Positions 1 to 64,000 of a stretch of DNA of 64,000 nt are shown here, piece by piece. How positions within the stretch are numbered: position 1 is the stretch's first letter; each line of letters starts with the position of its first letter. The stretch is taken from positions 310,001-374,000 of the forward strand of contig NC_018581.1 in assembly GCF_000143885.2 (NCBI RefSeq), written 5' to 3'. The notes beneath the pieces are model-generated. The model did not search any database. It was given only the letters and a program-made list of their open reading frames with translations, and was not told the origin of the DNA. A program made the position numbers and the translations under genes. This DNA comes from Gordonia sp. KTR9 (GTDB lineage: Bacteria > Actinomycetota > Actinomycetes > Mycobacteriales > Mycobacteriaceae).

Positions 1-297
1 TCGGCGAATCGGGTCAATGTGATCGAGATCCTCGCCTCGCTGCGTGACAGCGGCACCACACTGCTGTTCATCTCTCACGATCTCGGGTCGGTGGCCGGCG
101 TGACCGACCGTCTCCTCGTTCTCTATCGCGGTTCGATCGTGGAAGACGGAGCCACCGACGAGGTGCTCCGTCGGCCCGATCACCCGTACAGCCGACTCCT
201 CGTCAAGTCCGCACCGACCCTGCGTGGCGGGGCCACCGATCGGCTGGAACGCGAGCGGCTTCGGCAACTGGTCGCCGAGCACGACGGCGCCGTCTGA
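1..297 (+). CDS. Oligopeptide/dipeptide ABC transporter ATP-binding protein (C-terminal part, cut by window edge)
   Basis: The frame is open from base 1, so the 5' part lies outside the window. The visible 98 residues hold the end of an ABC ATPase: a strand followed by the H-loop (FISHD) and D-loop-distal region, then the signature C-terminal extension of peptide importers (DHPYSRLL, typical of the oligo_HPY tail). This would energise uptake of peptides or nickel-like substrates on the cytoplasmic face of the membrane. Walker A and the ABC signature are not visible. It ends 33 bases before the convergent oxidoreductase gene. Its membrane partners must lie upstream of the window. Confidence 0.85.
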   Translation, partial: SANRVNVIEILASLRDSGTTLLFISHDLGSVAGVTDRLLVLYRGSIVEDGATDEVLRRPDHPYSRLLVKSAPTLRGGATDRLERERLRQLVAEHDGAV

Positions 298-330
298 CCC
301 CGATCGAAGAGCAGCTCGTGCCGGGGTCGC

Positions 331-1920
331 TTACTCGGGCCATCCGAGTGCGTCCGCACCCAGGACCGCGGCAGCGGCATTGCGTCCCGGGATGCCGCTG
401 ACCCCGCCGCCGCGACGAGCGCCCGCGCCGCACAACAGCACTCGCGGATGAGGTGTCTCCACGGCCCAGCGGCCGACCTCCGACGCCGTCTCGGCCCACG
501 GCCACTGCAACGGCCGGTGGAAGATGTGCCCGCCGGGTAGTCCGACGGCCTCCTCCAGGTCCTGCGGCGTCTTCGCCTCGATGCACGGCCGGCCGTTCAG
601 ATCGTGGGCGATGACAGATTGAATCGGTTCGCCCAGTACAGAATTGAGAGAAGCGAAGGTTGCGCCGACGGCGTGCTCGACGGCTCCGGGTTCGTCGAAC
701 ACCTCGGGCGGCATGTGCAGGCCGAACAGTGTGAGCGTGTGTTTGCCCGCGAGCTCCGGACCGAGGATCGACGGGTCGGTGAGAGTGTGACAGTAGATCT
801 CGCACGGTGGGAGAGCGGGCACTTCACCGCGATCGGCCTGCCGCCACGCATCGTGCAGTTGCGAGGCGGTCTGGTTGATGTGGAAGGTCCCGGCGAACGC
901 CGCCGCCGGCGGGACCGACCCGTCGCGGAGTCGTGGTAACCGGTCGAGCAGGAGGTTGATCTTGAGCTGCGATCCGCGCACCTCGGGCTCGCAGGGGATC
1001 GGCGTCCCGTCGAGGAAGGTGTTGAACACCTGTGGCGCGCACGCCGCGTAGAGCATCGAGCCGCGGAAGGTGCCGCCGGTCGTCTCGACGGTGCCGTCTC
1101 CGGGATCGACGCCCGTGATCTCGACTCCCGTCACGATGTCGGCGCCTGCCGAGGAAGCGGCCTGATAGAGAGCGCCGGACACCGCGCCCATCCCGCCGAC
1201 CGGGACGTCCCAGTCCCCGGATCCGCCGCCGATGATGTGGTACAGGAAGCAGATGTTCTGCCGCAGGGTCGGATCCTCGAGGTCGGCAAAGGTGCCGATG
1301 AGTCCGTCGGTGGCGGCGATCCCGCGGACCAGGTCGTCGTCGAAGTACTGGCGCAGGAGCGTGCCGAGCGGCAGCGTGGTGAGCGCCTCCCACAGTTCGG
1401 CGGTCGAGGTGTCGGTGGCGAACCCGTCTGGGCCGACGACGAGGTCGTGCATCTCGGCGGCGGTGCGCAGCGGCTGGATCATGGTCGGGAACACGCGGTC
1501 GGCGATCACGCCGAGCCTGCGGTAGAACGACTGCCATGCGGTGAAGCCGATGTCGGAGCCGGTCACCTGCCGGAACGACGCGGCCGTCGCGGCGTCGTCG
1601 AGGTTGTCGACCAGGATCGCGCGCGCCGGGTCGGACGGCAACGGGGTGTACGACGAGTAGCGCCGGCGGATGAGCGAGATGTCGAGGTCGAGGTCGGCGA
1701 TGATCTCGCGCGGCATCAGCGAGACCAGGTACGAATACCGCGACAACCGCGCGGGAAGACCGGCGAACGGCGTCGCGGACACGGTGGCGCCGCCGACGTG
1801 GTCGGCCTTCTCCACGACCAGCACGCGGCGTCCGGCCCGGGCGAGATACGCCGCCGCGGTCAACCCGTTGTGACCGGCGCCGACCACGATGTCGTCGTAC
1901 GACGAGTCTTCGGTGCCCAT
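331..1920 (-). CDS. FAD-dependent phytoene desaturase-like oxidoreductase
   Basis: The 529-residue protein opens with a dinucleotide-binding fold (DDIVVGAGHNGLTAAAYLARAG, GxGxxG type, residues about 9-30, followed by an acidic ribose-binding residue in VVEKADHVGG). The C-terminus has the closing FAD motif region (GGGVSGIPGRNAAAAVL). This pattern is that of the CrtI/amine-oxidase superfamily used by actinobacterial NAD(P)/FAD oxidoreductases of unknown substrate. The ATG at 1920 gives the usual family N-terminus; the frame runs 41 codons further upstream but would overlap the divergent promoter. It is divergent from the aldo/keto reductase, 61 bases apart. Carotenoid function is not supported because no other crt gene is nearby. 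Confidence 0.85.
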   Translation of the reverse strand: MGTEDSSYDDIVVGAGHNGLTAAAYLARAGRRVLVVEKADHVGGATVSATPFAGLPARLSRYSYLVSLMPREIIADLDLDISLIRRRYSSYTPLPSDPARAILVDNLDDAATAASFRQVTGSDIGFTAWQSFYRRLGVIADRVFPTMIQPLRTAAEMHDLVVGPDGFATDTSTAELWEALTTLPLGTLLRQYFDDDLVRGIAATDGLIGTFADLEDPTLRQNICFLYHIIGGGSGDWDVPVGGMGAVSGALYQAASSAGADIVTGVEITGVDPGDGTVETTGGTFRGSMLYAACAPQVFNTFLDGTPIPCEPEVRGSQLKINLLLDRLPRLRDGSVPPAAAFAGTFHINQTASQLHDAWRQADRGEVPALPPCEIYCHTLTDPSILGPELAGKHTLTLFGLHMPPEVFDEPGAVEHAVGATFASLNSVLGEPIQSVIAHDLNGRPCIEAKTPQDLEEAVGLPGGHIFHRPLQWPWAETASEVGRWAVETPHPRVLLCGAGARRGGGVSGIPGRNAAAAVLGADALGWPE

Positions 1921-1981
1921 CCGACCAGGGTTCCAGATCGACAGACGACGCAGGACGTGGTTGTCGACATATCCTGATTCG

Positions 1982-2812
1982 GTGGACATCCCCTCGGTCG
2001 AGCTCAGCAACGGAACCTCGATCCCCCTGGTGGGGCTCGGCACCTACAACATGCTCGGCCGCCCGGGTGTCACTGCCGTCGGGTCGGCGATCAAGTCCGG
2101 GTACCGGCTCGTCGACACCGCGCCCAGGTACAGCAACGAGCTGAGCGTGGGGATGGGCCTGCACGGAACCGGTGTCCCCCGCGAGGAGATCGTGGTGCAG
2201 ACCAAGCTCGGGGGCGGCGATCAGGGCTTCGACGAGGCGATCAACGCCGCGAAGGAGAGCGCACGGCGCCTGGGTGTCGCGCACATCGACGTCTACCTCA
2301 TCCACTGGCCCTGCCCGAGCCTCGGACGCACCGTCGATTCGTGGAAGGCGCTGCTGACGCTCGCCGACGAGGGCTATGTCCGCACCCCGGGGGTGTCGAA
2401 CTTCAAGGAGCATCACCTGCAGATGCTCTTCGACGAGACGGGACGGTGGCCGGTCCTCAACCAGATCCAGTGCTCACCCGCCCTGGCGCGAACCGAGCTT
2501 CGGGAGTTCATGGCCGACAAGGGCATTCACGCCCAGGCCTGGCATCCGACCGGCCGCAAGGAAGGGCTGCTCGCCGATCCGGTCATCCTCCGGATCGCCC
2601 GCAAGTACGGCAAGTCGCCTACCCAGATCGCGCTTCGATGGTCGGTGCAGAACGGCATCAGCGTCGTCCCGAAGTCATCGCACACCGGCCGGCAGGTCGA
2701 GAACGCCGACCTCTTCGATTTCGCTCTCGACCCGGCCGACCTGGCCGAACTCGCCACCCTCGATCGCGGCGAGCATGCCGCGCGCGACTCCGACGTCGAC
2801 GAGGAGTTCTGA
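1982..2812 (+). CDS. Aldo/keto reductase
   Basis: A 276-residue AKR-fold NADPH-dependent carbonyl reductase of typical length. The catalytic tetrad is visible: Asp in VDTAPRYSN, Tyr in the same motif, Lys in VQTKLG and His in YLIHWP; the C-terminal cofactor segment contains VVPKSSH. The GTG at 1982 is chosen because it gives the family start (DIPSVELSNG..PLVGLGTY); the frame continues upstream but lacks family similarity and overlaps the divergent gene. It resembles the mycobacterial AKR5-like reductases; the substrate cannot be told. A short tandem repeat begins right after the stop codon. Confidence 0.9.
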   Translation: MDIPSVELSNGTSIPLVGLGTYNMLGRPGVTAVGSAIKSGYRLVDTAPRYSNELSVGMGLHGTGVPREEIVVQTKLGGGDQGFDEAINAAKESARRLGVAHIDVYLIHWPCPSLGRTVDSWKALLTLADEGYVRTPGVSNFKEHHLQMLFDETGRWPVLNQIQCSPALARTELREFMADKGIHAQAWHPTGRKEGLLADPVILRIARKYGKSPTQIALRWSVQNGISVVPKSSHTGRQVENADLFDFALDPADLAELATLDRGEHAARDSDVDEEF

Positions 2813-2816
2813 CCCG

Positions 2817-2879
2817 CTCGTCGACCGGGCGTCGTTCCCCGTCGACCGTGCATGGTTTTTCGTCGACTGGGCGCTCCCA
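2817..2879 (+). repeat. Short tandem repeat after the AKR stop, ~20-base units
   Basis: Three imperfect units share the core CGTCGACYGKGC (units near 2819, 2840 and 2861). The array begins four bases after the AKR stop and ends just before the gtrA stop. A related array in the opposite orientation follows the ABC importer stop at 3521-3463. The shared core and identical placement relative to a stop codon are seen directly; the function is unknown. Confidence 0.6.
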
Positions 2880-2881
2880 GG

Positions 2882-3394
2882 TCAGCGAATCTTGAAGATG
2901 ACCATCCGCTGGACGACGAAGTTGATGACCGTCGCGGTGCCCTGTGCGATGACGTAGGCCGCGAAGCTGTAGAGCAGCGTCTCCTGCCACGCATGCGACA
3001 GGGCGGTGTAGATGCCGACGTTGACGAAGTAGGTCACCAGATAGAGCGCGATGACCGACACGAACCTCGCCATGCTCGGTTCGGCCCTGAACGTCCATCG
3101 ACGGTTCAGCAGGTACGCGACGGTGGTGCCGAGGATGAAACCCGCGGACTTGGCCGGCCAGAACGGCATGTCCAGGCCGTACTGCAAGAGGATCGTCAGC
3201 CCGAAGTCCAGGAGCCCGGAGAACCCGCCGGTGATGACGAAGCGCACGAGCTGGGTCTTCAGGCCGACGTTCGTCGACGCCTCTTCGTCGTCGAAGGGCA
3301 GCTCGATCGGCATCGGCGCATGCCGCGTGGCGAAGTCGTCGTGGCTCGGTTCGTCGTCATCGCGGACGTGGTCACCAGGGTCGGGTCGAGACAC
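2882..3394 (-). CDS. GtrA family membrane protein
   Basis: The 170-residue protein has a charged N-terminal 45 residues and then four predicted membrane helices with the GtrA hallmarks (RFVITGGFSGLLDFG at about 50-64, YLLNRRWTF at about 93-101, NFVVQRMVIF at the end). GtrA proteins are small integral membrane proteins tied to transfer of lipid-linked sugars, for example Rv3789 in arabinan synthesis. The gene stands alone between an AKR gene and an ABC importer, so no partner glycosyltransferase is adjacent. The long acidic N-terminal extension (DDDEPSHDD, DDEEAS) is unusual compared with minimal GtrA proteins. The start at 3394 is the only good one in frame. Confidence 0.85.
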   Translation of the reverse strand: MSRPDPGDHVRDDDEPSHDDFATRHAPMPIELPFDDEEASTNVGLKTQLVRFVITGGFSGLLDFGLTILLQYGLDMPFWPAKSAGFILGTTVAYLLNRRWTFRAEPSMARFVSVIALYLVTYFVNVGIYTALSHAWQETLLYSFAAYVIAQGTATVINFVVQRMVIFKIR

Positions 3395-3462
3395 GCTGAC
3401 ACCCTAGCCGACGACGTTCGCGGAGCGCCGACGGGCGCGAGGGGAGCCGGACGCGAGCTCGA

Positions 3463-3521
3463 GACGCCCAGTCGACGGAATCCGACGCCCAGTCGACGGA
3501 ATCGGACGCACGGTCGACGGG
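3463..3521 (-). repeat. Short tandem repeat after the ABC importer stop, 21-base units
   Basis: Read on the minus strand, three units follow directly after the TGA of the ABC fusion gene: a degenerate one (CCCGTCGACCGTGCGTC) and two nearly identical copies of TTCCGTCGACTGGGCGTCGG. The core CGTCGACYGKGC is shared with the array at 2817-2879. The two arrays therefore flank gtrA in inverted orientation, each as a 3' tail of the neighbouring gene. Confidence 0.6.
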
Positions 3522-6140
3522 TCACGCCCGCTGCGGGACCTCCGGCGGGATGGCCGCGAGCAGCTTGCGCGTGTAGTCGGTCGCCGGGTCGTGCAGGATC
3601 TCCGACGCCGGTCCGGTTTCGACGACCTTCCCGTTCTGCATCACCGCGACGGTGTCGCTGATCTGCTCCACGACGGCGAGATCGTGGGCGATGAACAGGT
3701 AGGTCAGCCCCTTCTGACGCTGGAGCTCGGCGAGCAGGTCGAGCACGCTGGCCTGCACCGATACGTCGAGCGACGCCGTCGACTCGTCGAGGATCAGCAC
3801 CTCGGGGTCGGAGGCCAACGCACGGGCGATACTCACACGCTGCCGCTGGCCGCCGGACATCTCGTGGGGATAGCGGTCGAGGAACGACGCGTCGAGGCTG
3901 ACGTCGGCGAGCAACTCCTCGGCACGACTCCGCGTTCCGTCCCGGCCGTCGGCGAGGCCGTGCGTCCGGAGCGGCTCCGCGATCGACGCGGCGACCGTCA
4001 TCCGGGGATCGAGTGAGGCGGCCGGGTCCTGGAAGACCATCGCGACCCGGCGTCGGAGCAGGGCTTCGTCGCCGCCGCCGACTCCGACGGCCTCCACGTC
4101 GCGGCCGTCGACAGCGACCGTCACGCTGCCCCGCACCGTCGTGCCCTGGCCGGCGGTGATGAGTCCGGTGATGACTCCCGCGATCGTCGACTTGCCCGAA
4201 CCCGATTCGCCGACGATGCCGAGCGTGCGGCCCCGGGAGACCTGCAGGTCCACCCCGTCGACGGCGTGCACGACGTGGCGTCCCGAGGGGCCGCGGACCA
4301 CATAGTCGACGCCGAGCCCGGTGACACGGAGCAGCGGGTCGTCGTCGATGCGCTTGGCGAGCGCCGGGGCTCCGCGGCGCTCGGACACCTTGCTCAACAG
4401 GGGGCGGGAGTCCAGCAGCGTGCGGCTGTAGTCGTCCTGCGGGTCGTCGAAGAGTGTGGTGACGTCGCTGCTCTCGACGATCCGCCCCGAACGCAGGACC
4501 ATCACACGGTCGGCGATCCGCCCGATCACGCCGAGATCGTGACTGATCCACACGACCGCCATCCCGCGCTCGCGCTGCAGCTTCGCGACGAGGTCGATGA
4601 TCTGTGCCTGCGTGGTCACGTCGAGTGCGGTGGTGGCCTCATCGGCGATGAGCAGTTCGGGATCGCAGGCCAGTGCGATCGCGATCATGACGCGCTGTCG
4701 CTGGCCGCCGGACAACTGATGGGGGTAAGCGCGCAACCGGCTTTCGGGGTCGGGCAGGTTCACATCGCGCAGCAGCGTCAGGGCGCGTTCGCGTGCCTCG
4801 CCCCGTGTGAGCCCGAGATGCCGACGCGGCCCCTCGGTCAGCTGCTGCTCGACTGTGAGCAGGGGATTGAGGCTCGACGACGGGTCCTGGAAGACGAAAC
4901 CGACGCGCGAACCGTGCAGAGCCCGAAGTTTCGCTGGTGTGGCGCCGACGATCTCGGTGTCTCCGAGGACCGCCGATCCGCGGACGTAGGCGCTCGGCGC
5001 GTCGAACAGTCCGGTGGCCGACAACACGCTGAGCGACTTGCCCGACCCGCTCTCCCCGACGATCCCGAGCGTCTCGCCCGGTGCGACGGAAAAGCTGATG
5101 CCGTGCACGATCTCTCGCGGACCGACACCGACGACGAGGTCTTCCACCCGCAGTACCGAGCCGTCGGAGTCGACGCGTATCCCGGCCGACGGTGTTGTCG
5201 CCGTGGGCGACCTGCGCTCGTACCCCCGGTTGCGCAGCAGCGTGCGCTGGCGCGGGTCGAGCACATCGCGGACGCCGTCGCCGATGAGGTTGAACGCGAA
5301 GACCGTCACCAGGATCGCGAGACCGGGGAAGACGCCCATCCACCAGGCGGTGGTGATGAACCCCTGTGCGTCGAAGAGCATCCGGCCCCACGACGGATCC
5401 GGTGGTTGCACGCCCAGACCGAGGAACGACAGTGCCGCCTCCGACAGGATCGCGAACCCGAGGGAGATCGACGTCTGGACGATCACCGGACCCGAGATGT
5501 TCGGGAGCACATGGCGCGTCAGGATGGCCGGCGTCCGCACGCCCATGGTTCGTGACGCCTGGACGTACTGGGTCTGCCGGACCCGCAGGGTGTCGGCACG
5601 CGCCACCCTCGCGAAGATCGGGATGTACACGACGCCGATCGCGATCATGGCCGAGGTCACTCCCGGCCCCAGGATCGCCACGATCGCGAGCGCGAGCAGC
5701 AGCACCGGGAACGAGAAAACCACGTCGACGATCCGCATCAGCGCGGTGTCGAGCACCCCGCCGGCGAATCCCGCGACCATCCCCATGATCACGCCCACGG
5801 TGAGCGAGATCGCCACCGCGATGACGGCGACGCGCATGCTCACGGATGCGGCGAGCACCACTCGCGAGAAGACGTCGCGACCCAGGTCGTCGGTGCCGAA
5901 AAGGTGCGACCAGCTGGGTGCCTGCAGCGCGTTCGGGACGTCGATCTCGTTGGCGCCGTAGGGCGCGATGAGCGGACCGAACACCGCGCACACGAGAACG
6001 ACCGCGATGATGATCAACCCGATCACCGACGTGCGGTTGCGCAGCAGCAATCGCCACGCCGAATCGGTCGACGCGCCACCGCTCGGCTCGGCGGTGGTGC
6101 CGGCGCCGGGCTCGGGAGGGTCGGGTGCGGTGAGGGTCAT
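3522..6140 (-). CDS. Peptide/nickel-type ABC importer: permease fused to two ATPase domains
   Basis: An 872-residue triple fusion. Residues about 1-300 are a DppC-like permease: an N-terminal helix at 38-60, then the binding-protein-dependent transport domain with the DLGRDVFSR and [19 protein letters not shown] motifs. A short linker leads to ATPase domain 1 (Walker A GESGSGKS at 362-369, LSGGQ at 476-480, ISHD H-loop near 533) and then ATPase domain 2 (Walker A at 644-651, a second LSGGQ, Walker B VLILDES, FIAHD). Both ATPases look intact. In most importers these are three genes (dppC, dppD, dppF). The start overlaps the dppB-like stop by four bases (ATGA), so the set is translationally coupled. 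Substrate is unknown: peptide, nickel or glutathione-type. Confidence 0.92.
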
Positions 6141-7102
6141 GACAGTCGAATCCTGGGATCGATGACGGCATAGAGGATGTCGACGACGAGGTTGACGACC
6201 AGGAAGATCACCGCGATGAGCAGGATCGCGCCCTGCAGCACCGGGTAGTCGCGGGCGGCGACCGAGTCGTAGACCAGCAGACCCAGTCCGGGCCAGGCGA
6301 ACACGACCTCGACGACGATGACACCGCCGAGTAGACCCGCGAACTGGATACCGGAGATCGTCAGCACCGGCACGAGCGCGTTGCGGCCGACGTGATCGAG
6401 CAGAACCCGCTTGGTGCTCAACCCCTTCGACTTCGCGGTTGTCACGAACGGTGCGTTCACCACGTCGAGCACCGACGACCGCACGTACCGGGTCATGATC
6501 GCCCCGGTGACCACCCCGACCGTGATCGCCGGCAGCACCAGGTGTTCCAGCCAGCCGAGCGGGTCGTCGGCGAAGGGTTGGTATCCGGCCGACGGCAACC
6601 AGCCGAGCGCGGTGGAGAAGAGGCCGATCAGCAGGATGCCCATCCAGAAGTCCGGGACGGAGATGCCGAACTGGCTCACGACCCGAATCACGTTGTCGGC
6701 GAGGCGTCCTTCGCGCAACGCGGCCACGAAACCGAGTGGCAGTGCGATGAGCAGCGCGACGACGATGGCGGCGGACGCCAGCGTGATGGTGGCCGGCAGC
6801 CGGTCGAACAACATGGTGGTCACCGGCTCGCTGTTTCGGAAACTGACTCCCAGGTCGCCGGTGAAGGCGCTTCCGACGTAGTCGACGAGCTGGGTCGCGA
6901 GCGGTTGGTCCAGACCCGAGGCGTTGCGAAGGGCCTCATAGGATTCCGGCGTGTAGCGGGTGCCCAGCGCGATCCGCACGGGATCGCCCGGGACGATCTG
7001 CATCAGGAAGAACACCGCGACGATCACGCCGAGCAGCACGGCGACCGTGTAGAGCAACCGCACGAGGATGAAGCGCAGCAGCGGCGAGTGCAGTGCGGTC
7101 AT
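6137..7102 (-). CDS. ABC importer permease, DppB/OppB type
   Basis: A 321-residue inner-membrane permease with an N-terminal helix (about 12-35), the GDPVRIALG segment typical of DppB, and a C-terminal permease core with the EAA-like loop (TKSKGLSTKRVLLDHVGRNALVP). It pairs with the permease half of the downstream fusion protein. It starts one base after the stop of the substrate-binding protein gene and overlaps the next gene by four bases, so the three genes form one operon. The frame is intact and of normal family length. Confidence 0.93.
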   Translation of the reverse strand: MTALHSPLLRFILVRLLYTVAVLLGVIVAVFFLMQIVPGDPVRIALGTRYTPESYEALRNASGLDQPLATQLVDYVGSAFTGDLGVSFRNSEPVTTMLFDRLPATITLASAAIVVALLIALPLGFVAALREGRLADNVIRVVSQFGISVPDFWMGILLIGLFSTALGWLPSAGYQPFADDPLGWLEHLVLPAITVGVVTGAIMTRYVRSSVLDVVNAPFVTTAKSKGLSTKRVLLDHVGRNALVPVLTISGIQFAGLLGGVIVVEVVFAWPGLGLLVYDSVAARDYPVLQGAILLIAVIFLVVNLVVDILYAVIDPRIRLS

Positions 7103-7103
7103 C

Positions 7104-8678
7104 TCAGCTCCTCTCCAGCCGGGCGTCGCGGAACCGGATGGCCTTGTCGGAGCGGACGACGTATCCCTGGAGCTGTTTCACGAAGGCCTGCGTCGACGAG
7201 GGGTTGTAGAGGTACAGGTAGCTCACGTCGTCGGCGATGATGCTCGCGGCGTCGGCATAGATCCTCTTGCGGGCCTCGACGTCGAGTTCGGTGCGGCCGC
7301 TGTCCAAGAGCGCGTCGACCCTGGGGTTCGAGTACTTCTGCGCGTTCGAGGTGCCCTCGGAATGGTGCTGGGCGTAATAGAAGTCCTCCGGGTCGATGTT
7401 GCCGAGCCAGCCGAGCAGCAAGGCGTCGAAGTCGCCGGCCGCCTGGCGGTCGAGCCACGCCCCGAAGTCCAGTTGTTCGATCGCCACGTCGATCCCGACG
7501 TCACCGAGGTTCGACGCGATCACCTGCGCCGCCGTCACCGTCTCGGGGTACTCGGTGGTCACCATCAGTCGCATGTCGAGCCCACGGATGCCGGCCTGCC
7601 TGAGCAGTTCCTTGGATTTCGCGACAGCCGCGTCGCGGTCGAGTCCTGCGGTGTAGCGGTCGTAGGGGGCGAACCAGGGACTCGTCGACGGGATCGCCAG
7701 CTCGTTGGGCGTCGCGGTGCCGTATCCGACGACCTGGGCGATCGACTTCCGGTCGATGGCGTACGCAACCGCTTGGCGCACCCGGGTGTCCGCGAACGGC
7801 GTGGCGTCGAAGTTCATCGTGACGTACCAGTAGTCGTTGGCGACCACGGTGCCGACGTCGAGTGTGTCGTCGCGGCGCAGGATGCTCAGCTGCTGTGCGG
7901 GAATGGCGTCGGTCCAGTCGATTTCGCCGGATCTCAGTGCCGACACCGCGGTGGTGCCCTGCGAGATGAAGCTGAAGTGGACTCCGTCGACGGCGGGCGC
8001 GCCACCCCAGTAATCGGGATTGGACGCGAGCACGATGGACGCACCGGGCGACCGCGAGACGAAGGAGAACGGACCTGTCCCCACGGGTTTGGTGGCTATC
8101 TCACCCGATTCGACGTTGCGCCGGTTGACGATGGCCAACCCCTTGAACCCGCCGATGCTGGTGAGGAGGTTGGGCGTCGGTGCGTTGACGGTGAATCTGA
8201 CCCGGTGTTCGTCGAGTGCGGTGATCGACTCGATGGCCTCGAGTTTGTATGCGTTGGACAGCTCTTCGTCGATGATCCGACGAAACGAGTATTCGACGTC
8301 GGCCGCGGTGAGCGGGTCGCCGTTGTGGAACGTGACCCCGTTGCGCAGCGTGAAATCCCATTGCCGGCCGTCGGCGCTGATCTCCCAGCTCTCCGCCAGG
8401 GCTGGGCGCATCTGCAGCTGATCGTCGGGTTCGACGAGCGTGTCGAAGACGTTCTCGAGTACTTCGAAGGTGAAGTAGGAGCTCGACTTCTGCGGATCGA
8501 GCTGGTCGGGTTCCCCGGCGATGGCCGCCTTGATGGTGTTGGCGGTGTCCGACGATCCACCACCGCACGCCGCCAGTGCCGACGCGCCGAGGAAGGCGGT
8601 TCCGGCGACTCCGGCGACGCGGAAGAATCCTCGCCTGCTCAGCGACGACGACATCGACCCGTCGGCCGAATCGGTCAT
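7104..8678 (-). CDS. ABC importer substrate-binding lipoprotein (family 5)
   Basis: A 524-residue extracytoplasmic binding protein. The N-terminus has a Tat-like twin arginine (SSLSRRGFFRVAG) followed by a hydrophobic stretch and a lipobox (ALAAC), so it is probably exported folded and lipid-anchored. The mature part is the SBP_bac_5 type (QLDPQKSS, ESWEISADGRQWDFTLRNGVTFHNGDPLTAADVEYSFRR-like region). The ATG at 8678 has the ribosome-binding site GGGAGG six bases upstream; an ATG at 8705 is also in frame but has none. First gene of the three-gene importer operon. Confidence 0.93.
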   Translation of the reverse strand: MTDSADGSMSSSLSRRGFFRVAGVAGTAFLGASALAACGGGSSDTANTIKAAIAGEPDQLDPQKSSSYFTFEVLENVFDTLVEPDDQLQMRPALAESWEISADGRQWDFTLRNGVTFHNGDPLTAADVEYSFRRIIDEELSNAYKLEAIESITALDEHRVRFTVNAPTPNLLTSIGGFKGLAIVNRRNVESGEIATKPVGTGPFSFVSRSPGASIVLASNPDYWGGAPAVDGVHFSFISQGTTAVSALRSGEIDWTDAIPAQQLSILRRDDTLDVGTVVANDYWYVTMNFDATPFADTRVRQAVAYAIDRKSIAQVVGYGTATPNELAIPSTSPWFAPYDRYTAGLDRDAAVAKSKELLRQAGIRGLDMRLMVTTEYPETVTAAQVIASNLGDVGIDVAIEQLDFGAWLDRQAAGDFDALLLGWLGNIDPEDFYYAQHHSEGTSNAQKYSNPRVDALLDSGRTELDVEARKRIYADAASIIADDVSYLYLYNPSSTQAFVKQLQGYVVRSDKAIRFRDARLERS

Positions 8679-8829
8679 CGCTGTCCTCCCGCCCGAGGTG
8701 TTCACTCACCGGGGTTTGCGCACTTGTCCGTCCGTGCAGTCTGCCGCAGGGTGAGGGGTCGTGCAACAGCGGACGCGGTGGGGCGTCGGGCCGGTGCGTT
8801 GCTCCGGGTGCGGTGGGCGGACCCCTATC

Positions 8830-9708
8830 TCAGCCGTTGACCTTGGCGATCACGTTCTCCGCGTACCAGTTCAGATGGTCGATCTTGGTCTGCAGCGGCT
8901 CGGTGTCCTCGCCCATGACGTACGGCAACCGGAATCCGACGATCACGTCGGTGATCCCCTTGTCTTCCAGGCGCTTACAACCATCGACGGTATAGGCGTC
9001 CATCGAGATCACGTGAATCTCGAATGGATCGTTCGTCTTTCCCTCGGCCTTGCGGATCTCCTCGATCCGGTCCAGCAGCGTCTCGAGTTCCTCGGGCGGG
9101 CCGCCGCCGTGCATCCACCCGTCGCCGCGGATGACCGCACGACGCAGCGCGGCGTCGGCGTGCCCGCCCACCAGCAGCGGGATGGGTTCGGTGGGTGCGG
9201 GGGTCATCTTGATTTTCGGGATGTCGTAGAACTCGCCGTGGAACTCGAAGTACTCGCCGGTGGTGAGTCCGCGGATGATGTCCATGCACTCGTCCATCCG
9301 CTTACCGCGACGCTTGAAGTCCACGCCCATGAAGTCGTAGTCCTCGGGCCAGGGGCTCGTGCCGACACCCATCGCGAACCGGTTGTTCGTCAGATAGGCC
9401 ACTGAGCTTGCCTGCTTGGCGACCAGCGCCGGCGGGCGGACCGGGAGTTTCACCACGAAGGGGGTGAAGCGGATGGTCGAGGTGACCGCGCCGAGCGCCG
9501 CCGCCTGGATGAACGTCTCGATGAACGCTTTCCCGTCCAGGAACTCGCGATTGCCGTCCGGGGTGTACGGGTACGTCGCGTCCGACTCCTCCGGATACGC
9601 CAGCGAATCGGGAATGGTGAAGCCGGCATACCCGGCCGCCTCGGCGGCCTGCGCGAGCGGCGCGTAGTACGACGGGTCGGTCATGGCCTCGGCGAAGGTG
9701 AACCGCAT
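8830..9708 (-). CDS. LLM-class (F420-type) flavin-dependent oxidoreductase
   Basis: A 292-residue luciferase-like TIM-barrel protein. Characteristic segments are visible: AEAAGYAGFTIPDS near the N-terminus, the central NRFAMGVGTSPWPEDYDFMGVDFKRRGKRMDE region, and PIPLLVGGHADAALRRAVIRGDGW. Such enzymes in actinomycetes usually use F420, although FMN cannot be excluded from sequence. Two ATG codons (9711 and 9708) follow AGGAG; the second has the better spacing. The gene is separate from the importer operon (about 150 bases away). Substrate is unknown. Confidence 0.88.
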   Translation of the reverse strand: MRFTFAEAMTDPSYYAPLAQAAEAAGYAGFTIPDSLAYPEESDATYPYTPDGNREFLDGKAFIETFIQAAALGAVTSTIRFTPFVVKLPVRPPALVAKQASSVAYLTNNRFAMGVGTSPWPEDYDFMGVDFKRRGKRMDECMDIIRGLTTGEYFEFHGEFYDIPKIKMTPAPTEPIPLLVGGHADAALRRAVIRGDGWMHGGGPPEELETLLDRIEEIRKAEGKTNDPFEIHVISMDAYTVDGCKRLEDKGITDVIVGFRLPYVMGEDTEPLQTKIDHLNWYAENVIAKVNG

Positions 9709-9811
9709 CATGCTCCTCGGGACGGCAGTGGAACTCCCATCACAGTAGAACACGTTCTAATTGCGGAACGGAAGGTTCCGCGTTGTCGCAGGCAGGAGCC
9801 TCGGGGGCGCC

Positions 9812-10285
9812 TTACCGGAGTGCTGCCACCGGATTCGTTGCAGTTGCGCCGGGGCCGGGGTGAACGCGCAGTTCGCCGACCGCGATCAGCTCCCCACACC
9901 CCGAGCACGTGGGCTCGACGGTCATCGTGTGTCCGCACGAGTGCGTCGAGACCACCGGGGCGCCGTCCGTCGCGGTCCATTTGTCGCCCCACTGACGCAG
10001 CGCGGCCAGAACCGTCCACAGGTCCCGCCCCTTGTCGGTGAGGCGGTAGTCGTGGCGCACCGGATTGTCCTGGTACGGCACCTTCGTCAGGACGCCGTGC
10101 TCCACGAGCGTGTCGAGCCGCTGGGCCAGCACGTTGCGTGCGATGCCGAGCCGTGACGAGAACTCATCGAACCGCGTCACGCCGAACATCGCGTCCCGGA
10201 CGATGAGCAACGTCCACCATTCGCCGACGATCTCCAGCGTCTGGGCGATCGAGCAGTTCATGTCGGCGAACGAGGCGCGGCGCAT
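9812..10285 (-). CDS. HxlR-family winged-helix regulator
   Basis: A 157-residue HxlR-type repressor: CSIAQTLEIVGEWWTLLIVRDAMFG at the start, then the winged helix with LGIARNVLAQRLDTLVEHGVL, and the wing YRLTDKGRDLW. The C-terminal part carries a Cys-rich cluster (HSCGH and CSGCGE around 120-140) that could bind zinc, uncommon for minimal HxlR proteins. The conserved N-terminal Cys is the sensing residue in redox-responsive relatives. The gene is divergent from the thioesterase/MFS pair; two palindromes lie between. The start at 10285 gives the family N-terminus; the frame extends ten codons upstream into the operator. Confidence 0.88.
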   Translation of the reverse strand: MRRASFADMNCSIAQTLEIVGEWWTLLIVRDAMFGVTRFDEFSSRLGIARNVLAQRLDTLVEHGVLTKVPYQDNPVRHDYRLTDKGRDLWTVLAALRQWGDKWTATDGAPVVSTHSCGHTMTVEPTCSGCGELIAVGELRVHPGPGATATNPVAALR

Positions 10286-10301
10286 GAGTCGAGCGTAGTG
10301 G

Positions 10302-10350
10302 GTTGCGTGATGCAACTCAACCTGCTTGCATGAGTTGCGTGAAGCAACTC
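10302..10350. promoter_or_regulatory. Twin palindromic operators between hxlR and the thioesterase/MFS operon
   Basis: Two near-identical 15-base palindromes: GTTGCGTGATGCAAC at 10302-10316 and GTTGCGTGAAGCAAC at 10334-10348. The second extends to GAGTTGC..GCAACTC. Their centres are 32 bases apart, about three helical turns, so two dimers would sit on one DNA face. The second overlaps the first codons of the thioesterase-like gene. The likely ligand is the adjacent HxlR protein, giving autoregulation and repression of the exporter operon; this is inferred from position and symmetry. Confidence 0.75.
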
Positions 10351-11166
10351 AGCAGGCAGGACGCGGCCGACGACGGTTTGTCGGACAGCTTCGGCGCGAG
10401 CCCGACCGGGGACGGCCGATGGTCGGCGACCATCGATCCGACCTGGTGGGGATGGTCGGGTCCGCACGGCGGCGCCATCGCCGCCCTGGCCGTGCGGGTC
10501 GGCGCCGAGGCGGCGCCGGAAGGGTCGGTGCGTGCGCTGGATCTGCGATTCGTGGGCAAACCCGACGGCGGGGAGCTGATCCTGACCCCGTCGGTTCGGG
10601 AGGTGGGTCGACACACACGGGTCGTCGACGTCGAGGTCACGCAGGCCGGTGTCGAGATCGCGACGGCGGCGATCACCGCGGGGCGTGTCGGAGAATCGGG
10701 GTCCGCGGACGTCATCGACCGGATCTCGGGCGTCCCCGGTCCGGAAGGATTGGACGCCTTCATGATTCCGCCGGAGATAGTCCCGATGGGTGCGCAACTG
10801 GACCTGCGGCCGGTCGACGGTCCGCTGCCTCTCACCGGCGCGAGCGAAGCGTGGATGCGCGCCTGGATCACCACGCGGACGCCGATGGCCGTCGATGCGG
10901 CATACCTCGCGCTCTTGGCCGACTGCCTGCCGCCCGCGGTGTTCCCGACTCTCACCGCACCACTGGCACTTCCGACGGTCGCCTTCTCCATGCACGTGAC
11001 CGCACCGTTGGACGATCCCACGCCGGCGCCGGTGCTCGTCCATACGCGAAACACCTCGACCTCCGGCGGGTGGTCGGTCGACGACACCACCCTGCGCGAC
11101 CGCGGCGGCCGGCTCCTGGCGTCCGCACGCCAGAGCCGACGTGTCATCGGATGGCCGGCCCGATGA
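10330..11166 (+). CDS. Thioesterase-family (TesB-like hot-dog) protein
   Basis: A 278-residue protein resembling actinobacterial double hot-dog acyl-CoA thioesterases: WWGWSGPHGGAIAALAVRVGAE is the typical helix entry of the N-terminal hot-dog, and the second domain carries PTVAFSMHVTAPL and WSVDDTTLRDRGGRLLASARQSR. It would hydrolyse acyl-CoA thioesters in the cytoplasm; the substrate is unknown. The ATG at 10330 lies just upstream of the second operator palindrome, so the operator overlaps the coding start; a GTG at 10339 is an alternative. It overlaps the MFS gene by four bases. Confidence 0.75.
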   Translation: MSCVKQLSRQDAADDGLSDSFGASPTGDGRWSATIDPTWWGWSGPHGGAIAALAVRVGAEAAPEGSVRALDLRFVGKPDGGELILTPSVREVGRHTRVVDVEVTQAGVEIATAAITAGRVGESGSADVIDRISGVPGPEGLDAFMIPPEIVPMGAQLDLRPVDGPLPLTGASEAWMRAWITTRTPMAVDAAYLALLADCLPPAVFPTLTAPLALPTVAFSMHVTAPLDDPTPAPVLVHTRNTSTSGGWSVDDTTLRDRGGRLLASARQSRRVIGWPAR

Positions 11167-12581
11167 CCGTCGCGCCCGAAGCATCGAATACGCAGGCTCC
11201 GGGCACCGGTCTCGCTCGTCCCGGCGTCGTCCTGCTCATCCTGTCCGGGGCCGCATTCATGGCCAGCCTCGACGTCTTCATCGTGAACGTCGCCTTCGAC
11301 GACATCGGTGCGGATTTCCCCGACGCGACCCTGTCCCAGATGTCGTGGATTCTCAACGCCTACGCCATTCTGTATGCGGCGCTGCTGGTTCCGGCCGGGC
11401 GGATCGTCGATCGCTATGGCCGCAAGGGCGGCTTCCTCCTCGGACTCGCGATCTTCACCGCGGCCAGTGCCGCATGCGCTGCGGCGCAGGGGGTCTGGTG
11501 GCTCGTCGCGTTTCGTGCGGTCCAGGCCCTCGGGGCGGCGATACTCACCCCGGCCAGCCTGGGCCTGGTGGTCTCGACCATTCCGCCGGAGCGTCGTGCC
11601 CGGTCGGTTCGCATCTGGGCGGCGACGGGGGCGCTCGCGGCTGCCTTCGGTCCGGCAGTGGGTGGGTTGCTCGTCGAGGCGTCGTGGCGCTGGGTCTTCC
11701 TGGTGAACATCCCGGTGGGCGTCGCTGCGCTGATCGCAGGCGCACTGGTCCTGTCCCGCTCACGGAACGAATCCGCGAGTGGCTTCCCCGACGCGCTCGG
11801 CGCGGCGCTGCTGGTGATCGCCGTGGGCGCCCTCACCCTGGGACTCGTGCAGGGCAGTGAATGGGGATGGACGGACATCCGTATCACGGGGGCCTGGGTA
11901 GTTGCGGCGGTGTCGTTGGCCGGTTTCGTCGTCAGTTCGGCACACCATTCCGAACCTGTGATCTCACCCGCCCTGCTGCGCGTCCGTGCGTTCTCGATGG
12001 CGAACGTGACGATGGTGCTGTTCTCGATCCCGTTCGCCGGCGCCCTCCTCGCCAACATCCTCTGGCTGCAACAGGTCTGGGGCTTCTCGCCGATCGAGAC
12101 AGGTCTGGCGGTGTCGACCGGACCGCTCATGGTGCCGATCTTCGCGGCGGTGTCCCATCGGCTCAGCTCGCGGATCTCTGTGGGGGTCCTGGTCGCGATC
12201 GGGTGCGCGCTCTTCGCGATCGGGATCGCACTCGTCGCATTGTCGGTCGACGCCACTCCGGATTTCGCCACCGAGTTCCTGCCCGGCTGGCTGATCGGCG
12301 GTGTCGGAGTGGGATTCGCGCTGCCGTCCATTCTGTCCTCGGCGACCGCCGACCTGCCTGCCGATCAGGCGGCAACCGGCAGCGCAGTGGTCAACATGAG
12401 CCGCCAGATCGGTATGTCACTCGGCGTCAGCCTCTTGGTCGCGATCATCGGTACCTCGGTCGTCTACGACGACGTGCACGATGCCTTCGTGACCGCGTGG
12501 TGGGTCCTGACCGGAACCGCTGTGGTGGGCGCGATCTCGGCGCTGGGCATGACCCCGCGACATCAACCCACCGCCCCATGA
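11163..12581 (+). CDS. MFS drug exporter, DHA2 (EmrB/QacA) family
   Basis: A 472-residue, highly hydrophobic protein with about 14 predicted membrane helices. The motif-A loop is visible (GRIVDRYGRKGGFLLG, about residues 79-94) and the first helix has the DHA2-type LDVFIVNVAFDDIG. Members export antibiotics, dyes or lipids by proton antiport. The ATG at 11163 overlaps the thioesterase stop (ATGA), so it is translationally coupled and under the same HxlR-type control. The stop codon TGA at 12579 is also the first three bases of a tandem repeat unit. Confidence 0.92.
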   Translation: MTVAPEASNTQAPGTGLARPGVVLLILSGAAFMASLDVFIVNVAFDDIGADFPDATLSQMSWILNAYAILYAALLVPAGRIVDRYGRKGGFLLGLAIFTAASAACAAAQGVWWLVAFRAVQALGAAILTPASLGLVVSTIPPERRARSVRIWAATGALAAAFGPAVGGLLVEASWRWVFLVNIPVGVAALIAGALVLSRSRNESASGFPDALGAALLVIAVGALTLGLVQGSEWGWTDIRITGAWVVAAVSLAGFVVSSAHHSEPVISPALLRVRAFSMANVTMVLFSIPFAGALLANILWLQQVWGFSPIETGLAVSTGPLMVPIFAAVSHRLSSRISVGVLVAIGCALFAIGIALVALSVDATPDFATEFLPGWLIGGVGVGFALPSILSSATADLPADQAATGSAVVNMSRQIGMSLGVSLLVAIIGTSVVYDDVHDAFVTAWWVLTGTAVVGAISALGMTPRHQPTAP

Positions 12582-12675
12582 TCCGAAAGAACCGACCCCA
12601 CTGCTCCGTGATCCGAAAGAAGGGGCCCATCTCTGCTCCTTGATCCGAAAGAAGGGCCCACCTCTGCTTCATGAG
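12579..12675 (+). repeat. Tandem repeat (30-32-base units) running from the MFS stop to the IS1380 element
   Basis: Units start at 12579, 12609 and 12641 with the identical 13-mer TGATCCGAAAGAA and end with a CCCA..CTCTGCTTC-like tail. A fourth unit starts at 12672 (TGAG) but is cut by the insertion sequence and resumes after it as TGAGGTGCGAGG. The first unit supplies the stop codon of the MFS gene. The array has no unique spacers, so it is not a CRISPR. Confidence 0.75.
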
Positions 12676-14320
12676 CCTGGATCCGTGGATGGTTATCCGG
12701 GGGGTGTGGTTGGTGATGGCTGAGTGTCTGGTTGTGGTGTGGGCGTCGGGTATTCGCTGACCTTGTGTCAGCTTTTTCACTGGGGTTCCTGGTCGTGGTT
12801 GGGCAGTGTGGAGTGTGTGTGTCAGGTGGTGTTTATTGCGGTCCACAACGCGGTGAAGGCGTGTTGTGCTGGCCAGTGGCGGGGTAGGTGCAGGACGGGT
12901 GTTCGTGCTGGTCGGGCCAGTCGGGCGGGCACGGCGATGAGTGTTCGGCGCAGCGTCGCCCCGCGTGCGGCGCGCAGTGCCGGTGCTGCGCTGAGCGCGG
13001 CGAGGGCGCGCAGGAGGTTGTGACTGATGGCGGCCAGGGCCAGCCAGGCTGCGTTGGCACCGAACACTCCGGAGGGTAGATGTGCCAGCGGTCCGTCGAT
13101 GAGGTCGGCGAACACGGTCTCGATGATGGCGTGGCCTCGGTGGTTGATGTCGGCGGTGACGGTGTCGTCGGTGGTGTTGGTGAAGAATGCGTGGTACCGC
13201 CAGGCGGGCATCAGGGTGTCGGTGTTGGCGGGGTGGTGGGCTTTGACGCGGCGCACGATGAGTCGGGCGGTGATCGGGTGAGGCGACTGGGGTTTCACGG
13301 TGTAGGTGGTTTCGGCGACTTCGGCATCGGAGATCAGTTCGCCGGTGTCGGGGTCGGTGACCGCGCCGGGATAGTGCACCGGTGTCCAGGCATCGTCTTT
13401 GATGGCCGTGATCGCGCGGGTGATAGCGGTGTTGGTCCGCAGGACCAGCGAGAACGTGGCTCCTGCACGCTCGCAGGTCGCCATCACCTCGGCCGAGCCG
13501 TAGGCCGAATCCCCGCGTACCGTGATCTCGCCGGCGGCTCCGGCGCGGCGTGCGGTGGTGATGGTTTCGGCGATCATTTTTGCTGCCCCGGCACCGGAGG
13601 CGGCGCGCCCTGCGCGCAGCCACGCGTTGGCGATCACAGGTGGATGACCGGGCGCGCAGACGGTGGCGATCAGTGGTGACAGGCCCCGGCGGAGGAGTTC
13701 ACGTCCGGCGATCTTGGCGTGGCCGTAGGAGCCGCCCTGTTTCTGATAGCCGTAGACCGGGCGCAGCAGCGAGTCGATATCGACAAACACTCGGGCGCCG
13801 TCGGTGGGTAACAACCCTGCCCGCGCGCACATCGCCGGTAAGGTCCGGGTCATCACGGCGTTGAGTTGTCGGACATGACCGGTGGTGAACTCGCGCAGGG
13901 TCTGTCCGATCGTGGCCGGGGCGTACACGCGGTCGAACAGGCGGGTGTGCCCACCGGCGCGGACGAGGTTGAGGTCGTCGATACTGTCGGCGCCGCAACA
14001 GAATCCGGCGATCACGGTCAACAGCTTCGCGTCGAGGTTGGCCCCGGCTGAGGCGACTTGGGTGGTGCCCAAATCGACTCGCTCGGCCAGCTGGGAGGCC
14101 AACCCCGTCGAGTGGGCCAGTCGCATCACCGGTACTAGCCCGGCATGCGACACCAGGTTGTCGTCATCGAAGACAGCGGACTCGGTAGTGAACCTATGCG
14201 ATACTTTCACTGAAAGTGCCTTTTGACTGGGTTGTTTTGTTGTCTCAACACCACCAATCATCCCAGTTCAAAGGGCATTTTCTTGTCATCGACACCCTAA
14301 ACACATCCACGGATCCAGGC
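12676..14320 (-). mobile_element. IS1380-family insertion sequence
   Basis: Perfect 16-base terminal inverted repeats CCTGGATCCGTGGATG at 12676-12691 and its complement at 14304-14319 bracket one transposase gene. TGAG occurs on both sides (12672-12675 and 14321-14324), consistent with the 4-base target duplications known for this family. One extra C at 14320 leaves the exact right edge uncertain by one base; a 17-base IR pair starting at 12675 is the alternative. The flanks join into a unit of the local repeat family, so the element entered an existing repeat array. Confidence 0.85.
12822..14261 (-). CDS. IS1380-family transposase
   Basis: A 479-residue DDE transposase with apparently intact frame. 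The acidic residues are seen in VFVDIDSLLRPVYGYQKQG (about 167-183) and TVRGDSAYGSAEV (about 248-260); the later part has the IS1380 segment TADINHRGHAIIETVFADLIDGPLAHLPSG with a candidate third acidic residue. The N-terminal region (HAGLVPVMRLAHSTGLASQLAE) matches the family start. A GTG at 14210 preceded by AAAAGG is an alternative start. The upstream segment to the right terminal repeat is only about 60 bases. Confidence 0.93.
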   Translation of the reverse strand: MIGGVETTKQPSQKALSVKVSHRFTTESAVFDDDNLVSHAGLVPVMRLAHSTGLASQLAERVDLGTTQVASAGANLDAKLLTVIAGFCCGADSIDDLNLVRAGGHTRLFDRVYAPATIGQTLREFTTGHVRQLNAVMTRTLPAMCARAGLLPTDGARVFVDIDSLLRPVYGYQKQGGSYGHAKIAGRELLRRGLSPLIATVCAPGHPPVIANAWLRAGRAASGAGAAKMIAETITTARRAGAAGEITVRGDSAYGSAEVMATCERAGATFSLVLRTNTAITRAITAIKDDAWTPVHYPGAVTDPDTGELISDAEVAETTYTVKPQSPHPITARLIVRRVKAHHPANTDTLMPAWRYHAFFTNTTDDTVTADINHRGHAIIETVFADLIDGPLAHLPSGVFGANAAWLALAAISHNLLRALAALSAAPALRAARGATLRRTLIAVPARLARPARTPVLHLPRHWPAQHAFTALWTAINTT

Positions 14321-14409
14321 TGAGGTGCGAGGAGCGATAGCGACGAGCCTCGAAGGGCCTGGTGACGCAGGTTCCGAGCCCTTCGAGGCTCGCTTCGCTC
14401 GCACCTCAG
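14320..14409. repeat. Long imperfect inverted repeat made of two copies of the interspersed element
   Basis: The left arm 14320-14358 reads CTGAGGTGCGAGGAGCG then ATAGCGACGAGCCTCGAAGGGC. After a roughly 19-base spacer the right arm 14378-14409 is its near complement (GCCCTTCGAGGCTCG, then CTTCGCTCGCACCTCAG). Transcribed from either strand it would fold into a long hairpin. The left arm is a complete copy of the element also found at 40651-40686 and, broken by an IS, at 55284-55303/56811. Confidence 0.7.
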
Positions 14410-14531
14410 GGGGCAGGGGAGGTCTGCTCGCATCGCACCTCAGGGGGCAGGGGAGGTCTGCTCGCATCGCACCTCAGGGGGCAGGAGGGGTCTGCTCGCA
14501 TCGCACCTCTCAGGGGCCAGGGGAGCTTTGC
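14401..14531 (-). repeat. 34-base tandem repeat at the 3' end of glfT1, four units
   Basis: Units begin at 14401, 14435, 14469 and 14503 and share GCACCTCAGGGGGCAG followed by GGTCTGCTCGCATC; the last unit is degenerate. On the minus strand, which is the sense strand of glfT1, each unit starts TGAGGTGCGA or TGAGAGGTGCGA and the array begins directly after the glfT1 stop. This is the same organisation as the arrays at 12579 and 40523. Confidence 0.75.
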
Positions 14532-15452
14532 TCAGGGACGCGTGAACCGCTCCCGGCGTCCGAGACCGCGGAGGCGTACCCACTCGGCGAAGGCCTTCGG
14601 ATCACGTTGCTGCACAAGGAAGAACCAGCCGAACCGGGCGTACTCCTGGGGCAGCAGTCTACGGAGTCCGGGCTGGCTCATCAGGTAGCCGCGGTTGCGG
14701 TAGGTGAAGAAGCGTTTGGTCGCGTTGTCGGGGTACTGCGTGTGCATGCGCCCGCCCAGGATCGGCCGGAACTCCGCCGATCCGTCCGGGTGGAGGTAGC
14801 CGGCGCGCAGGCACGTACCGAACTTCACGCCGGACCGCACCAGGCGGCGGTGCACCTCGACCTCGTCGCCGCGGAAGAACAGTCGCAGGTCCGGCACACC
14901 CACCTGTTCGAGGCAATGTGCGGAGAACAGCGCACCGTTGAACAGCGACGCGATGCCGGGCAGCAAGTCATCGTCTTGGGTCTCGCCGTCGGTGAAGAGC
15001 TCCGACCGCTTCCGCCTCCACACGAGTCCACGTCGTAGCGGGAAGGCGAGGGTGTCCGGGTCGTCGAGGTTGGCGACGACGGGGGACACCTCGTCGAGAT
15101 CGTGCCGTGCGGCGCAGTCGAGCAGCGTCGAGAGCACCGTCGGACCGTCGGGGCGTCCGTCGTCGTCGGCGCACCAGACCCAGTCGGCACCGAGGGCGAG
15201 TGCGTGCAGCATGCCCAGGGCGAAACCGCCGGCGCCGCCGAGGTTGCGCTGTGAGCCGAGGTAGGTCGTCGGAACAGGTTGTGCGGCAACGAGTGCGGCG
15301 ACCTCGGGTTCGTTCGCGTTGTCGACGACGACCAGGTGATCGACGGGCCGGTCCTGGCCGGCGACGACGGCCAGCGACTCGGCCAGCAGCTCGACGCGAC
15401 GGTGGGTGACCACCACCGCGATCACCGTGGGAGCGCCGCTGCCGTCGCTCAC
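14532..15452 (-). CDS. glfT1: Galactofuranosyltransferase GlfT1-like (family 2 glycosyltransferase)
   Basis: A 306-residue GT-A fold enzyme. VVVTHRRVELLAESLAVVAGQD opens the nucleotide-sugar domain; the metal-binding DXD-type motif is WVWCADDDGRPDG (about 89-101), and FFRGDEVEVHRRL resembles the acceptor-side motif of GlfT enzymes. In mycobacteria GlfT1 (Rv3782) adds the first galactofuranose residues to the decaprenyl-linked linker of arabinogalactan. Identification rests on length and on the conserved neighbourhood with a Wzm/Wzt-like exporter. Its ATG overlaps the ATPase stop by four bases, so it is the last gene of the wzm-wzt-glfT1 operon. Confidence 0.88.
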   Translation of the reverse strand: MSDGSGAPTVIAVVVTHRRVELLAESLAVVAGQDRPVDHLVVVDNANEPEVAALVAAQPVPTTYLGSQRNLGGAGGFALGMLHALALGADWVWCADDDGRPDGPTVLSTLLDCAARHDLDEVSPVVANLDDPDTLAFPLRRGLVWRRKRSELFTDGETQDDDLLPGIASLFNGALFSAHCLEQVGVPDLRLFFRGDEVEVHRRLVRSGVKFGTCLRAGYLHPDGSAEFRPILGGRMHTQYPDNATKRFFTYRNRGYLMSQPGLRRLLPQEYARFGWFFLVQQRDPKAFAEWVRLRGLGRRERFTRP

Positions 15453-16303
15453 TCGGCCGGTCCAGCGGTGTTCGTGTCTCGACGATCGGACTTCTCGAGG
15501 TCGGCGATCACCCTGCGGACGTGCGCGGCGGCGTCGGGACCCTCATATGCGCCGACGACCTCTTCGATCCCGCCTTCCATGCGGATCTGGCCGTGGTCGA
15601 TCCACAGGGCGCGGTCGCACAGCTGAGCCAGGAATTCGTTGGAATGGCTGGCGAAGACCAGGATTCCGGACCGTTCGACGAGTGCCTGGAGACGGCCGCG
15701 TGCCTTGCGCATGAAGTCGGCGTCGACGGCGCCGATGCCCTCGTCGAGGATGAGGATCTCGGGATCGATGGAGGTCACCACGCCGAGTGCGATGCGCACG
15801 CGCATGCCGGTGGAGTAGGTGCGCAACGGCATCTGCAGATAGTCGCCGAGCTCGGTGAACTCCGCGATGTCGTCGATCTTCTTGAGCATCTCCTTGCGGG
15901 TCATGCCCAGGAACATGCCGCGGATGATGATGTTCTCGTAGCCGGAGATCTCCGGGTCCATGCCGATGCCGAGGTCGAAGACCGGCGCGACGCGGCCGCG
16001 CACACGACAGGCGCCGCGGGTGGGCTCGTAGATGCCCGACAGCAGGCGCAGCAGCGTCGACTTGCCGGCGCCGTTGTGGCCGACCAAGCCGACACGGTCG
16101 CCGTGTTTGAGATGCAGGTTGATGTCCTTGAGGGCCTCGACGACCACCACGTTCGACTCCGTGGAGCCGATCACGCCGCCCGCCGCGCCGATCACCGACT
16201 TCTTGAGCGAACGCGTCTTGGCGTCGAAGATCGGGAAGTCCACGCACGCGTCCCACGTGTCCACACGGACCCGCTCGTCGCCGAAATCGTTGTTTCTGGC
16301 CAT
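15449..16303 (-). CDS. wzt: ABC exporter ATPase, Wzt-like (Rv3781-type galactan export)
   Basis: A 284-residue ABC ATPase: Walker A GHNGAGKS (about 76-83), the polysaccharide-exporter signature YSTGMRVRIALGV in place of a classical LSGGQ, Walker B EILILDEGIGAVD and an H-loop in FASHSNE. It lacks the C-terminal carbohydrate-binding domain of O-antigen Wzt proteins, as its mycobacterial relatives do. With the adjacent permease it would flip lipid-linked galactan precursor across the membrane. Start ATG at 16303 is 11 bases after the permease stop; it overlaps glfT1 by four bases. Confidence 0.9.
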   Translation of the reverse strand: MARNNDFGDERVRVDTWDACVDFPIFDAKTRSLKKSVIGAAGGVIGSTESNVVVVEALKDINLHLKHGDRVGLVGHNGAGKSTLLRLLSGIYEPTRGACRVRGRVAPVFDLGIGMDPEISGYENIIIRGMFLGMTRKEMLKKIDDIAEFTELGDYLQMPLRTYSTGMRVRIALGVVTSIDPEILILDEGIGAVDADFMRKARGRLQALVERSGILVFASHSNEFLAQLCDRALWIDHGQIRMEGGIEEVVGAYEGPDAAAHVRRVIADLEKSDRRDTNTAGPAE

Positions 16304-16314
16304 CGAATCCGTCC

Positions 16315-17178
16315 CTACACCCAGTAGGCCACGCGGGCCCGGTAGTTGCGCAACACCAGCATGGCCAGCACCCAGCCCACGGCGGTGCAGCCCAAGACGA
16401 CGGCCCAGTGGTAGAACTCCACCGGCTCGCCCAGCAGCGGCCCGCGCGCGATCTCCAGATAGTGGAACATCGGATTCAGCTCGACGAGCTTCAGCCTCGA
16501 CGACGCCTCGCCGGTCGCGTTGCCGAGGCTCTGCGTCGTCCAGATGATCGGTGTCATGAAGAACACCAGCTGCACCGCAGTGGTGAGGAGCTGGCCGATG
16601 TCGCGGAACCGGGTCGACAGGATCCCGAAGACGATCGTCACCCAGACCGAGTTGAGCACGTACAGCGCGAGGGCCGGGATGATCAGCGACACGGTCCAGT
16701 TGAGCGGCGGCGGGAAGATCAGGAACAGGATGACGATGATGACGACGTTGTGCGCGAAGATGATCAGCGCTCGCCACACCACCCGGTAGACGTGCACGCT
16801 CACCGGGGCCGGGAGCTGTTTGATCAGGCCCTCGTTCTTCGAGAAGACCTCCGAGCCCTCGAGGATCGAACTCTGGATGAAGTTCCAGAAGATGAAACCG
16901 AGTGCCACGTACGGCAGGAACACGGTGATGTCCATGCCGAACAGTTCGCCGTACAGCAGGCCCATCGCGATGGCGGTCACACCGGTCGCGATGACGATCC
17001 ACAGCGGTCCCAGCACCGAACGGCGGTAACGCTGCTTGATGTCCTGCCAGCCGAGATGGAACCAGAGCTCGCGGCTTGCGAACCCGTCGCGGAGGTCCTT
17101 GACCGCGCGCGCGAAGCTGCGCGAATCGGAACCCTGTGGACGCGCGGGGATCGCGTCGTCGTCTACTACCGCTGACAC
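16315..17178 (-). CDS. wzm: ABC exporter permease, Wzm-like (Rv3783-type)
   Basis: A 287-residue ABC-2 type permease with about six membrane helices. The amphipathic entry LWFHLGWQDIKQRYRRSVLGPLW is typical of polysaccharide and teichoic acid exporters, as is the C-terminal FHYLEIARGPLLG segment. It is the first gene of the operon with the ATPase and glfT1 and should form the lipid-galactan flippase. The start is a GTG at 17178 with no clear ribosome-binding site, so the message may be leaderless. Confidence 0.9.
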   Translation of the reverse strand: MSAVVDDDAIPARPQGSDSRSFARAVKDLRDGFASRELWFHLGWQDIKQRYRRSVLGPLWIVIATGVTAIAMGLLYGELFGMDITVFLPYVALGFIFWNFIQSSILEGSEVFSKNEGLIKQLPAPVSVHVYRVVWRALIIFAHNVVIIVILFLIFPPPLNWTVSLIIPALALYVLNSVWVTIVFGILSTRFRDIGQLLTTAVQLVFFMTPIIWTTQSLGNATGEASSRLKLVELNPMFHYLEIARGPLLGEPVEFYHWAVVLGCTAVGWVLAMLVLRNYRARVAYWV

Positions 17179-17217
17179 GAGGAGTCAGCGTACCCGTCCG
17201 CACATCCGTTGCTCCCC

Positions 17218-17335
17218 GCTGGTTGAGCAGGTGACCCTCTGCTGGTTGAGCAGGTAACGAGCGGAGCGAGGAGCCGTGCCTGCTCCCGCTGGCTGAGCAG
17301 GTGACGAGCGGAGCGAGGAGCCGTGTCGAAGCCAC
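17218..17335. repeat. Interspersed repeat cluster (TGGTTGAGC...GAGCGAGGAGCCG) downstream of bpa
   Basis: Three related copies: a short one (CTGGTTGAGCAGGTGA), one near 17242 (CTGGTTGAGCAGGTAACGAG then CGGAGCGAGGAGCCGTG) and one near 17290 (CTGGCTGAGCAGGTGACGAG then CGGAGCGAGGAGCCGTG, followed by TCGAAG). The same element occurs twice in reverse at 24929-25014. The inner CGAGCGGAGCGAGGAGCCG part is close to the core of the CTGAGGTGCGAGGAGCG element. It lies between the bpa stop and the exporter start. Confidence 0.75.
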
Positions 17336-17353
17336 CGCCCCCGCCCGCCGATC

Positions 17354-17917
17354 TCAGAGGTACTGCCCGGGTCCCGGGGAGTGGCCCGGTCCGCCGCCCG
17401 CGGCCGGCATCCCGGGCGGGAGCGCACCCTGGCGCATCTGCTCGAGCTGAGCGCGCGCGGCCATCTGCTGGGCGAACAGCGCGGTCTGGATGCCGTGGAA
17501 CAGGCCCTCCAGCCAGCCGACGAGCTGCGCCTGGGCGATCCGCAGTTCCGCGTCCGACGGGGTCGCGTCGTCGGAGAAGGGCAGTGCCAGCCGTTCGAGT
17601 TCTTCGCGTAGTTCCGGGGCGAGACCTTCTTCGAGCTCCCGGATCGACGATTCGTGGATCTCCCGGAGCCGGTTGCGTGACGCGTCGTCGAGCGGAGCGG
17701 CGCGCACCTCCTCGAGCAGCTGCTTGATCATCGTGCCGATGCGCATGACCTTCGCCGGCTGCTCGACCATGTCGGCGAGGCTGGTCGACTCCGATGCGTC
17801 GTCGTCACCGCCTTGCGGGTGGGTGCCGGACCCGACGACGATCACGTTGTCGGAGTCCCCGGCCGAGCCGAATGGTCCTGAGGTCGGGCCAGGTCCTGGA
17901 GTGCCTTCGATAGCCAT
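17354..17917 (-). CDS. bpa: Bacterial proteasome activator Bpa (PafE)
   Basis: A 187-residue protein whose C-terminus ends in GQYL, the motif with which Bpa docks into and opens the 20S proteasome. The conserved body is almost unchanged from the mycobacterial protein (EQPAKVMRIGTMIKQLLEEV, ASRNRLREIH, AELRIAQAQLVGWLEGLFHG, MAARAQLEQMRQGALPPG). Bpa forms a dodecameric ring and feeds unfolded proteins to the proteasome without ATP. The N-terminal 45 residues are acidic, Gly-rich and variable. Start ATG at 17917 (an ATG at 17926 is also possible). The location next to the galactan export genes matches Rv3780-Rv3783. Confidence 0.93.
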   Translation of the reverse strand: MAIEGTPGPGPTSGPFGSAGDSDNVIVVGSGTHPQGGDDDASESTSLADMVEQPAKVMRIGTMIKQLLEEVRAAPLDDASRNRLREIHESSIRELEEGLAPELREELERLALPFSDDATPSDAELRIAQAQLVGWLEGLFHGIQTALFAQQMAARAQLEQMRQGALPPGMPAAGGGPGHSPGPGQYL

Positions 17918-17977
17918 GCGCTCCATTGTGCCCGGACACCGCAAAACCGCCGATCGCCGACGTCTATCCTCGTGGCC

Positions 17978-19174
17978 ATGCCTTTCGACGTCGCCTATGT
18001 GCGTGGATTGATTCCATCGCTCGGCGACGGGTGGATCCACCTCGACCCGCAGGCCGGGATGCAGATTCCCGACTCGGTCGCGACCGCGGTGACCACCAGT
18101 TTTCGTTCTCTCTCCGCTGCCCCGGGTGGTGTCTATCCGTCGGCTCGGGCGAGTGCCGAGGTGGTCGACGGTGCACGTCGGGCGATCGCCGACCTCGTCG
18201 GCGGTGACGCCGCGGGAGTGGTCCTGGGGCCGTCGCGATACGCGCTGCTGTCCGGCCTCGCGGAGGCGCTGGCGCCGCACGCGTGGTTGCGGGGCGACGT
18301 CGTCGTCACACGACAGGACGACGAACCGAACATCGTGCCCTGGCTCCGCGCCGCGGATCGTTACGGTGGCCGCGTCCGCTGGGCCGAGGTCGACGTCGAG
18401 ACCGGAGGGCTCCCGGCGTGGCAGTTCGGGGATCTCGTCACGCCCGACACCGAGGTCGTCGCGGTGACCCTCGCGTCGTCGACGACGGGCGCGATCACCG
18501 ACATCAGCGAGATCGCGCCCCTGGTCCGCGAAGCGGGAGCCCTGCTGGTGGTCGACGCCACGAACGCGGCGCCCTATCTCAGCCTGGACATCCACGACCT
18601 GGGTGCCGACGTGCTGGTCGTCTCGGCCGAGCGCTGGGGTGGTCCGCGGATGGCGGCCATGGCTTTTCGTGAACCGCACCTGATCGAGCGGTTGAAGCTG
18701 ATGGCGATGGACCCGGCCGCGCGCGGACCCGCCCGGCTCGAACCCGAACCCCACCAGGGCGCGATGCTCGCGGGGCTCGTCGCATCGGTGGAACATCTCG
18801 CCGGGCTGGACGAGGCCGGGATCGGCAAGCGCCGCCGCCGCCTCGTCACCTCGATGGACGGCGTCTACGAATACCTCCAGCGTCTCACCTACTACCTGGT
18901 GACGACGCTGTCCCAGCTCAACCATGTGAATCTGGTCGGCAGCGAGGAGAATCGGATTCCGCTGGCGAGCTTCACCGTCGAGTCGGTGGGTGCCGACAAA
19001 GTGGTCCGACGCCTGGCCGACAACGGTGTCTGCGCCCTCGCCGACCTCCCCAACCGCGCGCTGGTACGCATGGGCGCGCCCGACTTCGGCGGTGCCGTGA
19101 CGGTGGGCCTCGCCCCGTATTCGACGCCGTATGAGGTGGATCACCTGGTGCGCACGCTGGGATCACTGGCCTGA
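17978..19174 (+). CDS. Class V aminotransferase/cysteine desulfurase-fold protein (Rv3778c-like), PLP lysine apparently missing
   Basis: A 398-residue fold-type I protein with the NifS/CsdA-like layout: GWIHLDPQAGMQIP, YPSARASAEVVDGARRAIADLVGG, VAVTLASSTTGAITDI and LLVVDATNAAPYLSLDIHDLGADVLVVSAERWGGPRMAAMAF. In active relatives the last segment is SxHKxxGP, where Lys holds PLP; here it reads SAERWGGP, with Arg at the Lys position. The PLP phosphate and Asp regions are otherwise kept. The ATG at 17978 is preceded by a TATCCT -10-like box and could be leaderless; a GTG at 17972 is in frame. Divergent from bpa, as in mycobacteria. Confidence 0.82.
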   Translation: MPFDVAYVRGLIPSLGDGWIHLDPQAGMQIPDSVATAVTTSFRSLSAAPGGVYPSARASAEVVDGARRAIADLVGGDAAGVVLGPSRYALLSGLAEALAPHAWLRGDVVVTRQDDEPNIVPWLRAADRYGGRVRWAEVDVETGGLPAWQFGDLVTPDTEVVAVTLASSTTGAITDISEIAPLVREAGALLVVDATNAAPYLSLDIHDLGADVLVVSAERWGGPRMAAMAFREPHLIERLKLMAMDPAARGPARLEPEPHQGAMLAGLVASVEHLAGLDEAGIGKRRRRLVTSMDGVYEYLQRLTYYLVTTLSQLNHVNLVGSEENRIPLASFTVESVGADKVVRRLADNGVCALADLPNRALVRMGAPDFGGAVTVGLAPYSTPYEVDHLVRTLGSLA

Positions 19175-19211
19175 GAGTTCACCGCCACCGTGGCGATATT
19201 CACTATGGTGT

Positions 19212-19240
19212 TGTTTGAGTTAACGACAATGTATGTTGTC
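19212..19240. promoter_or_regulatory. Candidate MarR operator
   Basis: Just before the MarR GTG lie an inverted repeat GACAATGTATGTTGTC (19225-19240, arms GACAA/TTGTC) and an overlapping one TTGT..ACAA from 19212. The region is AT-rich compared with the surroundings. Autoregulation by the adjacent MarR protein is the usual arrangement, but the site is inferred from symmetry and position only. Confidence 0.45.
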
Positions 19241-19245
19241 ATGCT

Positions 19246-19743
19246 GTGTCGGCAAAAACGATTGATGGTCCAGAAAAGGGCCCGCCCCGGTCACTCACCA
19301 CTGCGGAGGCCGAGACCTGGATGAATCTCGTCAACGGCGGTTGGGCCCTGTTCGCCCGCGTCAACGACGAGTTCGCGAAACGGGGACTCTCGGTATCCGA
19401 CCTACGCGTCCTCGAGGCCGTATGGACCAACCGGCAGTTGGGCGTCAGCGAGGTCGCCGACGCCGTGCACATGCGCATCAGCACGGTGTCCCGCATGATC
19501 GGCCGCCTCAGCGACGACGGACACATCGACCGTTTCGAGTCGAAGGCCGACGGTCGGCATCGACTGGTACGGCTGACCGATCAGGGCCGGCGCGCACTCG
19601 CCGACCACGTGAGCGTCCGCGACCAGGTGATCCGGCGCTTCGTCGTCGACGCGCTGACACCGGAGGAGTTCACGGCGCTCGGTGTCGCGTTCCGCAAGAT
19701 CGGGGAGGCCGTCCGCGTCGCGGAACCACCCGCATCGGACTGA
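19246..19743 (+). CDS. MarR-family transcriptional regulator
   Basis: A 165-residue winged-helix regulator: dimerisation helix WMNLVNGGWALFARVNDEFAKRG, recognition region GVSEVADAVHMRISTVSRMIGRLSDDGHIDR and wing DGRHRLVRLTDQGRRAL. The GTG at 19246 is chosen because an AT-rich palindromic region lies directly upstream. It is convergent with the quinone oxidoreductase (11 bases between stops). The natural target may be itself or a neighbour; no ligand-binding residue can be assigned. Confidence 0.88.
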   Translation: MSAKTIDGPEKGPPRSLTTAEAETWMNLVNGGWALFARVNDEFAKRGLSVSDLRVLEAVWTNRQLGVSEVADAVHMRISTVSRMIGRLSDDGHIDRFESKADGRHRLVRLTDQGRRALADHVSVRDQVIRRFVVDALTPEEFTALGVAFRKIGEAVRVAEPPASD

Positions 19744-19754
19744 GCCGCACCCGA

Positions 19755-20726
19755 TCAGTCCCCGACGCTGAGCAGAACCTTTCCGATCACGTCACCGCTG
19801 TTGAGATGGTCGTGCGCGGCGGCGGCGTCGGCGAATGGGAACACGCGGTCGACGACGGGGACGACGGTCCCGGCTTCGATCAGCGGCCAGGTCCGGGTCA
19901 GCGTCGACGCCACGACCTCGGCCTTGCCGCCGGGGCCGTGCACGGGCCGGGCGCGCAGCGTCGTGCCCATCACGGACAGGCGCTTGGCCAGCAGATACCC
20001 GAGGTTGATCTCGGTCGTCGTGCCGCCCTGCATGCCGATGATCACGAGGCGCCCGTCGGTGCGGAGCGCCTTCAGATTCGACTTCAAGTACTTGGCGCCG
20101 ATTATGTCGAGGATGACGTCGGCTCCTCCGGCGTCTTTGAGAACCTCGGCGAAGTCCTGGCTCGAGTAATCGATGAGGATGTCGGCGCCGAACTCGCGGC
20201 AGCGCTCGAGCTTGTCCTGGGTGCGGGCGGTCACCGCGACCCGTGCGCCCATCGCATGGGCGATCTGGGTGGCGTGGGTGCCGATGCCGCTGGAGCCGCC
20301 ATGGATGAGCAGGAGTTCGCCGGTGGTCAGGTGGGCGGTGTCGAAGAGGTTCGACGACACGGTGCAGGCCACCTCCGGCAGTGCCGCGGCCGACACCAGG
20401 TCGACGCCCTTGGGCACCGCCAGCAGCTGCTCGGCCGGAACCGCCACCTTCTCCGCGTAACCGCCGCCCGCGAGCAGCGCACACACCTCGTCGCCCTCCG
20501 ACCAGCCGCTGACCCCGTCGCCGAGCGCCGAGATCCGTCCCGAGACCTCCAGGCCGAGGGTGTCCGACGCCCCGGGCGGTGGGGGATAGTTGCCCGCTCG
20601 CTGCAGGATGTCGGCGCGGTTCACGCCGGCCGCGACCACATCGATCACGACCTCGCCGCTCGCGGGAGTCGGGTCGGGCACATCGGAGAGGGACAGGTTC
20701 TCGGATTCGACGACGATGGCTTTCAC
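19755..20726 (-). CDS. NADPH:quinone oxidoreductase-like protein (zinc-free MDR family)
   Basis: A 323-residue medium-chain dehydrogenase/reductase resembling Rv3777 and PIG3-type quinone reductases. It has GVNRADILQRAGNYPPPPGASDTLGLEVSG in the catalytic domain and a Rossmann motif (LLLIHGGSSGIGTHATQIAHAMGARV, about 142-167). The catalytic zinc ligands of alcohol dehydrogenases are absent, as expected for quinone reductases. The GTG at 20726 gives the family start (KAIVVES); a GTG eight codons upstream is possible. Confidence 0.88.
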   Translation of the reverse strand: MKAIVVESENLSLSDVPDPTPASGEVVIDVVAAGVNRADILQRAGNYPPPPGASDTLGLEVSGRISALGDGVSGWSEGDEVCALLAGGGYAEKVAVPAEQLLAVPKGVDLVSAAALPEVACTVSSNLFDTAHLTTGELLLIHGGSSGIGTHATQIAHAMGARVAVTARTQDKLERCREFGADILIDYSSQDFAEVLKDAGGADVILDIIGAKYLKSNLKALRTDGRLVIIGMQGGTTTEINLGYLLAKRLSVMGTTLRARPVHGPGGKAEVVASTLTRTWPLIEAGTVVPVVDRVFPFADAAAAHDHLNSGDVIGKVLLSVGD

Positions 20727-20804
20727 CTCTTCGATGGTGTCACAGCGCACGCGAGTGCCAGGTGAGGTCCGGTTCGACGCCCGGTGTGTAACCTTGCTCG
20801 TCAG

Positions 20805-20892
20805 GGAAGCGTGGCAGAGCGGCCGAATGCACTCGCCTTGAAAGCGAGCGTGGGTAAAACCACCGGGGGTTCAAATCCCTCCGCTTCCGCCA
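20805..20892 (+). tRNA. tRNA-Ser (anticodon TGA)
   Basis: A complete class II cloverleaf: acceptor GGAAGCG pairs with CGCTTCC, D-arm GCAGAGCGGCCGAATGC, anticodon loop CTTGAAA with anticodon TGA, a long variable arm, and a T-arm with GGTTCAAATCC. Discriminator G is followed by an encoded CCA at 20890-20892. A rho-independent terminator follows within five bases. Confidence 0.97.
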
Positions 20893-20896
20893 GAGA

Positions 20897-20928
20897 CCCC
20901 CACCTGTCACGCCGGGTGGGGGCTTTTT
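20897..20928 (+). terminator. Rho-independent terminator after tRNA-Ser
   Basis: An eight-base-pair stem CCCCCACC/GGTGGGGG with a ten-base loop is followed by C and five T residues. It ends the tRNA transcript and lies just before the exonuclease III gene. Confidence 0.85.
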
Positions 20929-20961
20929 CGTGAACCGCCGAGACCACGGAAGGCAGGAGAC

Positions 20962-21834
20962 ATGGGCACCGGTGGTTTCACCGTTGCGTCGTTCAACGTC
21001 AACGGGATCCGGGCCGCGCGTCGTCGGGGCTTCGACGCCTGGCTTGCCGGACGGCAGCCCGACGTGGTCGGACTGCAGGAACTCCGGTGTGGCATCGACG
21101 ACGTCGGCGACTTCGACGGCTATCACGCCTCGATCGACGTCGGAACCATCGCGGGACGAAACGGCGTCGCAGTGCTCACCCGACGCGAGCCGGCCGCGGT
21201 GCGCACCTGGCCGACCCATCCGCCGAAGGCCCGCGGACTGCCCGCCTTCGCTCACGAAGGCCGCTACATCGAGGTCGACCTGGCCGATCGTCCGCTGACC
21301 GTCGCCAACATCTATCTGCCCAAGGGCGGGCTCCCAGCCGAGTTGCAGCGCCCCGGCTCGCTGCGTGAACCGCCCGACGGGGGCGCCAAACACGCACGCA
21401 AGCAACGGTTCCTGGCCGGGTTCACCCGTGAGCTGGCGCGCAACCGGCTCGCCGCTCGCCGCGCCGGCCGGGAGTTCCTCCTCCTCGGTGACCTCAATGT
21501 GGCGCACCTCGAGCACGACGTCACCAACTGGCGCGCGGCCCGAAAGATGGAGGGCTTCCTGCCCGAGGAACGCGCCTGGTTCGGCGAGATCACCGGTCCA
21601 CGCCGGCTGGTGGACGTCGTCCGCGCGCTGCACGGCGACCGCCCGGGGCCGCTCACCTGGTGGAGCTGGGCGGGGGAGTCGTTCGTCAAGGACGTCGGGT
21701 GGCGCATCGACCACCAACTCGCCACGCCCGCACTGGCCCGGCGGGCGCGCGTCGTGGCGGTCGACAAAGAGGCGGCGCCCGACGTCCGGCTGTCCGATCA
21801 CGCCCCGCTGGTCGTCGAGTACGCCGACCTCTGA
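20962..21834 (+). CDS. xth: Exodeoxyribonuclease III / AP endonuclease
   Basis: A 290-residue enzyme of the ExoIII/APE family, which cuts at abasic sites and degrades 3' ends of duplex DNA in base excision repair. Motifs in order: VASFNVNGIRA (Asn), VVGLQELRC (metal-binding Glu), NIYLPKGG (Tyr), LLLGDLNVAH (catalytic Asp/Asn), TWWSWAGESFVKDVGWRIDHQLATP and the C-terminal LSDHAPLVVEY with the catalytic Asp-His. Ribosome-binding site AGGAG lies directly upstream of the ATG. No unusual feature. Confidence 0.93.
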   Translation: MGTGGFTVASFNVNGIRAARRRGFDAWLAGRQPDVVGLQELRCGIDDVGDFDGYHASIDVGTIAGRNGVAVLTRREPAAVRTWPTHPPKARGLPAFAHEGRYIEVDLADRPLTVANIYLPKGGLPAELQRPGSLREPPDGGAKHARKQRFLAGFTRELARNRLAARRAGREFLLLGDLNVAHLEHDVTNWRAARKMEGFLPEERAWFGEITGPRRLVDVVRALHGDRPGPLTWWSWAGESFVKDVGWRIDHQLATPALARRARVVAVDKEAAPDVRLSDHAPLVVEYADL

Positions 21835-21858
21835 AAAGTCTCACTCCCATCTCCGTAT

Positions 21859-21883
21859 CCGCTCATGTTCTCCGCGTGAGCGG
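21859..21883. terminator. Weak hairpin between convergent xth and the beta-propeller gene
   Basis: CCGCTCA and TGAGCGG form a seven-base-pair stem with an 11-base loop 25 bases after the xth stop. There is no T tract, so it may only act as a weak or factor-assisted terminator. Confidence 0.3.
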
Positions 21884-21946
21884 GAACGGAACGGAAGAGC
21901 GGAAACGGCATGGGCCGGCCTTCCGTTTAGGTCGTTGGGGCAGCCC

Positions 21947-23785
21947 CTACCTCATCCCGAGGAGCTCGAAATGGCTGGGTAAACCACCGGATACCCCGCG
22001 CTGGCAGGCGAGCAACACCGCTCCTGGGACAACGAGTACGTTGCCGGAACTGTCCGCCCCGCAGGGTGAAGGCCACTCCATGACGCGACCGTCACGGTCG
22101 AAAGTCGCGACATGAAACGCGAGTGCAGAGAACGGACGCGACGCCGCCGTCACCATCATGCTGCCCACCCGCGCCCAGGCGTTCGCAGGAATGCCACCAC
22201 CGTCCGGATGTAGTACACCGTCAAACCCTGTGAGCCAACGAGATTCTGCAGTTCCGAGATCGACTATGTGTATACGCGCCGGGGAGTATTCCTGATCGAC
22301 TTCGACAAGTTCCCCTGCCCGCCGCCTCCCCAGATCGGCCAATCCGGCTTGTGCCCTGCCCGGAACGGTCTGGACGGAGGATTCCGTAACGTCAATCAAA
22401 AGCAACTGCGTGATCAAGGGCCCACTCGGCGGGTCCGCGATCGTCTGAACCAGGAGCCGGTCGGAGTATGTAGCAAGAACTCTGGCTTTGACCTTGCGAC
22501 CGGGAGGGGAGCCCACACGAGCGGGCAGTTCGATGACCCGCTCTTCGCCCGTACGGGCGTCGTACACCCGTAGGGGGGTGGTCGGCGCAGAGTTGGACGG
22601 AGCAGTGCAATTGTCGACGACGATGCCCGACCTTGTCGACGTGACGGAGACATAGTAGAGCGGACAACCGGGGCTGCGCTCCCACAACAGCTCGCCGGTC
22701 CCTGCGTCAAGTGCAGCGAACGAGTCTGTTCGATCGTCGAAGTCGGTTCTCACAACGACGATTCCTGGAGAATCCAACGAACGCTCCACCACCCGCCAGT
22801 GGCCGGCGCGCATCCACAAGACCTGGCCGGTCATCGCATCGATCATGACCATGTGATGTCGCGCTTCCTCGAGCTGGAGGCAGTTGGTGAGGATCTTACT
22901 GACCGGTCCGATACCGCTGGATTCGATGGTTAGAAAACTCGTCCCACAACCAGCGGGTAGCGACTCTCGCGTCACACGCCAGCGGATCGAGCCGTCGGTG
23001 CCGTCATAGCCGACGATCTCGTCGTCACGTCGCACCACGAAACCTGCCCCGCCCGGAACGACGTCGTCTGCACTCTCGACATCAGTGCGATAGGCGACCC
23101 CGGTTCCAAGTGTTGTCGGGGCATCCGGGACCGGAACCGGTGCTGCAGCGAGGCTGGACGGGGGTGCGTATAACCCCGCGATCACAGCGCCGACGACAGC
23201 TAGCGCGATCACAGCGACGCCACCGCCGGCCGCGCCGCTCTTAGCCCGATGGTTCCTGCGCACGAAAGGCTTCGAGCCCAGTGCGCTGACGGCAAGAAGC
23301 GCCATCGCCATCGCGACAGAGCCGACGAACGTCAGCATCACAGCTGGCTGGGCTGACGATCCGGTTAGGAGCGAATCGACCGTCGACCTCACGGGGAGCG
23401 AGTACACAAAGAGCAGGCCGAGCACTGCCAGGACAGCCAAAGTACCGACAATCCCGCCATCGGTTCCGCGGCCCTGCCACGTACGGAGCCCAATGCCCAC
23501 GACAACCGCGCAGAGAACGGTGAGTGCCGCCGCGATGCTCCCGATGAACACGGTCGCGTCGGTGATGTCGGCGTCGATCACGTCGTAAGAGGCAAGCAGC
23601 AGGAGTCCGTAGATAGCGAGTCCGACGGAGCCGAAGGCGAGGCCGACCAGGGCGCCGATCAGCGCAGATCGCCACGGGCCGGCCCGTGGGATGGCGCGGT
23701 CAGCCGATTCGTGTCCGTCGGCCGTGGCGTTCGAATCAGCCCCGATTGTGTTGTCCACGCCCACATGACCCCCGTCTGACAGCAC
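21947..23785 (-). CDS. Membrane-anchored PQQ-like beta-propeller protein, function unknown
   Basis: About 612 residues. The N-terminal third has five or six hydrophobic segments (near 40-65, 80-100, 113-131, 148-167 and 188-208), then an exported domain with PQQ/WD-like blades: DDEIVGYDGTDGSIRWRV, MVMIDAMTGQVLWMR, FAALDAGTGELLWER and LRVYDARTGEERV. Pairs of Cys in the exported part (about 285, 303, 376, 394 and near the C-terminus) could form disulfides. Codon use and base composition look less GC-extreme than the neighbours, hinting at acquisition. The start is uncertain: GTG at 23785, 23764 or 23758. No adjacent partner. Confidence 0.7.
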   Translation of the reverse strand: MLSDGGHVGVDNTIGADSNATADGHESADRAIPRAGPWRSALIGALVGLAFGSVGLAIYGLLLLASYDVIDADITDATVFIGSIAAALTVLCAVVVGIGLRTWQGRGTDGGIVGTLAVLAVLGLLFVYSLPVRSTVDSLLTGSSAQPAVMLTFVGSVAMAMALLAVSALGSKPFVRRNHRAKSGAAGGGVAVIALAVVGAVIAGLYAPPSSLAAAPVPVPDAPTTLGTGVAYRTDVESADDVVPGGAGFVVRRDDEIVGYDGTDGSIRWRVTRESLPAGCGTSFLTIESSGIGPVSKILTNCLQLEEARHHMVMIDAMTGQVLWMRAGHWRVVERSLDSPGIVVVRTDFDDRTDSFAALDAGTGELLWERSPGCPLYYVSVTSTRSGIVVDNCTAPSNSAPTTPLRVYDARTGEERVIELPARVGSPPGRKVKARVLATYSDRLLVQTIADPPSGPLITQLLLIDVTESSVQTVPGRAQAGLADLGRRRAGELVEVDQEYSPARIHIVDLGTAESRWLTGFDGVLHPDGGGIPANAWARVGSMMVTAASRPFSALAFHVATFDRDGRVMEWPSPCGADSSGNVLVVPGAVLLACQRGVSGGLPSHFELLGMR

Positions 23786-23950
23786 CGCGCGACATCGTCG
23801 CGAAACACTATCCGACCGAGAGTCGTGCGGGTCGTCTCCATCCCCAAGTCGCCATCAGGTGGCCGCGACCGACACAGAGGCGATACCTCGTCATGAGTCG
23901 CGCTGTTCACACCTAGCGCTTTTCGAGCGGAAGTTGACGCGGCTGCCGAT

Positions 23951-24766
23951 TCACGCGACCGTCAGCACCGCTCGCAGGTACTCCCACTCCATCCGTCCGT
24001 CGGTGAGATAGCGGTCGGCGTGGGTGGCGATCGCGGCGTCGAGTTCGCCGGCGCGCGCGGGATCGTCGCCGATGTTGCGGTACGCCATGATGGTCGGTCC
24101 GTAGTGGGCCTTGAAGAACTCGCGGAACGCCGCGCCGTCGTCGAACTCGCTGATCTCGACGGTCTCGGTGACGAACTCGTGTCCGGTGACACCGGAACCG
24201 AACAGCGATCGCACGTGGTCGGCGTCGCCCCAGAGCGGCCCCGGCTGCGCACCGGGCGGTGGTGGCGGGGCGTAGGGCTTCATGACCGCGAACAACTCAC
24301 CGATGAATCCCGTTGGCGTCCAATTGATCAGGCCGATCCGTCCGCCGGGGCGCACGACGCGGACGAGCTCGTCGGCACACCTCTGGTGATTCGGCGCGAA
24401 CATGACGCCCACACAGGACGTCGCGATGTCGAAGTCGTTGTCGTCGAACGGGAGATCTTCGGCGTCGGCGGTACGCCACGTGATCGGCAGGTCGCGGTGT
24501 CGTGCTTCGCCCACGGCCAGGAGTTCGGGTGTGAGGTCGCTGGCGACCACGTGCCCGCCGGCTTCGGCCGCAGGTACGGCCACATTTCCCGCGCCCGCGG
24601 CGACGTCGAGGACCTTGTCCCCGGCAGTGATGTGCAGAGCGTCGACGAGGCGTCGCCCCAGCGGGGCGATCAGGTCGGCGACGGCCGGATAGTCGCCGGA
24701 GGCCCACAGTTTGCGGTGGCGGGCCTTGATCTCGGCATCGAACGGGGCGGGTTGCGTCGTGGTCAT
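23951..24766 (-). CDS. Class I SAM-dependent methyltransferase
   Basis: A 271-residue methyltransferase with motif I VLDVAAGAGNVAVPAAEAGG (about 53-72), acidic motif II VVASDLTPELL, motif III TADAEDLPFDDNDFDIATSCVGVMFAPN and post-motif region ELVRVVRPGGRIGLINWTPTGFIGEL, as in UbiE/Mycobacterium class I enzymes. The substrate is unknown. The ATG at 24766 gives the family start; the frame runs 16 codons upstream. It is divergent from an HxlR regulator, the usual layout for a controlled pair. Confidence 0.87.
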   Translation of the reverse strand: MTTTQPAPFDAEIKARHRKLWASGDYPAVADLIAPLGRRLVDALHITAGDKVLDVAAGAGNVAVPAAEAGGHVVASDLTPELLAVGEARHRDLPITWRTADAEDLPFDDNDFDIATSCVGVMFAPNHQRCADELVRVVRPGGRIGLINWTPTGFIGELFAVMKPYAPPPPPGAQPGPLWGDADHVRSLFGSGVTGHEFVTETVEISEFDDGAAFREFFKAHYGPTIMAYRNIGDDPARAGELDAAIATHADRYLTDGRMEWEYLRAVLTVA

Positions 24767-24856
24767 GATGAGAGTCCCTCGAGTCGTCGGGTGGATGTCC
24801 GCGATCGGACACAACGAGCATCCGACGAAGTCCGGTTCACCCTCCAGACCAAGATC

Positions 24857-24915
24857 TGTACCGGCGGCAGTTCACTTTCTGTACTGGTCATCGGCCGACG
24901 ACGGGTGTGTACTGG
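24857..24915. promoter_or_regulatory. Three direct repeats TGTACYGG in the methyltransferase/hxlR divergent region
   Basis: TGTACCGG at 24857-24864, TGTACTGG at 24880-24887 and TGTACTGG at 24908-24915, spaced 23 and 28 bases. They lie in the divergent promoter region. They may be operator half-sites for the adjacent HxlR protein, an inference from position. Confidence 0.4.
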
Positions 24916-24928
24916 ATCGAGGAGGTTT

Positions 24929-25014
24929 CGACGCGGCGCCTCGCTTCGCTCGGGGCCGGCTCAACCAGCATGAGACGGCGCCTCGCTTCGCTCGGGGCCG
25001 GCTCGACCAGCAGT
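24929..25014 (-). repeat. Two copies of the TGGTTGAGC interspersed element in the hxlR leader
   Basis: On the minus strand two copies read CTGGTTGAGCCGGCCCCGAG then CGAAGCGAGGCGCCG; they are about 41 bases apart (near 25014-24976 and 24973-24929). They match the cluster at 17218-17335. The array lies between the divergent promoters and the HxlR start, so it would be in the hxlR 5' leader. Confidence 0.7.
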
Positions 25015-25026
25015 GGGGAGGCTGCG

Positions 25027-25701
25027 ATGACATCGTATGGACAGTTCTGCCCGGTGGCCAAGGCGATGGAGTTGCTCGACGAGCGGTGGACGATCCTCAT
25101 CGTCCGCGAACTCCTCTTGGGCAGTAGACATTTCAACGAGTTGCGGCGCGGTGTGCCGAAGATGTCACCGGCGCTGCTCACCAAGAGGTTGCGCACGCTG
25201 GAACGCGCCGGGGTGATCAGCCGCAGTGAAGTCGGCGGTCGTTCGGTGTACACACTGACGTCGATGGGGGAGGAGCTCACGACCGTCGTGGAGGCGTTGA
25301 GCGTGTGGGGTGTCCGCTGGATCGGTGAACTCGGCGATGCCGACCTCGACCCGCACCTACTCATGTGGGACATGCATCGCACCGTCCCGATCGATCGGTG
25401 GCCGCGCCGACGGACCATGGTGCAGTTCGTCTTTCGTGATGTCATCGGCAAGGCGGGTACCTGGTGGCTGGTCGTCGCCGGTGGTGAGGCGCAGGTGTGC
25501 GACTTCGACCCCGGTTATGAACTCGATGCCACCGTGGCGACCGATCTGCGCACTCTCACCGAGATCTGGCGCGGTGACATCGACTGGCGGCTCGCGCTTG
25601 CCGCCGACCGGGTCGAGATCCACGGCCCGGCGGATGTGGCCCGCGACGTGCCGTCGTGGATCGGGCAGAGCATCTCGTCTGCGGTTCCGCGTCCGGCGTG
25701 A
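25027..25701 (+). CDS. HxlR-family winged-helix regulator with C-terminal SCP2-like domain
   Basis: A 224-residue protein. Residues 1-100 are the HxlR winged helix (CPVAKAMELLDERWTILIVRELLLGSRHFNELRRG, MSPALLTKRLRTLERAGVI, YTLTSMGEEL). The remaining half (MVQFVFRDVIGKAGTWWLVVAGGEAQVC, then DATVATDLRTLTEIWRGDIDWRLAL) resembles a sterol-carrier (SCP2) type ligand-binding domain, a combination common in actinobacterial regulators. GGGGAGG lies seven bases before the ATG at 25027. Divergent from the methyltransferase; likely its regulator. Confidence 0.85.
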   Translation: MTSYGQFCPVAKAMELLDERWTILIVRELLLGSRHFNELRRGVPKMSPALLTKRLRTLERAGVISRSEVGGRSVYTLTSMGEELTTVVEALSVWGVRWIGELGDADLDPHLLMWDMHRTVPIDRWPRRRTMVQFVFRDVIGKAGTWWLVVAGGEAQVCDFDPGYELDATVATDLRTLTEIWRGDIDWRLALAADRVEIHGPADVARDVPSWIGQSISSAVPRPA

Positions 25702-25716
25702 GAGCGCTGATCCGGC

Positions 25717-26517
25717 TCAGGCGATGTCCCGGCGGAACGTCGTGTAGCGACCGATTACCGCGAACGCCGCGATGTAGGCGAGCATGACCAGCGCGCCGGC
25801 CCATTGCGGGAGCAGGTCGTCGCTGCCGCCGCCCATCGTCGCGAAGAAGCTCGATCCGACGAGGGCGTCGGCCGCGGACCCGGGCAGGAACTTCGACACC
25901 GACGAGGTGGCGTCGAACGTCGCCAGGGCGATGCGTGCGATGGGTTCGACGAGTTGGGTGAAGGCCAGCAGGATGACGATGGCGGCGACCTGATTGGACA
26001 CCACCGCGCCGAACGCCACGCCCATCGCTGTCCACAGCACCATCACCAGCATCGACAGGCCGATCACCTCGAGGGTGGAGCTGTCGTCGAGGAATGCGCC
26101 GTCCCCGACCGTCGCGAGGATCGGTGCGGCAGTCGCGACGACCGCCAGCGTGCCGAGGACGCCGTAGAGCAGGCCCATCGGGATTCCGGCGATCAGCTTG
26201 GCCACCAGCAGGATTCCGCGTCGTGGTTCGACGAGCAGGCTCGCGGTGATGGTCTTGTGTCGGAATTCCCCGGTCACCGCGAGGCTGCCGATCACCAGCG
26301 CGAACACGTAGCCGATTGGGCTCGTGAGCGCGTAGATCGAGCGTGCCAGGTCGGCGCCGACCAGGGTCGTCGGTTGTTGCATCGCGTTCTCGGTGGTCAT
26401 CGAGAAGGCCAGTGCCACACCGATGAAACCCAGGTAGACGACCATGGCGATGAGCAGCACCCACCACATCCTGGTGGAGGTGAACTTGCGGTACTCGGCG
26501 ATCAGCGCGGCCCTCAT
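25717..26517 (-). CDS. ABC-2 type exporter permease
   Basis: A 266-residue membrane protein with about six helices, starting with the amphipathic LIAEYRKFTSTRMWWVLL typical of ABC-2 permeases and including GEFRHKTITASLLVEPRR, a conserved cytoplasmic loop of this family. It overlaps the upstream ATPase by four bases (ATGA) and should form an export complex with it. Substrate is unknown; drug or lipid export are the usual roles. Confidence 0.9.
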   Translation of the reverse strand: MRAALIAEYRKFTSTRMWWVLLIAMVVYLGFIGVALAFSMTTENAMQQPTTLVGADLARSIYALTSPIGYVFALVIGSLAVTGEFRHKTITASLLVEPRRGILLVAKLIAGIPMGLLYGVLGTLAVVATAAPILATVGDGAFLDDSSTLEVIGLSMLVMVLWTAMGVAFGAVVSNQVAAIVILLAFTQLVEPIARIALATFDATSSVSKFLPGSAADALVGSSFFATMGGGSDDLLPQWAGALVMLAYIAAFAVIGRYTTFRRDIA

Positions 26518-27482
26518 CGGATCACCTCCGGCGAAGTCGGGCCAGCGGTCGGGGGACCGGGTGGACCGCTCGGGAAATGACTGGTCGGTGCGTCCGACGA
26601 CTTCGTGAGGTGCAGGAAGACCGCCTCGAGATCGGCGCCGACGTCGGCGAGCTGGTGGAGTTCGATGCCCGCGCCGAAGGCCGCGCTGCCGACCGTGGCA
26701 GCGCTCACCCCGGGAATCCGGAAACCATCGTGTGTGTCCTCTAGGTGCCACCCGTGTTCGCCCGCGAGCGCGACGAACGACGCACGTGACGGGGTTCGCA
26801 CCACGACCGCGTGTTCGGCCAGGGCCTCGAAGTCGGACAGCGTCGACGCCCGAACCAGTTTGCCGTTGCCGATCACCACGACGTCGTCGACGGTGCTCCG
26901 CACCTCGGCGAGGACATGGCTGGAGACAAGCACCGTCCGTCCCTCGTGGGCGAGGGAACGGAGCAGACCGCGTAGCCACACGATGCCCTGCGGGTCGAGG
27001 CCGTTGGCCGGTTCGTCGAGCAGGATGATCTGCGGGTCGCCGAGCAGTGCGGTGGCCAGACCGAGCCGCTGTCGCATACCCATCGAGTAGCCGCCGACCC
27101 GGCGGTCCGCGGCCTGGGACAGTCCGACGAAGTCGAGCACCTCCCGGCACCGCGACGTCGGGACCCCGACCTGCGGGGCGAGTGCCTTCAGATGCCCGAG
27201 GCCGGTGCGTCCGGGATGGAAGCTCGACGCCTCCAGGGCGGCGCCGACGTGCTGGGCAGGCTGGGGGATCTGCCGGAACGGGCGGTCGCCGATGAGTGCG
27301 CGGCCTGCCGTCGGCTCGACCAATCCCAGGAGCATGCGCAGCGTGGTGGTCTTGCCCGAGCCGTTCGGTCCGAGGAACCCGGTGACGCGGCCGGGGGCAA
27401 CCGTGAACGACAGATCGTCGACCGCGGTCAGGCTGCCGAACCGCTTGGTGAGGCCGTCGATCGTGATCGCAGGTGACTCCAT
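26514..27482 (-). CDS. ABC-2 type exporter ATPase
   Basis: A 322-residue ATPase of the DrrA/BcrA class: Walker A GPNGSGKTT (about 38-46), signature YSMGMRQRLGLA, Walker B QIILLDEPANGLDP, H-loop in VSSHVLAE. The C-terminal 90 residues form the extension seen in DrrA-type proteins and end in a Pro-rich tail (about 300-318). AAGG lies upstream of the ATG. First gene of a two-gene exporter operon. Confidence 0.92.
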   Translation of the reverse strand: MESPAITIDGLTKRFGSLTAVDDLSFTVAPGRVTGFLGPNGSGKTTTLRMLLGLVEPTAGRALIGDRPFRQIPQPAQHVGAALEASSFHPGRTGLGHLKALAPQVGVPTSRCREVLDFVGLSQAADRRVGGYSMGMRQRLGLATALLGDPQIILLDEPANGLDPQGIVWLRGLLRSLAHEGRTVLVSSHVLAEVRSTVDDVVVIGNGKLVRASTLSDFEALAEHAVVVRTPSRASFVALAGEHGWHLEDTHDGFRIPGVSAATVGSAAFGAGIELHQLADVGADLEAVFLHLTKSSDAPTSHFPSGPPGPPTAGPTSPEVIR

Positions 27483-27604
27483 CGGTGCCTTCCGTAGGTG
27501 ATGTGCGCACTCACGCTATCAATGTCGGCCGGTGCCTTCGGGGGTTCGACGCCGCATCCTCGAACACGTTGCGGTGCAGTGTATTCCGGATGACCCGCGT
27601 GTCG

Positions 27605-28702
27605 TCAGAGCCAATCGCGCCGGCGGAACGAAACATACAGTCCCACAACCAGGATGAGGATCAGGGTGACGCTGGTGATGAAGCCGGCCGCCTTCTCGAA
27701 ACCGGGGAACGGCACGTTCTGTCCGTAGAAGCCGGTGATGGCGGTCGGCACGGCGATGATCGCCGCCCACGCGGTCAGCTTCTTCATGACCGTGTTCAAC
27801 CGGGCGTCGGCGAGGGTCAGGTTGGTCTCGAAGACGGTGGTGATCATGTCCCGCAACGACTCCGTCCACTCCGACGCACGCAGTGCGTGGTCGTAGAGAT
27901 CGGAGAAATGCGGGTCGAGCTCGGGTGGCGCCTGGTTGTCGAACCGCCGTCGCTGGATACCGGCGATCACCTCACGCATCGGCAGGACGACCCGTCGTAG
28001 GACGACGAGGTCCTTGCGCAGGTCGTAGGTTCGGCGCTGCAATTCGCGACCGGGGATCCGCTCGTCGAACAGCAGGGCCTCGAGACCCTCGATCTCGTCG
28101 TCCAGGCGCTGCACGGCGTCGAAATGCCCGTCGACGACGACGTCGAGCAAGCCGTGTACGAGCGCGCCGATCCCGTACTGCATGGCCCCGCTGTCCGACC
28201 ATCTGCGAACGACCTCGTCGATGTCGAGTGCCGGGGTCGGTCGCACGGTGATGAGCGCGTTGTGTTTGACGAAAACCGAGATGCGGTGCAGGTCGAACAT
28301 CCGCGCCCGACCGTTCGCGGACGAGCGGAACTCGGTCGCCGTGGAACCGCGGTCCTGGTCGTCCTGGTCGTCCTGGTCGTCGGACGGTGTGTCGCCGTCG
28401 TGCAGTGAGACCGCGTAGACCATCACGAAGGTGTGCCCGGTGTAGGTGACGGTCTTCACGCGTTCGGCCGCCGCGACGGTGTCCTCGATCGCGAACGGAT
28501 CGAGATCGAGTTCGGCGGCGAGCCGGGACAGCGTCTCGTGCGTCGGACATTCGATATCCGCCCAGATCAGCTTGTCCGAATCCTCGAGACAGGTGGATAT
28601 CTCCCCGAGGTCGAAGCCGTCCACCGGCTCCCCGTTCCGCCAGATCTGACCGCGGATGCGTTCGACGCCGCGAGGTTCCGACACGTCAGAGGGCACAGTC
28701 AT
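27605..28702 (-). CDS. corA: CorA-family magnesium/divalent cation transporter
   Basis: A 365-residue CorA-type channel: long cytoplasmic funnel domain, long stalk helix and two C-terminal membrane helices. The signature after TM1 reads YGQN (TGFYGQNVPFPG), in place of the classical YGMN; this Gln variant occurs in CorA-like proteins of actinobacteria, so selectivity for Mg is not certain. A low-complexity acidic stretch (DDQDDQDDQD, about 110-119) is coded by nine-base repeats at 28362-28384. The ATG at 28702 is preferred to an in-frame codon at 28795. Confidence 0.85.
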   Translation of the reverse strand: MTVPSDVSEPRGVERIRGQIWRNGEPVDGFDLGEISTCLEDSDKLIWADIECPTHETLSRLAAELDLDPFAIEDTVAAAERVKTVTYTGHTFVMVYAVSLHDGDTPSDDQDDQDDQDRGSTATEFRSSANGRARMFDLHRISVFVKHNALITVRPTPALDIDEVVRRWSDSGAMQYGIGALVHGLLDVVVDGHFDAVQRLDDEIEGLEALLFDERIPGRELQRRTYDLRKDLVVLRRVVLPMREVIAGIQRRRFDNQAPPELDPHFSDLYDHALRASEWTESLRDMITTVFETNLTLADARLNTVMKKLTAWAAIIAVPTAITGFYGQNVPFPGFEKAAGFITSVTLILILVVGLYVSFRRRDWL

Positions 28703-28854
28703 GTGGCCATCGTGACACCGCCGGACGTGTTCCGGCGGTGCGACAGGCAGTCGCGATGTCGGCCACACCGGATGGTCGTCGTCCGCGGGTAGCATCGAGA
28801 TCGGTGTCTGTGGACGGGCGCGGGCACCGATTCTCCAGGTAAGGCGGCGACGAC

Positions 28855-30102
28855 ATGGTCGACAGCAATCCCCGCGGACATCGGTTGATGCCCGCGCGCA
28901 CGAGCGAACAGATCCGCGAGTGGTGCGATCGTTCGGCGGTGCCGGGTGAACGTCGTGAGCTGTCGGACACCGCAGCGCTGCTCATCGCGTCCGGATATCT
29001 CACCCCGGGTGGTCGGGCGATCGTGGTGCGCCGGATCTCCACCGGCCGGCCGATGCCGTCGATGTCCGCGGGTTTCGGCGACCTCCGCCGCCTGCAGCGC
29101 GCGATCGTCCAGATCGAACACCAGCTGTCGAGTCCGGTCGTGCCCGGCGTGGTCGGCGCCGTGATGCGCAACCGGCTCAACGGCCTGCAGCGGCGCCGCG
29201 AGGACGCCCGGAAACAGATCGTCGCCGCCAAGGGCGTGTTCGCCTCCGGAACCAGGGCGATCCGGCGCGAGCGTCGGGAGAACGTCTATCTCGAGATCGA
29301 GGAACGAGACCGCCTGTTCGCCGGTCTGCTGTGCACCCCGACCCCCAACGTCAACACGTCGAGCTACGTCCGACGCGCCGGAACCGCCGCCTTCGACCGG
29401 ATCGCCGGTGTGGTCGGCCAGGTGGCCGCGAAGTCGGGCAACTCACAGGCGGGGCAGTGGGCTGACCAGTTCCTGTCCGGCGTGCGCGAGGCGCCGGGCG
29501 GTCCATCCCCGGCCGGAGCGCCGCGCGCCGCGGCCTTCGTCGACGGCTACGAGACGCTGTTGTTCATCACCGGTCATTACTACGACCGCATCCTCGGCAA
29601 CCCCGCGTGGCGCTCCGACCACTTCGAGGTCCAGCGCACCCAGGTGAACCTGCACGCCGAGGTCGCCGAGATCGCCGCCGACGTCATCGCGCTGCGAGCC
29701 GTGCGCATCGATCTCGACCGGGCCAAGCGAAACGGCGGCTTCGACCGCACCTTCGCCGCGCAGATCGATCAGCGGGAGACGACGCTGCGGCCGGTGTGGA
29801 CCGAGCTCATCGACCGCGTCCAGGCGCTCGGGGAGGTGGCGCACGTCGTCGAGTCCGCGGCCGTCGAACTCCAGGTTCTCGCCGAGTACAACAAGGCGGC
29901 CACCCTGGACGATCGCATCGACGCGCTGATCGCGAGGTCGGGAGACCGGGAGATCTCCGTCGACAACGCCAAACGTCTCACCGAGCAGGTCCGCAGCGGC
30001 GAGGAGCAGTTGCGGATCTATCGAGATGTGTTGCAGGGCAACATCGCCCGAATCTCGCCGGCGGTGCCGCGAGAGCTACCCGCCCGCTACGAGCCGTCGT
30101 GA
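28855..30102 (+). CDS. Conserved hypothetical, helical protein
   Basis: A 415-residue soluble protein not recognised. No signal peptide or membrane helix is seen. It is Arg-rich and mostly helical, with coiled-coil-prone parts near 75-130 (RRLQRAIVQIEHQL, RLNGLQRRREDARKQI) and 235-330. A ribosome-binding site-like AAGG precedes the ATG. The stop overlaps the tail of the convergent thioesterase gene by 27 bases, so the two 3' ends are mutually antisense. No motif allows a function to be given. Confidence 0.7.
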   Translation: MVDSNPRGHRLMPARTSEQIREWCDRSAVPGERRELSDTAALLIASGYLTPGGRAIVVRRISTGRPMPSMSAGFGDLRRLQRAIVQIEHQLSSPVVPGVVGAVMRNRLNGLQRRREDARKQIVAAKGVFASGTRAIRRERRENVYLEIEERDRLFAGLLCTPTPNVNTSSYVRRAGTAAFDRIAGVVGQVAAKSGNSQAGQWADQFLSGVREAPGGPSPAGAPRAAAFVDGYETLLFITGHYYDRILGNPAWRSDHFEVQRTQVNLHAEVAEIAADVIALRAVRIDLDRAKRNGGFDRTFAAQIDQRETTLRPVWTELIDRVQALGEVAHVVESAAVELQVLAEYNKAATLDDRIDALIARSGDREISVDNAKRLTEQVRSGEEQLRIYRDVLQGNIARISPAVPRELPARYEPS

Positions 30103-30585
30103 GGCGGCGCTGAGGTAACTCTTCTCGGAGGGTGTCAGCCGCCGCAGGGTGTGCTTCTCGATGTCGACGACGGCCATCTGGGTGCTCGCCACGCACGCCG
30201 GCCGGCCGGCGGGTTCGGCTCCGGCGCCGCGGATCTCGTATCCGATGGTGAAGTCCACGGAACGAAAACCTTTGATCCACATCCCGATTCGCAACGGCGA
30301 ATCGTCGTGGCGCAGCTGGGCCTGATACCGGATGTCGACGTGCACGATCATCGCGCTCGTGATCAGGGGGGCGTAGTCCTCGCCGGCGCTCAACAGCCAC
30401 GCGATGCGCGCCTCTTCCATCAGCGTGACCATCCGTGCGTGGTTGATGTGGCCGAAGGCGTCCATGTCCGACCACCGCACCCCGACTTCGGCGACGAAGG
30501 CGAAGTCCTTCGGGCCGAGTCCCTCGGCCGGCGCTGTCTCGTCCGGTCCGGGGAGTTGATGGTGAACAGAACGTGAACTGGGCAT
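30076..30585 (-). CDS. Acyl-CoA thioesterase, 4-hydroxybenzoyl-CoA thioesterase-like hot-dog fold
   Basis: A 169-residue single hot-dog protein with the 4HBT signature VRWSDMDAFGHINHARMVTLMEEAR (about 36-60), in which the Asp of the DxDxxGHxN motif is catalytic. It would cleave a short or medium acyl-CoA in the cytoplasm. GAGGAAAG lies seven bases before the ATG at 30585. Convergent and overlapping with the preceding hypothetical gene; divergent from the mycolyltransferase-like gene. Confidence 0.88.
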   Translation of the reverse strand: MPSSRSVHHQLPGPDETAPAEGLGPKDFAFVAEVGVRWSDMDAFGHINHARMVTLMEEARIAWLLSAGEDYAPLITSAMIVHVDIRYQAQLRHDDSPLRIGMWIKGFRSVDFTIGYEIRGAGAEPAGRPACVASTQMAVVDIEKHTLRRLTPSEKSYLSAASRRLVAGG

Positions 30586-30775
30586 CGTCGACTTTCCTCG
30601 GCGGTCCCGGTGTCCGTGAGATGCCGTGGTCACGACCTTCCACTCCGCTGTACGCCGGGTAGTCTGTGAGTCTAGATGTCCGCGCCGCTCGGATTCCGAC
30701 CGGCGCGGACGCGCACGTGGTGACACGACGGGTCCGGGTGCGCTCGGGGGGACTGTCGGCGAGGGAGTTGGCGAG

Positions 30776-31753
30776 ATGTCGAGGCGGTTGATCGCGGGCC
30801 TGGTGTGCCTGATGGTGGGGATTCTGTCGACCCCGGCCATCGCCGACGCTGCTCCCAGACAGGTGGCGCGGATCGCCAAGTCCGAGAAGCTGAGTGCACT
30901 GCGTACCGACATCTGGGTGTTCTCGCCGGCGATGAACGAGCGGATCAAGCTGTCGGTGCTCACCCCGGTCGGCGGCTCGACGCCGCGCTCGACGGTCTAC
31001 ATGCTCGACGGCGCGGGTGCCGAGGGCGAGGTCAGCGACTGGATCACCAAGGGCCGGGCCGGTCGCTTCTTCGCCGACAAGAACGTCAACGTCGTGCTCC
31101 CCACCGGCGGCAAGGGCACGTTCTACACCGACTGGCAGAAGAAAGACGCGGCACTCGGCAAGCCGATGTGGGAGACCTTCCTCACCAAAGAGCTGCCCCC
31201 GCTGATCGACGACAGATTCGACGGCAACGGACGCAATGCGGTCATCGGCTTGTCGATGGGCGGGCAGGCCGCCTTCTCACTGGCCATCCGCCATCCCGAG
31301 ATGTACACCGGGGTCGCCTCGCTCAGCGGCTGCCCGCCGGTGTCCGGACCGGTCAATGAGGCGTATGTCCGGACCACCGTCGGCCGCGACGGCGGTGACG
31401 CGACCAACATGTGGGGCCCGTTCGGTTCCGCGGGCTGGCGCGCGCACGATCCGAGCCTCCATCTGGACCGGCTGCGGGGCAAGAACATCTTCATCTCGGC
31501 CGGGTCGGGTGCCATCGGACCTCTCGACCTGCAGCGGCAGATCGACCCGGACGAAGGTCCGCGCGAGGTCGTGACCGCGTCGTCGTCGGCGCTCGAACTG
31601 GGCGCCTACCGGTGCTCGCTCGAGTTCGCCATCACGCTGCGCGCCGCGGGGGTGCCCTACACCGACGGATTCCGCCTCATCGGAACCCACACCTGGGCGT
31701 ACTGGGAGCGCGACCTCGCGGTCCTCTGGCCGACCATCGGTCGCGGGCTCTAG
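30776..31753 (+). CDS. Secreted Ag85-like esterase / mycolyltransferase
   Basis: A 325-residue exported alpha/beta hydrolase: signal peptide 1-26 (LIAGLVCLMVGILSTPAIADA, cut after an Ala-x-Ala). The esterase-D/antigen 85 fold shows VVLPTGGKGTFYTDWQ, the nucleophile GLSMGGQ (Ser160) and a C-terminal catalytic His in GTHTWAYW. Antigen 85 proteins transfer mycolate to trehalose and arabinogalactan outside the membrane; this fits a mycolic-acid bacterium. The first-substrate fibronectin-binding loop cannot be judged. The gene stands alone. Confidence 0.87.
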   Translation: MSRRLIAGLVCLMVGILSTPAIADAAPRQVARIAKSEKLSALRTDIWVFSPAMNERIKLSVLTPVGGSTPRSTVYMLDGAGAEGEVSDWITKGRAGRFFADKNVNVVLPTGGKGTFYTDWQKKDAALGKPMWETFLTKELPPLIDDRFDGNGRNAVIGLSMGGQAAFSLAIRHPEMYTGVASLSGCPPVSGPVNEAYVRTTVGRDGGDATNMWGPFGSAGWRAHDPSLHLDRLRGKNIFISAGSGAIGPLDLQRQIDPDEGPREVVTASSSALELGAYRCSLEFAITLRAAGVPYTDGFRLIGTHTWAYWERDLAVLWPTIGRGL

Positions 31754-31784
31754 TCCGGCCGCGCCCGCGGGCCGACCCCGAGGG

Positions 31785-32852
31785 TCAGCTCCGGGGCCCG
31801 TCCCAGCTCTCGGCGAACCGCAGGAACACATCGACCTCGTCGGTGTTCGTGACGGTCACCCGCACGCCGTCACCGGCGAAGGGGCGGACCACCACCCCGG
31901 CGTCGACGCAGGCGCGTGCGAACTCCGACGACGCCGCGCCCAGGTCGAGCCACACGAAGTTGGCCTGCGAGTCGGGCACCCGGTATCCGGCCTCGCGCAG
32001 TCGGGTGGTGACGCGGGCGCGTTCGGCGACGACCGCGTCCGTGCGGACCAGTAGCTGGTCGCCGGCATCGAGGCTGGCCAGCGCCGCGGCCTGCGCGACG
32101 CTGCTGACCGAGAACGGGACGTGGACCTTTCCCAGAGCCGTGATGACCTCCGGGTCGGCGATCGCATAGCCCACGCGCAGGCCGGCCAGTCCGTACGCCT
32201 TGGAGAAGGTGCGCAGCACCACCAGGTTGGGGAACTCGCGCCGGAGTTCGAGCGCGTCGTACGCCTGGTTCGACGGCAGGCGCAGGTACTCGAAGTACGC
32301 CTCGTCGAGTGCGACGACGACATCCGACGGCACGCGCTGCAGGAAGTCACGGAGGTCGGCCGCCTCGACCACGGTCCCGGTCGGGTTGTTCGGGTTGCAC
32401 ACGAAGATCAGCCGCGTGCGGTCGGTGACCGCCTCGGCCATCGCGCGCAGATCGTAGGTCAGGTCGCCGGTGAGCGGGACCTGCACCGGTGTCGCGCCCG
32501 CGACGCGGGTCGCGAGGGGGTAGGTCTCGAAGGACCGCCACCCGAAGACCACCTCGTCGCCCGGTCCGCTGGTGACGAGGATGAGGTTCTGGCAGAGGAT
32601 GACCGACCCGCACCCGACCTGGATCTCGTCTTCGGTGACGCCGAGGCTCTTGGCCAGCGCCGCGGTCAGCTCGACCATCCCGTTGTCGGGGTAGCGGTTC
32701 ACGGCTGCAGCGGCGGCGGCGATGGCGTCGATGACGCTCGGCAGCGGACCCTCGGTGACCTCGTTGCTCGCGAGCTTCACCGCTCCCGGAAACGTCTTGC
32801 CCGGCACGTACACGGGAAGGTCGTCCAGATCGGGGCGGATTCGCAGGCTCAC
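31785..32852 (-). CDS. pat: Aromatic amino acid / histidinol-phosphate aminotransferase (HisC2/Pat-like)
   Basis: A 355-residue fold-type I PLP enzyme: KLASNEVTEGPLPSV at the N-terminus, the substrate/cofactor motif FVCNPNNPTGT, Asp in ALDEAYFEY, and the PLP lysine in RTFSKAYGLAGLRVGY, followed by the phosphate-binding Arg region. Length and GTG start (32852) match the second HisC copy of mycobacteria (Rv3772), which acts mainly on phenylalanine and tyrosine precursors. It is near tyrA in this window, in line with an aromatic amino acid role. hisC itself is the alternative label. Confidence 0.87.
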   Translation of the reverse strand: MSLRIRPDLDDLPVYVPGKTFPGAVKLASNEVTEGPLPSVIDAIAAAAAAVNRYPDNGMVELTAALAKSLGVTEDEIQVGCGSVILCQNLILVTSGPGDEVVFGWRSFETYPLATRVAGATPVQVPLTGDLTYDLRAMAEAVTDRTRLIFVCNPNNPTGTVVEAADLRDFLQRVPSDVVVALDEAYFEYLRLPSNQAYDALELRREFPNLVVLRTFSKAYGLAGLRVGYAIADPEVITALGKVHVPFSVSSVAQAAALASLDAGDQLLVRTDAVVAERARVTTRLREAGYRVPDSQANFVWLDLGAASSEFARACVDAGVVVRPFAGDGVRVTVTNTDEVDVFLRFAESWDGPRS

Positions 32853-32970
32853 CCGACCAATGTAGGCCGCGGTCGCGTAGGGGCGGAAACCGGCTCTGAC
32901 CAACCGGTTTGCTTGTGGCCGCGAAGGGTGTGTAACCTTTCGACTCGGCAGTTCGAAAGGACTCCGCCGA

Positions 32971-33062
32971 GGAGGCGTGCCAGAGCGGCCGAATGGGACT
33001 CACTGCTAATGAGTTGTCTCGCTAAAACGGGACCGGAGGTTCAAATCCTCTCGCCTCCGCCA
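32971..33062 (+). tRNA. tRNA-Ser (anticodon GCT)
   Basis: Acceptor GGAGGCG/CGCCTCC, D-arm CAGAGCGGCCGAATGG, anticodon stem-loop ACTCACTGCTAATGAGT with GCT, a long variable arm typical of serine tRNAs and a GGTTCAAATCC T-arm. CCA is encoded at 33060-33062. It decodes AGC/AGU. Confidence 0.97.
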
Positions 33063-33115
33063 ACCGCAGTCGGCCGACCGCGGTACAACTGAAGAGCACG
33101 ACAACTGAATATCAC

Positions 33116-33191
33116 GCGCCCGTAGCTCAACGGATAGAGCATCTGACTACGGATCAGAAGGTTTGGGGTTCGAATCCCTACGGGCGCACCA
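33116..33191 (+). tRNA. tRNA-Arg (anticodon ACG)
   Basis: A 76-base class I cloverleaf: acceptor GCGCCCG/CGGGCGC, D-arm TAGCTCAACGGATAGAGC, anticodon loop CTACGGA with ACG (A34 is later deaminated to inosine by TadA, which is also coded in this window), T-arm GGTTCGAATCC and an encoded CCA. Confidence 0.97.
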
Positions 33192-33192
33192 C

Positions 33193-33226
33193 AGAGGCCC
33201 GTCACCGATCCCGGTGGCGGGCCTCT
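33193..33226. terminator. Hairpin terminator after tRNA-Arg
   Basis: AGAGGCCCG-T-CACC pairs with GGTG-G-CGGGCCTCT across a short loop; the stem is almost perfect and is followed by TCTTCTG-type pyrimidines. It could work on both strands. The following stretch to 33413 (about 190 bases) shows no gene. Confidence 0.75.
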
Positions 33227-33413
33227 TCTGTGCACGCCGGAACCCTGGGTGGGTGGACGAGGTGCCGGTGCACACGTTCTGGGTCACGGCGAACATCGGC
33301 CGGCGATCGGAGTGGCCCGTCGGTTCCGATGATCTGCCGTGATGCCATCCATCCTCGCCGGTGTCCGTGGCGTCGACACGAGTACGGCACTACCCCAATC
33401 GGTGCGGGGGCGA

Positions 33414-35561
33414 CTACGCGCGGAGGATCACCAGCTGCTGTGTCGCCCGTGTCATCGACACGTAGCGGTCGACGGCACCCTCGGTCCCGGGGCCGAACGA
33501 GTCCGGATCGACGAGCACCACGAGATCGAATTCGAGTCCCTTGGCGAGCGTGGGGGTCAGCGACCGCACGCGCTCGGTCCCCGCGAAGTCCGGTTCGCCG
33601 ATCACGCATGCGATCCCGTCTCGATGTGCCGACGTCCAGTCGGCGATCACCGTGTCGAGGTCGGCGCGAACGCCGAATGTCACCGGAATGCCCGACCGCC
33701 GAACCGAAGTCGGGACATTCGCATCGGGAAGCGCCGCGCGGATGACGGGTGCGGCCGCATCCATGATCTCCTCCGGGGTCCGGTAGTTGATCGTGAGTCC
33801 CGCCTCGGTGACGTCACCCAACCCGACGCGACGAAGTCGCTCTTCCCACGATTCGGTGAACCCGCGCCGGGCCTGCGCGCGGTCTCCGACGACGGTGAAA
33901 CTCTTCGACGGACAGCGATCGATCAGCATCTGCCACTGGGCGTCGGTCAGTTCCTGGGCCTCGTCGACGACGATGTGCGCGAACGGCCCGGCCAGCGGCC
34001 CGGCGGTCTCACCGACGATCTCGTCCCCGAGGTTGTCGCGCAGGTTCTCGTGCCGCAGCATCGCCATCAGTCCCTCGCCGTCGTCGTGGACCTCCGCGGC
34101 GATCAGGTCGTCGACCACGCGGTCGATCTTCTCGCGCTCGGCCGTCATGGCCGTGCGCTGCCTGCGACGTCGGGCCGGCGCCGCCGGATCCCCGATTCGC
34201 CGATGTGCGCGGTCGAGGACCGGCAGGTCTGCATCGGTCCAGGCGTGCGGGGTGGCGCGCTGGAGCACGCGTACCTCGGCGGGGGACAGCCACGGCGCGC
34301 ACATGCGGAGGAATGCCGGCACCGACCACAGGTCACCGACGATCTCGGCGGCGTCGAGCACCGGCCACGCGCGCGAGAATGCCGTCACGAGTTCGTCGTT
34401 CGCCGCCAACGCACGACGCAGCGCGTGGTGGGGCACGTCGTCGTCGTGTCGCGAGGCGATGATGGACACCAGTTCCTCCCACACCTCGTCGCGGGCATCG
34501 TTGTGCGCTGTACCGTGTTCCGGCACGTCGAAGGCGTCCGCCCAATCGGTCGGTGTCAGAGTCGTCTCCGCCCACGGAGTCTCGACCACCAAGGGCGTCG
34601 TGGGCGGTTGTTCGTAGAATCTCACCGCCGGTTCGACCGCCTCAACCATCCGAACCGATGACTTCAATCGCGCCACGTCGACGTCGGTTTCGGTTGTCGC
34701 CGAACCACCTTCGACGACGAAATCGGTGAGAGTGCATGTCTGGACGCTCTCCTCGCCGAGACTCGGCAGCACATCGGCGACATAGGAGAGGTAGGGCCGG
34801 TGGGGTCCGACGACGAGCAGCCCGCCGCGATTGCCCGCAAGGCGCGGATCGGCGTAGACGAGGTAGGCGGCACGATGCAGCGCGACGACGGTCTTGCCGG
34901 TCCCGGGACCACCGTCGACGACGAGGGCGCCGTGCGAGCCGGCTCGGATGATCGCGTCCTGATCGGTGGCGATGGTGCCGAGGACATCTCGCATCCGCGG
35001 GGAACGACTGGCGCCGAGGTCGGCGAGGAAGGCCGACTGCTCGTCGAGCGCGGCGTGCGAGGCGAGCACCGCGGGGTCGTCGACGAAGACCTCGTCCCAG
35101 TAGTCGGTGATCCGGCCGTGCGTCCAGCGGTAGCGGCGTCGGCTCACCAGTCCCATCGGGTCTCGACGGGTGGCGGCGAAGAACGGCGCGGCCAGCGGGG
35201 TGCGCCAGTCGACGAGCAGGGTCTCGCCGGCAGAGTCCGTCAGTCCGAGCCGCCCGACGTACAGGATGTCCCCGTCGTCGCGGACCAGCCGGCCCAGGCA
35301 CAGGTCGAGGCCGAAGCGCCGTAGGGATCGTATTCGAGAGCCGAGCTGATGGATCTCCATGTCGCGGTCGACGGCCCGCCGCCCCTTGCCGCCGGCTTCG
35401 CGCAGCAGTCCTTGCAGGCGTTCCTCGGCGTCCGTCAGAGTGCGCCGCAGACTCGTGGTGATCGAGGTGAAATGTCGGGTGTCGTCGGCGATGAGGACGG
35501 GATCGTTCTTCGGGGACAGTTGGTCGGGGAGGGCGAACACAACGGTGGTCGTCGGACTCAC
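33414..35561 (-). CDS. helR: HelR-type RNA polymerase-recycling ATPase (UvrD-like superfamily 1 motor)
   Basis: About 715 residues. Superfamily 1A motor core: Walker A GGPGTGKT (about 217-224), Walker B HIVVDEAQELTDAQW, motif III VGDRAQARRGF, motif IV-VI region TINYRTPEEIMDA and YVSMTRATQQLVIL. An N-terminal helical segment (about 25-75) before the SLRRFGLDLCLGRL and DWRTPLAAPFF blocks matches HelD/HelR proteins, which enter the RNA polymerase channels and eject stalled enzyme or rifamycin. The GTG at 35561 is preferred because VSPTTTVVFALPDQL looks like the family N-terminus and because the putative promoter makes an upstream GTG (35654) unlikely. A RAE-like site lies upstream. Confidence 0.87.
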   Translation of the reverse strand: MSPTTTVVFALPDQLSPKNDPVLIADDTRHFTSITTSLRRTLTDAEERLQGLLREAGGKGRRAVDRDMEIHQLGSRIRSLRRFGLDLCLGRLVRDDGDILYVGRLGLTDSAGETLLVDWRTPLAAPFFAATRRDPMGLVSRRRYRWTHGRITDYWDEVFVDDPAVLASHAALDEQSAFLADLGASRSPRMRDVLGTIATDQDAIIRAGSHGALVVDGGPGTGKTVVALHRAAYLVYADPRLAGNRGGLLVVGPHRPYLSYVADVLPSLGEESVQTCTLTDFVVEGGSATTETDVDVARLKSSVRMVEAVEPAVRFYEQPPTTPLVVETPWAETTLTPTDWADAFDVPEHGTAHNDARDEVWEELVSIIASRHDDDVPHHALRRALAANDELVTAFSRAWPVLDAAEIVGDLWSVPAFLRMCAPWLSPAEVRVLQRATPHAWTDADLPVLDRAHRRIGDPAAPARRRRQRTAMTAEREKIDRVVDDLIAAEVHDDGEGLMAMLRHENLRDNLGDEIVGETAGPLAGPFAHIVVDEAQELTDAQWQMLIDRCPSKSFTVVGDRAQARRGFTESWEERLRRVGLGDVTEAGLTINYRTPEEIMDAAAPVIRAALPDANVPTSVRRSGIPVTFGVRADLDTVIADWTSAHRDGIACVIGEPDFAGTERVRSLTPTLAKGLEFDLVVLVDPDSFGPGTEGAVDRYVSMTRATQQLVILRA

Positions 35562-35639
35562 GTCGGCAGGGGCTTCGGGGACTGAGGGCACAGATGGGGC
35601 TCCGAATCGGCAGGCGGCGGGGTTGTCTCGGCAGGTGAG

Positions 35640-35681
35640 AGAGCGATTCTGCACCGCGAGGGGGGCCTTGCGGCAAGCCCC
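35640..35681 (-). promoter_or_regulatory. Rifamycin-associated element (RAE)-like palindrome and promoter of helR
   Basis: On the minus strand GGGGCTTGCCGCAAGGCCC (35681-35663) differs from the RAE consensus as recalled (GGGGCTTGCGGCAAGGCCC) only at the central base. The RAE is known from promoters of rifamycin-responsive genes in actinomycetes. A -35-like TTGCCG lies inside the palindrome and a -10-like CAGAAT (35653-35648, preceded by TG) follows at about 19 bases; a start site near 35640 is inferred. Confidence 0.8.
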
Positions 35682-36132
35682 TGTCCAGGGCTTATGGTGA
35701 AAGGGGAAAAGAGATCGCCGCCCGCGCGGGTGAAGCGGACTCCAGTCCCACTTGACCCGATCAGCCCATCACCTGTTGCAGCCTGGTGTGCTGTATGTGA
35801 AAGTACTGTCAGTTCACTACGGTGAACTCCTATCGGTGGGGCCTGTCAGGGGGCTGCCGCCCCCGAAGATCTGGGGGTGGGGCGGCAGCGCGGCCACGGT
35901 TCTCCATTCCCGGTCATCTCTCCCGTTCCGGGACTCATTCGACCAACTGGTCCTTTGTCACCGTGGCGTCGTCGTGGCCTGCGGCTTTCCGATCGCCGAG
36001 ATGAGCATCCGAACTCGCGTCGTAAGGTCGGAGATGGAATGACACGCGGCGTCGCGCCGGTCCGCCCGGTTGCAGCCGGTGCCTCGACGCGTCGTCGACG
36101 ACGACGCTCACGATCTCGACCGGAGGCCGACG
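35682..36132. other. Long intergenic region with a palindrome and a GC-rich hairpin
   Basis: About 450 bases without a convincing gene. It holds a perfect 18-base palindrome AGTTCACTACGGTGAACT (35811-35828, arms of seven) and a stem-loop CTGCCGCCCC/GGGGCGGCAG (35854-35863 and 35879-35888) that also contains an alternative CCCCC/GGGGG pairing. The palindrome has the look of a TetR-type operator, but no such regulator is adjacent. A 96-codon frame at 35752-36042 has no family-like features. Confidence 0.5.
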
Positions 36133-36915
36133 ATGGGACAGCCGTACGGGGGCCGTGACCCCGGCGCCCGCGATCCGCGGCACCGCGACGATGCCGGCGG
36201 TCAGACCGGCGGGTCCCCGCGTGATCTGTACGGACAGCCCGTCGCACCGCAGCTCTATCCGCCGCTCGGGTACGCCTCCGACGGCACCCCGCTGTTCCGT
36301 CCCGGCCAGCCGACGAACACCGAGCTGACCATGGCCGAGCGCGCCGAGCGTGCCGAGGGCGAGCGGATTGCGACCGCCGAGCGGGAGGCCGACGACGCGG
36401 ACGGCCGGGCGGGTTCCCGCGTTCTCGGAGTACCCACCGCGACCCTGGTCCTGACCTCGGGGATGGTGGTGCTGCTCGTGGTGGCCTTCGTCGGATTCCT
36501 CGGACTCCGTCAGGGGGCCGAAGAACCCCTCGCGGATTCGCCGCTCACCACCGACACGATGCCGATCCCTCGTACCTTCGAACCGCCCAGCCTCACCCCG
36601 CCCGAGCCGGGACAACAGCTCCCGGGGCAACCCGGTGAGCGGATCGACCCGCAGAACAAACCGGTGACCTACGAGGCGACCATCGACGGGCAGGCCACCA
36701 TCCTGTACGTCGACGATGCCGGGTTGCGCTCCGAGTTCGCCCCGACGAATCCGTGGACCGTCCAGTTCACCGGCGGGATCAATCCGCTGCGTCTGCTGGT
36801 GATCGCGGGGACGGGTAGTGCGGTGACCTGCTCGATCACCGTCGACGGCGAGGTGGTGGTGGAGGACACGGTGACGCCGTCGTCCACCCGTCGCACCGCG
36901 TCCTGCATCGCCTGA
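36133..36915 (+). CDS. Membrane-anchored protein with MmpS-like C-terminal domain
   Basis: A 260-residue protein: Gly/Pro/Arg-rich cytoplasmic N-terminus with a charged helix (AERAERAEGERIATAEREADD, about 68-90), one membrane helix (about 102-125), a Pro-rich linker (about 145-170) and an exported C-terminal domain (KPVTYEATIDGQATILYVDDAG, then CSITVDGEVVVED and a terminal SCIA). The last part resembles the beta-sandwich of MmpS proteins, with two Cys spaced as in that family. MmpS proteins assist MmpL lipid exporters, but no mmpL is adjacent. GGAGG precedes the ATG at 36133. Confidence 0.72.
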   Translation: MGQPYGGRDPGARDPRHRDDAGGQTGGSPRDLYGQPVAPQLYPPLGYASDGTPLFRPGQPTNTELTMAERAERAEGERIATAEREADDADGRAGSRVLGVPTATLVLTSGMVVLLVVAFVGFLGLRQGAEEPLADSPLTTDTMPIPRTFEPPSLTPPEPGQQLPGQPGERIDPQNKPVTYEATIDGQATILYVDDAGLRSEFAPTNPWTVQFTGGINPLRLLVIAGTGSAVTCSITVDGEVVVEDTVTPSSTRRTASCIA

Positions 36916-37010
36916 GCCGTCACGTTCCCGTCACCGCGAATCCCGCGTGTCGGTGGGGTGACCTGCTCGTCCGATGTGTGATCGGGGCCGTGGCTCGCTA
37001 CCTTGGTCAC

Positions 37011-37631
37011 GTGAGTTCCCCGCAGACAGCCCCAGACAGTGGTCAGTCTTCCGCCCCCAACGACGAGTTCAAGACGATGCTCACGTGGCGGGGCGAAGAC
37101 ACCGATCGACTCGAACAGGTCCGCCTGGTCGTGTCCGGCGCGCGCCTCAAGGCATACGGACGGATCATCGCCGCGGCGACCGCCGACCACGAGGCGTTCT
37201 CCGCGTCCTATGAGCTGCAGACCACCGACGCCGGTGTGGTCAAGCGGCTGACCGTGCACCTGGTGCGCGCGGACGGGGAGACGCAGTTCGGCATCACCCG
37301 CGACGACGAGGGCACGTGGCTGATCCGACGCCCCGACGGCGAGACCACCCGCTCTGATTTCGACGGCGCCGAAGACGTGGACCTCGCGCTGTCGCCCATG
37401 TTCAACTCTCTGCCGATCCGACGCCGCGGCCTGTCGGCGTCGACGCCCACAACGGTCGAGGTCCCGGTCGCCTACATGTATCTGCCCAGCGGCGACGTGA
37501 AGCCGGCGACAATGTCGTACACCCCGGGCAAAGACGGATTCCGCGTGGTGTCGCCGCTCGCGACGACGACGATCACGGTCGACGAGAACAACTTCGTCGT
37601 CGACTATCCGGGTCTCGCGCGGCGCGTCTGA
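37011..37631 (+). CDS. Putative glycolipid-binding-like protein
   Basis: About 206 residues, no signal peptide. FKTMLTWRGEDTDRLEQVRLVVSGARLKAYGRII opens a beta-rich fold; the core is YELQTTDAGVVKRLTVHLVRADGETQFGITRDDEGTWLIRRPDG, and the later part PVAYMYLPSGDVKPATMSYTPGKDGFRVVSP. This is the pattern of the putative glycolipid-binding (YkkA/DUF1089-like) proteins. Role is unknown. The GTG at 37011 has a TACCTT -10-like box close upstream and may be leaderless; a GTG at 36978 is also in frame. Convergent with tyrA. Confidence 0.7.
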   Translation: MSSPQTAPDSGQSSAPNDEFKTMLTWRGEDTDRLEQVRLVVSGARLKAYGRIIAAATADHEAFSASYELQTTDAGVVKRLTVHLVRADGETQFGITRDDEGTWLIRRPDGETTRSDFDGAEDVDLALSPMFNSLPIRRRGLSASTPTTVEVPVAYMYLPSGDVKPATMSYTPGKDGFRVVSPLATTTITVDENNFVVDYPGLARRV

Positions 37632-37644
37632 GCCCTGCCCGGGT

Positions 37645-38619
37645 TCAGCCCACCCACACCCGGCCCTGGTGGGCCTGACGGCGGAGTTCCTGCTGCCAGC
37701 CGTCGTCGCCGACGGTCACCCCGGAGATGACCTCCGCGGTCCCGGAGTGCAGCTGCTCGTACGCAGCCCGGGCGCGGTGTCCGTCGTCGACGAGCACTTC
37801 GACGGTTCCGTGGTCGCGCAGTTCGTCGCGCACGGCGATGAGGCGGTCGATGGTCTCGCTGAGGACGTTGAGCACGGCGATGCCGTTGGCCTCGATCATC
37901 GCCCGCTGCAGGGCGGGTGCCGTGCCGGCGACCCGGGTGCCGTCGCGGAAGCTACCGGCCGCCAGGCGCAGCGCGAGGTCGCTCTCACCGGCCCCGACGG
38001 CGGCCGTTGCCGCGGCGGTCAGGTGCGGTAGATGGGAGATCGCCGCGACCGCCCGATCATGCGCATCGGGGGCGACCGGCACCACCCGTGAGCCGACGGC
38101 CACGGCGAGCGCGGCCACCGTGAGCCAGTCGTCGGACGGGGTGTCGTCTGTTGTGGTGACGGCCCACATGGCTCCGTCGAAGAGGGTCGCGTCGGTTGCT
38201 GCCCAGCCCGACGAGCTGGTCCCCGCCATCGGATGACCGCCCACATACCGCCCACCGGGATGCAGGTGGGCGAGGACGCGCGCGACTTCCTGCTTGACGC
38301 TGATGACGTCGGTGACAAGGACCTCGGGGGCGTGCTCGGCGATGGCGGTCACCAGCGGCTCGATCGTCGTCACGGGTGTCGCCAGCACGACCAGTGCGTC
38401 CGACGACGCCGCGCGGCCAAGTGTCGCAACGAGATCCGAGGACGCGTCGTATCCGTCGCGCGTGGCGGCATCGACGGTCGCCGTCGACCGGTTGTAGCCG
38501 AACGCCTCGTGTCCGGCGTCGTGCAGGGCCCGCACGAGCGAGCCGCCGATCAGGCCCAGGCCCAGCACGCATACCGGTCGGGGGAGGGTGAGAGCGGGGG
38601 ACGACGGCGCGGCAGTCAC
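37645..38619 (-). CDS. tyrA: Prephenate dehydrogenase
   Basis: A 324-residue enzyme of tyrosine synthesis, which oxidatively decarboxylates prephenate with NAD. Rossmann motif VCVLGLGLIGGSLVRALHDAGHEAFGYNRS (about 16-45), then TDVISVKQEV, the catalytic-site GGHPMAGTSSSGW (His binds prephenate) and AISHLPHLTAAA. It lacks a fused ACT domain. The start is a GTG at 38619. In mycobacteria tyrA also adjoins the tadA pair, with which it is divergent here. Confidence 0.92.
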   Translation of the reverse strand: MTAAPSSPALTLPRPVCVLGLGLIGGSLVRALHDAGHEAFGYNRSTATVDAATRDGYDASSDLVATLGRAASSDALVVLATPVTTIEPLVTAIAEHAPEVLVTDVISVKQEVARVLAHLHPGGRYVGGHPMAGTSSSGWAATDATLFDGAMWAVTTTDDTPSDDWLTVAALAVAVGSRVVPVAPDAHDRAVAAISHLPHLTAAATAAVGAGESDLALRLAAGSFRDGTRVAGTAPALQRAMIEANGIAVLNVLSETIDRLIAVRDELRDHGTVEVLVDDGHRARAAYEQLHSGTAEVISGVTVGDDGWQQELRRQAHQGRVWVG

Positions 38620-38697
38620 CCTGACACGTTCCCATACCGGTCACGCACGGTGAACCGGGACTTGGGAGTACCGGTGATAGGGGCTACGGTTTCCTGC

Positions 38698-39240
38698 ATG
38701 GCCGGTGCCGGATTTGGGAAGTCGGGGTCGAACGCGCAGGACGTGGACGACGACATCGACGGTTTTGCCGTGGCGGTCGTACGCGACGAGAGTGGCTGGA
38801 AGGTCACCGCGATGAAGCCGTCTGCGCTCTCCGACCTCGAGGACGCCGAAACCCAATTGCGTGAGCTGCGTTCCGCGGGCGCGGTGTTCGGGCTCCTCGA
38901 TGTCGACGACGAGTTCTTCATCATCGTGCGGCCGTCCCCGACGGGAGCGCGTCTCCTGATCTCCGACGCGACCGCCTCCGTCGACTACGACATCGCGGTC
39001 GACGCGCTGGACGCCCTGAACGTCGAGGTGCCCGACATCGATCCGGACGAACTCGACCAGATCGATCCGTGGGAAGAAGGGGATCTCGGGTTGCTCGCCG
39101 ACCTGGGACTGCCCGACGCGGTCATGAGCGTCATCGTCGGCGACACCGATCTCTACGCCGACGAGCAACTCGGCATGATCGCCGCACGGCTCGGCTTCGC
39201 CGACGAGCTGGGCAAGGTCCTCGATTCGCTCGGCCACTGA
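38698..39240 (+). CDS. tRNA adenosine deaminase-associated protein
   Basis: A 180-residue acidic protein (DVDDDIDGFAVAVVRDESGWKVT, then LRELRSAGAVFGLLDVDDEFFIIVRP and the acidic DIDPDELDQIDPWEEGDLGLLADLGLP). It matches the small protein always found before tadA in mycobacteria and relatives (Rv3753c). The biochemical role is unknown; the fixed pairing suggests help to TadA. Two genes, about 20 bases apart, form an operon. The ATG at 38698 gives the usual length. Confidence 0.85.
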   Translation: MAGAGFGKSGSNAQDVDDDIDGFAVAVVRDESGWKVTAMKPSALSDLEDAETQLRELRSAGAVFGLLDVDDEFFIIVRPSPTGARLLISDATASVDYDIAVDALDALNVEVPDIDPDELDQIDPWEEGDLGLLADLGLPDAVMSVIVGDTDLYADEQLGMIAARLGFADELGKVLDSLGH

Positions 39241-39259
39241 GCCTGTCGGCATCCGCGCG

Positions 39260-39724
39260 ATGAGTGCGCCCCCCTGGGAATCCATGGTCCGTGCCGCACT
39301 CGATGCGGCGACGCTGTCGGGGACCGACGACGTACCCATCGGTGCGGTCGTCTTCGACCCGGAGGGCATCGAATTGGCCCGCGCGGCGAACCGCCGGGAG
39401 GCCGATGGCGATCCGACGGCACACGCCGAGGTCCTCGCGCTGCGTGCGGCGGCGCGGGCGTTCGGTGACGGCTGGCGGCTCCCGGGGTGCACGATCGCGG
39501 TGACCGTCGAACCCTGCACCATGTGTGCGGGCGCGATCACGCTGTCCCGGGTCGACGCCGTCGTGTTCGGAGCGTGGGAGCCCAAGACGGGTGCGGTCGG
39601 CTCATTGTGGGACGTCGTGCGCGATCCACGGCTGTCGCATCGCCCCCAGGTGAAGGGCGGCGTCCTCGAAGACGAGTGCCGCGCGCTCATGGTCGACTTC
39701 TTCGCCACCCGCCGACACCCGTGA
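39260..39724 (+). CDS. tadA: tRNA(adenine34) deaminase TadA
   Basis: A 154-residue cytidine-deaminase-fold enzyme that converts A34 to inosine in tRNA-Arg(ACG), which is itself encoded at 33116. The zinc site is complete: HAEVLALRAAARAFGD (His and catalytic Glu, about 54-56) and VTVEPCTMCAGAITLSRV (two Cys). PIGAVVFD and the C-terminal region GVLEDECRALMVDFFATRR are as expected. Normal length; nothing unusual. Confidence 0.93.
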   Translation: MSAPPWESMVRAALDAATLSGTDDVPIGAVVFDPEGIELARAANRREADGDPTAHAEVLALRAAARAFGDGWRLPGCTIAVTVEPCTMCAGAITLSRVDAVVFGAWEPKTGAVGSLWDVVRDPRLSHRPQVKGGVLEDECRALMVDFFATRRHP

Positions 39725-39847
39725 TCGCGCGCGGTCTCGGGGTCGCGCAAGGACAAGATCGGTGAGATCTCAGGGTGCGGACCGGTGGTCGTCGCTGCGC
39801 GGTCCTGGCAGATTGGAATGCAGCACCCCGACCCGCGAGGAGTAGTC

Positions 39848-40117
39848 ATGACCGATCCGTCCGACAAGGTGACCGCGGCCTTCGACACCGCCAAGGCCAA
39901 GATCAACGAGTTCGCCGAGAGCGGCAAGGTGCAGGAGGCGCTGGGAACCGCCCGCGACAAGATCGACGAGCTCGTCGAGAGCAAGCAGGTCCAGGACGCC
40001 CTGGCCACCGCGAAGGACAAGCTCAACGACCTCGCGGAGAACGAGAAGGTCCAGGAGGCGTTCAGCACCGCCAAGGACAAGCTCAACGAGGTGTCGGAGA
40101 AGTTCACCAGCCGCTGA
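39848..40117 (+). CDS. Small four-repeat helical protein (20-residue repeats)
   Basis: An 89-residue protein built almost wholly from four tandem 20-residue repeats with the pattern V-Q-E-A-L-x-T-A-K-D-K-L-N-E-L-x-E-x-x-K (repeats at about 8-27, 28-47, 48-67 and 68-86). It is charged, Cys-free and amphipathic, like LEA or apolipophorin-type proteins. AGGAG lies six bases before the ATG. It sits next to a CsbD-type stress protein, so a stress or desiccation role is plausible but inferred. Not recognised as a named family. Confidence 0.8.
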   Translation: MTDPSDKVTAAFDTAKAKINEFAESGKVQEALGTARDKIDELVESKQVQDALATAKDKLNDLAENEKVQEAFSTAKDKLNEVSEKFTSR

Positions 40118-40288
40118 CAGGCCGCTGACCTGCGTTCCTGCAGCTCAGTGTGCACCTGTGGCACGGTGGGAGGCAGGAGTCCGCTCCTCAGGCGGCGCCA
40201 GTGTCGAGCAGCCGGCGCGTCGGTCGTCGCCGAGTTCTTCCACATCGGACGGCACCCGGCCGCGCCGAACCTCAACCCAGGAGGCTTC

Positions 40289-40498
40289 ATGGGAACCACG
40301 GACGACGCCAAGAACAAGGCCGAAGAGCTCAAGGGTCGCGGCAAGGAAGCCGCGGGCAGCCTCACCGACGATCAGGACCTCAAGAACGAGGGCAAGGGCG
40401 ACCAGGCGCAGGCCCAGGGCAAGCAGAAGGTCACCGAGGCCGCCGATGCCGTCAAGGGCAAGATCGACGACGTCAAGAACAAGCTGACCGGCCACTAG
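40289..40498 (+). CDS. CsbD-family stress protein
   Basis: A 69-residue hydrophilic protein with the CsbD pattern (DDAKNKAEELKGRGKEAAGSLTDDQDLKNEGKGDQAQAQGK, then a Lys-rich helix ending VKNKLTGH). CsbD proteins are general-stress-induced and intrinsically flexible; their role is not known. AGGAGG lies directly upstream of the ATG. Same direction as the four-repeat protein, 171 bases away. Tandem 31-base repeats follow shortly after the stop. Confidence 0.9.
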   Translation: MGTTDDAKNKAEELKGRGKEAAGSLTDDQDLKNEGKGDQAQAQGKQKVTEAADAVKGKIDDVKNKLTGH

Positions 40499-40522
40499 TA
40501 CACCCGCCGCTCGGCGGTGCCC

Positions 40523-40650
40523 CCTGCTCTGAGGGTAAGGCGATGTCTCTTGCCCTGCTCTGAGGGTAAGGCGATGTCTCTTGCCCTGCTCTGAGGGTAA
40601 GGCGATGTCCCCTGCCCTGCTCTGAGGGTAAGGCGATGCCCCCCTGCTCC
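40523..40650 (+). repeat. 31-base tandem repeat after csbD, four units plus a partial one
   Basis: Units begin at 40523, 40554, 40585 and 40616 with CCTGCTCTGAGGGTAAGGCG followed by ATG and a pyrimidine tail; the period is exactly 31. The partial fifth unit at 40643 runs into the CTGAGGTGCGAGGAGCG element. The units are adjacent without spacers. Each carries a TGA, so at a 31-base period the TGA shifts reading frame each time. Confidence 0.85.
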
Positions 40651-40686
40651 CTGAGGTGCGAGGAGCGTAAGCGACGAGCCTCGAAG
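40651..40686 (+). repeat. Uninterrupted copy of the 36-base interspersed element
   Basis: CTGAGGTGCGAGGAGCG, TAAGCGACGAGCC and TCGAAG are contiguous here. This intact copy serves as the reference for the copy cut by the IS110 element (55284-55303 joined to 56811) and the copy at the right edge of the IS1380 element (14320-14355). Confidence 0.75.
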
Positions 40687-40764
40687 CGCAGGCGACCTGC
40701 GTTGTCACACCCGCCTGAGCAGCTGATTTAAGTCTGACCGCAGGTCTGCGGTACAGTCTTCGGC

Positions 40765-40852
40765 GGTGGCGTGTCCGAGCGGCCGAAGGTGCAGCACTCG
40801 AAATGCTGTGTGCGGTAACCCCGTACCGAGGGTTCAAATCCCTCCGCCACCG
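40765..40852 (+). tRNA. tRNA-Ser (anticodon CGA)
   Basis: Acceptor GGTGGCG/CGCCACC, D-arm TCCGAGCGGCCGAAGGT, anticodon loop CTCGAAA with CGA, long variable arm and GGTTCAAATCC T-arm. The discriminator G is followed by CCG, so CCA is not encoded, unlike the other three tRNAs in the window. Confidence 0.97.
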
Positions 40853-40855
40853 CCG

Positions 40856-40893
40856 GAAATGGCCCCCCATCCTCACGGGTGGGGGGCCATTTC
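40856..40893. terminator. Strong hairpin terminator after tRNA-Ser
   Basis: GAAATGGCCCCCCA pairs perfectly with TGGGGGGCCATTTC (14 base pairs) around a ten-base loop. It lies between the tRNA and the convergent mspA-like gene and can serve both strands. Confidence 0.8.
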
Positions 40894-40917
40894 GCTGTCC
40901 GGGTCTGCGCCGTCGAA

Positions 40918-41598
40918 TCAGCCCAGGCTGAACGGTTTCCCGTACACGGCGATCGACTGCGACACGTTGTCGGTCGTGACGCTCACCTTGGCGTACGACC
41001 GGGCCTGTGCGTAGCCGGCGCAGCCGTTCACCATCATGGTCTCGTTGGTGTAGGCGAGAGTTCCCTTGCCGCCGGCGAAGCTGATCGACGACGAGTGGCC
41101 GGCCGCGCCGAACGCGTCCTTGTACTCGCGGTCGTTGATCACGTAGTTGACGGCCTGGCCGGGGCCGATGGTCACGCCGGCGCCGGTCTCGGCAGTCGCG
41201 GTCGCGCTCTGGAGGTCGTAGTTGGGCGCGGAAGCGCCGGCCCGGCTGTTCGAGTTACCGCCGAGCGTGAGCTGGCAGCCGACGATGTAGCCCGCCCCGA
41301 CGCCGATCTTCGCCGCCTTGTCGGACGTCGACACCACGTACTTGCCGGACACCCACGCATTGCGGTGCAGGGGCGTGCTGCCCATCGACGGGGTGATCCG
41401 CGCGGATTCGTTGCTGCGCGTGATGGTCACTGTCGTACCGTCTTTCAACGTCTTCGTGACGGATTGACCGGGGAGTTCGACGACGGTGTCGGCCTGTGCG
41501 GGTGCCGCGGTCAACGCGGGTACCAGTGCCGCGCAGGCGAGTGCGGTTGTGGCCGCGAGGATACGGGTGCGCGCGGTGTGGCGCTGGGGGGCGGTCAT
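40918..41598 (-). CDS. MspA-family porin
   Basis: A 226-residue exported protein: signal peptide 1-36 (ILAATTALACAALVPALTAAPAQA), then the MspA beta-barrel domain with VTITRSNESARITPSMGSTPLHRNAWVSGKYV, GAGYIVGCQLTLG and the closing ATAETGAGVT, VNGCAGYAQARSYAKVSV. Members form octameric channels in the outer mycomembrane for small hydrophilic solutes. GGAG five bases before the ATG supports 41598. It ends a tandem pair with a second MspA paralogue 47 bases upstream. The two conserved Cys (GYIVGCQ, GCAG) are seen in both. Confidence 0.92.
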   Translation of the reverse strand: MTAPQRHTARTRILAATTALACAALVPALTAAPAQADTVVELPGQSVTKTLKDGTTVTITRSNESARITPSMGSTPLHRNAWVSGKYVVSTSDKAAKIGVGAGYIVGCQLTLGGNSNSRAGASAPNYDLQSATATAETGAGVTIGPGQAVNYVINDREYKDAFGAAGHSSSISFAGGKGTLAYTNETMMVNGCAGYAQARSYAKVSVTTDNVSQSIAVYGKPFSLG

Positions 41599-41645
41599 GG
41601 GAGCTCCGATTCGGCGAGTCATGGTCATGGTCAACGGTTTCGCGG

Positions 41646-42314
41646 TCAGCCGATGGAGAACGGCTTGCCGTAGAGGTTCACCTTCTGGTGCACCTCGCCG
41701 GTCGTCTCGATCGTGGTGAACGCACGCGCCTGGGCGTATCCGCCGCAGTTCTGCACATCGATCTGCGCGTCGTCGTAGACGAGGTGGTAGGTGCCGGCCT
41801 TCTCGATGTTCTTGGTGTTCAACACCACGAACGTCACGTCGCCTGCAGCCAGCGGAACGGTCAGGGTCCCCGACAGGGACGGTGCGGTCGGGGTCAGCGA
41901 TCCGGACAGACCGCCTTGGAGGCCCTTGATGTTCACCTGGCATCCGATGATGTAACCGGTGGATAGGGTGGCGGCGGCGCCGTTCGTCGCGGTGCCGTTG
42001 CTCCCGGGCAGTGTCGTCTCGCCGGCGGCGCCGACGCTCGGTCCTGCCTTGGCAGGCTTGAGATTCGGTGCATACAGCGTGATCTGACCGCTGACCCAGG
42101 TGGTCCTGGACACGCCGTTGGCGGCCATCGAGGCAGACACCCGTGCGCTCTCCTCGGACCGTACGATCCGGATGCCGTCACCGGTCGCGGTGCCGTCCGG
42201 TAGGCGGACGAATGCGTCCGCACCCGCCGACGCGGCGCCGGCGAGCAGCGCGGCGGTCACCGATCCGCCGATGAGTGCGGACAGTCCGACGGCCCGCAAG
42301 GTTCGTTGTGTCAT
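41646..42314 (-). CDS. MspA-family porin (second copy)
   Basis: A 222-residue MspA-type porin with signal peptide 1-32 (LIGGSVTAALLAGAASAGA). It shares the RIVRSEESARVSASMAANGVSRTTWVSGQI, GYIIGCQVN and NCGGYAQARAFTTIET segments with its neighbour, but holds an inserted Gly/Ala/Thr-rich loop (about 90-115). Tandem duplication with divergence is the likely origin. ATG at 42314 or 42335. Transcribed away from the IdeR-like box. Confidence 0.9.
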   Translation of the reverse strand: MTQRTLRAVGLSALIGGSVTAALLAGAASAGADAFVRLPDGTATGDGIRIVRSEESARVSASMAANGVSRTTWVSGQITLYAPNLKPAKAGPSVGAAGETTLPGSNGTATNGAAATLSTGYIIGCQVNIKGLQGGLSGSLTPTAPSLSGTLTVPLAAGDVTFVVLNTKNIEKAGTYHLVYDDAQIDVQNCGGYAQARAFTTIETTGEVHQKVNLYGKPFSIG

Positions 42315-42470
42315 CTCGTGCTCTCCTCGTTTCATCTACCCGCCCGAGGACGGGATGTCGCATGCGTCGAGAACTCATCGCAGGGGGATGAGCCCGTCAG
42401 CTGCGGCAGGGTGGCGATCGTTGGTGAACGTACCCTAAATACGAGATGAGTGAAAAACTATGTAGTGGGG

Positions 42471-42508
42471 TTGACACGCTCCCGGCTGGTAAAGGTAGCC
42501 TAACCTTT
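42471..42508 (+). promoter_or_regulatory. Promoter overlapped by an IdeR/DtxR-like iron box
   Basis: A -35 TTGACA (42471-42476) and a -10-like TAGCCT (about 42496-42501) are overlapped by TAAAGGTAGCCTAACCTTT (42490-42508). This palindromic site matches 13 of 19 positions of the IdeR box as recalled (TTAGGTTAGGCTAACCTAA). It would repress rightward transcription when iron is plentiful. Match and spacing are read from the sequence; regulation is inferred. Confidence 0.65.
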
Positions 42509-42612
42509 GCAAGGCGTGAGAATCTTGCCGGCGCGCGCTGGTGGTGGTCTCGCACGCGAAGGTCTCGAGTTCGGTTGCTTTGCAGGCGAACTCGTCTTAC
42601 AAGCGGGGACGT

Positions 42613-43299
42613 GTGATTCGGACACCGGTATCGTGTTCACTGCTGAGCGCAGCCCACGACTCCCACGGTGCGCTGCCCGCGGTGCACACCGGTGATGCCG
42701 TCATCGACTACGAACGGTTCTATGAGTCCGTGGAGTGGATGGCCGAGCAGCTGGCCTCCTGCGGGGTCACCCCGGGGAGCCGGGTGGGTCTCGCGATCCA
42801 CACGGGCTGGGAGTTCATCCTCGCCTGGCATTCACTTCTCGAGGTCGACGCCGTGACCGTGCCGATCGTCCTCGACCCACGCCGCGCACCGGCCGGATCG
42901 GACGACATCGGCTTCGTGTTCGCCCACATCGACCAGTGCGTCGAGGTCGAGGACCTCGTCGAAGCCGTTGCGCACCAGAGTCGCTCCCGCGCGATGTACC
43001 GGGTTGCCGACGACTTCGTACTCGCCGCTCTCGGCGGACCCGATCCGGTGCGTGGGGAGGGTGGCCTGCTCGCCGACCTCGACGCGGGGTCTCTCGACAC
43101 TGCGCGCCAACTCGTCGCCGAGGCGGAATGGGTGGCCGAGCACGACGGATTGCATCGTGGTGCACGTGTCGGACTCGAAGGGGATCTCGGCACCCGCGAG
43201 ACCATGGTCCGCATCCTCGCCTGTGCGTCGGCCGGCGCGTGCGTTGCGGTCGATGCCCCGTTCGGGGTGCCCGACTGGGGAGCCCCGGCCGCTCGGTGA
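42613..43299 (+). CDS. Half-length AMP-ligase-like protein (N-terminal region only)
   Basis: About 228 residues from a GTG at 42613 (a GTG at 42541 is also open). AVHTGDAVIDYERFYESVEWM, AEQLASCGVTPGSRVGLAIHTGWEFILAWHSLLEVDAVTVPIVLD is the entry region of acyl-CoA or aryl-acid adenylating enzymes, but the ATP-binding (TSGSTGxPKG), core and C-terminal motifs are absent. A second related block GARVGLEGDLGTRETMVRILACASAGACVAV follows, so the protein may be two copies of one sub-domain. The frame is intact, so it is not simply a frameshifted ligase. It sits behind an IdeR-like box, suggesting a link to siderophore metabolism. Confidence 0.6.
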   Translation: MIRTPVSCSLLSAAHDSHGALPAVHTGDAVIDYERFYESVEWMAEQLASCGVTPGSRVGLAIHTGWEFILAWHSLLEVDAVTVPIVLDPRRAPAGSDDIGFVFAHIDQCVEVEDLVEAVAHQSRSRAMYRVADDFVLAALGGPDPVRGEGGLLADLDAGSLDTARQLVAEAEWVAEHDGLHRGARVGLEGDLGTRETMVRILACASAGACVAVDAPFGVPDWGAPAAR

Positions 43300-43315
43300 C
43301 CGGGCGTCCGAAGCC

Positions 43316-44818
43316 TCAGCGCATCGCGGCGACCCGGTCGGCGAGGTCGGCCTCACGGCGTCGGACGAGGAGGTCGACAACGTCGTCGAGTGTTGAATCC
43401 GTTGGGAGCCAGAGCGATTCCGCGAGCACCCGGATGAGGCGAGGTCTGGTGAGCCGTGCCGGGCGACGGCCTATTCGAGTCAGGATGGCGGCGGTCGGCG
43501 ACGCGGTGGAGAGCTCGGCCCGTCGAACGGCGAACGTGCGCGGCCCGAAGTCGAAGAACACCGGTGTACCCGGTGCGAGTTCGAGTGCGTCGATGAACCG
43601 TCGGATCGAACCGGACCGCGCCTGGACCGACGCCCACGTGAAAGTCTGCGTACCCAGCGAGGTCTCGAGGGTAACCGGGGAACCAGGTCCGATGCCGAGG
43701 AGGCCGGCGACGGCGCTGGGGATGTTGAATCCCGTTCCGCGACATTGTGCGGGCGTGATCGTCGTGGCCCAGTGCACGAGGTCGTCCTCGCGATACAGAC
43801 CGCGCGTCCGTCCCGGGGTTCGCCGGGGGCGGTGCGCCCACTCGCGCCGGGTGACGACGCCGCCACGTATCTGGAACTCACCGGCGCCGGCGTATGCGCG
43901 GATGGTGGCCTCGCTGACGTCGTGTCGGCCGCGGATCGTCGCGATGACCTCGTCGATAGGTGCGGCCCCGTCACCGTCCGCCAGGATCGCACCGATCTGC
44001 AGGTGCACCGGCTCGTATCGCGGAAGGCCCCACTCGGCGAGACCGTAGCGGGTGCGGTCGGTCTTGACGATACGCGAATCCGACGCCAGTGCGTTGCGAA
44101 TACTGTTGTGGGCGCGCGGAATCGCGGAAGTCGCATCGACGATCTCGGCGAAGGTCATTGCCGCGCCGCGTATCGAGAGCACCGCGGCGACGATCGCGCC
44201 CGTGGTCGATCGCGTGGAGATCGCATGACCGTCGATCAGTTCGTACCCCACCCGCCGCAGCCATCGCGCGGCCGAATCGTCGGACAAACCCAGATGATCG
44301 GCGATCGTGGTGATCGGAGCCACCCCACCGGGAAGCGCCGCCTCCGAGACGGCCGACTTCGTGAACTCGGCGACCGAGCGCAAGGTGCCCCGGATGATCC
44401 AGTCCTCGCTGGTACGCAAACCCGACGCCGCGGCCACCACCCGCCAGCAGGGGGCTTCGGCGTCGCCCACCGGCGATCCCGCGAGAGTCGAGTCCGCGGT
44501 GAGCTGGACGGCGTCCGCGAGTGGAGCGGCCCGCAGGTTGATCGTCGCCGACAACTGGGCGAGAGCACGATCCGCGTCGATCAGCGCGGCCAGGCGGTGT
44601 CGGATGGACCGGTCGATCTTGGTGACGCGCTCGCGCGACAGGCCGAGGAGGTCGGCGACCTCGGCCTGCGTACGAGGTCTGCCGGCGTAGATGCGCTCGG
44701 TGAGTACCCGCCGCTCCTGGTCGGTGAGTGCGGCGTCGAACTCGGCTACCGCGGCGAGCGCGCGCAGGTCGCCCGGGGAACGTCTCGACGACGAGGGTCC
44801 GTCGGCGTGCGCGGTCAT
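43316..44818 (-). CDS. Sigma-region-4-like multi-HTH protein
   Basis: A 500-residue protein. Near residue 32-85 LTDQERRVLTERIYAGRPRTQAEVADLLGLSRERVTKIDRSIRHRL is a sigma-70 region 4-type HTH (RQ-type AEVADLLGLSRERVTKI). Further HTH-like parts follow: TTIADHLGLSDDSAARWLRRVGYEL and MTFAEIVDATSAIPRAHNSIRNALASDSRIVKTDRTRYGLAEWG (HARE-HTH-like), then a C-terminal region of unknown fold. No region 2 of a real sigma factor is visible, so it is not a functional sigma factor by itself. GAGGAAG precedes the ATG at 44818. Divergent from the acyl-CoA ligase with a 274-base gap. Confidence 0.7.
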   Translation of the reverse strand: MTAHADGPSSSRRSPGDLRALAAVAEFDAALTDQERRVLTERIYAGRPRTQAEVADLLGLSRERVTKIDRSIRHRLAALIDADRALAQLSATINLRAAPLADAVQLTADSTLAGSPVGDAEAPCWRVVAAASGLRTSEDWIIRGTLRSVAEFTKSAVSEAALPGGVAPITTIADHLGLSDDSAARWLRRVGYELIDGHAISTRSTTGAIVAAVLSIRGAAMTFAEIVDATSAIPRAHNSIRNALASDSRIVKTDRTRYGLAEWGLPRYEPVHLQIGAILADGDGAAPIDEVIATIRGRHDVSEATIRAYAGAGEFQIRGGVVTRREWAHRPRRTPGRTRGLYREDDLVHWATTITPAQCRGTGFNIPSAVAGLLGIGPGSPVTLETSLGTQTFTWASVQARSGSIRRFIDALELAPGTPVFFDFGPRTFAVRRAELSTASPTAAILTRIGRRPARLTRPRLIRVLAESLWLPTDSTLDDVVDLLVRRREADLADRVAAMR

Positions 44819-45092
44819 CGGTGAGGCTTCCTCAACGGGTCTGGGTGACGTCGGTGGAACGATGGCCCGGCTCGAGTTCGGGGGAGCGCTCGCGGGGCCC
44901 GCGCTGAGCACATCACAGGCTACCGGGACATGGCGGATGGACCGCTCGAACGGACGACGGTGCCCTCGGTCCGGATTGTCCCCCGAGCACAAAGGTCCGG
45001 ACGAAGTCTGGCCTCCGCGACCGTTTCCGTTCCGCTCGCATTTTCATAGTGTTCTGGATCACATCGACGACGAGGATCTTGGAGGCACCCCG

Positions 45093-46559
45093 GTGACCAG
45101 CACGTACTTCGCATGGGACCTGACCCACCGCGACGACGCCCCGTGTGTTCGCGATGATGTTCTCGCGCTGGACTACGCCGGCTTCGCCCGGCGTGTCGAG
45201 GGTCTCGCCGAACAGCTCACCAGCCTTGGCGTTCGACGGGGGGACGTGGTGGCGACCTTCCTGCCCAACAGGGTCGAACTCCTCGTGACGTTGATGGCGG
45301 CATGGCGGATCGGCGCGGTCGCCACACCGGTCAACCCGGCCTTCACCTCCGAGGAGGCCGAGTATCAGCTGGCGGACTCCGGGACACGAGTCGTGATCGG
45401 CACCAGCGCCGGAGGAAGTGGGCCCGGCCGTGTCCATCTCGTGGCCGATGAGCTGGCGACCGCGCCGAGTCCGGGCTGGCGGGGGTCGGATCCGCCGGCG
45501 GCCGACGATGACGCACTGCTGGTCTACACCTCCGGTTCCACCGGCAGGCCCAAGGGCGTCCGGTTGTCGCACGGCAACCTGCACTACATGGCGTCGACGA
45601 TGGTGACGCACTTCGGTCTCACCGAGGCCGACCATGCGCTCCTGGTGTTGCCGCTGTTCCATGTGAACGCCATCTGCATCAGCTTTCTGGCCCCGATGCT
45701 CGCGGGCGGACAGCTGAGCATCACCGGACGATTCTCGCCGTCGCGGTTCTTCGACGACGTCGCACGACTCACCCCGACGTATTTCTCGGCCGTACCAACG
45801 ATTTACGCGCTTCTCGTATCGCAGGACGGGCTCACCGCCGAGGCCACCGGTCCCCTCCGGTTCGCGGTGTGTGGGGCCGCCCCGATCTCCAGGGAACTGC
45901 TCGACCGGGTCGAGGGCGCCTTCGGAATACCAGTCGTCGAAGGCTACGGCCTGACGGAGGGCACCTGTGCGTCGGCCTGCAATCCGATCGACGGGGTCCG
46001 CAAACTCGGGACCGTGGGCCCTGCGCTTCCGGGTCAGCAGATCGTCATCGTCGACGAACAGGGCGCGGAGGTGCCCGTCGGCGAAATCGGTGAAGTCGTC
46101 ATCAGTGGACCGAATGTCATGCGCGGCTATCTGAACCGGTCTGAGGAGACCGCTGCGACCATCGTCGACGGCCGGTTGCACACCGGTGACGTCGGCCGCC
46201 TCGACGAGGACGGCTACCTCACTCTGGTCGACCGGATCAAGGACATGATCATCCGGGGCGGGGAGAACATCTACCCCAAGGAGATCGAGAACGCCCTCGC
46301 CACCCATCCCGACGTACTCGAGTGCGCGGTCGTGGGGGCGCCGGACGAACTCTACGGCGAGCTGCCCGTCGCGTTCGTCGTCCCATACCCACACCGCGGA
46401 GTGGACGCGGAGGTCCTGGGTGATCACCTCGCCGACCGGCTGGCAAAGATCAAGCGACCGAGCATCATCCACATCGTCGACGAACTCCCGCGCAATCCTG
46501 TCGGGAAGATCGACAAGCCCGCGCTGCGGTCGGGTCTCCGAAGTCCGCAGACCGCCTGA
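45093..46559 (+). CDS. AMP-forming acyl-CoA synthetase (FadD-like)
   Basis: A 488-residue ligase with all core motifs: YTSGSTGRPKGV (about 148-159), GAAPISRELL, YGLTEGTC, GDVGRLDEDGYLTLVDRIKDMIIRGGENIYPKEIE and the C-terminal catalytic Lys in PVGKIDKPAL. It activates a carboxylic acid through an acyl-AMP; substrate unknown. The GTG at 45093 is seven bases after GGAGG. It is followed 121 bases later by the DUF3556 gene, which may belong to the same unit. Confidence 0.92.
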   Translation: MTSTYFAWDLTHRDDAPCVRDDVLALDYAGFARRVEGLAEQLTSLGVRRGDVVATFLPNRVELLVTLMAAWRIGAVATPVNPAFTSEEAEYQLADSGTRVVIGTSAGGSGPGRVHLVADELATAPSPGWRGSDPPAADDDALLVYTSGSTGRPKGVRLSHGNLHYMASTMVTHFGLTEADHALLVLPLFHVNAICISFLAPMLAGGQLSITGRFSPSRFFDDVARLTPTYFSAVPTIYALLVSQDGLTAEATGPLRFAVCGAAPISRELLDRVEGAFGIPVVEGYGLTEGTCASACNPIDGVRKLGTVGPALPGQQIVIVDEQGAEVPVGEIGEVVISGPNVMRGYLNRSEETAATIVDGRLHTGDVGRLDEDGYLTLVDRIKDMIIRGGENIYPKEIENALATHPDVLECAVVGAPDELYGELPVAFVVPYPHRGVDAEVLGDHLADRLAKIKRPSIIHIVDELPRNPVGKIDKPALRSGLRSPQTA

Positions 46560-46680
46560 TCCCTCACTCACCCCGCCCGACCCCGACGCTCGACCCCGAC
46601 ACCGAGGGCGGTGAACCGCGCGCCGACACCGGCGATGGCGCACCACCCGACAACAGACAAACGACAAGGAGTGCACAGCA

Positions 46681-48543
46681 ATGGGATTCACCCAACCAGC
46701 CTTCCCCCAGGTGGAACCGGAGACATTTCTCCAGCGGCCGTTCTTCGACCGGATCCGCGTCCTCGGGGCACACTGGGCCGATCATGGCTTCGGCACGCCG
46801 AAGATGGTGCATCTGATCTATCTGATGAAGGTCTTCGTCTTCTACGGCGGCGTCGGGATCGCGCTCGCGACCCTGACATCCGGACTCGATCCGCTGCACG
46901 TGGCCGAGTGGTGGAACCAGCCGGTCGTCTATCAGAAGTTGGTCTTGTGGACCGTTCTGGTGGAGGTCCTGGGTATCGGGGGGTCGTGGGGACCACTGGC
47001 CGGTCATTTCAAACCCATGACCGGTGGGTTTCTGTACTGGCTTCGTCCCCAGACCATCCGGCTCCCACCGTGGCCGGGGAAGGTGCCCTTCACCAAGGGG
47101 GACTCCCGCACCGCGTTCGACATCGCGGTCTACGCCCTGATCCTCGCGAATCTCGCTGTGGCGATCGCGCTTCCGGGAGTCGCATCGAGTTCACTGGACT
47201 CAGCGATGAGTGACAACCAGGGCCTGGTGAACCCCGTCCTGATGTACCCGCTCATCGCGCTGCTCGTGGTGATCGGCCTGCGCGACAAGGTCATCTTCAT
47301 CGCCGCGCGCTCCGAGCAGTATCTCCCGGCGATGATCTTCTTCGGCTTCCTGCCGTTCCTCGACATGATCCTGGCGCTCAAACTGCTCATCGTGTCGGTG
47401 TGGGTCGGCGCCGGTGTCTCCAAGCTGGGACATCACTTCTCGATGGTGATCCCACCGATGCTGTCGAACACCCCGTGGGTGCCGAGCACGAAGATCAAGC
47501 GGGCGCACTATCGCAACTTCCCCGAGGACATGCGGCCGTCGAAGCTGGCCGGGGGAGTCGGGCACGTCCTGGGCACCATCGTCGAGGTCGTCACGCCGCT
47601 GGTCCTGCTGTTCTCGACCAGCAAGACGCTCACCGTGGCCGCGGTCGTCCTCATGGTGTGCTTCCACTTGTTCATCCTGTCGACCTTTCCCCTGGCCGTT
47701 CCGCTCGAATGGAACCTGCTCTTCGCGTATGCCTCGGTGTTCCTGTTCCTCGGCTTCCCGGCCTGGGACGGTTACGCGCTATCCGACACATCGATGCCGT
47801 GGGCGATGGTGCTGATCGGTGTTGCGCTCTGCTTCTTCCCCGTACTCGGCAACCTGCGTCCAGACCTGGTCTCGTTCCTTCCGTCGATGCGGCAGTACGC
47901 GGGTAACTGGGCATCGGCCACCTGGGCGTTCGCACCCGGTGCCGAAGAGAAGCTCGACCAGCACATCGTGCGTCCCGCGAAGAACACCCGCACCCAGCTG
48001 CTCGGGTCGTATCCGGCAGACGTGGCCGACGTCGTGATGCACCAGCTGCTGGCGTGGCGTTCTCTGCACAGTCAGGGCCGAGCGCTGTATTCGCTGATGA
48101 TCCGTCACCTCGGCTCGGACATCGACACCTACACACTGCGCGAGGCGGAGTTCTCGTGTAACTCCCTGGTGGCCTTCAACTTCGGTGACGGGCACCTCCA
48201 CGACGAACGGCTCATCGCGGCTCTGCAGAGGCGGTGTGACTTCGCGCCGGGCGAGTTCACGGTGGCCTGGATCGAGTCCCAGCCGATCCACCGGGGAACA
48301 CAGCGATTCAAGGTGATCGACGCGGCGCTGGGTGTGATCGAGACCGGGACCTACCGGGTGACCGATGCGGTGAACGAGCAACCGTGGCTGCCGAACGGCC
48401 CCATTCCGTTCCAGGTCGACTGGAGCCTCGACGTTGACGCTCACCGCGCCGTCACCGATCCTGAGGTGGTGCATGAACCGCAGATGCGCTCCGATGATCG
48501 CAGCGCGACGCCGGTCCGGCTGACCGATCAGGCGCCGCAGTGA
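46681..48543 (+). CDS. DUF3556 membrane protein
   Basis: A 620-residue protein. The N-terminal 400 residues have about eight or nine membrane helices; conserved blocks include WWNQPVVYQKLVLWTVLVEVLG, PMTGGFLYWLRPQTIRLPPWPGKVPFTKGDSR, NTPWVPSTKIKRAHYRNFPEDMRPSK and FPLAVPLEWNLLFAYASVFLFLGFPAW. The C-terminal third is soluble with AFNFGDGHLHDERLIAALQRRCDF and ESQPIHRGTQRFKVID. The pattern recalls the HTTM/gamma-carboxylase-like membrane family but no catalytic assignment can be made. AAGGAG precedes the ATG. It overlaps the FAD gene by four bases. A paralogue is at 56910. Confidence 0.82.
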   Translation: MGFTQPAFPQVEPETFLQRPFFDRIRVLGAHWADHGFGTPKMVHLIYLMKVFVFYGGVGIALATLTSGLDPLHVAEWWNQPVVYQKLVLWTVLVEVLGIGGSWGPLAGHFKPMTGGFLYWLRPQTIRLPPWPGKVPFTKGDSRTAFDIAVYALILANLAVAIALPGVASSSLDSAMSDNQGLVNPVLMYPLIALLVVIGLRDKVIFIAARSEQYLPAMIFFGFLPFLDMILALKLLIVSVWVGAGVSKLGHHFSMVIPPMLSNTPWVPSTKIKRAHYRNFPEDMRPSKLAGGVGHVLGTIVEVVTPLVLLFSTSKTLTVAAVVLMVCFHLFILSTFPLAVPLEWNLLFAYASVFLFLGFPAWDGYALSDTSMPWAMVLIGVALCFFPVLGNLRPDLVSFLPSMRQYAGNWASATWAFAPGAEEKLDQHIVRPAKNTRTQLLGSYPADVADVVMHQLLAWRSLHSQGRALYSLMIRHLGSDIDTYTLREAEFSCNSLVAFNFGDGHLHDERLIAALQRRCDFAPGEFTVAWIESQPIHRGTQRFKVIDAALGVIETGTYRVTDAVNEQPWLPNGPIPFQVDWSLDVDAHRAVTDPEVVHEPQMRSDDRSATPVRLTDQAPQ

Positions 48544-49961
48544 CCACAGCTGTCGTGGTCGGCGGCGGGCCCAACGGGCTCGCCGCCGCTCTGCACCTGG
48601 CGCGCAACGGTGTCGACGTGCAGGTCCTGGAGGCGGCCGACACCGTCGGTGGTGGGGCACGGTCGGGGGAACTGACGGTGCCGGGCGTCATCCACGACCA
48701 CTGTTCGGCTTTTCATCCGCTGGGCGTGGGCTCGCCGTTCTGGGCCGAGGTGGGTCTCGAACGATACGGGCTGGTGTGGAAGTGGCCCGAAGCCGACTGC
48801 GCACATCCTCTCGATTCCGGCGACGCCGGCCTGCTGTTCCGGTCGATCGACGCCACGGCGGCGGGATTGGGCGCCGACGGACCGCGCTGGAAGGCGATGT
48901 TCGGTGATCTCGCCGAGCATTTCGATGACCTCGGCGACGATCTGCTCCGCCCGATCGTCCGCGTACCCGGTCACCCGATCCGGCTCGCGTCGTTCGGGCC
49001 CCGGGCCATCCTGCCGGCCACCGCGCTCGCCCGCTGGTTCCGCACCGAGCGGGCCCGTGCGCTCTACGGCGGGATCGCGGCACACCTGTTCTCCCGCTTG
49101 GACCGGCCCCTCACCGCTTCCCTCGGGCTGATGATCGCGGCGAGCGGACACCGCTACGGCTGGCCGGTGGCCGAAGGCGGATCGGGAGCGATCACCGCGG
49201 CGATCGTCGGGGCGCTGCGGGATTCGGGCGGCAAGATCGAGACCGGGGTCCGGGTGAGCTCGCGTGCCGACCTGCCGCCGGCGGACATCACGCTGCTGGA
49301 CTTGTCCCCGGCCCAGGTTCTCTCGATCTTCGGCGACGAGATGCCGACCCGAATTCGCCGCTCGTACCGGCGTTATCGAATCGGGTCGTCGGCATACAAG
49401 GTCGACTTCGCGATCGACGGTGACATCCCGTGGTCGAATCCGGAGTGCCTGCGCGCCGGGACAGTGCATCTCGGCGGGGGTTTCGACGAGATCGCGCACG
49501 CGGAGCGACAGCGAGCGGCAGGGGTGATGGTTCCGCGGCCGTTCGTCCTGCTCGGCCAGCAATACATCGCCGACCCCGGTCGCAGCGCGGGCGGGCTCAA
49601 TCCGATCTATGCCTACGCGCACGTCCCTCGTGGCTTCGACGGTGATGCCACCGAACAGGTCGTCGCCCAGATCGAGAGGTTCGCGCCCGGGTTCCGCGAC
49701 CGGATCGTGGCGACGGCGAGCGCGGGTACCGAACAGCTTCACGCATCCAACGCCAACTTCGCGGGTGGGGACATCATCGGCGGCGCGAACGACGGCCTGC
49801 AGATGGTCCTGCGGCCCCGGGCAGCGCTCGATCCGTACGCGATCGGCGTTCCGGGCGTGTACATCTGCTCACAGGCCAGTCCGCCGGGTGCCGGTATCCA
49901 CGGGTTGTGCGGCTACCACGCCGCGGAGTCGGCGCTGCGGTACGCGCGGTCGTCACGATGA
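48540..49961 (+). CDS. FAD/NAD(P)-dependent phytoene desaturase-like oxidoreductase
   Basis: A 473-residue protein with GxGxxN/G motif VVVGGGPNGLAAALHLARNG (about 5-24), VLEAADTVGGGARSG and the C-terminal PGAGIHGLCGYHAAESAL, as in CrtI/amine oxidase-like oxidoreductases. The GTG at 48540 overlaps the DUF3556 stop (GTGA), so the two are translationally coupled; this suggests joint action, such as modification of a membrane lipid or polyene. The gene at 331 is the other member of this superfamily here. Overlaps the PucR gene by four bases. Confidence 0.88.
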   Translation: MTTAVVVGGGPNGLAAALHLARNGVDVQVLEAADTVGGGARSGELTVPGVIHDHCSAFHPLGVGSPFWAEVGLERYGLVWKWPEADCAHPLDSGDAGLLFRSIDATAAGLGADGPRWKAMFGDLAEHFDDLGDDLLRPIVRVPGHPIRLASFGPRAILPATALARWFRTERARALYGGIAAHLFSRLDRPLTASLGLMIAASGHRYGWPVAEGGSGAITAAIVGALRDSGGKIETGVRVSSRADLPPADITLLDLSPAQVLSIFGDEMPTRIRRSYRRYRIGSSAYKVDFAIDGDIPWSNPECLRAGTVHLGGGFDEIAHAERQRAAGVMVPRPFVLLGQQYIADPGRSAGGLNPIYAYAHVPRGFDGDATEQVVAQIERFAPGFRDRIVATASAGTEQLHASNANFAGGDIIGGANDGLQMVLRPRAALDPYAIGVPGVYICSQASPPGAGIHGLCGYHAAESALRYARSSR

Positions 49962-51283
49962 CTGCCTCGCGACCGTCGCGGGCGCTGCGGACTCCGGCGG
50001 GGGACGCCGCGCGCGACCGGCTTGCAGGGGTTCCCGCGTCCGCCGGGTCCGAACTGCTCGAGCAAGCAGCTGTGATCGCGAAGGCACTGCAGGACAACGT
50101 GTCCGACATCGTCTCGGAATTGAGTGCCATGATGGCCCGCGAGATCGATCAGCTCGACACCGACCCCAAACTCGTGGAACTGCTCGAGGCGAGTGTGCAC
50201 GGCAACGTCTCCACGATCATCCACGTCCTCGCGAACGACATCCCGATCGAGCACCTGCAACCGACCACAGCCGCGGTGGAATACGCACTGCGACTGGCAC
50301 AACGGGACGTGCCCTCGAACTCGCTCGTCCGGGCCTACCATCTGGGGCAGAACAGCGTGATGCGCCGATGTTATCGACTGGTCGAAGATCTCGACCTCGA
50401 TGCGGGGGAATCGATGGCGCTGACACGGCACATCTCCGACGTGCTGTTCGGTTACATCGACTGGATCTCCCTGTACGTGTTCGAGGCGTACGAGGACGAG
50501 CGCCGGCGTTGGCTGGGGGTCGAAGGGAACGTCCAGTCAGCGGCCATCCTCTCGTTCCTCGACAGTGCCGAACCCGATGAGCGCGCATTCGAGTCCGAGA
50601 CCGGGTACCAGCTCGACCAGCGTCATCTTGCGCTGATCCTCTGGTCGTCCGAGGACGAACCGCGCGAACTCATCGGGCTCACCCATGCGGCCCGCGAACT
50701 CGGCGCCCGACTCGGCGGGGGCGTCACGCCGATCGTCACCGCCATCGACCGTTCGACCGTGTGGGCGTGGATTCCGCTGACCGGTAGGGACGTCACCGAC
50801 GACTCGTCGGTGATCACGGTGCGCTCAACCGTTCCGGCGGGTGTCCGCGTCGCGGTGGGGATGCCCGCATCCGGGGCACGGGGCTTTCGGCGAACGCACG
50901 AGCAGGCGCGCGCCGCCTACTCCGTGGCGTCCATGCCGGGTGGTGCGGCGGACCGGGTGATCGGATTCGGTGACCGGGGCGTGGCCGTGGTGTCTCTTCT
51001 GGCGCAGGATCTCGAGTCGACGCGGGCTTGGGTCCACGAGGTCCTCGGTGGGCTCGCCGAGGACACCGCCAACGCCTCCATGTTGCGGGAGACGCTCTCG
51101 GTGTACCTCGCCACAAAGGAGAGCCATCTCCACACCGCCGAACGACTCAACCTTCATCGCAACACGGTGAAGTACCGCATCGGCAAGGCACTCGCCGAGG
51201 TCCCGGGAGACCGTGACCGCCTGGATCTCGCTCTGGCGCTGACGGTCTGCGAATTCCTCGGCCCGGTGATGTTCGCGCGCTGA
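49958..51283 (+). CDS. PucR/CdaR-type transcriptional regulator
   Basis: A 441-residue regulator: N-terminal helical sensor region, a central GGDEF-like domain (about 210-340) and a C-terminal PucR-type HTH (LHTAERLNLHRNTVKYRIGKALAEVPGDRDRLDLALAL, about 390-430). Such proteins usually activate adjacent catabolic genes. The ATG at 49958 overlaps the preceding stop (ATGA), making it the third member of a coupled set with DUF3556 and the FAD oxidoreductase. Effector is unknown. Confidence 0.87.
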   Translation: MTASRPSRALRTPAGDAARDRLAGVPASAGSELLEQAAVIAKALQDNVSDIVSELSAMMAREIDQLDTDPKLVELLEASVHGNVSTIIHVLANDIPIEHLQPTTAAVEYALRLAQRDVPSNSLVRAYHLGQNSVMRRCYRLVEDLDLDAGESMALTRHISDVLFGYIDWISLYVFEAYEDERRRWLGVEGNVQSAAILSFLDSAEPDERAFESETGYQLDQRHLALILWSSEDEPRELIGLTHAARELGARLGGGVTPIVTAIDRSTVWAWIPLTGRDVTDDSSVITVRSTVPAGVRVAVGMPASGARGFRRTHEQARAAYSVASMPGGAADRVIGFGDRGVAVVSLLAQDLESTRAWVHEVLGGLAEDTANASMLRETLSVYLATKESHLHTAERLNLHRNTVKYRIGKALAEVPGDRDRLDLALALTVCEFLGPVMFAR

Positions 51284-51305
51284 GTGTCGGTGGCCGGTCG
51301 TGGCG

Positions 51306-53042
51306 TCAGGCCTGGTCGTCCGATCGCTCGATGTCCCGCCGGGGTTGCCCGGTGATCTCGTCGATCTTCGCGCCGGTCGTGGGCGCGAAATGCGAGTCGT
51401 CGAACCGGGGTTCGCCGTCGACACGGAGGTCATAGCGTCGGAGTATGTCTCGCACCGGGTCTTTCATCTCCGCGAAGACGAGTGTGATGTCGTGGGTGCG
51501 GAGATAGTCGTCGAGCTCGACGAGTTCGTCGACCGCGGTGGCGTCGATGTCGACGATGGGTTCGGCCGCGATGATCACGGTGTGCAGTTCTCGCCCGGCC
51601 TTTCTCGCCTCGCGGACCTTGCCGCGGACGTAGTCGTCGAACATGCCGCCGTTGGCGAAGAACAGTGGTGCGTCGAAACGGATGATCAGCACGCCGTCGA
51701 TGCGTTCGGCCTCGGGATGGCGGGTCACGTCGTGGTAGCCGCGCACTCCCGGAACCCGGCCGAGTTCCGTCCGGTACGGACGCCATGCGAGGTTCACGAA
51801 CGCGATGAACGACAGGCCGATCGCGACCAGAATGCCTTGCAGGACACCGATCAGCGCGACGCCCAGGAAGGCGGCGATCGACAGCGCGCCCTCGACCCAG
51901 TTGGCGCGGAACAGCGCGACCACGCCGGAGATGTCGATGAGAGAGATCGCTGCGGCGATCACCACGGCGGCCAGCGCGGCCGACGGGAGGTAGGCGGTGA
52001 CCCCCGGTGCGATGAAGATGAACACCACGATCAGGAGCGCCCCGACGACCGAGGCGAGTTGCGTTTTGGCCCCGGCCTGTTCGGCCACCGGGGTCCGGGA
52101 CGACGACGCCGAGATCGCGAATCCGCTCAGGAACCCGGTGGCGATGTTCGCGGTGCCGATGGCCGCCATCTCCTGGCTGCCGTCGACCTGGTCGCCGGCG
52201 CGAGCCGCGAAGGTCCGCGACAGCACGCTGGTGTCCGCGAAGGCGATCAGCGCGATACCGACTGCCGGGCCGATGAGGCTGATGACGTCGTCGAGTGTCA
52301 CGCCTTCCAGAGACGGCGACGGGAAGCCGCGAGGCATGGCGCCGACGACCGGGAGGTCGTCGGACCAGCCGAACACCGCCACCGCGACGATCGAGGCAAC
52401 CACCGCGACGAGTACACCCGGGATGGCCTTGCGCCAATACCTGAGCCCGAAGATCAGGATGAGACAGGCGATGCCGATGACCGACGGAAGCAATTCGGCG
52501 TCGCCGGACGCGACGCCCTTGACGATGTTGATCGCCTCCTGGATGACCGAATCGCCGTCGACGCCGAAGCCCAACAGTTTCGGCAACTGGCTGAGCACGA
52601 CGACCAGCGCGATCCCGTTGAGGTAACCGATCCGGATCGGCTTGGACAGGAGATCGGTGACGAAACCGAGTCGGAGCAGTCCGCCGATCAGCAGGACAAC
52701 GCCGACCTCGATGGCGAGGACTCCGGCGAGCGCGATCCGCTCCGCGTCGAAGGCCGCGAGCGGGATGATCGACGCCGCGATGATCGGGGCCAGCGACGAG
52801 TCTGGGCCGAGGACGAGGATGCGCGACGGTCCGACGACGGCGTAGACGAGCAGTGGGATCACCGTCGCGTAGAGGCCGGTCACCGGTGGAAGGCCGGCGA
52901 CCTCCGCGTATCCCATGCCTGCGGGGATCAGCAAGGCGGTCAGCACGATGCCGGCGACGATGTCGCCCTTCAACCACGACCTCTCGTAGCCGCGGAGTAC
53001 TCCCAGCCCGGGCAGGAACCGTGACACCGTTTCCGGTTGCAT
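51306..53042 (-). CDS. SulP-family anion transporter with STAS domain
   Basis: A 578-residue transporter: about 12-14 membrane helices with the SulP signature near the start (DIVAGIVLTALLIPAGMGYAEVAGLPPVTGLYAT) and FADTSVLSRTFAARAGDQVDGSQEMAAIGTANIATGFLSGF. The C-terminal STAS domain (about 440-550) holds GVLIIRFDAPLFFANGGMF and PIVDIDATAVDELVELDDYL. It may import sulfate, bicarbonate or another oxyanion; no carbonic anhydrase is adjacent. ATG at 53042; an in-frame TTG is three bases upstream. Confidence 0.92.
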   Translation of the reverse strand: MQPETVSRFLPGLGVLRGYERSWLKGDIVAGIVLTALLIPAGMGYAEVAGLPPVTGLYATVIPLLVYAVVGPSRILVLGPDSSLAPIIAASIIPLAAFDAERIALAGVLAIEVGVVLLIGGLLRLGFVTDLLSKPIRIGYLNGIALVVVLSQLPKLLGFGVDGDSVIQEAINIVKGVASGDAELLPSVIGIACLILIFGLRYWRKAIPGVLVAVVASIVAVAVFGWSDDLPVVGAMPRGFPSPSLEGVTLDDVISLIGPAVGIALIAFADTSVLSRTFAARAGDQVDGSQEMAAIGTANIATGFLSGFAISASSSRTPVAEQAGAKTQLASVVGALLIVVFIFIAPGVTAYLPSAALAAVVIAAAISLIDISGVVALFRANWVEGALSIAAFLGVALIGVLQGILVAIGLSFIAFVNLAWRPYRTELGRVPGVRGYHDVTRHPEAERIDGVLIIRFDAPLFFANGGMFDDYVRGKVREARKAGRELHTVIIAAEPIVDIDATAVDELVELDDYLRTHDITLVFAEMKDPVRDILRRYDLRVDGEPRFDDSHFAPTTGAKIDEITGQPRRDIERSDDQA

Positions 53043-53115
53043 CAAGCGATTATGGGCCTCTGCGGCGGTTTCGGCTTCTCTTTGCCGAGTCGATATCGTG
53101 TCCGGTTCGAACGGG

Positions 53116-53673
53116 TCAGGCGGTGACGGACCGAGAGACGTTCCGCTGGGTCGGTGTCCGCGGCGGGATCACGGGCGACAGCGCCAGCGCGATGGTGCCG
53201 GTGACCGTGAGGTGGGCGGGGACCTCGGCGTGCATGGTGCGACGATGCCGGGAGAGATCGACCACGGTGATGTCGGCCATGGTGGCGCCCGCGAGGTGCG
53301 ACCCGGGGAACGCGACGTCGAGCAGCGCGGAGTGGAGCGGGAGAGTGGCGTCGACGTGGACGACGACGCGACCGCGTGCGACGACCGCAGAGGTGATCCG
53401 GGTGACCAGCGTGGGGAACCACACCGAGGTAGGGCACAAGGACTGGCAGACCGGTTCACCATCGGCATCGAGGTAGAACGCGATCTTGCGATGCAGCGAT
53501 TCCGCGCGGAGCGAGAGGTCGCCGGCGACGACGTCCGCGCCGCAGGAGCGCAGCTCGGTTCCCCACGTTGCGGTTTCGAACGTTCTGGTCACGGTGACGC
53601 CTTTCAGTGAGGGCAGTAGGTCGAACAAGGTCACCGGATCAGATCTACTCCGCACGGCGTTGTTGCGGAACAC
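53116..53673 (-). CDS. Hypothetical protein downstream of tetR
   Basis: Up to 185 residues, not recognised. No membrane segment or signal peptide. A beta-rich pattern is seen in the middle (TSAVVARGRVVVHVDATLPLHS, then DITVVDLSRHRRTMHAEVPAHLTVTGTIALAL). The ATG at 53673 is 20 bases after the TetR stop in the same direction, suggesting an operon; GTG codons at 53634 and 53592 (the latter after AAAGG) are alternatives. Two Cys (VCQSLCPTS) lie close together. Confidence 0.55.
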   Translation of the reverse strand: MFRNNAVRSRSDPVTLFDLLPSLKGVTVTRTFETATWGTELRSCGADVVAGDLSLRAESLHRKIAFYLDADGEPVCQSLCPTSVWFPTLVTRITSAVVARGRVVVHVDATLPLHSALLDVAFPGSHLAGATMADITVVDLSRHRRTMHAEVPAHLTVTGTIALALSPVIPPRTPTQRNVSRSVTA

Positions 53674-53693
53674 ATCTCGCCGCTAAGAGTTCG

Positions 53694-54290
53694 TCAATTC
53701 GCCTGCGGCCCGCCGATCATCTCGAGCGCGACGTCCCGAGCGGCGTCGAGGGCATCGGGTTCGACTCCCATCCCGGCGGTCACCAGCGCGCCCTCGTGCA
53801 GGATGAACAACCGTCGTGCCAGTGCGCTCGCATCGGGGCTCCCGGCATCGGTGGCGATCGAGGTGAGAAGGTCACGCAGATCGTGCTTCTGCCCCACGAT
53901 GATCGGATACGCCGGGTGGTCGGGATCGCTGATCTCGGCGTGCGCGTTGATCATCGCGCACCCCTTGTGGCCTCGGGCGGCCGACCAGTCCCGCGTCGCG
54001 TCGAAGACCGCCGCGAGTCGGGCGCCCGGCGTCGGGTCGGCTGCGTCGAGTCGGGACCGGAGGAACTCCTGCCAGGCGGCGTTGCGGGCGCGTAGATACT
54101 CGACGACCACCTGCTCCTTGGAACCGAAGCGGTCGTAGAGCGTGCGTTTCGTGACGCCCGCGGCCTCCGCGATGGAGTCCACGCCGACCGCATGTATTCC
54201 GCGCTCGTAGAACAGCTCGGAGGCCGCCTCGAGGATGAGTCGGGCCTTGGGTGTCCAGTCCACGGTCGGGGGTGCGGTCTCGGCGGTCAC
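53694..54290 (-). CDS. TetR-family transcriptional regulator
   Basis: A 198-residue regulator with a classical HTH: ILEAASELFYERGIHAVGVDSIAEAAGVTKRTLYDRFGSKEQVVVEYL (about 19-66). The C-terminal domain has AARGHKGCAMINAHAEISDPDHP. It is divergent from an EamA exporter with perfect palindromes between and within the exporter start, so it probably represses that gene. GTG start at 54290. Confidence 0.88.
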   Translation of the reverse strand: MTAETAPPTVDWTPKARLILEAASELFYERGIHAVGVDSIAEAAGVTKRTLYDRFGSKEQVVVEYLRARNAAWQEFLRSRLDAADPTPGARLAAVFDATRDWSAARGHKGCAMINAHAEISDPDHPAYPIIVGQKHDLRDLLTSIATDAGSPDASALARRLFILHEGALVTAGMGVEPDALDAARDVALEMIGGPQAN

Positions 54291-54304
54291 ATGACAAACA
54301 CTAC

Positions 54305-54353
54305 ACCGATCGGTAAAGTCGCATCCATGCAGACTTCACAGATCGGTATACCG
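54305..54353. promoter_or_regulatory. Candidate TetR operators flanking the EamA start
   Basis: ACCGATCGGT (54305-54314) and CGGTATACCG (54344-54353) are perfect ten-base palindromes. They also contain a direct repeat GATCGGTA at 54308 and 54341, 33 bases apart. One lies upstream and the other inside the first codons of the exporter gene. Binding by the adjacent TetR protein is an inference. Confidence 0.5.
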
Positions 54354-55286
54354 GCGCGGTGGGTGACCTTCGCGATGTCGGCGGCGTTCGTCGTCTGTTG
54401 GTCGTCGGGATTCATCGGGGCCAAGCTGGGAGCCGCCGAGGCGTCGGTGCTCACCATCCTCATGTGGCGATTCCTGGTGGTGGCGGCCGTGCTCGGCGGC
54501 GCTGTGTACTTCCTGTGGCGTCGGCGGGGTCTGGCGCCGATGTCACTGAGGTGGTTCGGTTCCCAGCTCGTGGTCGGGGGTCTTTCCCAAGCGGGCTACA
54601 CGGTCACGGTGTACTGGGCGATCGCGCTGGGTGTCAGCACCGGGACGACCGCACTGATCGACGGCGTCCAACCGCTGGTCGTCGCCGCACTGGCGGGTCC
54701 GCTGCTCGGTGCGGTCACCCATCGACGCCAGTGGTGGGGTCTGCTCGTCGGTGCGGCGGGTGTCGTTCTCGTGACCTGGTCGGACGCGGCATCCTCGGCA
54801 GCTGCGCCCTGGTGGGCCTACCTCATACCCCTGCTCGGAATGGCTGCACTCGTCGCGGCCACCTTTCTCGAACGACGCGTCGACGACTCGCCCTCACCCA
54901 CGGTCGTCCTGGCGATCCACTGCGGGGCGTCCGCGGTGATCTTCACTGCGGCAGGACTTCTCGCGGGAGTGGCGGTACCGCCCGCGGATGGCACCTTCTG
55001 GTTGGCGATCGCCTGGCTGACGGTTCTGTCCACAATCGGTGGCTACGGGTTGTACTGGGTGCTCCTACGACGATCCGGCGTCACCTCGGTCAACACGCTG
55101 ATGTTCCTCATGCCGCCCGTCACGGCATTGTGGGGGACGGCGATGTACGGCGAACCCTTCGGATGGGCAACGGGTCTCGGTCTGGCAATGGCCTGCGGCG
55201 CCACCTGGGTGGTGAATCGTCCGCCGTCATCAGAAGCCCGCGAGCGGCGCGAGGCGGAAGCGCGTACAGCAACTGCCGCTCCCTGA
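54327..55286 (+). CDS. EamA/DMT-family exporter
   Basis: A 319-residue, ten-helix DMT transporter with two EamA repeats: FVVCWSSGFIGAKLGAAEASVLTILMWRFLVVA, and in the second half ISTIGGYGLYWVLLRRSGVTSVNTLMFLMPPVTALWGTAMYGE-like segments. The charged C-terminal tail SSEARERREAEARTATAAP is cytoplasmic. The ATG at 54327 may be leaderless; an ATG at 54291 is in frame. Likely exports a small metabolite under TetR control. Its TGA lies within the CTGAGGTG repeat. Confidence 0.87.
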   Translation: MQTSQIGIPARWVTFAMSAAFVVCWSSGFIGAKLGAAEASVLTILMWRFLVVAAVLGGAVYFLWRRRGLAPMSLRWFGSQLVVGGLSQAGYTVTVYWAIALGVSTGTTALIDGVQPLVVAALAGPLLGAVTHRRQWWGLLVGAAGVVLVTWSDAASSAAAPWWAYLIPLLGMAALVAATFLERRVDDSPSPTVVLAIHCGASAVIFTAAGLLAGVAVPPADGTFWLAIAWLTVLSTIGGYGLYWVLLRRSGVTSVNTLMFLMPPVTALWGTAMYGEPFGWATGLGLAMACGATWVVNRPPSSEARERREAEARTATAAP

Positions 55287-55303
55287 GGTGTGAGGAGCGA
55301 TAG
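55283..55303 (+). repeat. Left half of the interspersed element, broken by the IS110 element
   Basis: CTGAGGTGTGAGGAGCGATAG begins with the last bases of the EamA gene, giving its TGA, and stops at 55303. The expected continuation GCGACGAGCC is found only at 56811-56820, on the other side of the IS110-family element. Confidence 0.7.
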
Positions 55304-55414
55304 ACGGTATGAGGGCCTTGGGGCCGAAGGCCTCAAGCTGCAAACACATCGTGGGTTGCTGCTGCTGAGTTCACACTCGGCGGTAGCACCACATTGCAGA
55401 TCAGGAGGCCTCCG

Positions 55415-56500
55415 GTGATTGTTCAGGGTACAAGTGTCGGATTGGATGTTCACGCACGTTCGGTGGTCGCTCACGCCATCGATGAGGACAGCGGCAACGT
55501 GATTCGGGAGACGTTGGTTCCCGATGCGGCGACCATCGTGAGCTGGCTTCACAGCTTGGCTCCGCCTGTGCGGGTTGCCTACGAGGCCGGTCCGACGGGT
55601 TTCGGATTGGCTCGGGCGATCACTGCGGCCGGGATGGAGTGTGTGGTTGCCGCGCCCTCGAAGCTGCAACGGCCAGCCGGGGACCGCGTCAAGACCGATG
55701 CCCGAGACGCTGCGCACCTGGCGAAGTTGCTGCGCCTGGGCGAGGTAGTCGCGGTCGGTGTGCCCGAGGAGGGTACCGAAGCGGCCCGTGATCTGGTCCG
55801 CGCCCGCGAGGACGCTCGCAGCGACCTGATGCGGGCGCGGCATCGATTGTCCAAACTGCTTCTGCGCCAGGGGATCGTCTACTCCGGCGGGAAACCCTGG
55901 ACCGGTGTTCATCAACAGTGGCTGCAGCGTCAACGTTTCGAGCTGCCGCTGTTGCAAGCCGCCTTCGACAACGACCTGGACGCGGTGTTGAGCGTGACCG
56001 CACGCCGAGACCGCCTCGATGAGCTGATCGAACAGACCGCGGCCACCGATCCGTGGCGGGCTGTTGTCACCCGATTGTCATGTCTGCGGGGTGTGTCGAC
56101 GCTGACCGCGTTCGCTCTGGCCGTCGAGATCGGCGACTGGTCGAGGTTCAGTGGCGCCACGATCGGCCCCTACGCCGGGTTGGTGCCCTCGGAATACTCG
56201 ACCGGCGGTACCCGCAGTCAGGGATCGATCACCAAGGCCGGGAACGCCCACGTGCGGCGGTTGCTGGTCGAGGCGGCCTGGCAACACCGGCGGCCCTACG
56301 GCACGCCCGGACAGACCATGCGCCGTCGGTGGGAGGCCGCCTCACCCTCGGCCCGCGCCCGTGGCCATGCCGGCAACCGACGGCTACACAAGCGTTGGCA
56401 ACAATTCGACCGCCGCAGCAAACATCCCTGCGTGGCCAACACCGCGATCGCTCGTGAGCTCGCCGGCTGGTGCTGGTCGCTGGCGGTGCTCGACGACTAA
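55415..56500 (+). CDS. IS110-family transposase (DEDD recombinase)
   Basis: A 361-residue recombinase. The N-terminal RuvC-like DEDD domain shows GTSVGLDVHARSVVAHAID (Asp), VRVAYEAGPTGFG (Glu) and KTDARDAAHLAKLLRLG (Asp-Asp). The C-terminal Tnp domain has LRGVSTLTAFALAVEIGDWSRF, YAGLVPSEYSTGGTRSQGSITKAGNAHVRRLLVEAAW, including the conserved Ser region. AGGAGG six bases before the GTG at 55415 sets the start. The frame is intact, so the element may be active. Confidence 0.93.
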   Translation: MIVQGTSVGLDVHARSVVAHAIDEDSGNVIRETLVPDAATIVSWLHSLAPPVRVAYEAGPTGFGLARAITAAGMECVVAAPSKLQRPAGDRVKTDARDAAHLAKLLRLGEVVAVGVPEEGTEAARDLVRAREDARSDLMRARHRLSKLLLRQGIVYSGGKPWTGVHQQWLQRQRFELPLLQAAFDNDLDAVLSVTARRDRLDELIEQTAATDPWRAVVTRLSCLRGVSTLTAFALAVEIGDWSRFSGATIGPYAGLVPSEYSTGGTRSQGSITKAGNAHVRRLLVEAAWQHRRPYGTPGQTMRRRWEAASPSARARGHAGNRRLHKRWQQFDRRSKHPCVANTAIARELAGWCWSLAVLDD

Positions 56501-56810
56501 CCAGCACTGACACACAATCTTGGCCACCCGCCGCGACTGTGCTGTGGTGAACAGGGAACGAATCCACGGCGTCGCTATGTGCGCCAGCACCTCTGGGTGC
56601 ACGGTACGCACGCTTACATAGACCCGTCGGTCAGCGTTTTCATCTCCTGTCGAACACCGTTGAGCGGTAACCAACCCGCGTATATCAGTCCGACAACACC
56701 GTCGCGAGTAACGACCACCACACACCGCGGCGGGTGGCCAACCCCCACTACAGCCCCCTAGCAAGGAGGCCAACTCGCCATGGAACTTGACAAAGCAGCA
56801 CTACATATCA
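56501..56810 (+). ncRNA. Candidate bridge-RNA region of the IS110 element
   Basis: The 310-base right end after the transposase stop has no gene. It carries small hairpins such as GCACC-TCTG-GGTGC and ACCG-TTGAG-CGGT. IS110-family elements make a structured bridge RNA from a non-coding end (left for IS110 proper, right for the IS1111 branch). The left end here is only about 110 bases, with a strong hairpin GAGGGCCTT/AAGGCCTC (about 55312-55333), so either end could supply it. Location is inferred only. Confidence 0.35.
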
Positions 56811-56909
56811 GCGACGAGCCGACTGCTCCCCGAGCCTCGAAGGGCTGCGGGGCAACCATCGAAGTCGTTGCGGCACTTCAATCCGCGATACAGACTCGTC
56901 TGCCGCACC

Positions 56910-58661
56910 TCACCCGGCAGGTTCGTCCGCGTGGCCTTCGTCGGCGCGCCAGGTGACCGTGACCGGAACCTGGTCGTCCCACGGTTGCCGGGTGACGAGG
57001 TCGGCCACACGCACGTATCCCCGTTCGAATTCACCGACCGCCGGATCGACGAGACGATACTCCTGGGTCTGGCGGTGAATCGGTTGCGCGTCGAGCAGCA
57101 CGATCCGAACCTCGCCTGGCTCGAAATGGCAACGCCGTTGCAAGGATTCGATGAGTTGTTCGTTCGAGAGGTGCCCGTCGCCGAAGTTCCACCCCATCGC
57201 GGTGCTGCAGATGCGTTCGCCGTCGGTCAACACATACTGCTCTTCGGGCATCGGTCGCATCGCGCGGTGCGCCAGCGTGAACAATGCGCGGCCGTGACTG
57301 TTGAACGAGCGGAACGCATATCCCATGTACAGCGGGATCTGGGCCGCTTCGGGGCTGCCGTAGAAGCGTTCGAGTTGCGCGGCCGGCATGGACGCGATGG
57401 CGACGATGCCCTTCTCGATCTTGGCCGACGCCGACGGCTTGATGCACCACAGGCCCGTGTCCCAGTTGCCGGCGTAGTACCGCATACCCGGTAGGAACGA
57501 GACCTTGCGCGGCAGCAGGTTTCCGACGATGACGGTACCTGCGGAGGCTGCGAAGAGCGCTATCGGCCAGGGTGACTGGAGATCGGTGAGTCCGATGCCG
57601 GGATGACCGATGAAGATCGCCACGATGCCGAACATCATGAAGACGTTCCACTCCAGGGGCACGCCCATCGGGATCGACGACAGGATGCCGAAGTGGAAGA
57701 TCAGCATGATCGATGCCGCGACGGCGGTCACCCACCCGCCGTGCGAGAAGAACAGGACGAGCGGGACGAGTCCCTCGACGGCCGTGGAGAAGTGGGCGAT
57801 CCATCGCGAACGGCGCCCCGGACGCAGGTCGTCGGGAAAGTGCTCGAAGAACTTGCGCTTGATCTTCGGGGACCGCCAGATCGGATTGTTGGACATCATC
57901 GTCGCGATGACGAACGGGAAGTGCTTGTTCAGCTTCGACGTAGCCGCCCCGAGCCAGATGCACAGGAACACCAACTTGGCGGCGATGATCATGTCGACAC
58001 CGCTGAACAGAAACGCCACCGCGAACGCGCCGTACACCTCGCCGCGCGCCGCGAGGAAGACGGTCTTGTCGCGTAACCCGACTGCCGCGAGCAGACCCAC
58101 GACGGCCCAGATCTGCCAGCTGGGAAGGACGCCGACCGTCGTGCCCAGTTCGGGGATCGCGCCGGACCCCGGGCTGAACAACGCGATGACGAGTACGACG
58201 AGGAGCGCGACATAGAGAACGACATCAACAGGACCGCGGGAGTCGCCGGCTGTCAGCGGGATTCGCGGCCACGGCGGCTGCCGGATGGTCTTCGGCCGTA
58301 ACCAGTACAGGATCGATCCCAACGGCGGGAAGAACCGGTTGTTCAGCGGACCGAATCCGCATCCGAGGCCCACGACCTCGAACAGCATCGTGTACAACAC
58401 GACCTTCTGGAAGACGATCGGCTCGTCGTACCAGGTGGTGACGTCGAAGAAGCCGTCGATGCCGGGGGTGCTGATCACGATGACCCAGCCGACGAGGACG
58501 TAGGCGAGGATCTTGCCCACATAGAACAGATGCAGTGCCACCGGCGTCCCGAACCCGACTTCGGCCCAGTGCCGGGCCATCGGCTTGATCTTCTCCGCGC
58601 GCGTTCCGCGACTCCACGTCGGGAAGTCGATCTCCGGGGTGGTCTGTTTCAGGAATCCCAT
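56910..58661 (-). CDS. DUF3556 membrane protein (second paralogue)
   Basis: A 583-residue paralogue of the protein at 46681 with the same layout: about eight or nine membrane helices, the block LGSILYWLRPKTIRQPPWPRIPLTAGDSR, NPIWRSPKIKRKFFEHFPDDLRP, GVPLEWNVFMMFGIVAIFIGHPG, and a soluble C-terminus with GWNFGDGHLSNEQLIESLQRRCHFEPGE and DAQPIHRQTQEYRLVD. Function is unknown. The ATG at 58661 is preferred to a TTG at 58679. A KstR2-like box sits 18 bases upstream. Its 3' end abuts the IS110 insertion. Confidence 0.82.
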   Translation of the reverse strand: MGFLKQTTPEIDFPTWSRGTRAEKIKPMARHWAEVGFGTPVALHLFYVGKILAYVLVGWVIVISTPGIDGFFDVTTWYDEPIVFQKVVLYTMLFEVVGLGCGFGPLNNRFFPPLGSILYWLRPKTIRQPPWPRIPLTAGDSRGPVDVVLYVALLVVLVIALFSPGSGAIPELGTTVGVLPSWQIWAVVGLLAAVGLRDKTVFLAARGEVYGAFAVAFLFSGVDMIIAAKLVFLCIWLGAATSKLNKHFPFVIATMMSNNPIWRSPKIKRKFFEHFPDDLRPGRRSRWIAHFSTAVEGLVPLVLFFSHGGWVTAVAASIMLIFHFGILSSIPMGVPLEWNVFMMFGIVAIFIGHPGIGLTDLQSPWPIALFAASAGTVIVGNLLPRKVSFLPGMRYYAGNWDTGLWCIKPSASAKIEKGIVAIASMPAAQLERFYGSPEAAQIPLYMGYAFRSFNSHGRALFTLAHRAMRPMPEEQYVLTDGERICSTAMGWNFGDGHLSNEQLIESLQRRCHFEPGEVRIVLLDAQPIHRQTQEYRLVDPAVGEFERGYVRVADLVTRQPWDDQVPVTVTWRADEGHADEPAG

Positions 58662-58679
58662 CGACGGAGAAACTAGCAA

Positions 58680-58693
58680 ACCAAGTGCTTGCT
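58680..58693. promoter_or_regulatory. KstR2-like operator upstream of the DUF3556 gene
   Basis: ACCAAGTGCTTGCT fits every fixed base of the KstR2 motif as recalled (AnCAAGnnCTTGnT) on both strands. The wider CCAAGTGCTTGCTTGG is also an inverted repeat. It lies 18 bases before the ATG at 58661. KstR2 controls late steps of cholesterol breakdown in mycobacteria and rhodococci; other TetR proteins could use a similar site. Confidence 0.6.
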
Positions 58694-58812
58694 TGGTGAC
58701 GCTTCGCGATGATCTTCGTTCGTGGTCGCGGCTCTCGGTCGCGCGCTGAACAGGGCTCGGACCTCGATGTCAATCCGACCACCGAGCCCGAGGGTCGTGG
58801 TTCACTGGATCC

Positions 58813-59769
58813 ATGACCTACGTCGTGGTCGCCGTCTTCGTGGTGGTGCTCGCGGCTGCTCTCGTGGTCTTGCTGGGCATGGCGATCGGCGCGTTCTCGG
58901 CGATGTTCAGCGGTATGCGTGACGACATCCGCAACCGGAGGTCGGCCGCACGGGTGACCTCCGACAACCCACTCCCGGCGCGGGGGCCCGAGAAGTCCCC
59001 GGTCGACCCGTTGGGCGACCTCGACGCCACCCTTCGATCGGCGCAGGCCCGGCGCCAGGGGGCGTGCCGGGCGATTCGGGATCGACTGTACAGTGCTGAC
59101 CCTGGCGCTGACGATGGGGCGAGGGATGCCGGCGGGTTCGTCGTCCTGGCGTCGGACATCTGGTGTGGTCGATCGGCGGAACGCGGCGACGACGGACCCG
59201 ACGATGCCGATGGCCGAGGCAGACATGGGGCGGACGAACTCGGACGCCTGTCATCCGACCCGGTAGGACAGATCGCGTGGATGACGGCTGCGGTTGCCGA
59301 GCGCATCAGTGACATACCCGCGTGGCGGCTGGACTTCTTCGATCGCCACTCCGTGCGCGTCGACCTGACCGGCGAGGTCACCGCGATCGCGAACGCTGCC
59401 GTCGGCCTCCGAGACCAGTTCGCGATACTCGGCGAGGCCCCGTCGGGGCACCTGGCTTCGGACCCGGAAGTGGTTTCCACCTTTGCCGAGAAGTCGCTCC
59501 TGCTGTCAGGCCGACTCGACGAACTCGTACGGCGTCTGGAGGCGTTTGCCGGCTACTGGCAGATCGTCGCGCAGATCCAGCAGCGTCAGGAGAAGCAGGA
59601 GTGGCTCGACCGTGTCGGTGGGATCGACGATTTCGAGCACGTCGTCGCCACCGAATGGGATCGAGCGGAGGCCGATCGGGTGCGGCACATGGCCGACGAA
59701 TCGGACGTGCTGGCTTCCATCTACCTCGATGAGATCGCCCCGCTGGCGAAGTCGTTGAAGCGGAACTGA
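58813..59769 (+). CDS. Membrane-anchored hypothetical protein
   Basis: A 318-residue protein with one N-terminal membrane helix (VVVAVFVVVLAAALVVLLGMAIGAF, about 4-28) and a charged cytoplasmic or exported body. A low-complexity Asp/Gly-rich part (about 95-140) is followed by a helical region (about 155-310) with ADLTGEV-like and EKSLLLSGRLDELVRRLEAF segments. Not recognised. Divergent from DUF3556; convergent with the acetyltransferase. Confidence 0.65.
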   Translation: MTYVVVAVFVVVLAAALVVLLGMAIGAFSAMFSGMRDDIRNRRSAARVTSDNPLPARGPEKSPVDPLGDLDATLRSAQARRQGACRAIRDRLYSADPGADDGARDAGGFVVLASDIWCGRSAERGDDGPDDADGRGRHGADELGRLSSDPVGQIAWMTAAVAERISDIPAWRLDFFDRHSVRVDLTGEVTAIANAAVGLRDQFAILGEAPSGHLASDPEVVSTFAEKSLLLSGRLDELVRRLEAFAGYWQIVAQIQQRQEKQEWLDRVGGIDDFEHVVATEWDRAEADRVRHMADESDVLASIYLDEIAPLAKSLKRN

Positions 59770-59788
59770 TCGAGATCGGTCGGTGCGG

Positions 59789-60514
59789 TCACTGCGGTGC
59801 AGTGAAGACCTGGAACAGAACCTCTCGGCGAACGACGAACCCCAGTTGCTGGTACAACCGGATCGCGCCGACGTTTCGGGCGTCGGCATGGAGGATCGGG
59901 GTGTCGCCGCGATTCCGGATGCGGTGTGCCAGATCGAGTACGAGTCGTGAGGCGAGCCCGAGACCGCGAAATTCCGGGGCGGTGCAGACGGCGCTGATCT
60001 CGGTGTAACCCGGAAGGCTCAACCGTTCGCCGCCCATCGCGATCAGCCGGTCGTTGCGTCGGATGCCGAGGTAGGTGCCCATCTCGATGGTGCGCGGGCG
60101 GAAAGGCCCAGGGCGGGTGCGTTGGACCAGGTCGGTCATCTCCGGCACGTCCGCAGTCGTGAGCGTCACGGCTTCGTCGTCTGGTCTCGCGTCGGCGCCG
60201 ACGTCGATCATCTGGACGCCGGGCAGGTCCATTGTCGTATCCCAGTCGGCGGGTGGGCGATTCGAGACCACCGGCAGAAACAGAGAACCGCCGGGACCGA
60301 CGAGTTCGGCGGCATCTGACCAGTCCTGCCCGGTGGGAGAGTCAGGGAGTGCCGCCATGGGGCAGACGTCTGGGTGATACCGCAGGGCCCCGCCGTAGCG
60401 CTGGGCGAAGCGGGCGTGCGGTCCGGTGAGGGCCGCGAGGGCCGGGTTGTCGAGCAGCGGGTGACCTGCAACTCCGTGTTCGAGTGCTCGTTCGTCGGTG
60501 ATGCGGTCGGTCAC
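59789..60514 (-). CDS. GNAT-family N-acetyltransferase
   Basis: A 241-residue acetyltransferase of the FR47-like type: the GNAT motif A region EISAVCTAPEFRGLGLASRLVLDLAHRIRNRG (about 172-203) binds acetyl-CoA, and motif B NVGAIRLYQQLGFVVRREVLFQVF closes the fold. The N-terminal half (about 1-110) is a separate less-conserved domain. Substrate unknown. GTG start at 60514. It follows the DUF3761 gene by 22 bases in the same direction. Confidence 0.85.
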   Translation of the reverse strand: MTDRITDERALEHGVAGHPLLDNPALAALTGPHARFAQRYGGALRYHPDVCPMAALPDSPTGQDWSDAAELVGPGGSLFLPVVSNRPPADWDTTMDLPGVQMIDVGADARPDDEAVTLTTADVPEMTDLVQRTRPGPFRPRTIEMGTYLGIRRNDRLIAMGGERLSLPGYTEISAVCTAPEFRGLGLASRLVLDLAHRIRNRGDTPILHADARNVGAIRLYQQLGFVVRREVLFQVFTAPQ

Positions 60515-60536
60515 ACGGCGACGATACTCGAGAAGG

Positions 60537-60953
60537 TCAGCTGCTTCCGAAGAGCAGCGCGCTGAGGAATCCGATACCGATCACGGAACTGCCGATCACG
60601 GCACTGCCGAAGCCGAGCTCGGCGCTGCCGCTTCCGTCGCCCCCTGCTCCGGCCTCACCAGAATCATCTGCGATGCCGCCGTGCCGCGAACAGGCACCTT
60701 GTCGGTTCTCGGCGTGACTGTATGTTCCGTCGTTGCAGCGGATTCCGGTCGGCGAACCATCAGGACCTGGTATGCAGCTACCCTCTGAGTTCTCGTAATA
60801 TCCCGATCCACATGTGTAATCGACATTGTGAACGGCAGGGCTCGCGTGCGCAGGCGCACCTCCAGCGGCTGCTCCGGTGAACAACAGGCCGAGGGTCAGT
60901 GCGAATACTGCGGCGAGCCCAGCAAGGATTCGCCGCGCTGTCATCGTAGGCAT
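60537..60953 (-). CDS. Secreted DUF3761 protein with C-terminal membrane segment
   Basis: About 138 residues: signal peptide (RRILAGLAAVFALTLGLLFTG, about 7-27), a Cys-rich domain with CNDGTYSHAENRQGACSRHGGI (the DUF3761 signature) after YTCGSGYY and SCIPGPDG, a Gly/Ser-rich stretch and a hydrophobic C-terminus (GSAVIGSSVIGIGFLSALLFGSS) that looks like a membrane anchor. The double anchoring is unusual for this family. Start uncertain: ATG at 60953 or 60944, or GTG at 61010. Function is unknown. Confidence 0.75.
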   Translation of the reverse strand: MPTMTARRILAGLAAVFALTLGLLFTGAAAGGAPAHASPAVHNVDYTCGSGYYENSEGSCIPGPDGSPTGIRCNDGTYSHAENRQGACSRHGGIADDSGEAGAGGDGSGSAELGFGSAVIGSSVIGIGFLSALLFGSS

Positions 60954-61018
60954 CGGGCCATCGTCATCGACTGAGGGCGTTCGTGTGTCGGTCTCCGGCT
61001 GATCCGGCACAGATCTGG

Positions 61019-61537
61019 TCAGCTCAACACGATCTCCACCGGCACCGCGTTGCCGAGAGTGTGTCCCACAGGTGAGCTGGCTTGGACCTTGGCGTGCAGC
61101 TCGTCGAGCTTCTCGCGCGGGGCGTCGGAGTCGATTGTCACCTTGGCGGTGATGGATTCGAAGCCGGCGTGTCCCTCCGCCAGTCCGAGGAAGACGTGGA
61201 GGTCGACGTCGCCCTTCACATCAATCCGCAGGTCCTTGAGTTCGATGCCCGCCACCGTGGCATTCGCTGCATAGCCGACGGCGAGGCAGTTGCCCAGGGC
61301 GCCGAGCAGTTGCTCGACCGGGTTGGGTGCCGTGTCGCTGCCGCCGAGCGCGGCGGGCTCGTCGGACGCGACTGGCGAAAAGTTGCGAATCCGGGCCTCG
61401 GATGCGAACGAACCGTTCCACTGGACGTGCGCGGCCCACGTCGTCTGCGCCTTGGTGGCGTCGCCCTGGATCGCCTCGACCAGTTGGCCGACAGCGGCGA
61501 TGTCCACGTCATTGAGGCGGGTGGCGGTCTCGGTCAT
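61019..61537 (-). CDS. OsmC-family protein
   Basis: A 172-residue OsmC/Ohr-fold protein. The redox Cys is seen in GALGNCLAVGYAANA (about 96-110), together with an NPVEQLLGALGNC context; a second catalytic Cys is not obvious, so peroxidase activity is uncertain and an OsmC-like role is preferred. Ends with a helix-loop TLGNAVPVEIVLS. AAGGAG lies just before the ATG at 61537. Separate from the amphi-Trp gene by about 145 bases. Confidence 0.87.
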   Translation of the reverse strand: MTETATRLNDVDIAAVGQLVEAIQGDATKAQTTWAAHVQWNGSFASEARIRNFSPVASDEPAALGGSDTAPNPVEQLLGALGNCLAVGYAANATVAGIELKDLRIDVKGDVDLHVFLGLAEGHAGFESITAKVTIDSDAPREKLDELHAKVQASSPVGHTLGNAVPVEIVLS

Positions 61538-61683
61538 GGTGCTCCTTCGACAGTGCGGTTTGCCGACGAAGCTATCTGTCACCGCCCAGTACGACGACGT
61601 TCTGCGTCAGAGTGAGCGGAACACTTGGATGTTGCTGCCAGGAGGGGCATCCTGCGCGGCCGACGTTCCCTGAACAGGCGGGT

Positions 61684-61908
61684 CTACCAGGTGATCTCGA
61701 TCTCGAGTTCGGACTCGTCCTCACCGCGTTCGATCTCGATCTTCAGTTGCACCGTGGCCGGGATGTCGACGCGCACGGTCTTGTTGTTCTCCACGAAGGA
61801 CACTTCGTTGTGACGGGCGATCGCGTCCGCGAGTTCATGGATCTTCTTCGCGGCCTCTTCACGAGACAGCTCGGTCTTGGTCTTGTGCTCGAACAGTTCG
61901 TCGCTCAT
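61684..61908 (-). CDS. Amphi-Trp domain protein
   Basis: A 74-residue protein: a charged N-terminal helix (SREEAAKKIHELADAIARHNEV) then an alternating beta pattern ending in a C-terminal Trp (KIEIERGEDESELEIEITW). This is the small amphi-Trp domain found in archaea and actinobacteria; its role is unknown. It is complete and of normal length. Confidence 0.8.
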   Translation of the reverse strand: MSDELFEHKTKTELSREEAAKKIHELADAIARHNEVSFVENNKTVRVDIPATVQLKIEIERGEDESELEIEITW

Positions 61909-62040
61909 CAGTCCATCTGAGCCGACCGGGTATGTCCGGTCAAGCGGCAGGCGTGCCGGAAACGCCGTATCGCTGTGCGGACACCTTCTCGTCACCCGCG
62001 CTTCACGGTGCATTGGAAGTGCTGCGCGACCCTGGAGACC

Positions 62041-63639
62041 ATGACCCAACCCCAACGAGTCGGGACGCCGTCACGTCGCACGATCCTCCGGACCGCCGCT
62101 GCGGGGGCGCTCCTCGTCCCGGTCGGATCGGCACTCGCGGCCTGCGGATCGTCGAACCCGAGCGCGGCGTCGCCGAGCCTGGTCAGGAACCGGCCCGTTC
62201 TCACCCACGGCGTGGCCACCGGGGAAGTGACCAGTGGCGGAGCGTTGGTGTGGGCGCGGTCGGATCGTCCGGCGACGATGATCGTCGAGACCGCATCGAC
62301 CGAATCCTTCAGCGGTGCACGCACGCTCCGCGGTCCGGTGTTGACTCCGGCAACCGACGGGACCGGGAGGTTGCGTCTCGCCGGCCTCGAACCGGGACAG
62401 GTCGTGCACTATCGCGTGACCCTCGAGGGGGAGAACGGAGCGCGCTCCGAACCGGTGAGTGGCACCTTCACGACCGCGCCGGTGCGCGAGGGCGACATCA
62501 GGTTCCAGTGGTCCGGGGATGTAGTCGGCCAGGGCTGGGGTATCAACCCCGACATGGGCGGCCTGACGATCTTCTCCACCATGGCCGACCGTGACCCGCA
62601 GTTCTTCATCCACTCCGGCGATGCCATCTACGCCGACAACCCCGTCGAGCCGACGCAGGAGCAGAACGACGGCACGCTCTACCGGAACATCACCAGTCCG
62701 GCGAAGGAACAGGTGGCACAGACCGTGGATCAGTTCCGCGGCAACTATGCCTACAACCTCACCGACCAGCATTTCCGACGCTTCGTCGGATCCGTCCCGC
62801 AGCTCGTGCAGTGGGACGACCATGAGGTCGTCAACAACTGGTTCCCCGGCGAGAGCCTGTCCGGACAAGGCCGCGAGGGTTACACCGAGATGAGCGTCGA
62901 CGCACTCGCGCGCAACGGACGCCAGGCATGGCAGGAGTGGCAACCCGTCGAGGTCGGCGCGTCGGATCGGTTGTATCGCACCATCTCCTACGGCCCGCTG
63001 CTCGATGTCTTCCTTCTCGACATGCGCAGCTACAAGGACCCGAATCCGGATGCCTGGTCGAGAGGCAACGCCAACGGTCTCCTCGGCGCCGAGCAGACGC
63101 AGTGGCTCATCGACGGATTGAGGGGTTCGCGCGCGACATGGAAGGTCGTCGCCAACGACCTGCCGCTGAGTATTGTTGTCGGGGACAAGAACACGACACC
63201 GGCGAACGGCCCCAAGGCCATGGAGGCCGTCGCCCAGGGCGACGACGGTGACCCGCTGGGTCGGGAGATCGCGTTCGCGCGAATCCTCTCGGAGACGAAG
63301 AACGTGCCGAACGTCGTGTTCCTGACCGCCGACGTCCACTACACCGCAGCGATCTCGTACGAGCCGGATCGCGCGTCGTTCAAGGACTTCTCGCCCTTCT
63401 GGGAATTCGTCGCCGGACCGCTGCATGCAGGCGCGTTCCCCGAGAGTCCGCTGGACGGCACTTTTGGCGCCGAGTACGAGTTCGTGCACGCGCCGACCGA
63501 GTCGAATGTGTCACCGGCCGAGGGATTCCAGCACTTCGGGGAGGTGGCGATCGACGGTAGGACCAAGGTGCTGAGCGTGGATCTGGTCGACGCGTCGGGC
63601 AGGACGCTGTACCGCAAGGCGCTGGAACCGGCGCGCTGA
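62041..63639 (+). CDS. phoD: Alkaline phosphatase D (PhoD-like), Tat-exported lipoprotein
   Basis: A 532-residue phosphodiesterase/phosphatase. The N-terminus has a Tat motif (TPSRRTILRTAAAG) and a lipobox (ALAAC), so it is exported folded and probably lipid-anchored. The PhoD N-domain (THGVATGEVTSGGALVWARSD) is followed by the metallophosphatase core: HSGDAIYADNP, WDDHEVVNNWFPGE, LDMRSYKDPN and FLTADVHYTAA. It frees phosphate from organic esters. The ATG at 62041 follows ACC; no operator is evident. Confidence 0.92.
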   Translation: MTQPQRVGTPSRRTILRTAAAGALLVPVGSALAACGSSNPSAASPSLVRNRPVLTHGVATGEVTSGGALVWARSDRPATMIVETASTESFSGARTLRGPVLTPATDGTGRLRLAGLEPGQVVHYRVTLEGENGARSEPVSGTFTTAPVREGDIRFQWSGDVVGQGWGINPDMGGLTIFSTMADRDPQFFIHSGDAIYADNPVEPTQEQNDGTLYRNITSPAKEQVAQTVDQFRGNYAYNLTDQHFRRFVGSVPQLVQWDDHEVVNNWFPGESLSGQGREGYTEMSVDALARNGRQAWQEWQPVEVGASDRLYRTISYGPLLDVFLLDMRSYKDPNPDAWSRGNANGLLGAEQTQWLIDGLRGSRATWKVVANDLPLSIVVGDKNTTPANGPKAMEAVAQGDDGDPLGREIAFARILSETKNVPNVVFLTADVHYTAAISYEPDRASFKDFSPFWEFVAGPLHAGAFPESPLDGTFGAEYEFVHAPTESNVSPAEGFQHFGEVAIDGRTKVLSVDLVDASGRTLYRKALEPAR

Positions 63640-63709
63640 GACCCGGGGCCCGCGGAGTGCGGGATCAGTGCCGGAAACCGTTACGAATGAGGCACTGTCG
63701 AGGACGCCT

Positions 63710-64000
63710 CTAATTCCGCAAGGGACGCAGGAACTCACCCGTGACCTCGACCGCAGGACCCGATGACCCGCCGCCCACGACGAGTGTCGCGAACGCCAGG
63801 TCCCCGACGATCCCGGCGAACCAGCCATGCGGGTTCTTGTTGTCACCGTATTCCGCGGTGCCGGTCTTGCCGCCGAGTCCGGGGATATCACGGAGCGCGG
63901 TCGCCGTACCACGAGTGACCGTGTCCCGCATCATGCTTCGGAGCGCTCGGACGACACCATCGGAGATCTGTTGGGGTTCGACGTCTCCCGTCGTTCGTTG
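63710..64000 (-). CDS. Penicillin-binding protein transpeptidase domain (C-terminal part, cut by window edge)
   Basis: Open to base 64000, so the N-terminus is outside the window. The visible residues carry the KTG box (GLGGKTGTAEYG) of the penicillin-binding fold, preceded by the helix DGVVRALRSMMRDTV and followed by HGWFAGIVGDLAFATLVVGGG. The SxxK and SxN motifs lie upstream. This is a transpeptidase for peptidoglycan cross-linking, probably a class B PBP or PBP lipoprotein. The distal tail is short. Confidence 0.88.
   Translation of the reverse strand, partial: QRTTGDVEPQQISDGVVRALRSMMRDTVTRGTATALRDIPGLGGKTGTAEYGDNKNPHGWFAGIVGDLAFATLVVGGGSSGPAVEVTGEFLRPLRN

Follow-up and report, generated by a model that had tools for sequence, protein, structure and literature searches.

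A rifamycin-associated element ahead of helR in Gordonia sp. KTR9 lies at the centre of a cassette of two divergent promoter-like elements

The rifamycin-associated element (RAE) is described as a 19-bp palindrome that overlaps the -35 region before actinobacterial rifamycin-resistance genes (PMC10719064; PMC12802891, both in excerpt). A 2026 paper, in the part available here, allows that the RAE may be bound by an unknown factor (PMC12802891), and the consulted part of a 2022 review traces the effect of RAE deletion either to an unknown activator or to loss of the promoter 2 -35 (PMC10719064). The same part of the review places the -35 of Mycobacterium smegmatis helD promoter 2 within the RAE and describes a further start, some 20 bp ahead of the RAE, as sense-directed. 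According to an excerpt of PMC8655204, some HelR-group genes have no recognisable RAE. Another described system is helD/pps of Bacillus subtilis, in which rifampicin is sensed by two convergent promoters and the model put forward does without a dedicated factor; the two starts lie 39 bp apart, and moving the promoters closer abolished induction (PMC12802891, in excerpt). The authors of that paper, in the same excerpt, separate the actinobacterial RAE genes from the B. subtilis type. The titles and abstract openings that we searched make no mention of an opposite-strand RAE promoter or of a proteobacterial RAE, and Spanogiannopoulos 2014, Surette 2022 and Hurst-Hess 2022 may mention either.

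We analysed a stretch of 64,000 nucleotides from Gordonia sp. KTR9 (hereafter the window; C2:310001-374000 of the genome) in which helR occupies 33414-35591 on the reverse strand and encodes 725 aa from its preferred start, GTG 35591, with alternatives at 35561 and 35654. A sequence-only reading had assigned the protein to HelR, and the family comparison bears this out: NF041254 (NCBIfam HelR) matches along its whole profile (1-706) with 1171 bits against a cut-off of 750, while the PcrA and DNA helicase II models reach 26 and 23 bits, so that the protein is not a plain UvrD. Among PDB chains, M. smegmatis HelD comes closest (6yxu_H, E 1.6e-95). In an alignment read by eye, the primary-channel-loop region aligns with that of this protein, and a Glu within a DDGE stretch stands opposite its Asp485, the residue that clashes with rifampicin (PMC11464796, in excerpt). 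The window protein is an ordinary member of HelR (class II HelD) with no notable difference, and from its family it would be expected to free rifamycin-stalled RNA polymerase. It is a known sort of rifamycin-protection protein, the RAE is a known regulatory motif, and the pairing of helR with an RAE is likewise a known combination. The genome also contains a second HelD-like frame (C2:3125990-3128269, +; L193), which scores 389 bits to the HelR model, below the cut-off; the genome RAE scan gave no match at that frame.

The near-perfect RAE that had been read ahead of helR is present as the exact 19-mer GGGGCTTGCCGCAAGGCCC at 35663-35681 (-), 71 nt before GTG 35591. When the centre was left free and up to 3 mismatches were accepted, 100 shuffles of the window gave a chance expectation of 0.07, and the two matches returned from the window are one palindrome seen on both strands. 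The centre is a variable position, since G, C and A all occur there (81, 21 and 1 of the 103 sites with a classified downstream gene among the matches listed from the scan described below). The predicted sense promoter also stands as first read: TTGCCG (35671-35676, -) lies inside the palindrome, CAGAAT (35646-35651, -) follows 19 bp further on, and the transcription start predicted from these letters, at about 35639, agrees with the expected position near 35640. The gene thus has the arrangement of an RAE-controlled gene, a 19-bp palindrome upstream that overlaps the -35 of its promoter.

The proposal that translation begins at 35561 is not supported. The long-frame GTG 35654 is disfavoured, as it sits upstream of the predicted transcription start. 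GTG 35591 appears to be a better start than 35561, because a ribosome-binding-like GGAG (35600-35603, -) lies 8 nt before it and because two relatives agree: in L155, another member of the genus, GGAG and GTG are arranged in the same way, and L152 retains GGAG ahead of TTG/GTG and of a VPS peptide like that of the window. In these two relatives 35561 has no counterpart among the start codons, and it is the less likely start.

On the opposite strand, the palindrome contributes to a second promoter-like element. TTGCGG (35668-35673, +) overlaps the sense hexamer by 3 bp, and TATGGT (35693-35698, +) follows in the place of a -10, with a predicted start at about 35705, some 24 nt out from the RAE and directed rightward, away from helR. 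The core TTGCNGCAA thereby contains one -35-like TTGCNG per strand, each 19 bp from its own -10. We found no terminator-like hairpin after the outward promoter of the window (fold z -0.16). The frame at 36070-36915 (+) is a divergent neighbour at which this promoter aims, with no terminator-like hairpin between, and, judging from the sequence, the RAE of Gordonia sp. KTR9 might be where the leader of this frame starts.

To compare this arrangement across genomes, we used a scan of 84,980 genomes with the 19-mer and a free centre, which yielded at least 119 stretches holding at least 120 RAE sites. Of the 120 listed sites, 117 are flanked by 60 nt at either end. In 110 of these an opposite-strand TANNNT begins at a distance of 12 nt from the 19-mer (next best offset, 3), and in 115 a gene-strand NANNNT begins at that distance (next best offset, 30). 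A downstream gene could be classified at 103 of the 120 listed sites: helR 47, rox-like 24, rgt 15, rph 10 and arr 7. Similarity to proteins of this genome gave the helR and arr clusters their names, and 45/47 and 7/7 of their members match; the rph, rgt and rox-like clusters were named from one or two members each. The rph member exceeds its cut-off, the rgt member, truncated at the locus end, stays below its own, and the rox-like members pass the threshold for a related subfamily and miss that for rifampin monooxygenase. Across these five gene classes, the outward TANNNT is present at 101/103 sites (exceptions L078 and L102) and the sense NANNNT at all 103, where it is never TANNNT; its first base is never T and is C in 95. 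Mean matches to TATAAT are 3.38 for the outward and 3.90 for the sense hexamer, so any description of the outward promoter as the stronger would rest on the first base of the hexamer only. The pattern extends beyond Streptomyces, with outward TANNNT at 52/53 and sense NANNNT at 53/53 of the other classified sites (genera assigned from record titles). At the 17 listed sites with no classified gene, which reflect a locus end, a mis-picked frame or chance, the counts are 12 and 15; L085 and L087 resemble sites read in reverse orientation, and L012 and L022, which are not actinobacterial, lack both hexamers.

A set chosen independently of the RAE gives the same picture. From 151 genomes of the window's family, of which 47 hold a HelR match over the cut-off, the 30 best-scoring matches were taken, and TTGCNGCAA lies upstream of helR in 29 of these loci; L158 is without the exact core. 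Twenty-eight loci, mutual relatives, were counted because the core was found within 300 nt (in L134 it lies beyond that limit, and L158 was excluded). In these the core is invariant, the outward TANNNT and the sense NANNNT each occur in 28/28 at the same offsets, and the arms are kept as well (left GGG 28/28, right CCC 27/28); conservation falls near background from about 60 nt upstream. Relatedness inflates all of these site counts, an inflation that the five gene classes and two phyla limit. A cassette-pattern search matched 59/296 genomes, and the reversed control pattern occurred in 5; several of the 59 matches, in AT-rich genomes and without arms, look like chance. Since the cassette search patterns include both -10s, -10 counts from such searches are not independent, while gene partners and hairpins are. 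Two further arrangements were noticed among the listed sites: the Streptomyces sites (L008-L124) have a recurring block of approximately CCTGCGGAAA, resembling the RAE core, which lies some 35-45 nt past the RAE, after the sense -10 and ahead of the start codon, and L122 (Streptoalloteichus tenebrarius) carries two RAE sites on opposite strands of one 8-kb stretch.

Many of the outward promoters run directly into a T-tailed hairpin (43/101 listed sites, versus 2/103 on the sense side), a structure found far upstream at 0/101 and 3/102 sites and in simple shuffles at 0-6. Fold z-scores of actinobacterial sets agree with this, averaging -2.72 outward and +0.47 sense for the combined rgt and rph set; for helR of the window's family they are -0.99 and -0.01, and this family set shows no excess of T-tailed hairpins (3/28, versus 1, 3 and 0 of 28 in controls). 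The arr site of the window's own genome folds (z -2.03) into a stem that few T's follow. The gammaproteobacterial row of fold z-scores (17 sites) was left out because L205 and L209 were wrongly oriented.

One of the listed scan matches belongs to Vulcaniibacterium tengchongense, a gammaproteobacterium (NCBI order Lysobacterales). In a set from that order, the cassette occurs in 45/299 genomes with up to 2 mismatches (reversed control, 0); in a class-level set it occurs in 3/369, all three already within the order set. We examined 38 sites from the 45 genomes (L196-L233), leaving out 7 genomes whose 53-mer is identical or almost identical to that of L229/L233, and all 38 precede arr (29) or rox-like (9) genes. 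These classes were assigned by similarity to references that were themselves taken from the sets compared; a family search places four arr proteins over the NF033144 cut-off. At offset 12, outward NANNNT occurs at 37, outward TANNNT at 31 and sense NANNNT at 32 of the 38 sites, and, as the search pattern held those -10 positions, only the deviations are informative. An outward T-tailed hairpin is present at 26/38 sites, 26/29 before arr and 0/9 before rox-like genes, with 0/38 on the sense side and 1 far upstream. The two halves of the palindrome decay unequally, with 25 mismatches on the right and 6 on the left under equal search selection.

Within the 5.89-Mb genome of Gordonia sp. KTR9, the exact RAE 19-mer occurs at two places, the window site and C2:114555-114573 (-). 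The latter precedes a gene for a 145-aa Arr protein (C2:114070-114507; L005:6071-6508, -; PF12120 153.9 bits; NF033144 168.8 bits against a cut-off of 130), 231 kb from helR. No rph, arr or rox gene was seen among the frames listed for 28000-41000, in agreement with the sequence-only reading. Its suggestion that HelR may be the main inducible rifamycin response is not supported, since arr carries the genome's other exact RAE; for the same reason we rejected HelR as the sole candidate for such a response. The helR and arr promoters share sequence flanking the RAE on both sides, and with zero mismatches the cassette pattern matches these two sites only in the whole genome. A weaker RAE-like match (C2:929726, 2 mismatches) falls inside a reading frame. 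Within the genus, the cassette is found in 50/59 genomes with up to 2 mismatches, with 0 in reversed-pattern controls. A plasmid search with the arr promoter returned 18 Streptomyces records covering at most 26% of the query.

Taken as sequence, the anatomy of the cassette, with its two promoter-like elements, exact symmetry, hairpins, gene partners and range, is well supported, and it suggests that the RAE comprises two divergent, mutually exclusive promoters with overlapping -35s. We consider it highly probable that the outward promoter is real. The switch of helR would then be a cassette of about 100 bp rather than a bare 19-bp operator, and the overlap of the -35s inside the RAE would admit one polymerase at a time to the site. 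The outward promoter, with its TANNNT, would fire away from the gene, in many relatives straight into a terminator-like hairpin, and helR's own promoter would be held back by a detuned -10. In the absence of drug the outward promoter would occupy the shared site and keep helR low; a rifamycin-poisoned polymerase would disturb this occupancy, so that the gene's promoter could be used. We infer that both promoters are active, that the outward one represses the gene and that rifamycin shifts the balance. Rifamycin induction of helR through an outward promoter that holds the shared site is, in our judgement, somewhat favoured.

How the drug might be sensed is a separate matter. In a minimal calculation, mutual exclusion alone gives no induction, and pure promoter exclusion was therefore rejected as the sensing step; a further step is needed. 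When polymerase re-fires locally and the poisoned enzyme leaves after one cycle, the calculated rise is 5.6- and 24-fold at 5% drug-bound polymerase in two settings. If the poisoned enzyme stays for 100 cycles, there is no rise at the first setting and a 4-fold rise at the second. The parameters of this calculation were chosen freely and it speaks to feasibility only: the drug can, in such a model, free the gene promoter if polymerase re-fires locally and the poisoned enzyme leaves fast. A stronger version, in which the RAE is a factor-free rifamycin sensor whose futile promoter-terminator rounds are ended by rifamycin, freeing the gene promoter, strikes us as rather unlikely. Were it true, such a sensor would stand ahead of helR, arr, rox-like, rph and rgt genes and range from Actinomycetota to at least one order of gammaproteobacteria.

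Several observations count against two competing promoters. The conserved GGG/CCC arms exceed the needs of two -35s and would suit a bound dimer, T-tailed hairpins are not in excess at the window or in the family helR set, and some HelR-group genes lack a recognisable RAE, as L158 lacks the exact core. The -35 of M. smegmatis promoter 2 agrees with the predicted sense promoter; the sense-directed start reported upstream of the RAE in that species, as far as the excerpted review describes it, speaks against the reading, and we found no matching conserved feature in the compared sites. The arms are also an argument for a classical operator, in which a rifamycin-responsive protein dimer binds the palindrome and the opposite-strand element has little regulatory weight, and both PMC12802891 and PMC10719064, in the parts consulted, entertain a factor of this kind. 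We regard such an operator as possible, if less than probable. The palindrome centre lies about 33 bp upstream of both predicted starts and a dimer would cover both -35s alike, which makes a gene-selective activator hard to picture, though a repressor of both promoters could act there. An operator also leaves the kept outward -10 and the hairpins unexplained, would require a factor common to actinobacteria and a gammaproteobacterial order, and fits poorly with the unequal decay of the gammaproteobacterial halves, which is unlike a strict homodimer site.

The remaining alternatives concern the outward element itself. The conserved upstream block is AT-rich and is found some 55-60 bp before the predicted sense start, where it might act as an UP-like element or make some other contact for the sense promoter; its spaced TANNNT with freely varying inner bases, an offset equal to that of the sense -10, and terminator-like hairpins in the outward direction only make this explanation very unlikely. 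We give still less credence to an ordinary promoter serving a divergent neighbour gene. The rightward frame in the window, with no terminator-like hairpin found ahead of it, would suit such a role, but the frame upstream of the genome's own arr site runs in the direction of arr (from reading frames only), the hairpins at the listed and gammaproteobacterial sites would cut a neighbour off, and the element recurs ahead of five gene classes. A convergent pair of the B. subtilis type was rejected, as the two elements diverge and fixed conserved columns are absent beyond about 60 bp upstream and 50-60 bp downstream. Two divergent promoters sharing the RAE remain our preferred reading.

As in the described RAE, the helR element of Gordonia sp. 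KTR9 is a 19-bp palindrome over the -35 before a rifamycin-resistance gene; it differs from the descriptions consulted in that it sits in the middle of a symmetric cassette of two predicted promoters, which frequently includes a hairpin and also occurs in a gammaproteobacterial order. The sensing of rifamycins through the RAE is called open in the consulted parts of PMC12802891 and PMC10719064, and a conserved second promoter may offer a concrete, testable alternative. With B. subtilis helD/pps, as excerpted, the cassette would share a weak sense promoter of a resistance gene and an opposing promoter on the second strand; there the promoters converge, whereas those of the RAE cassette diverge and overlap at the -35. 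A two-promoter RAE would link the way in which two phyla sense rifamycins to the logic of paired promoters found in B. subtilis.
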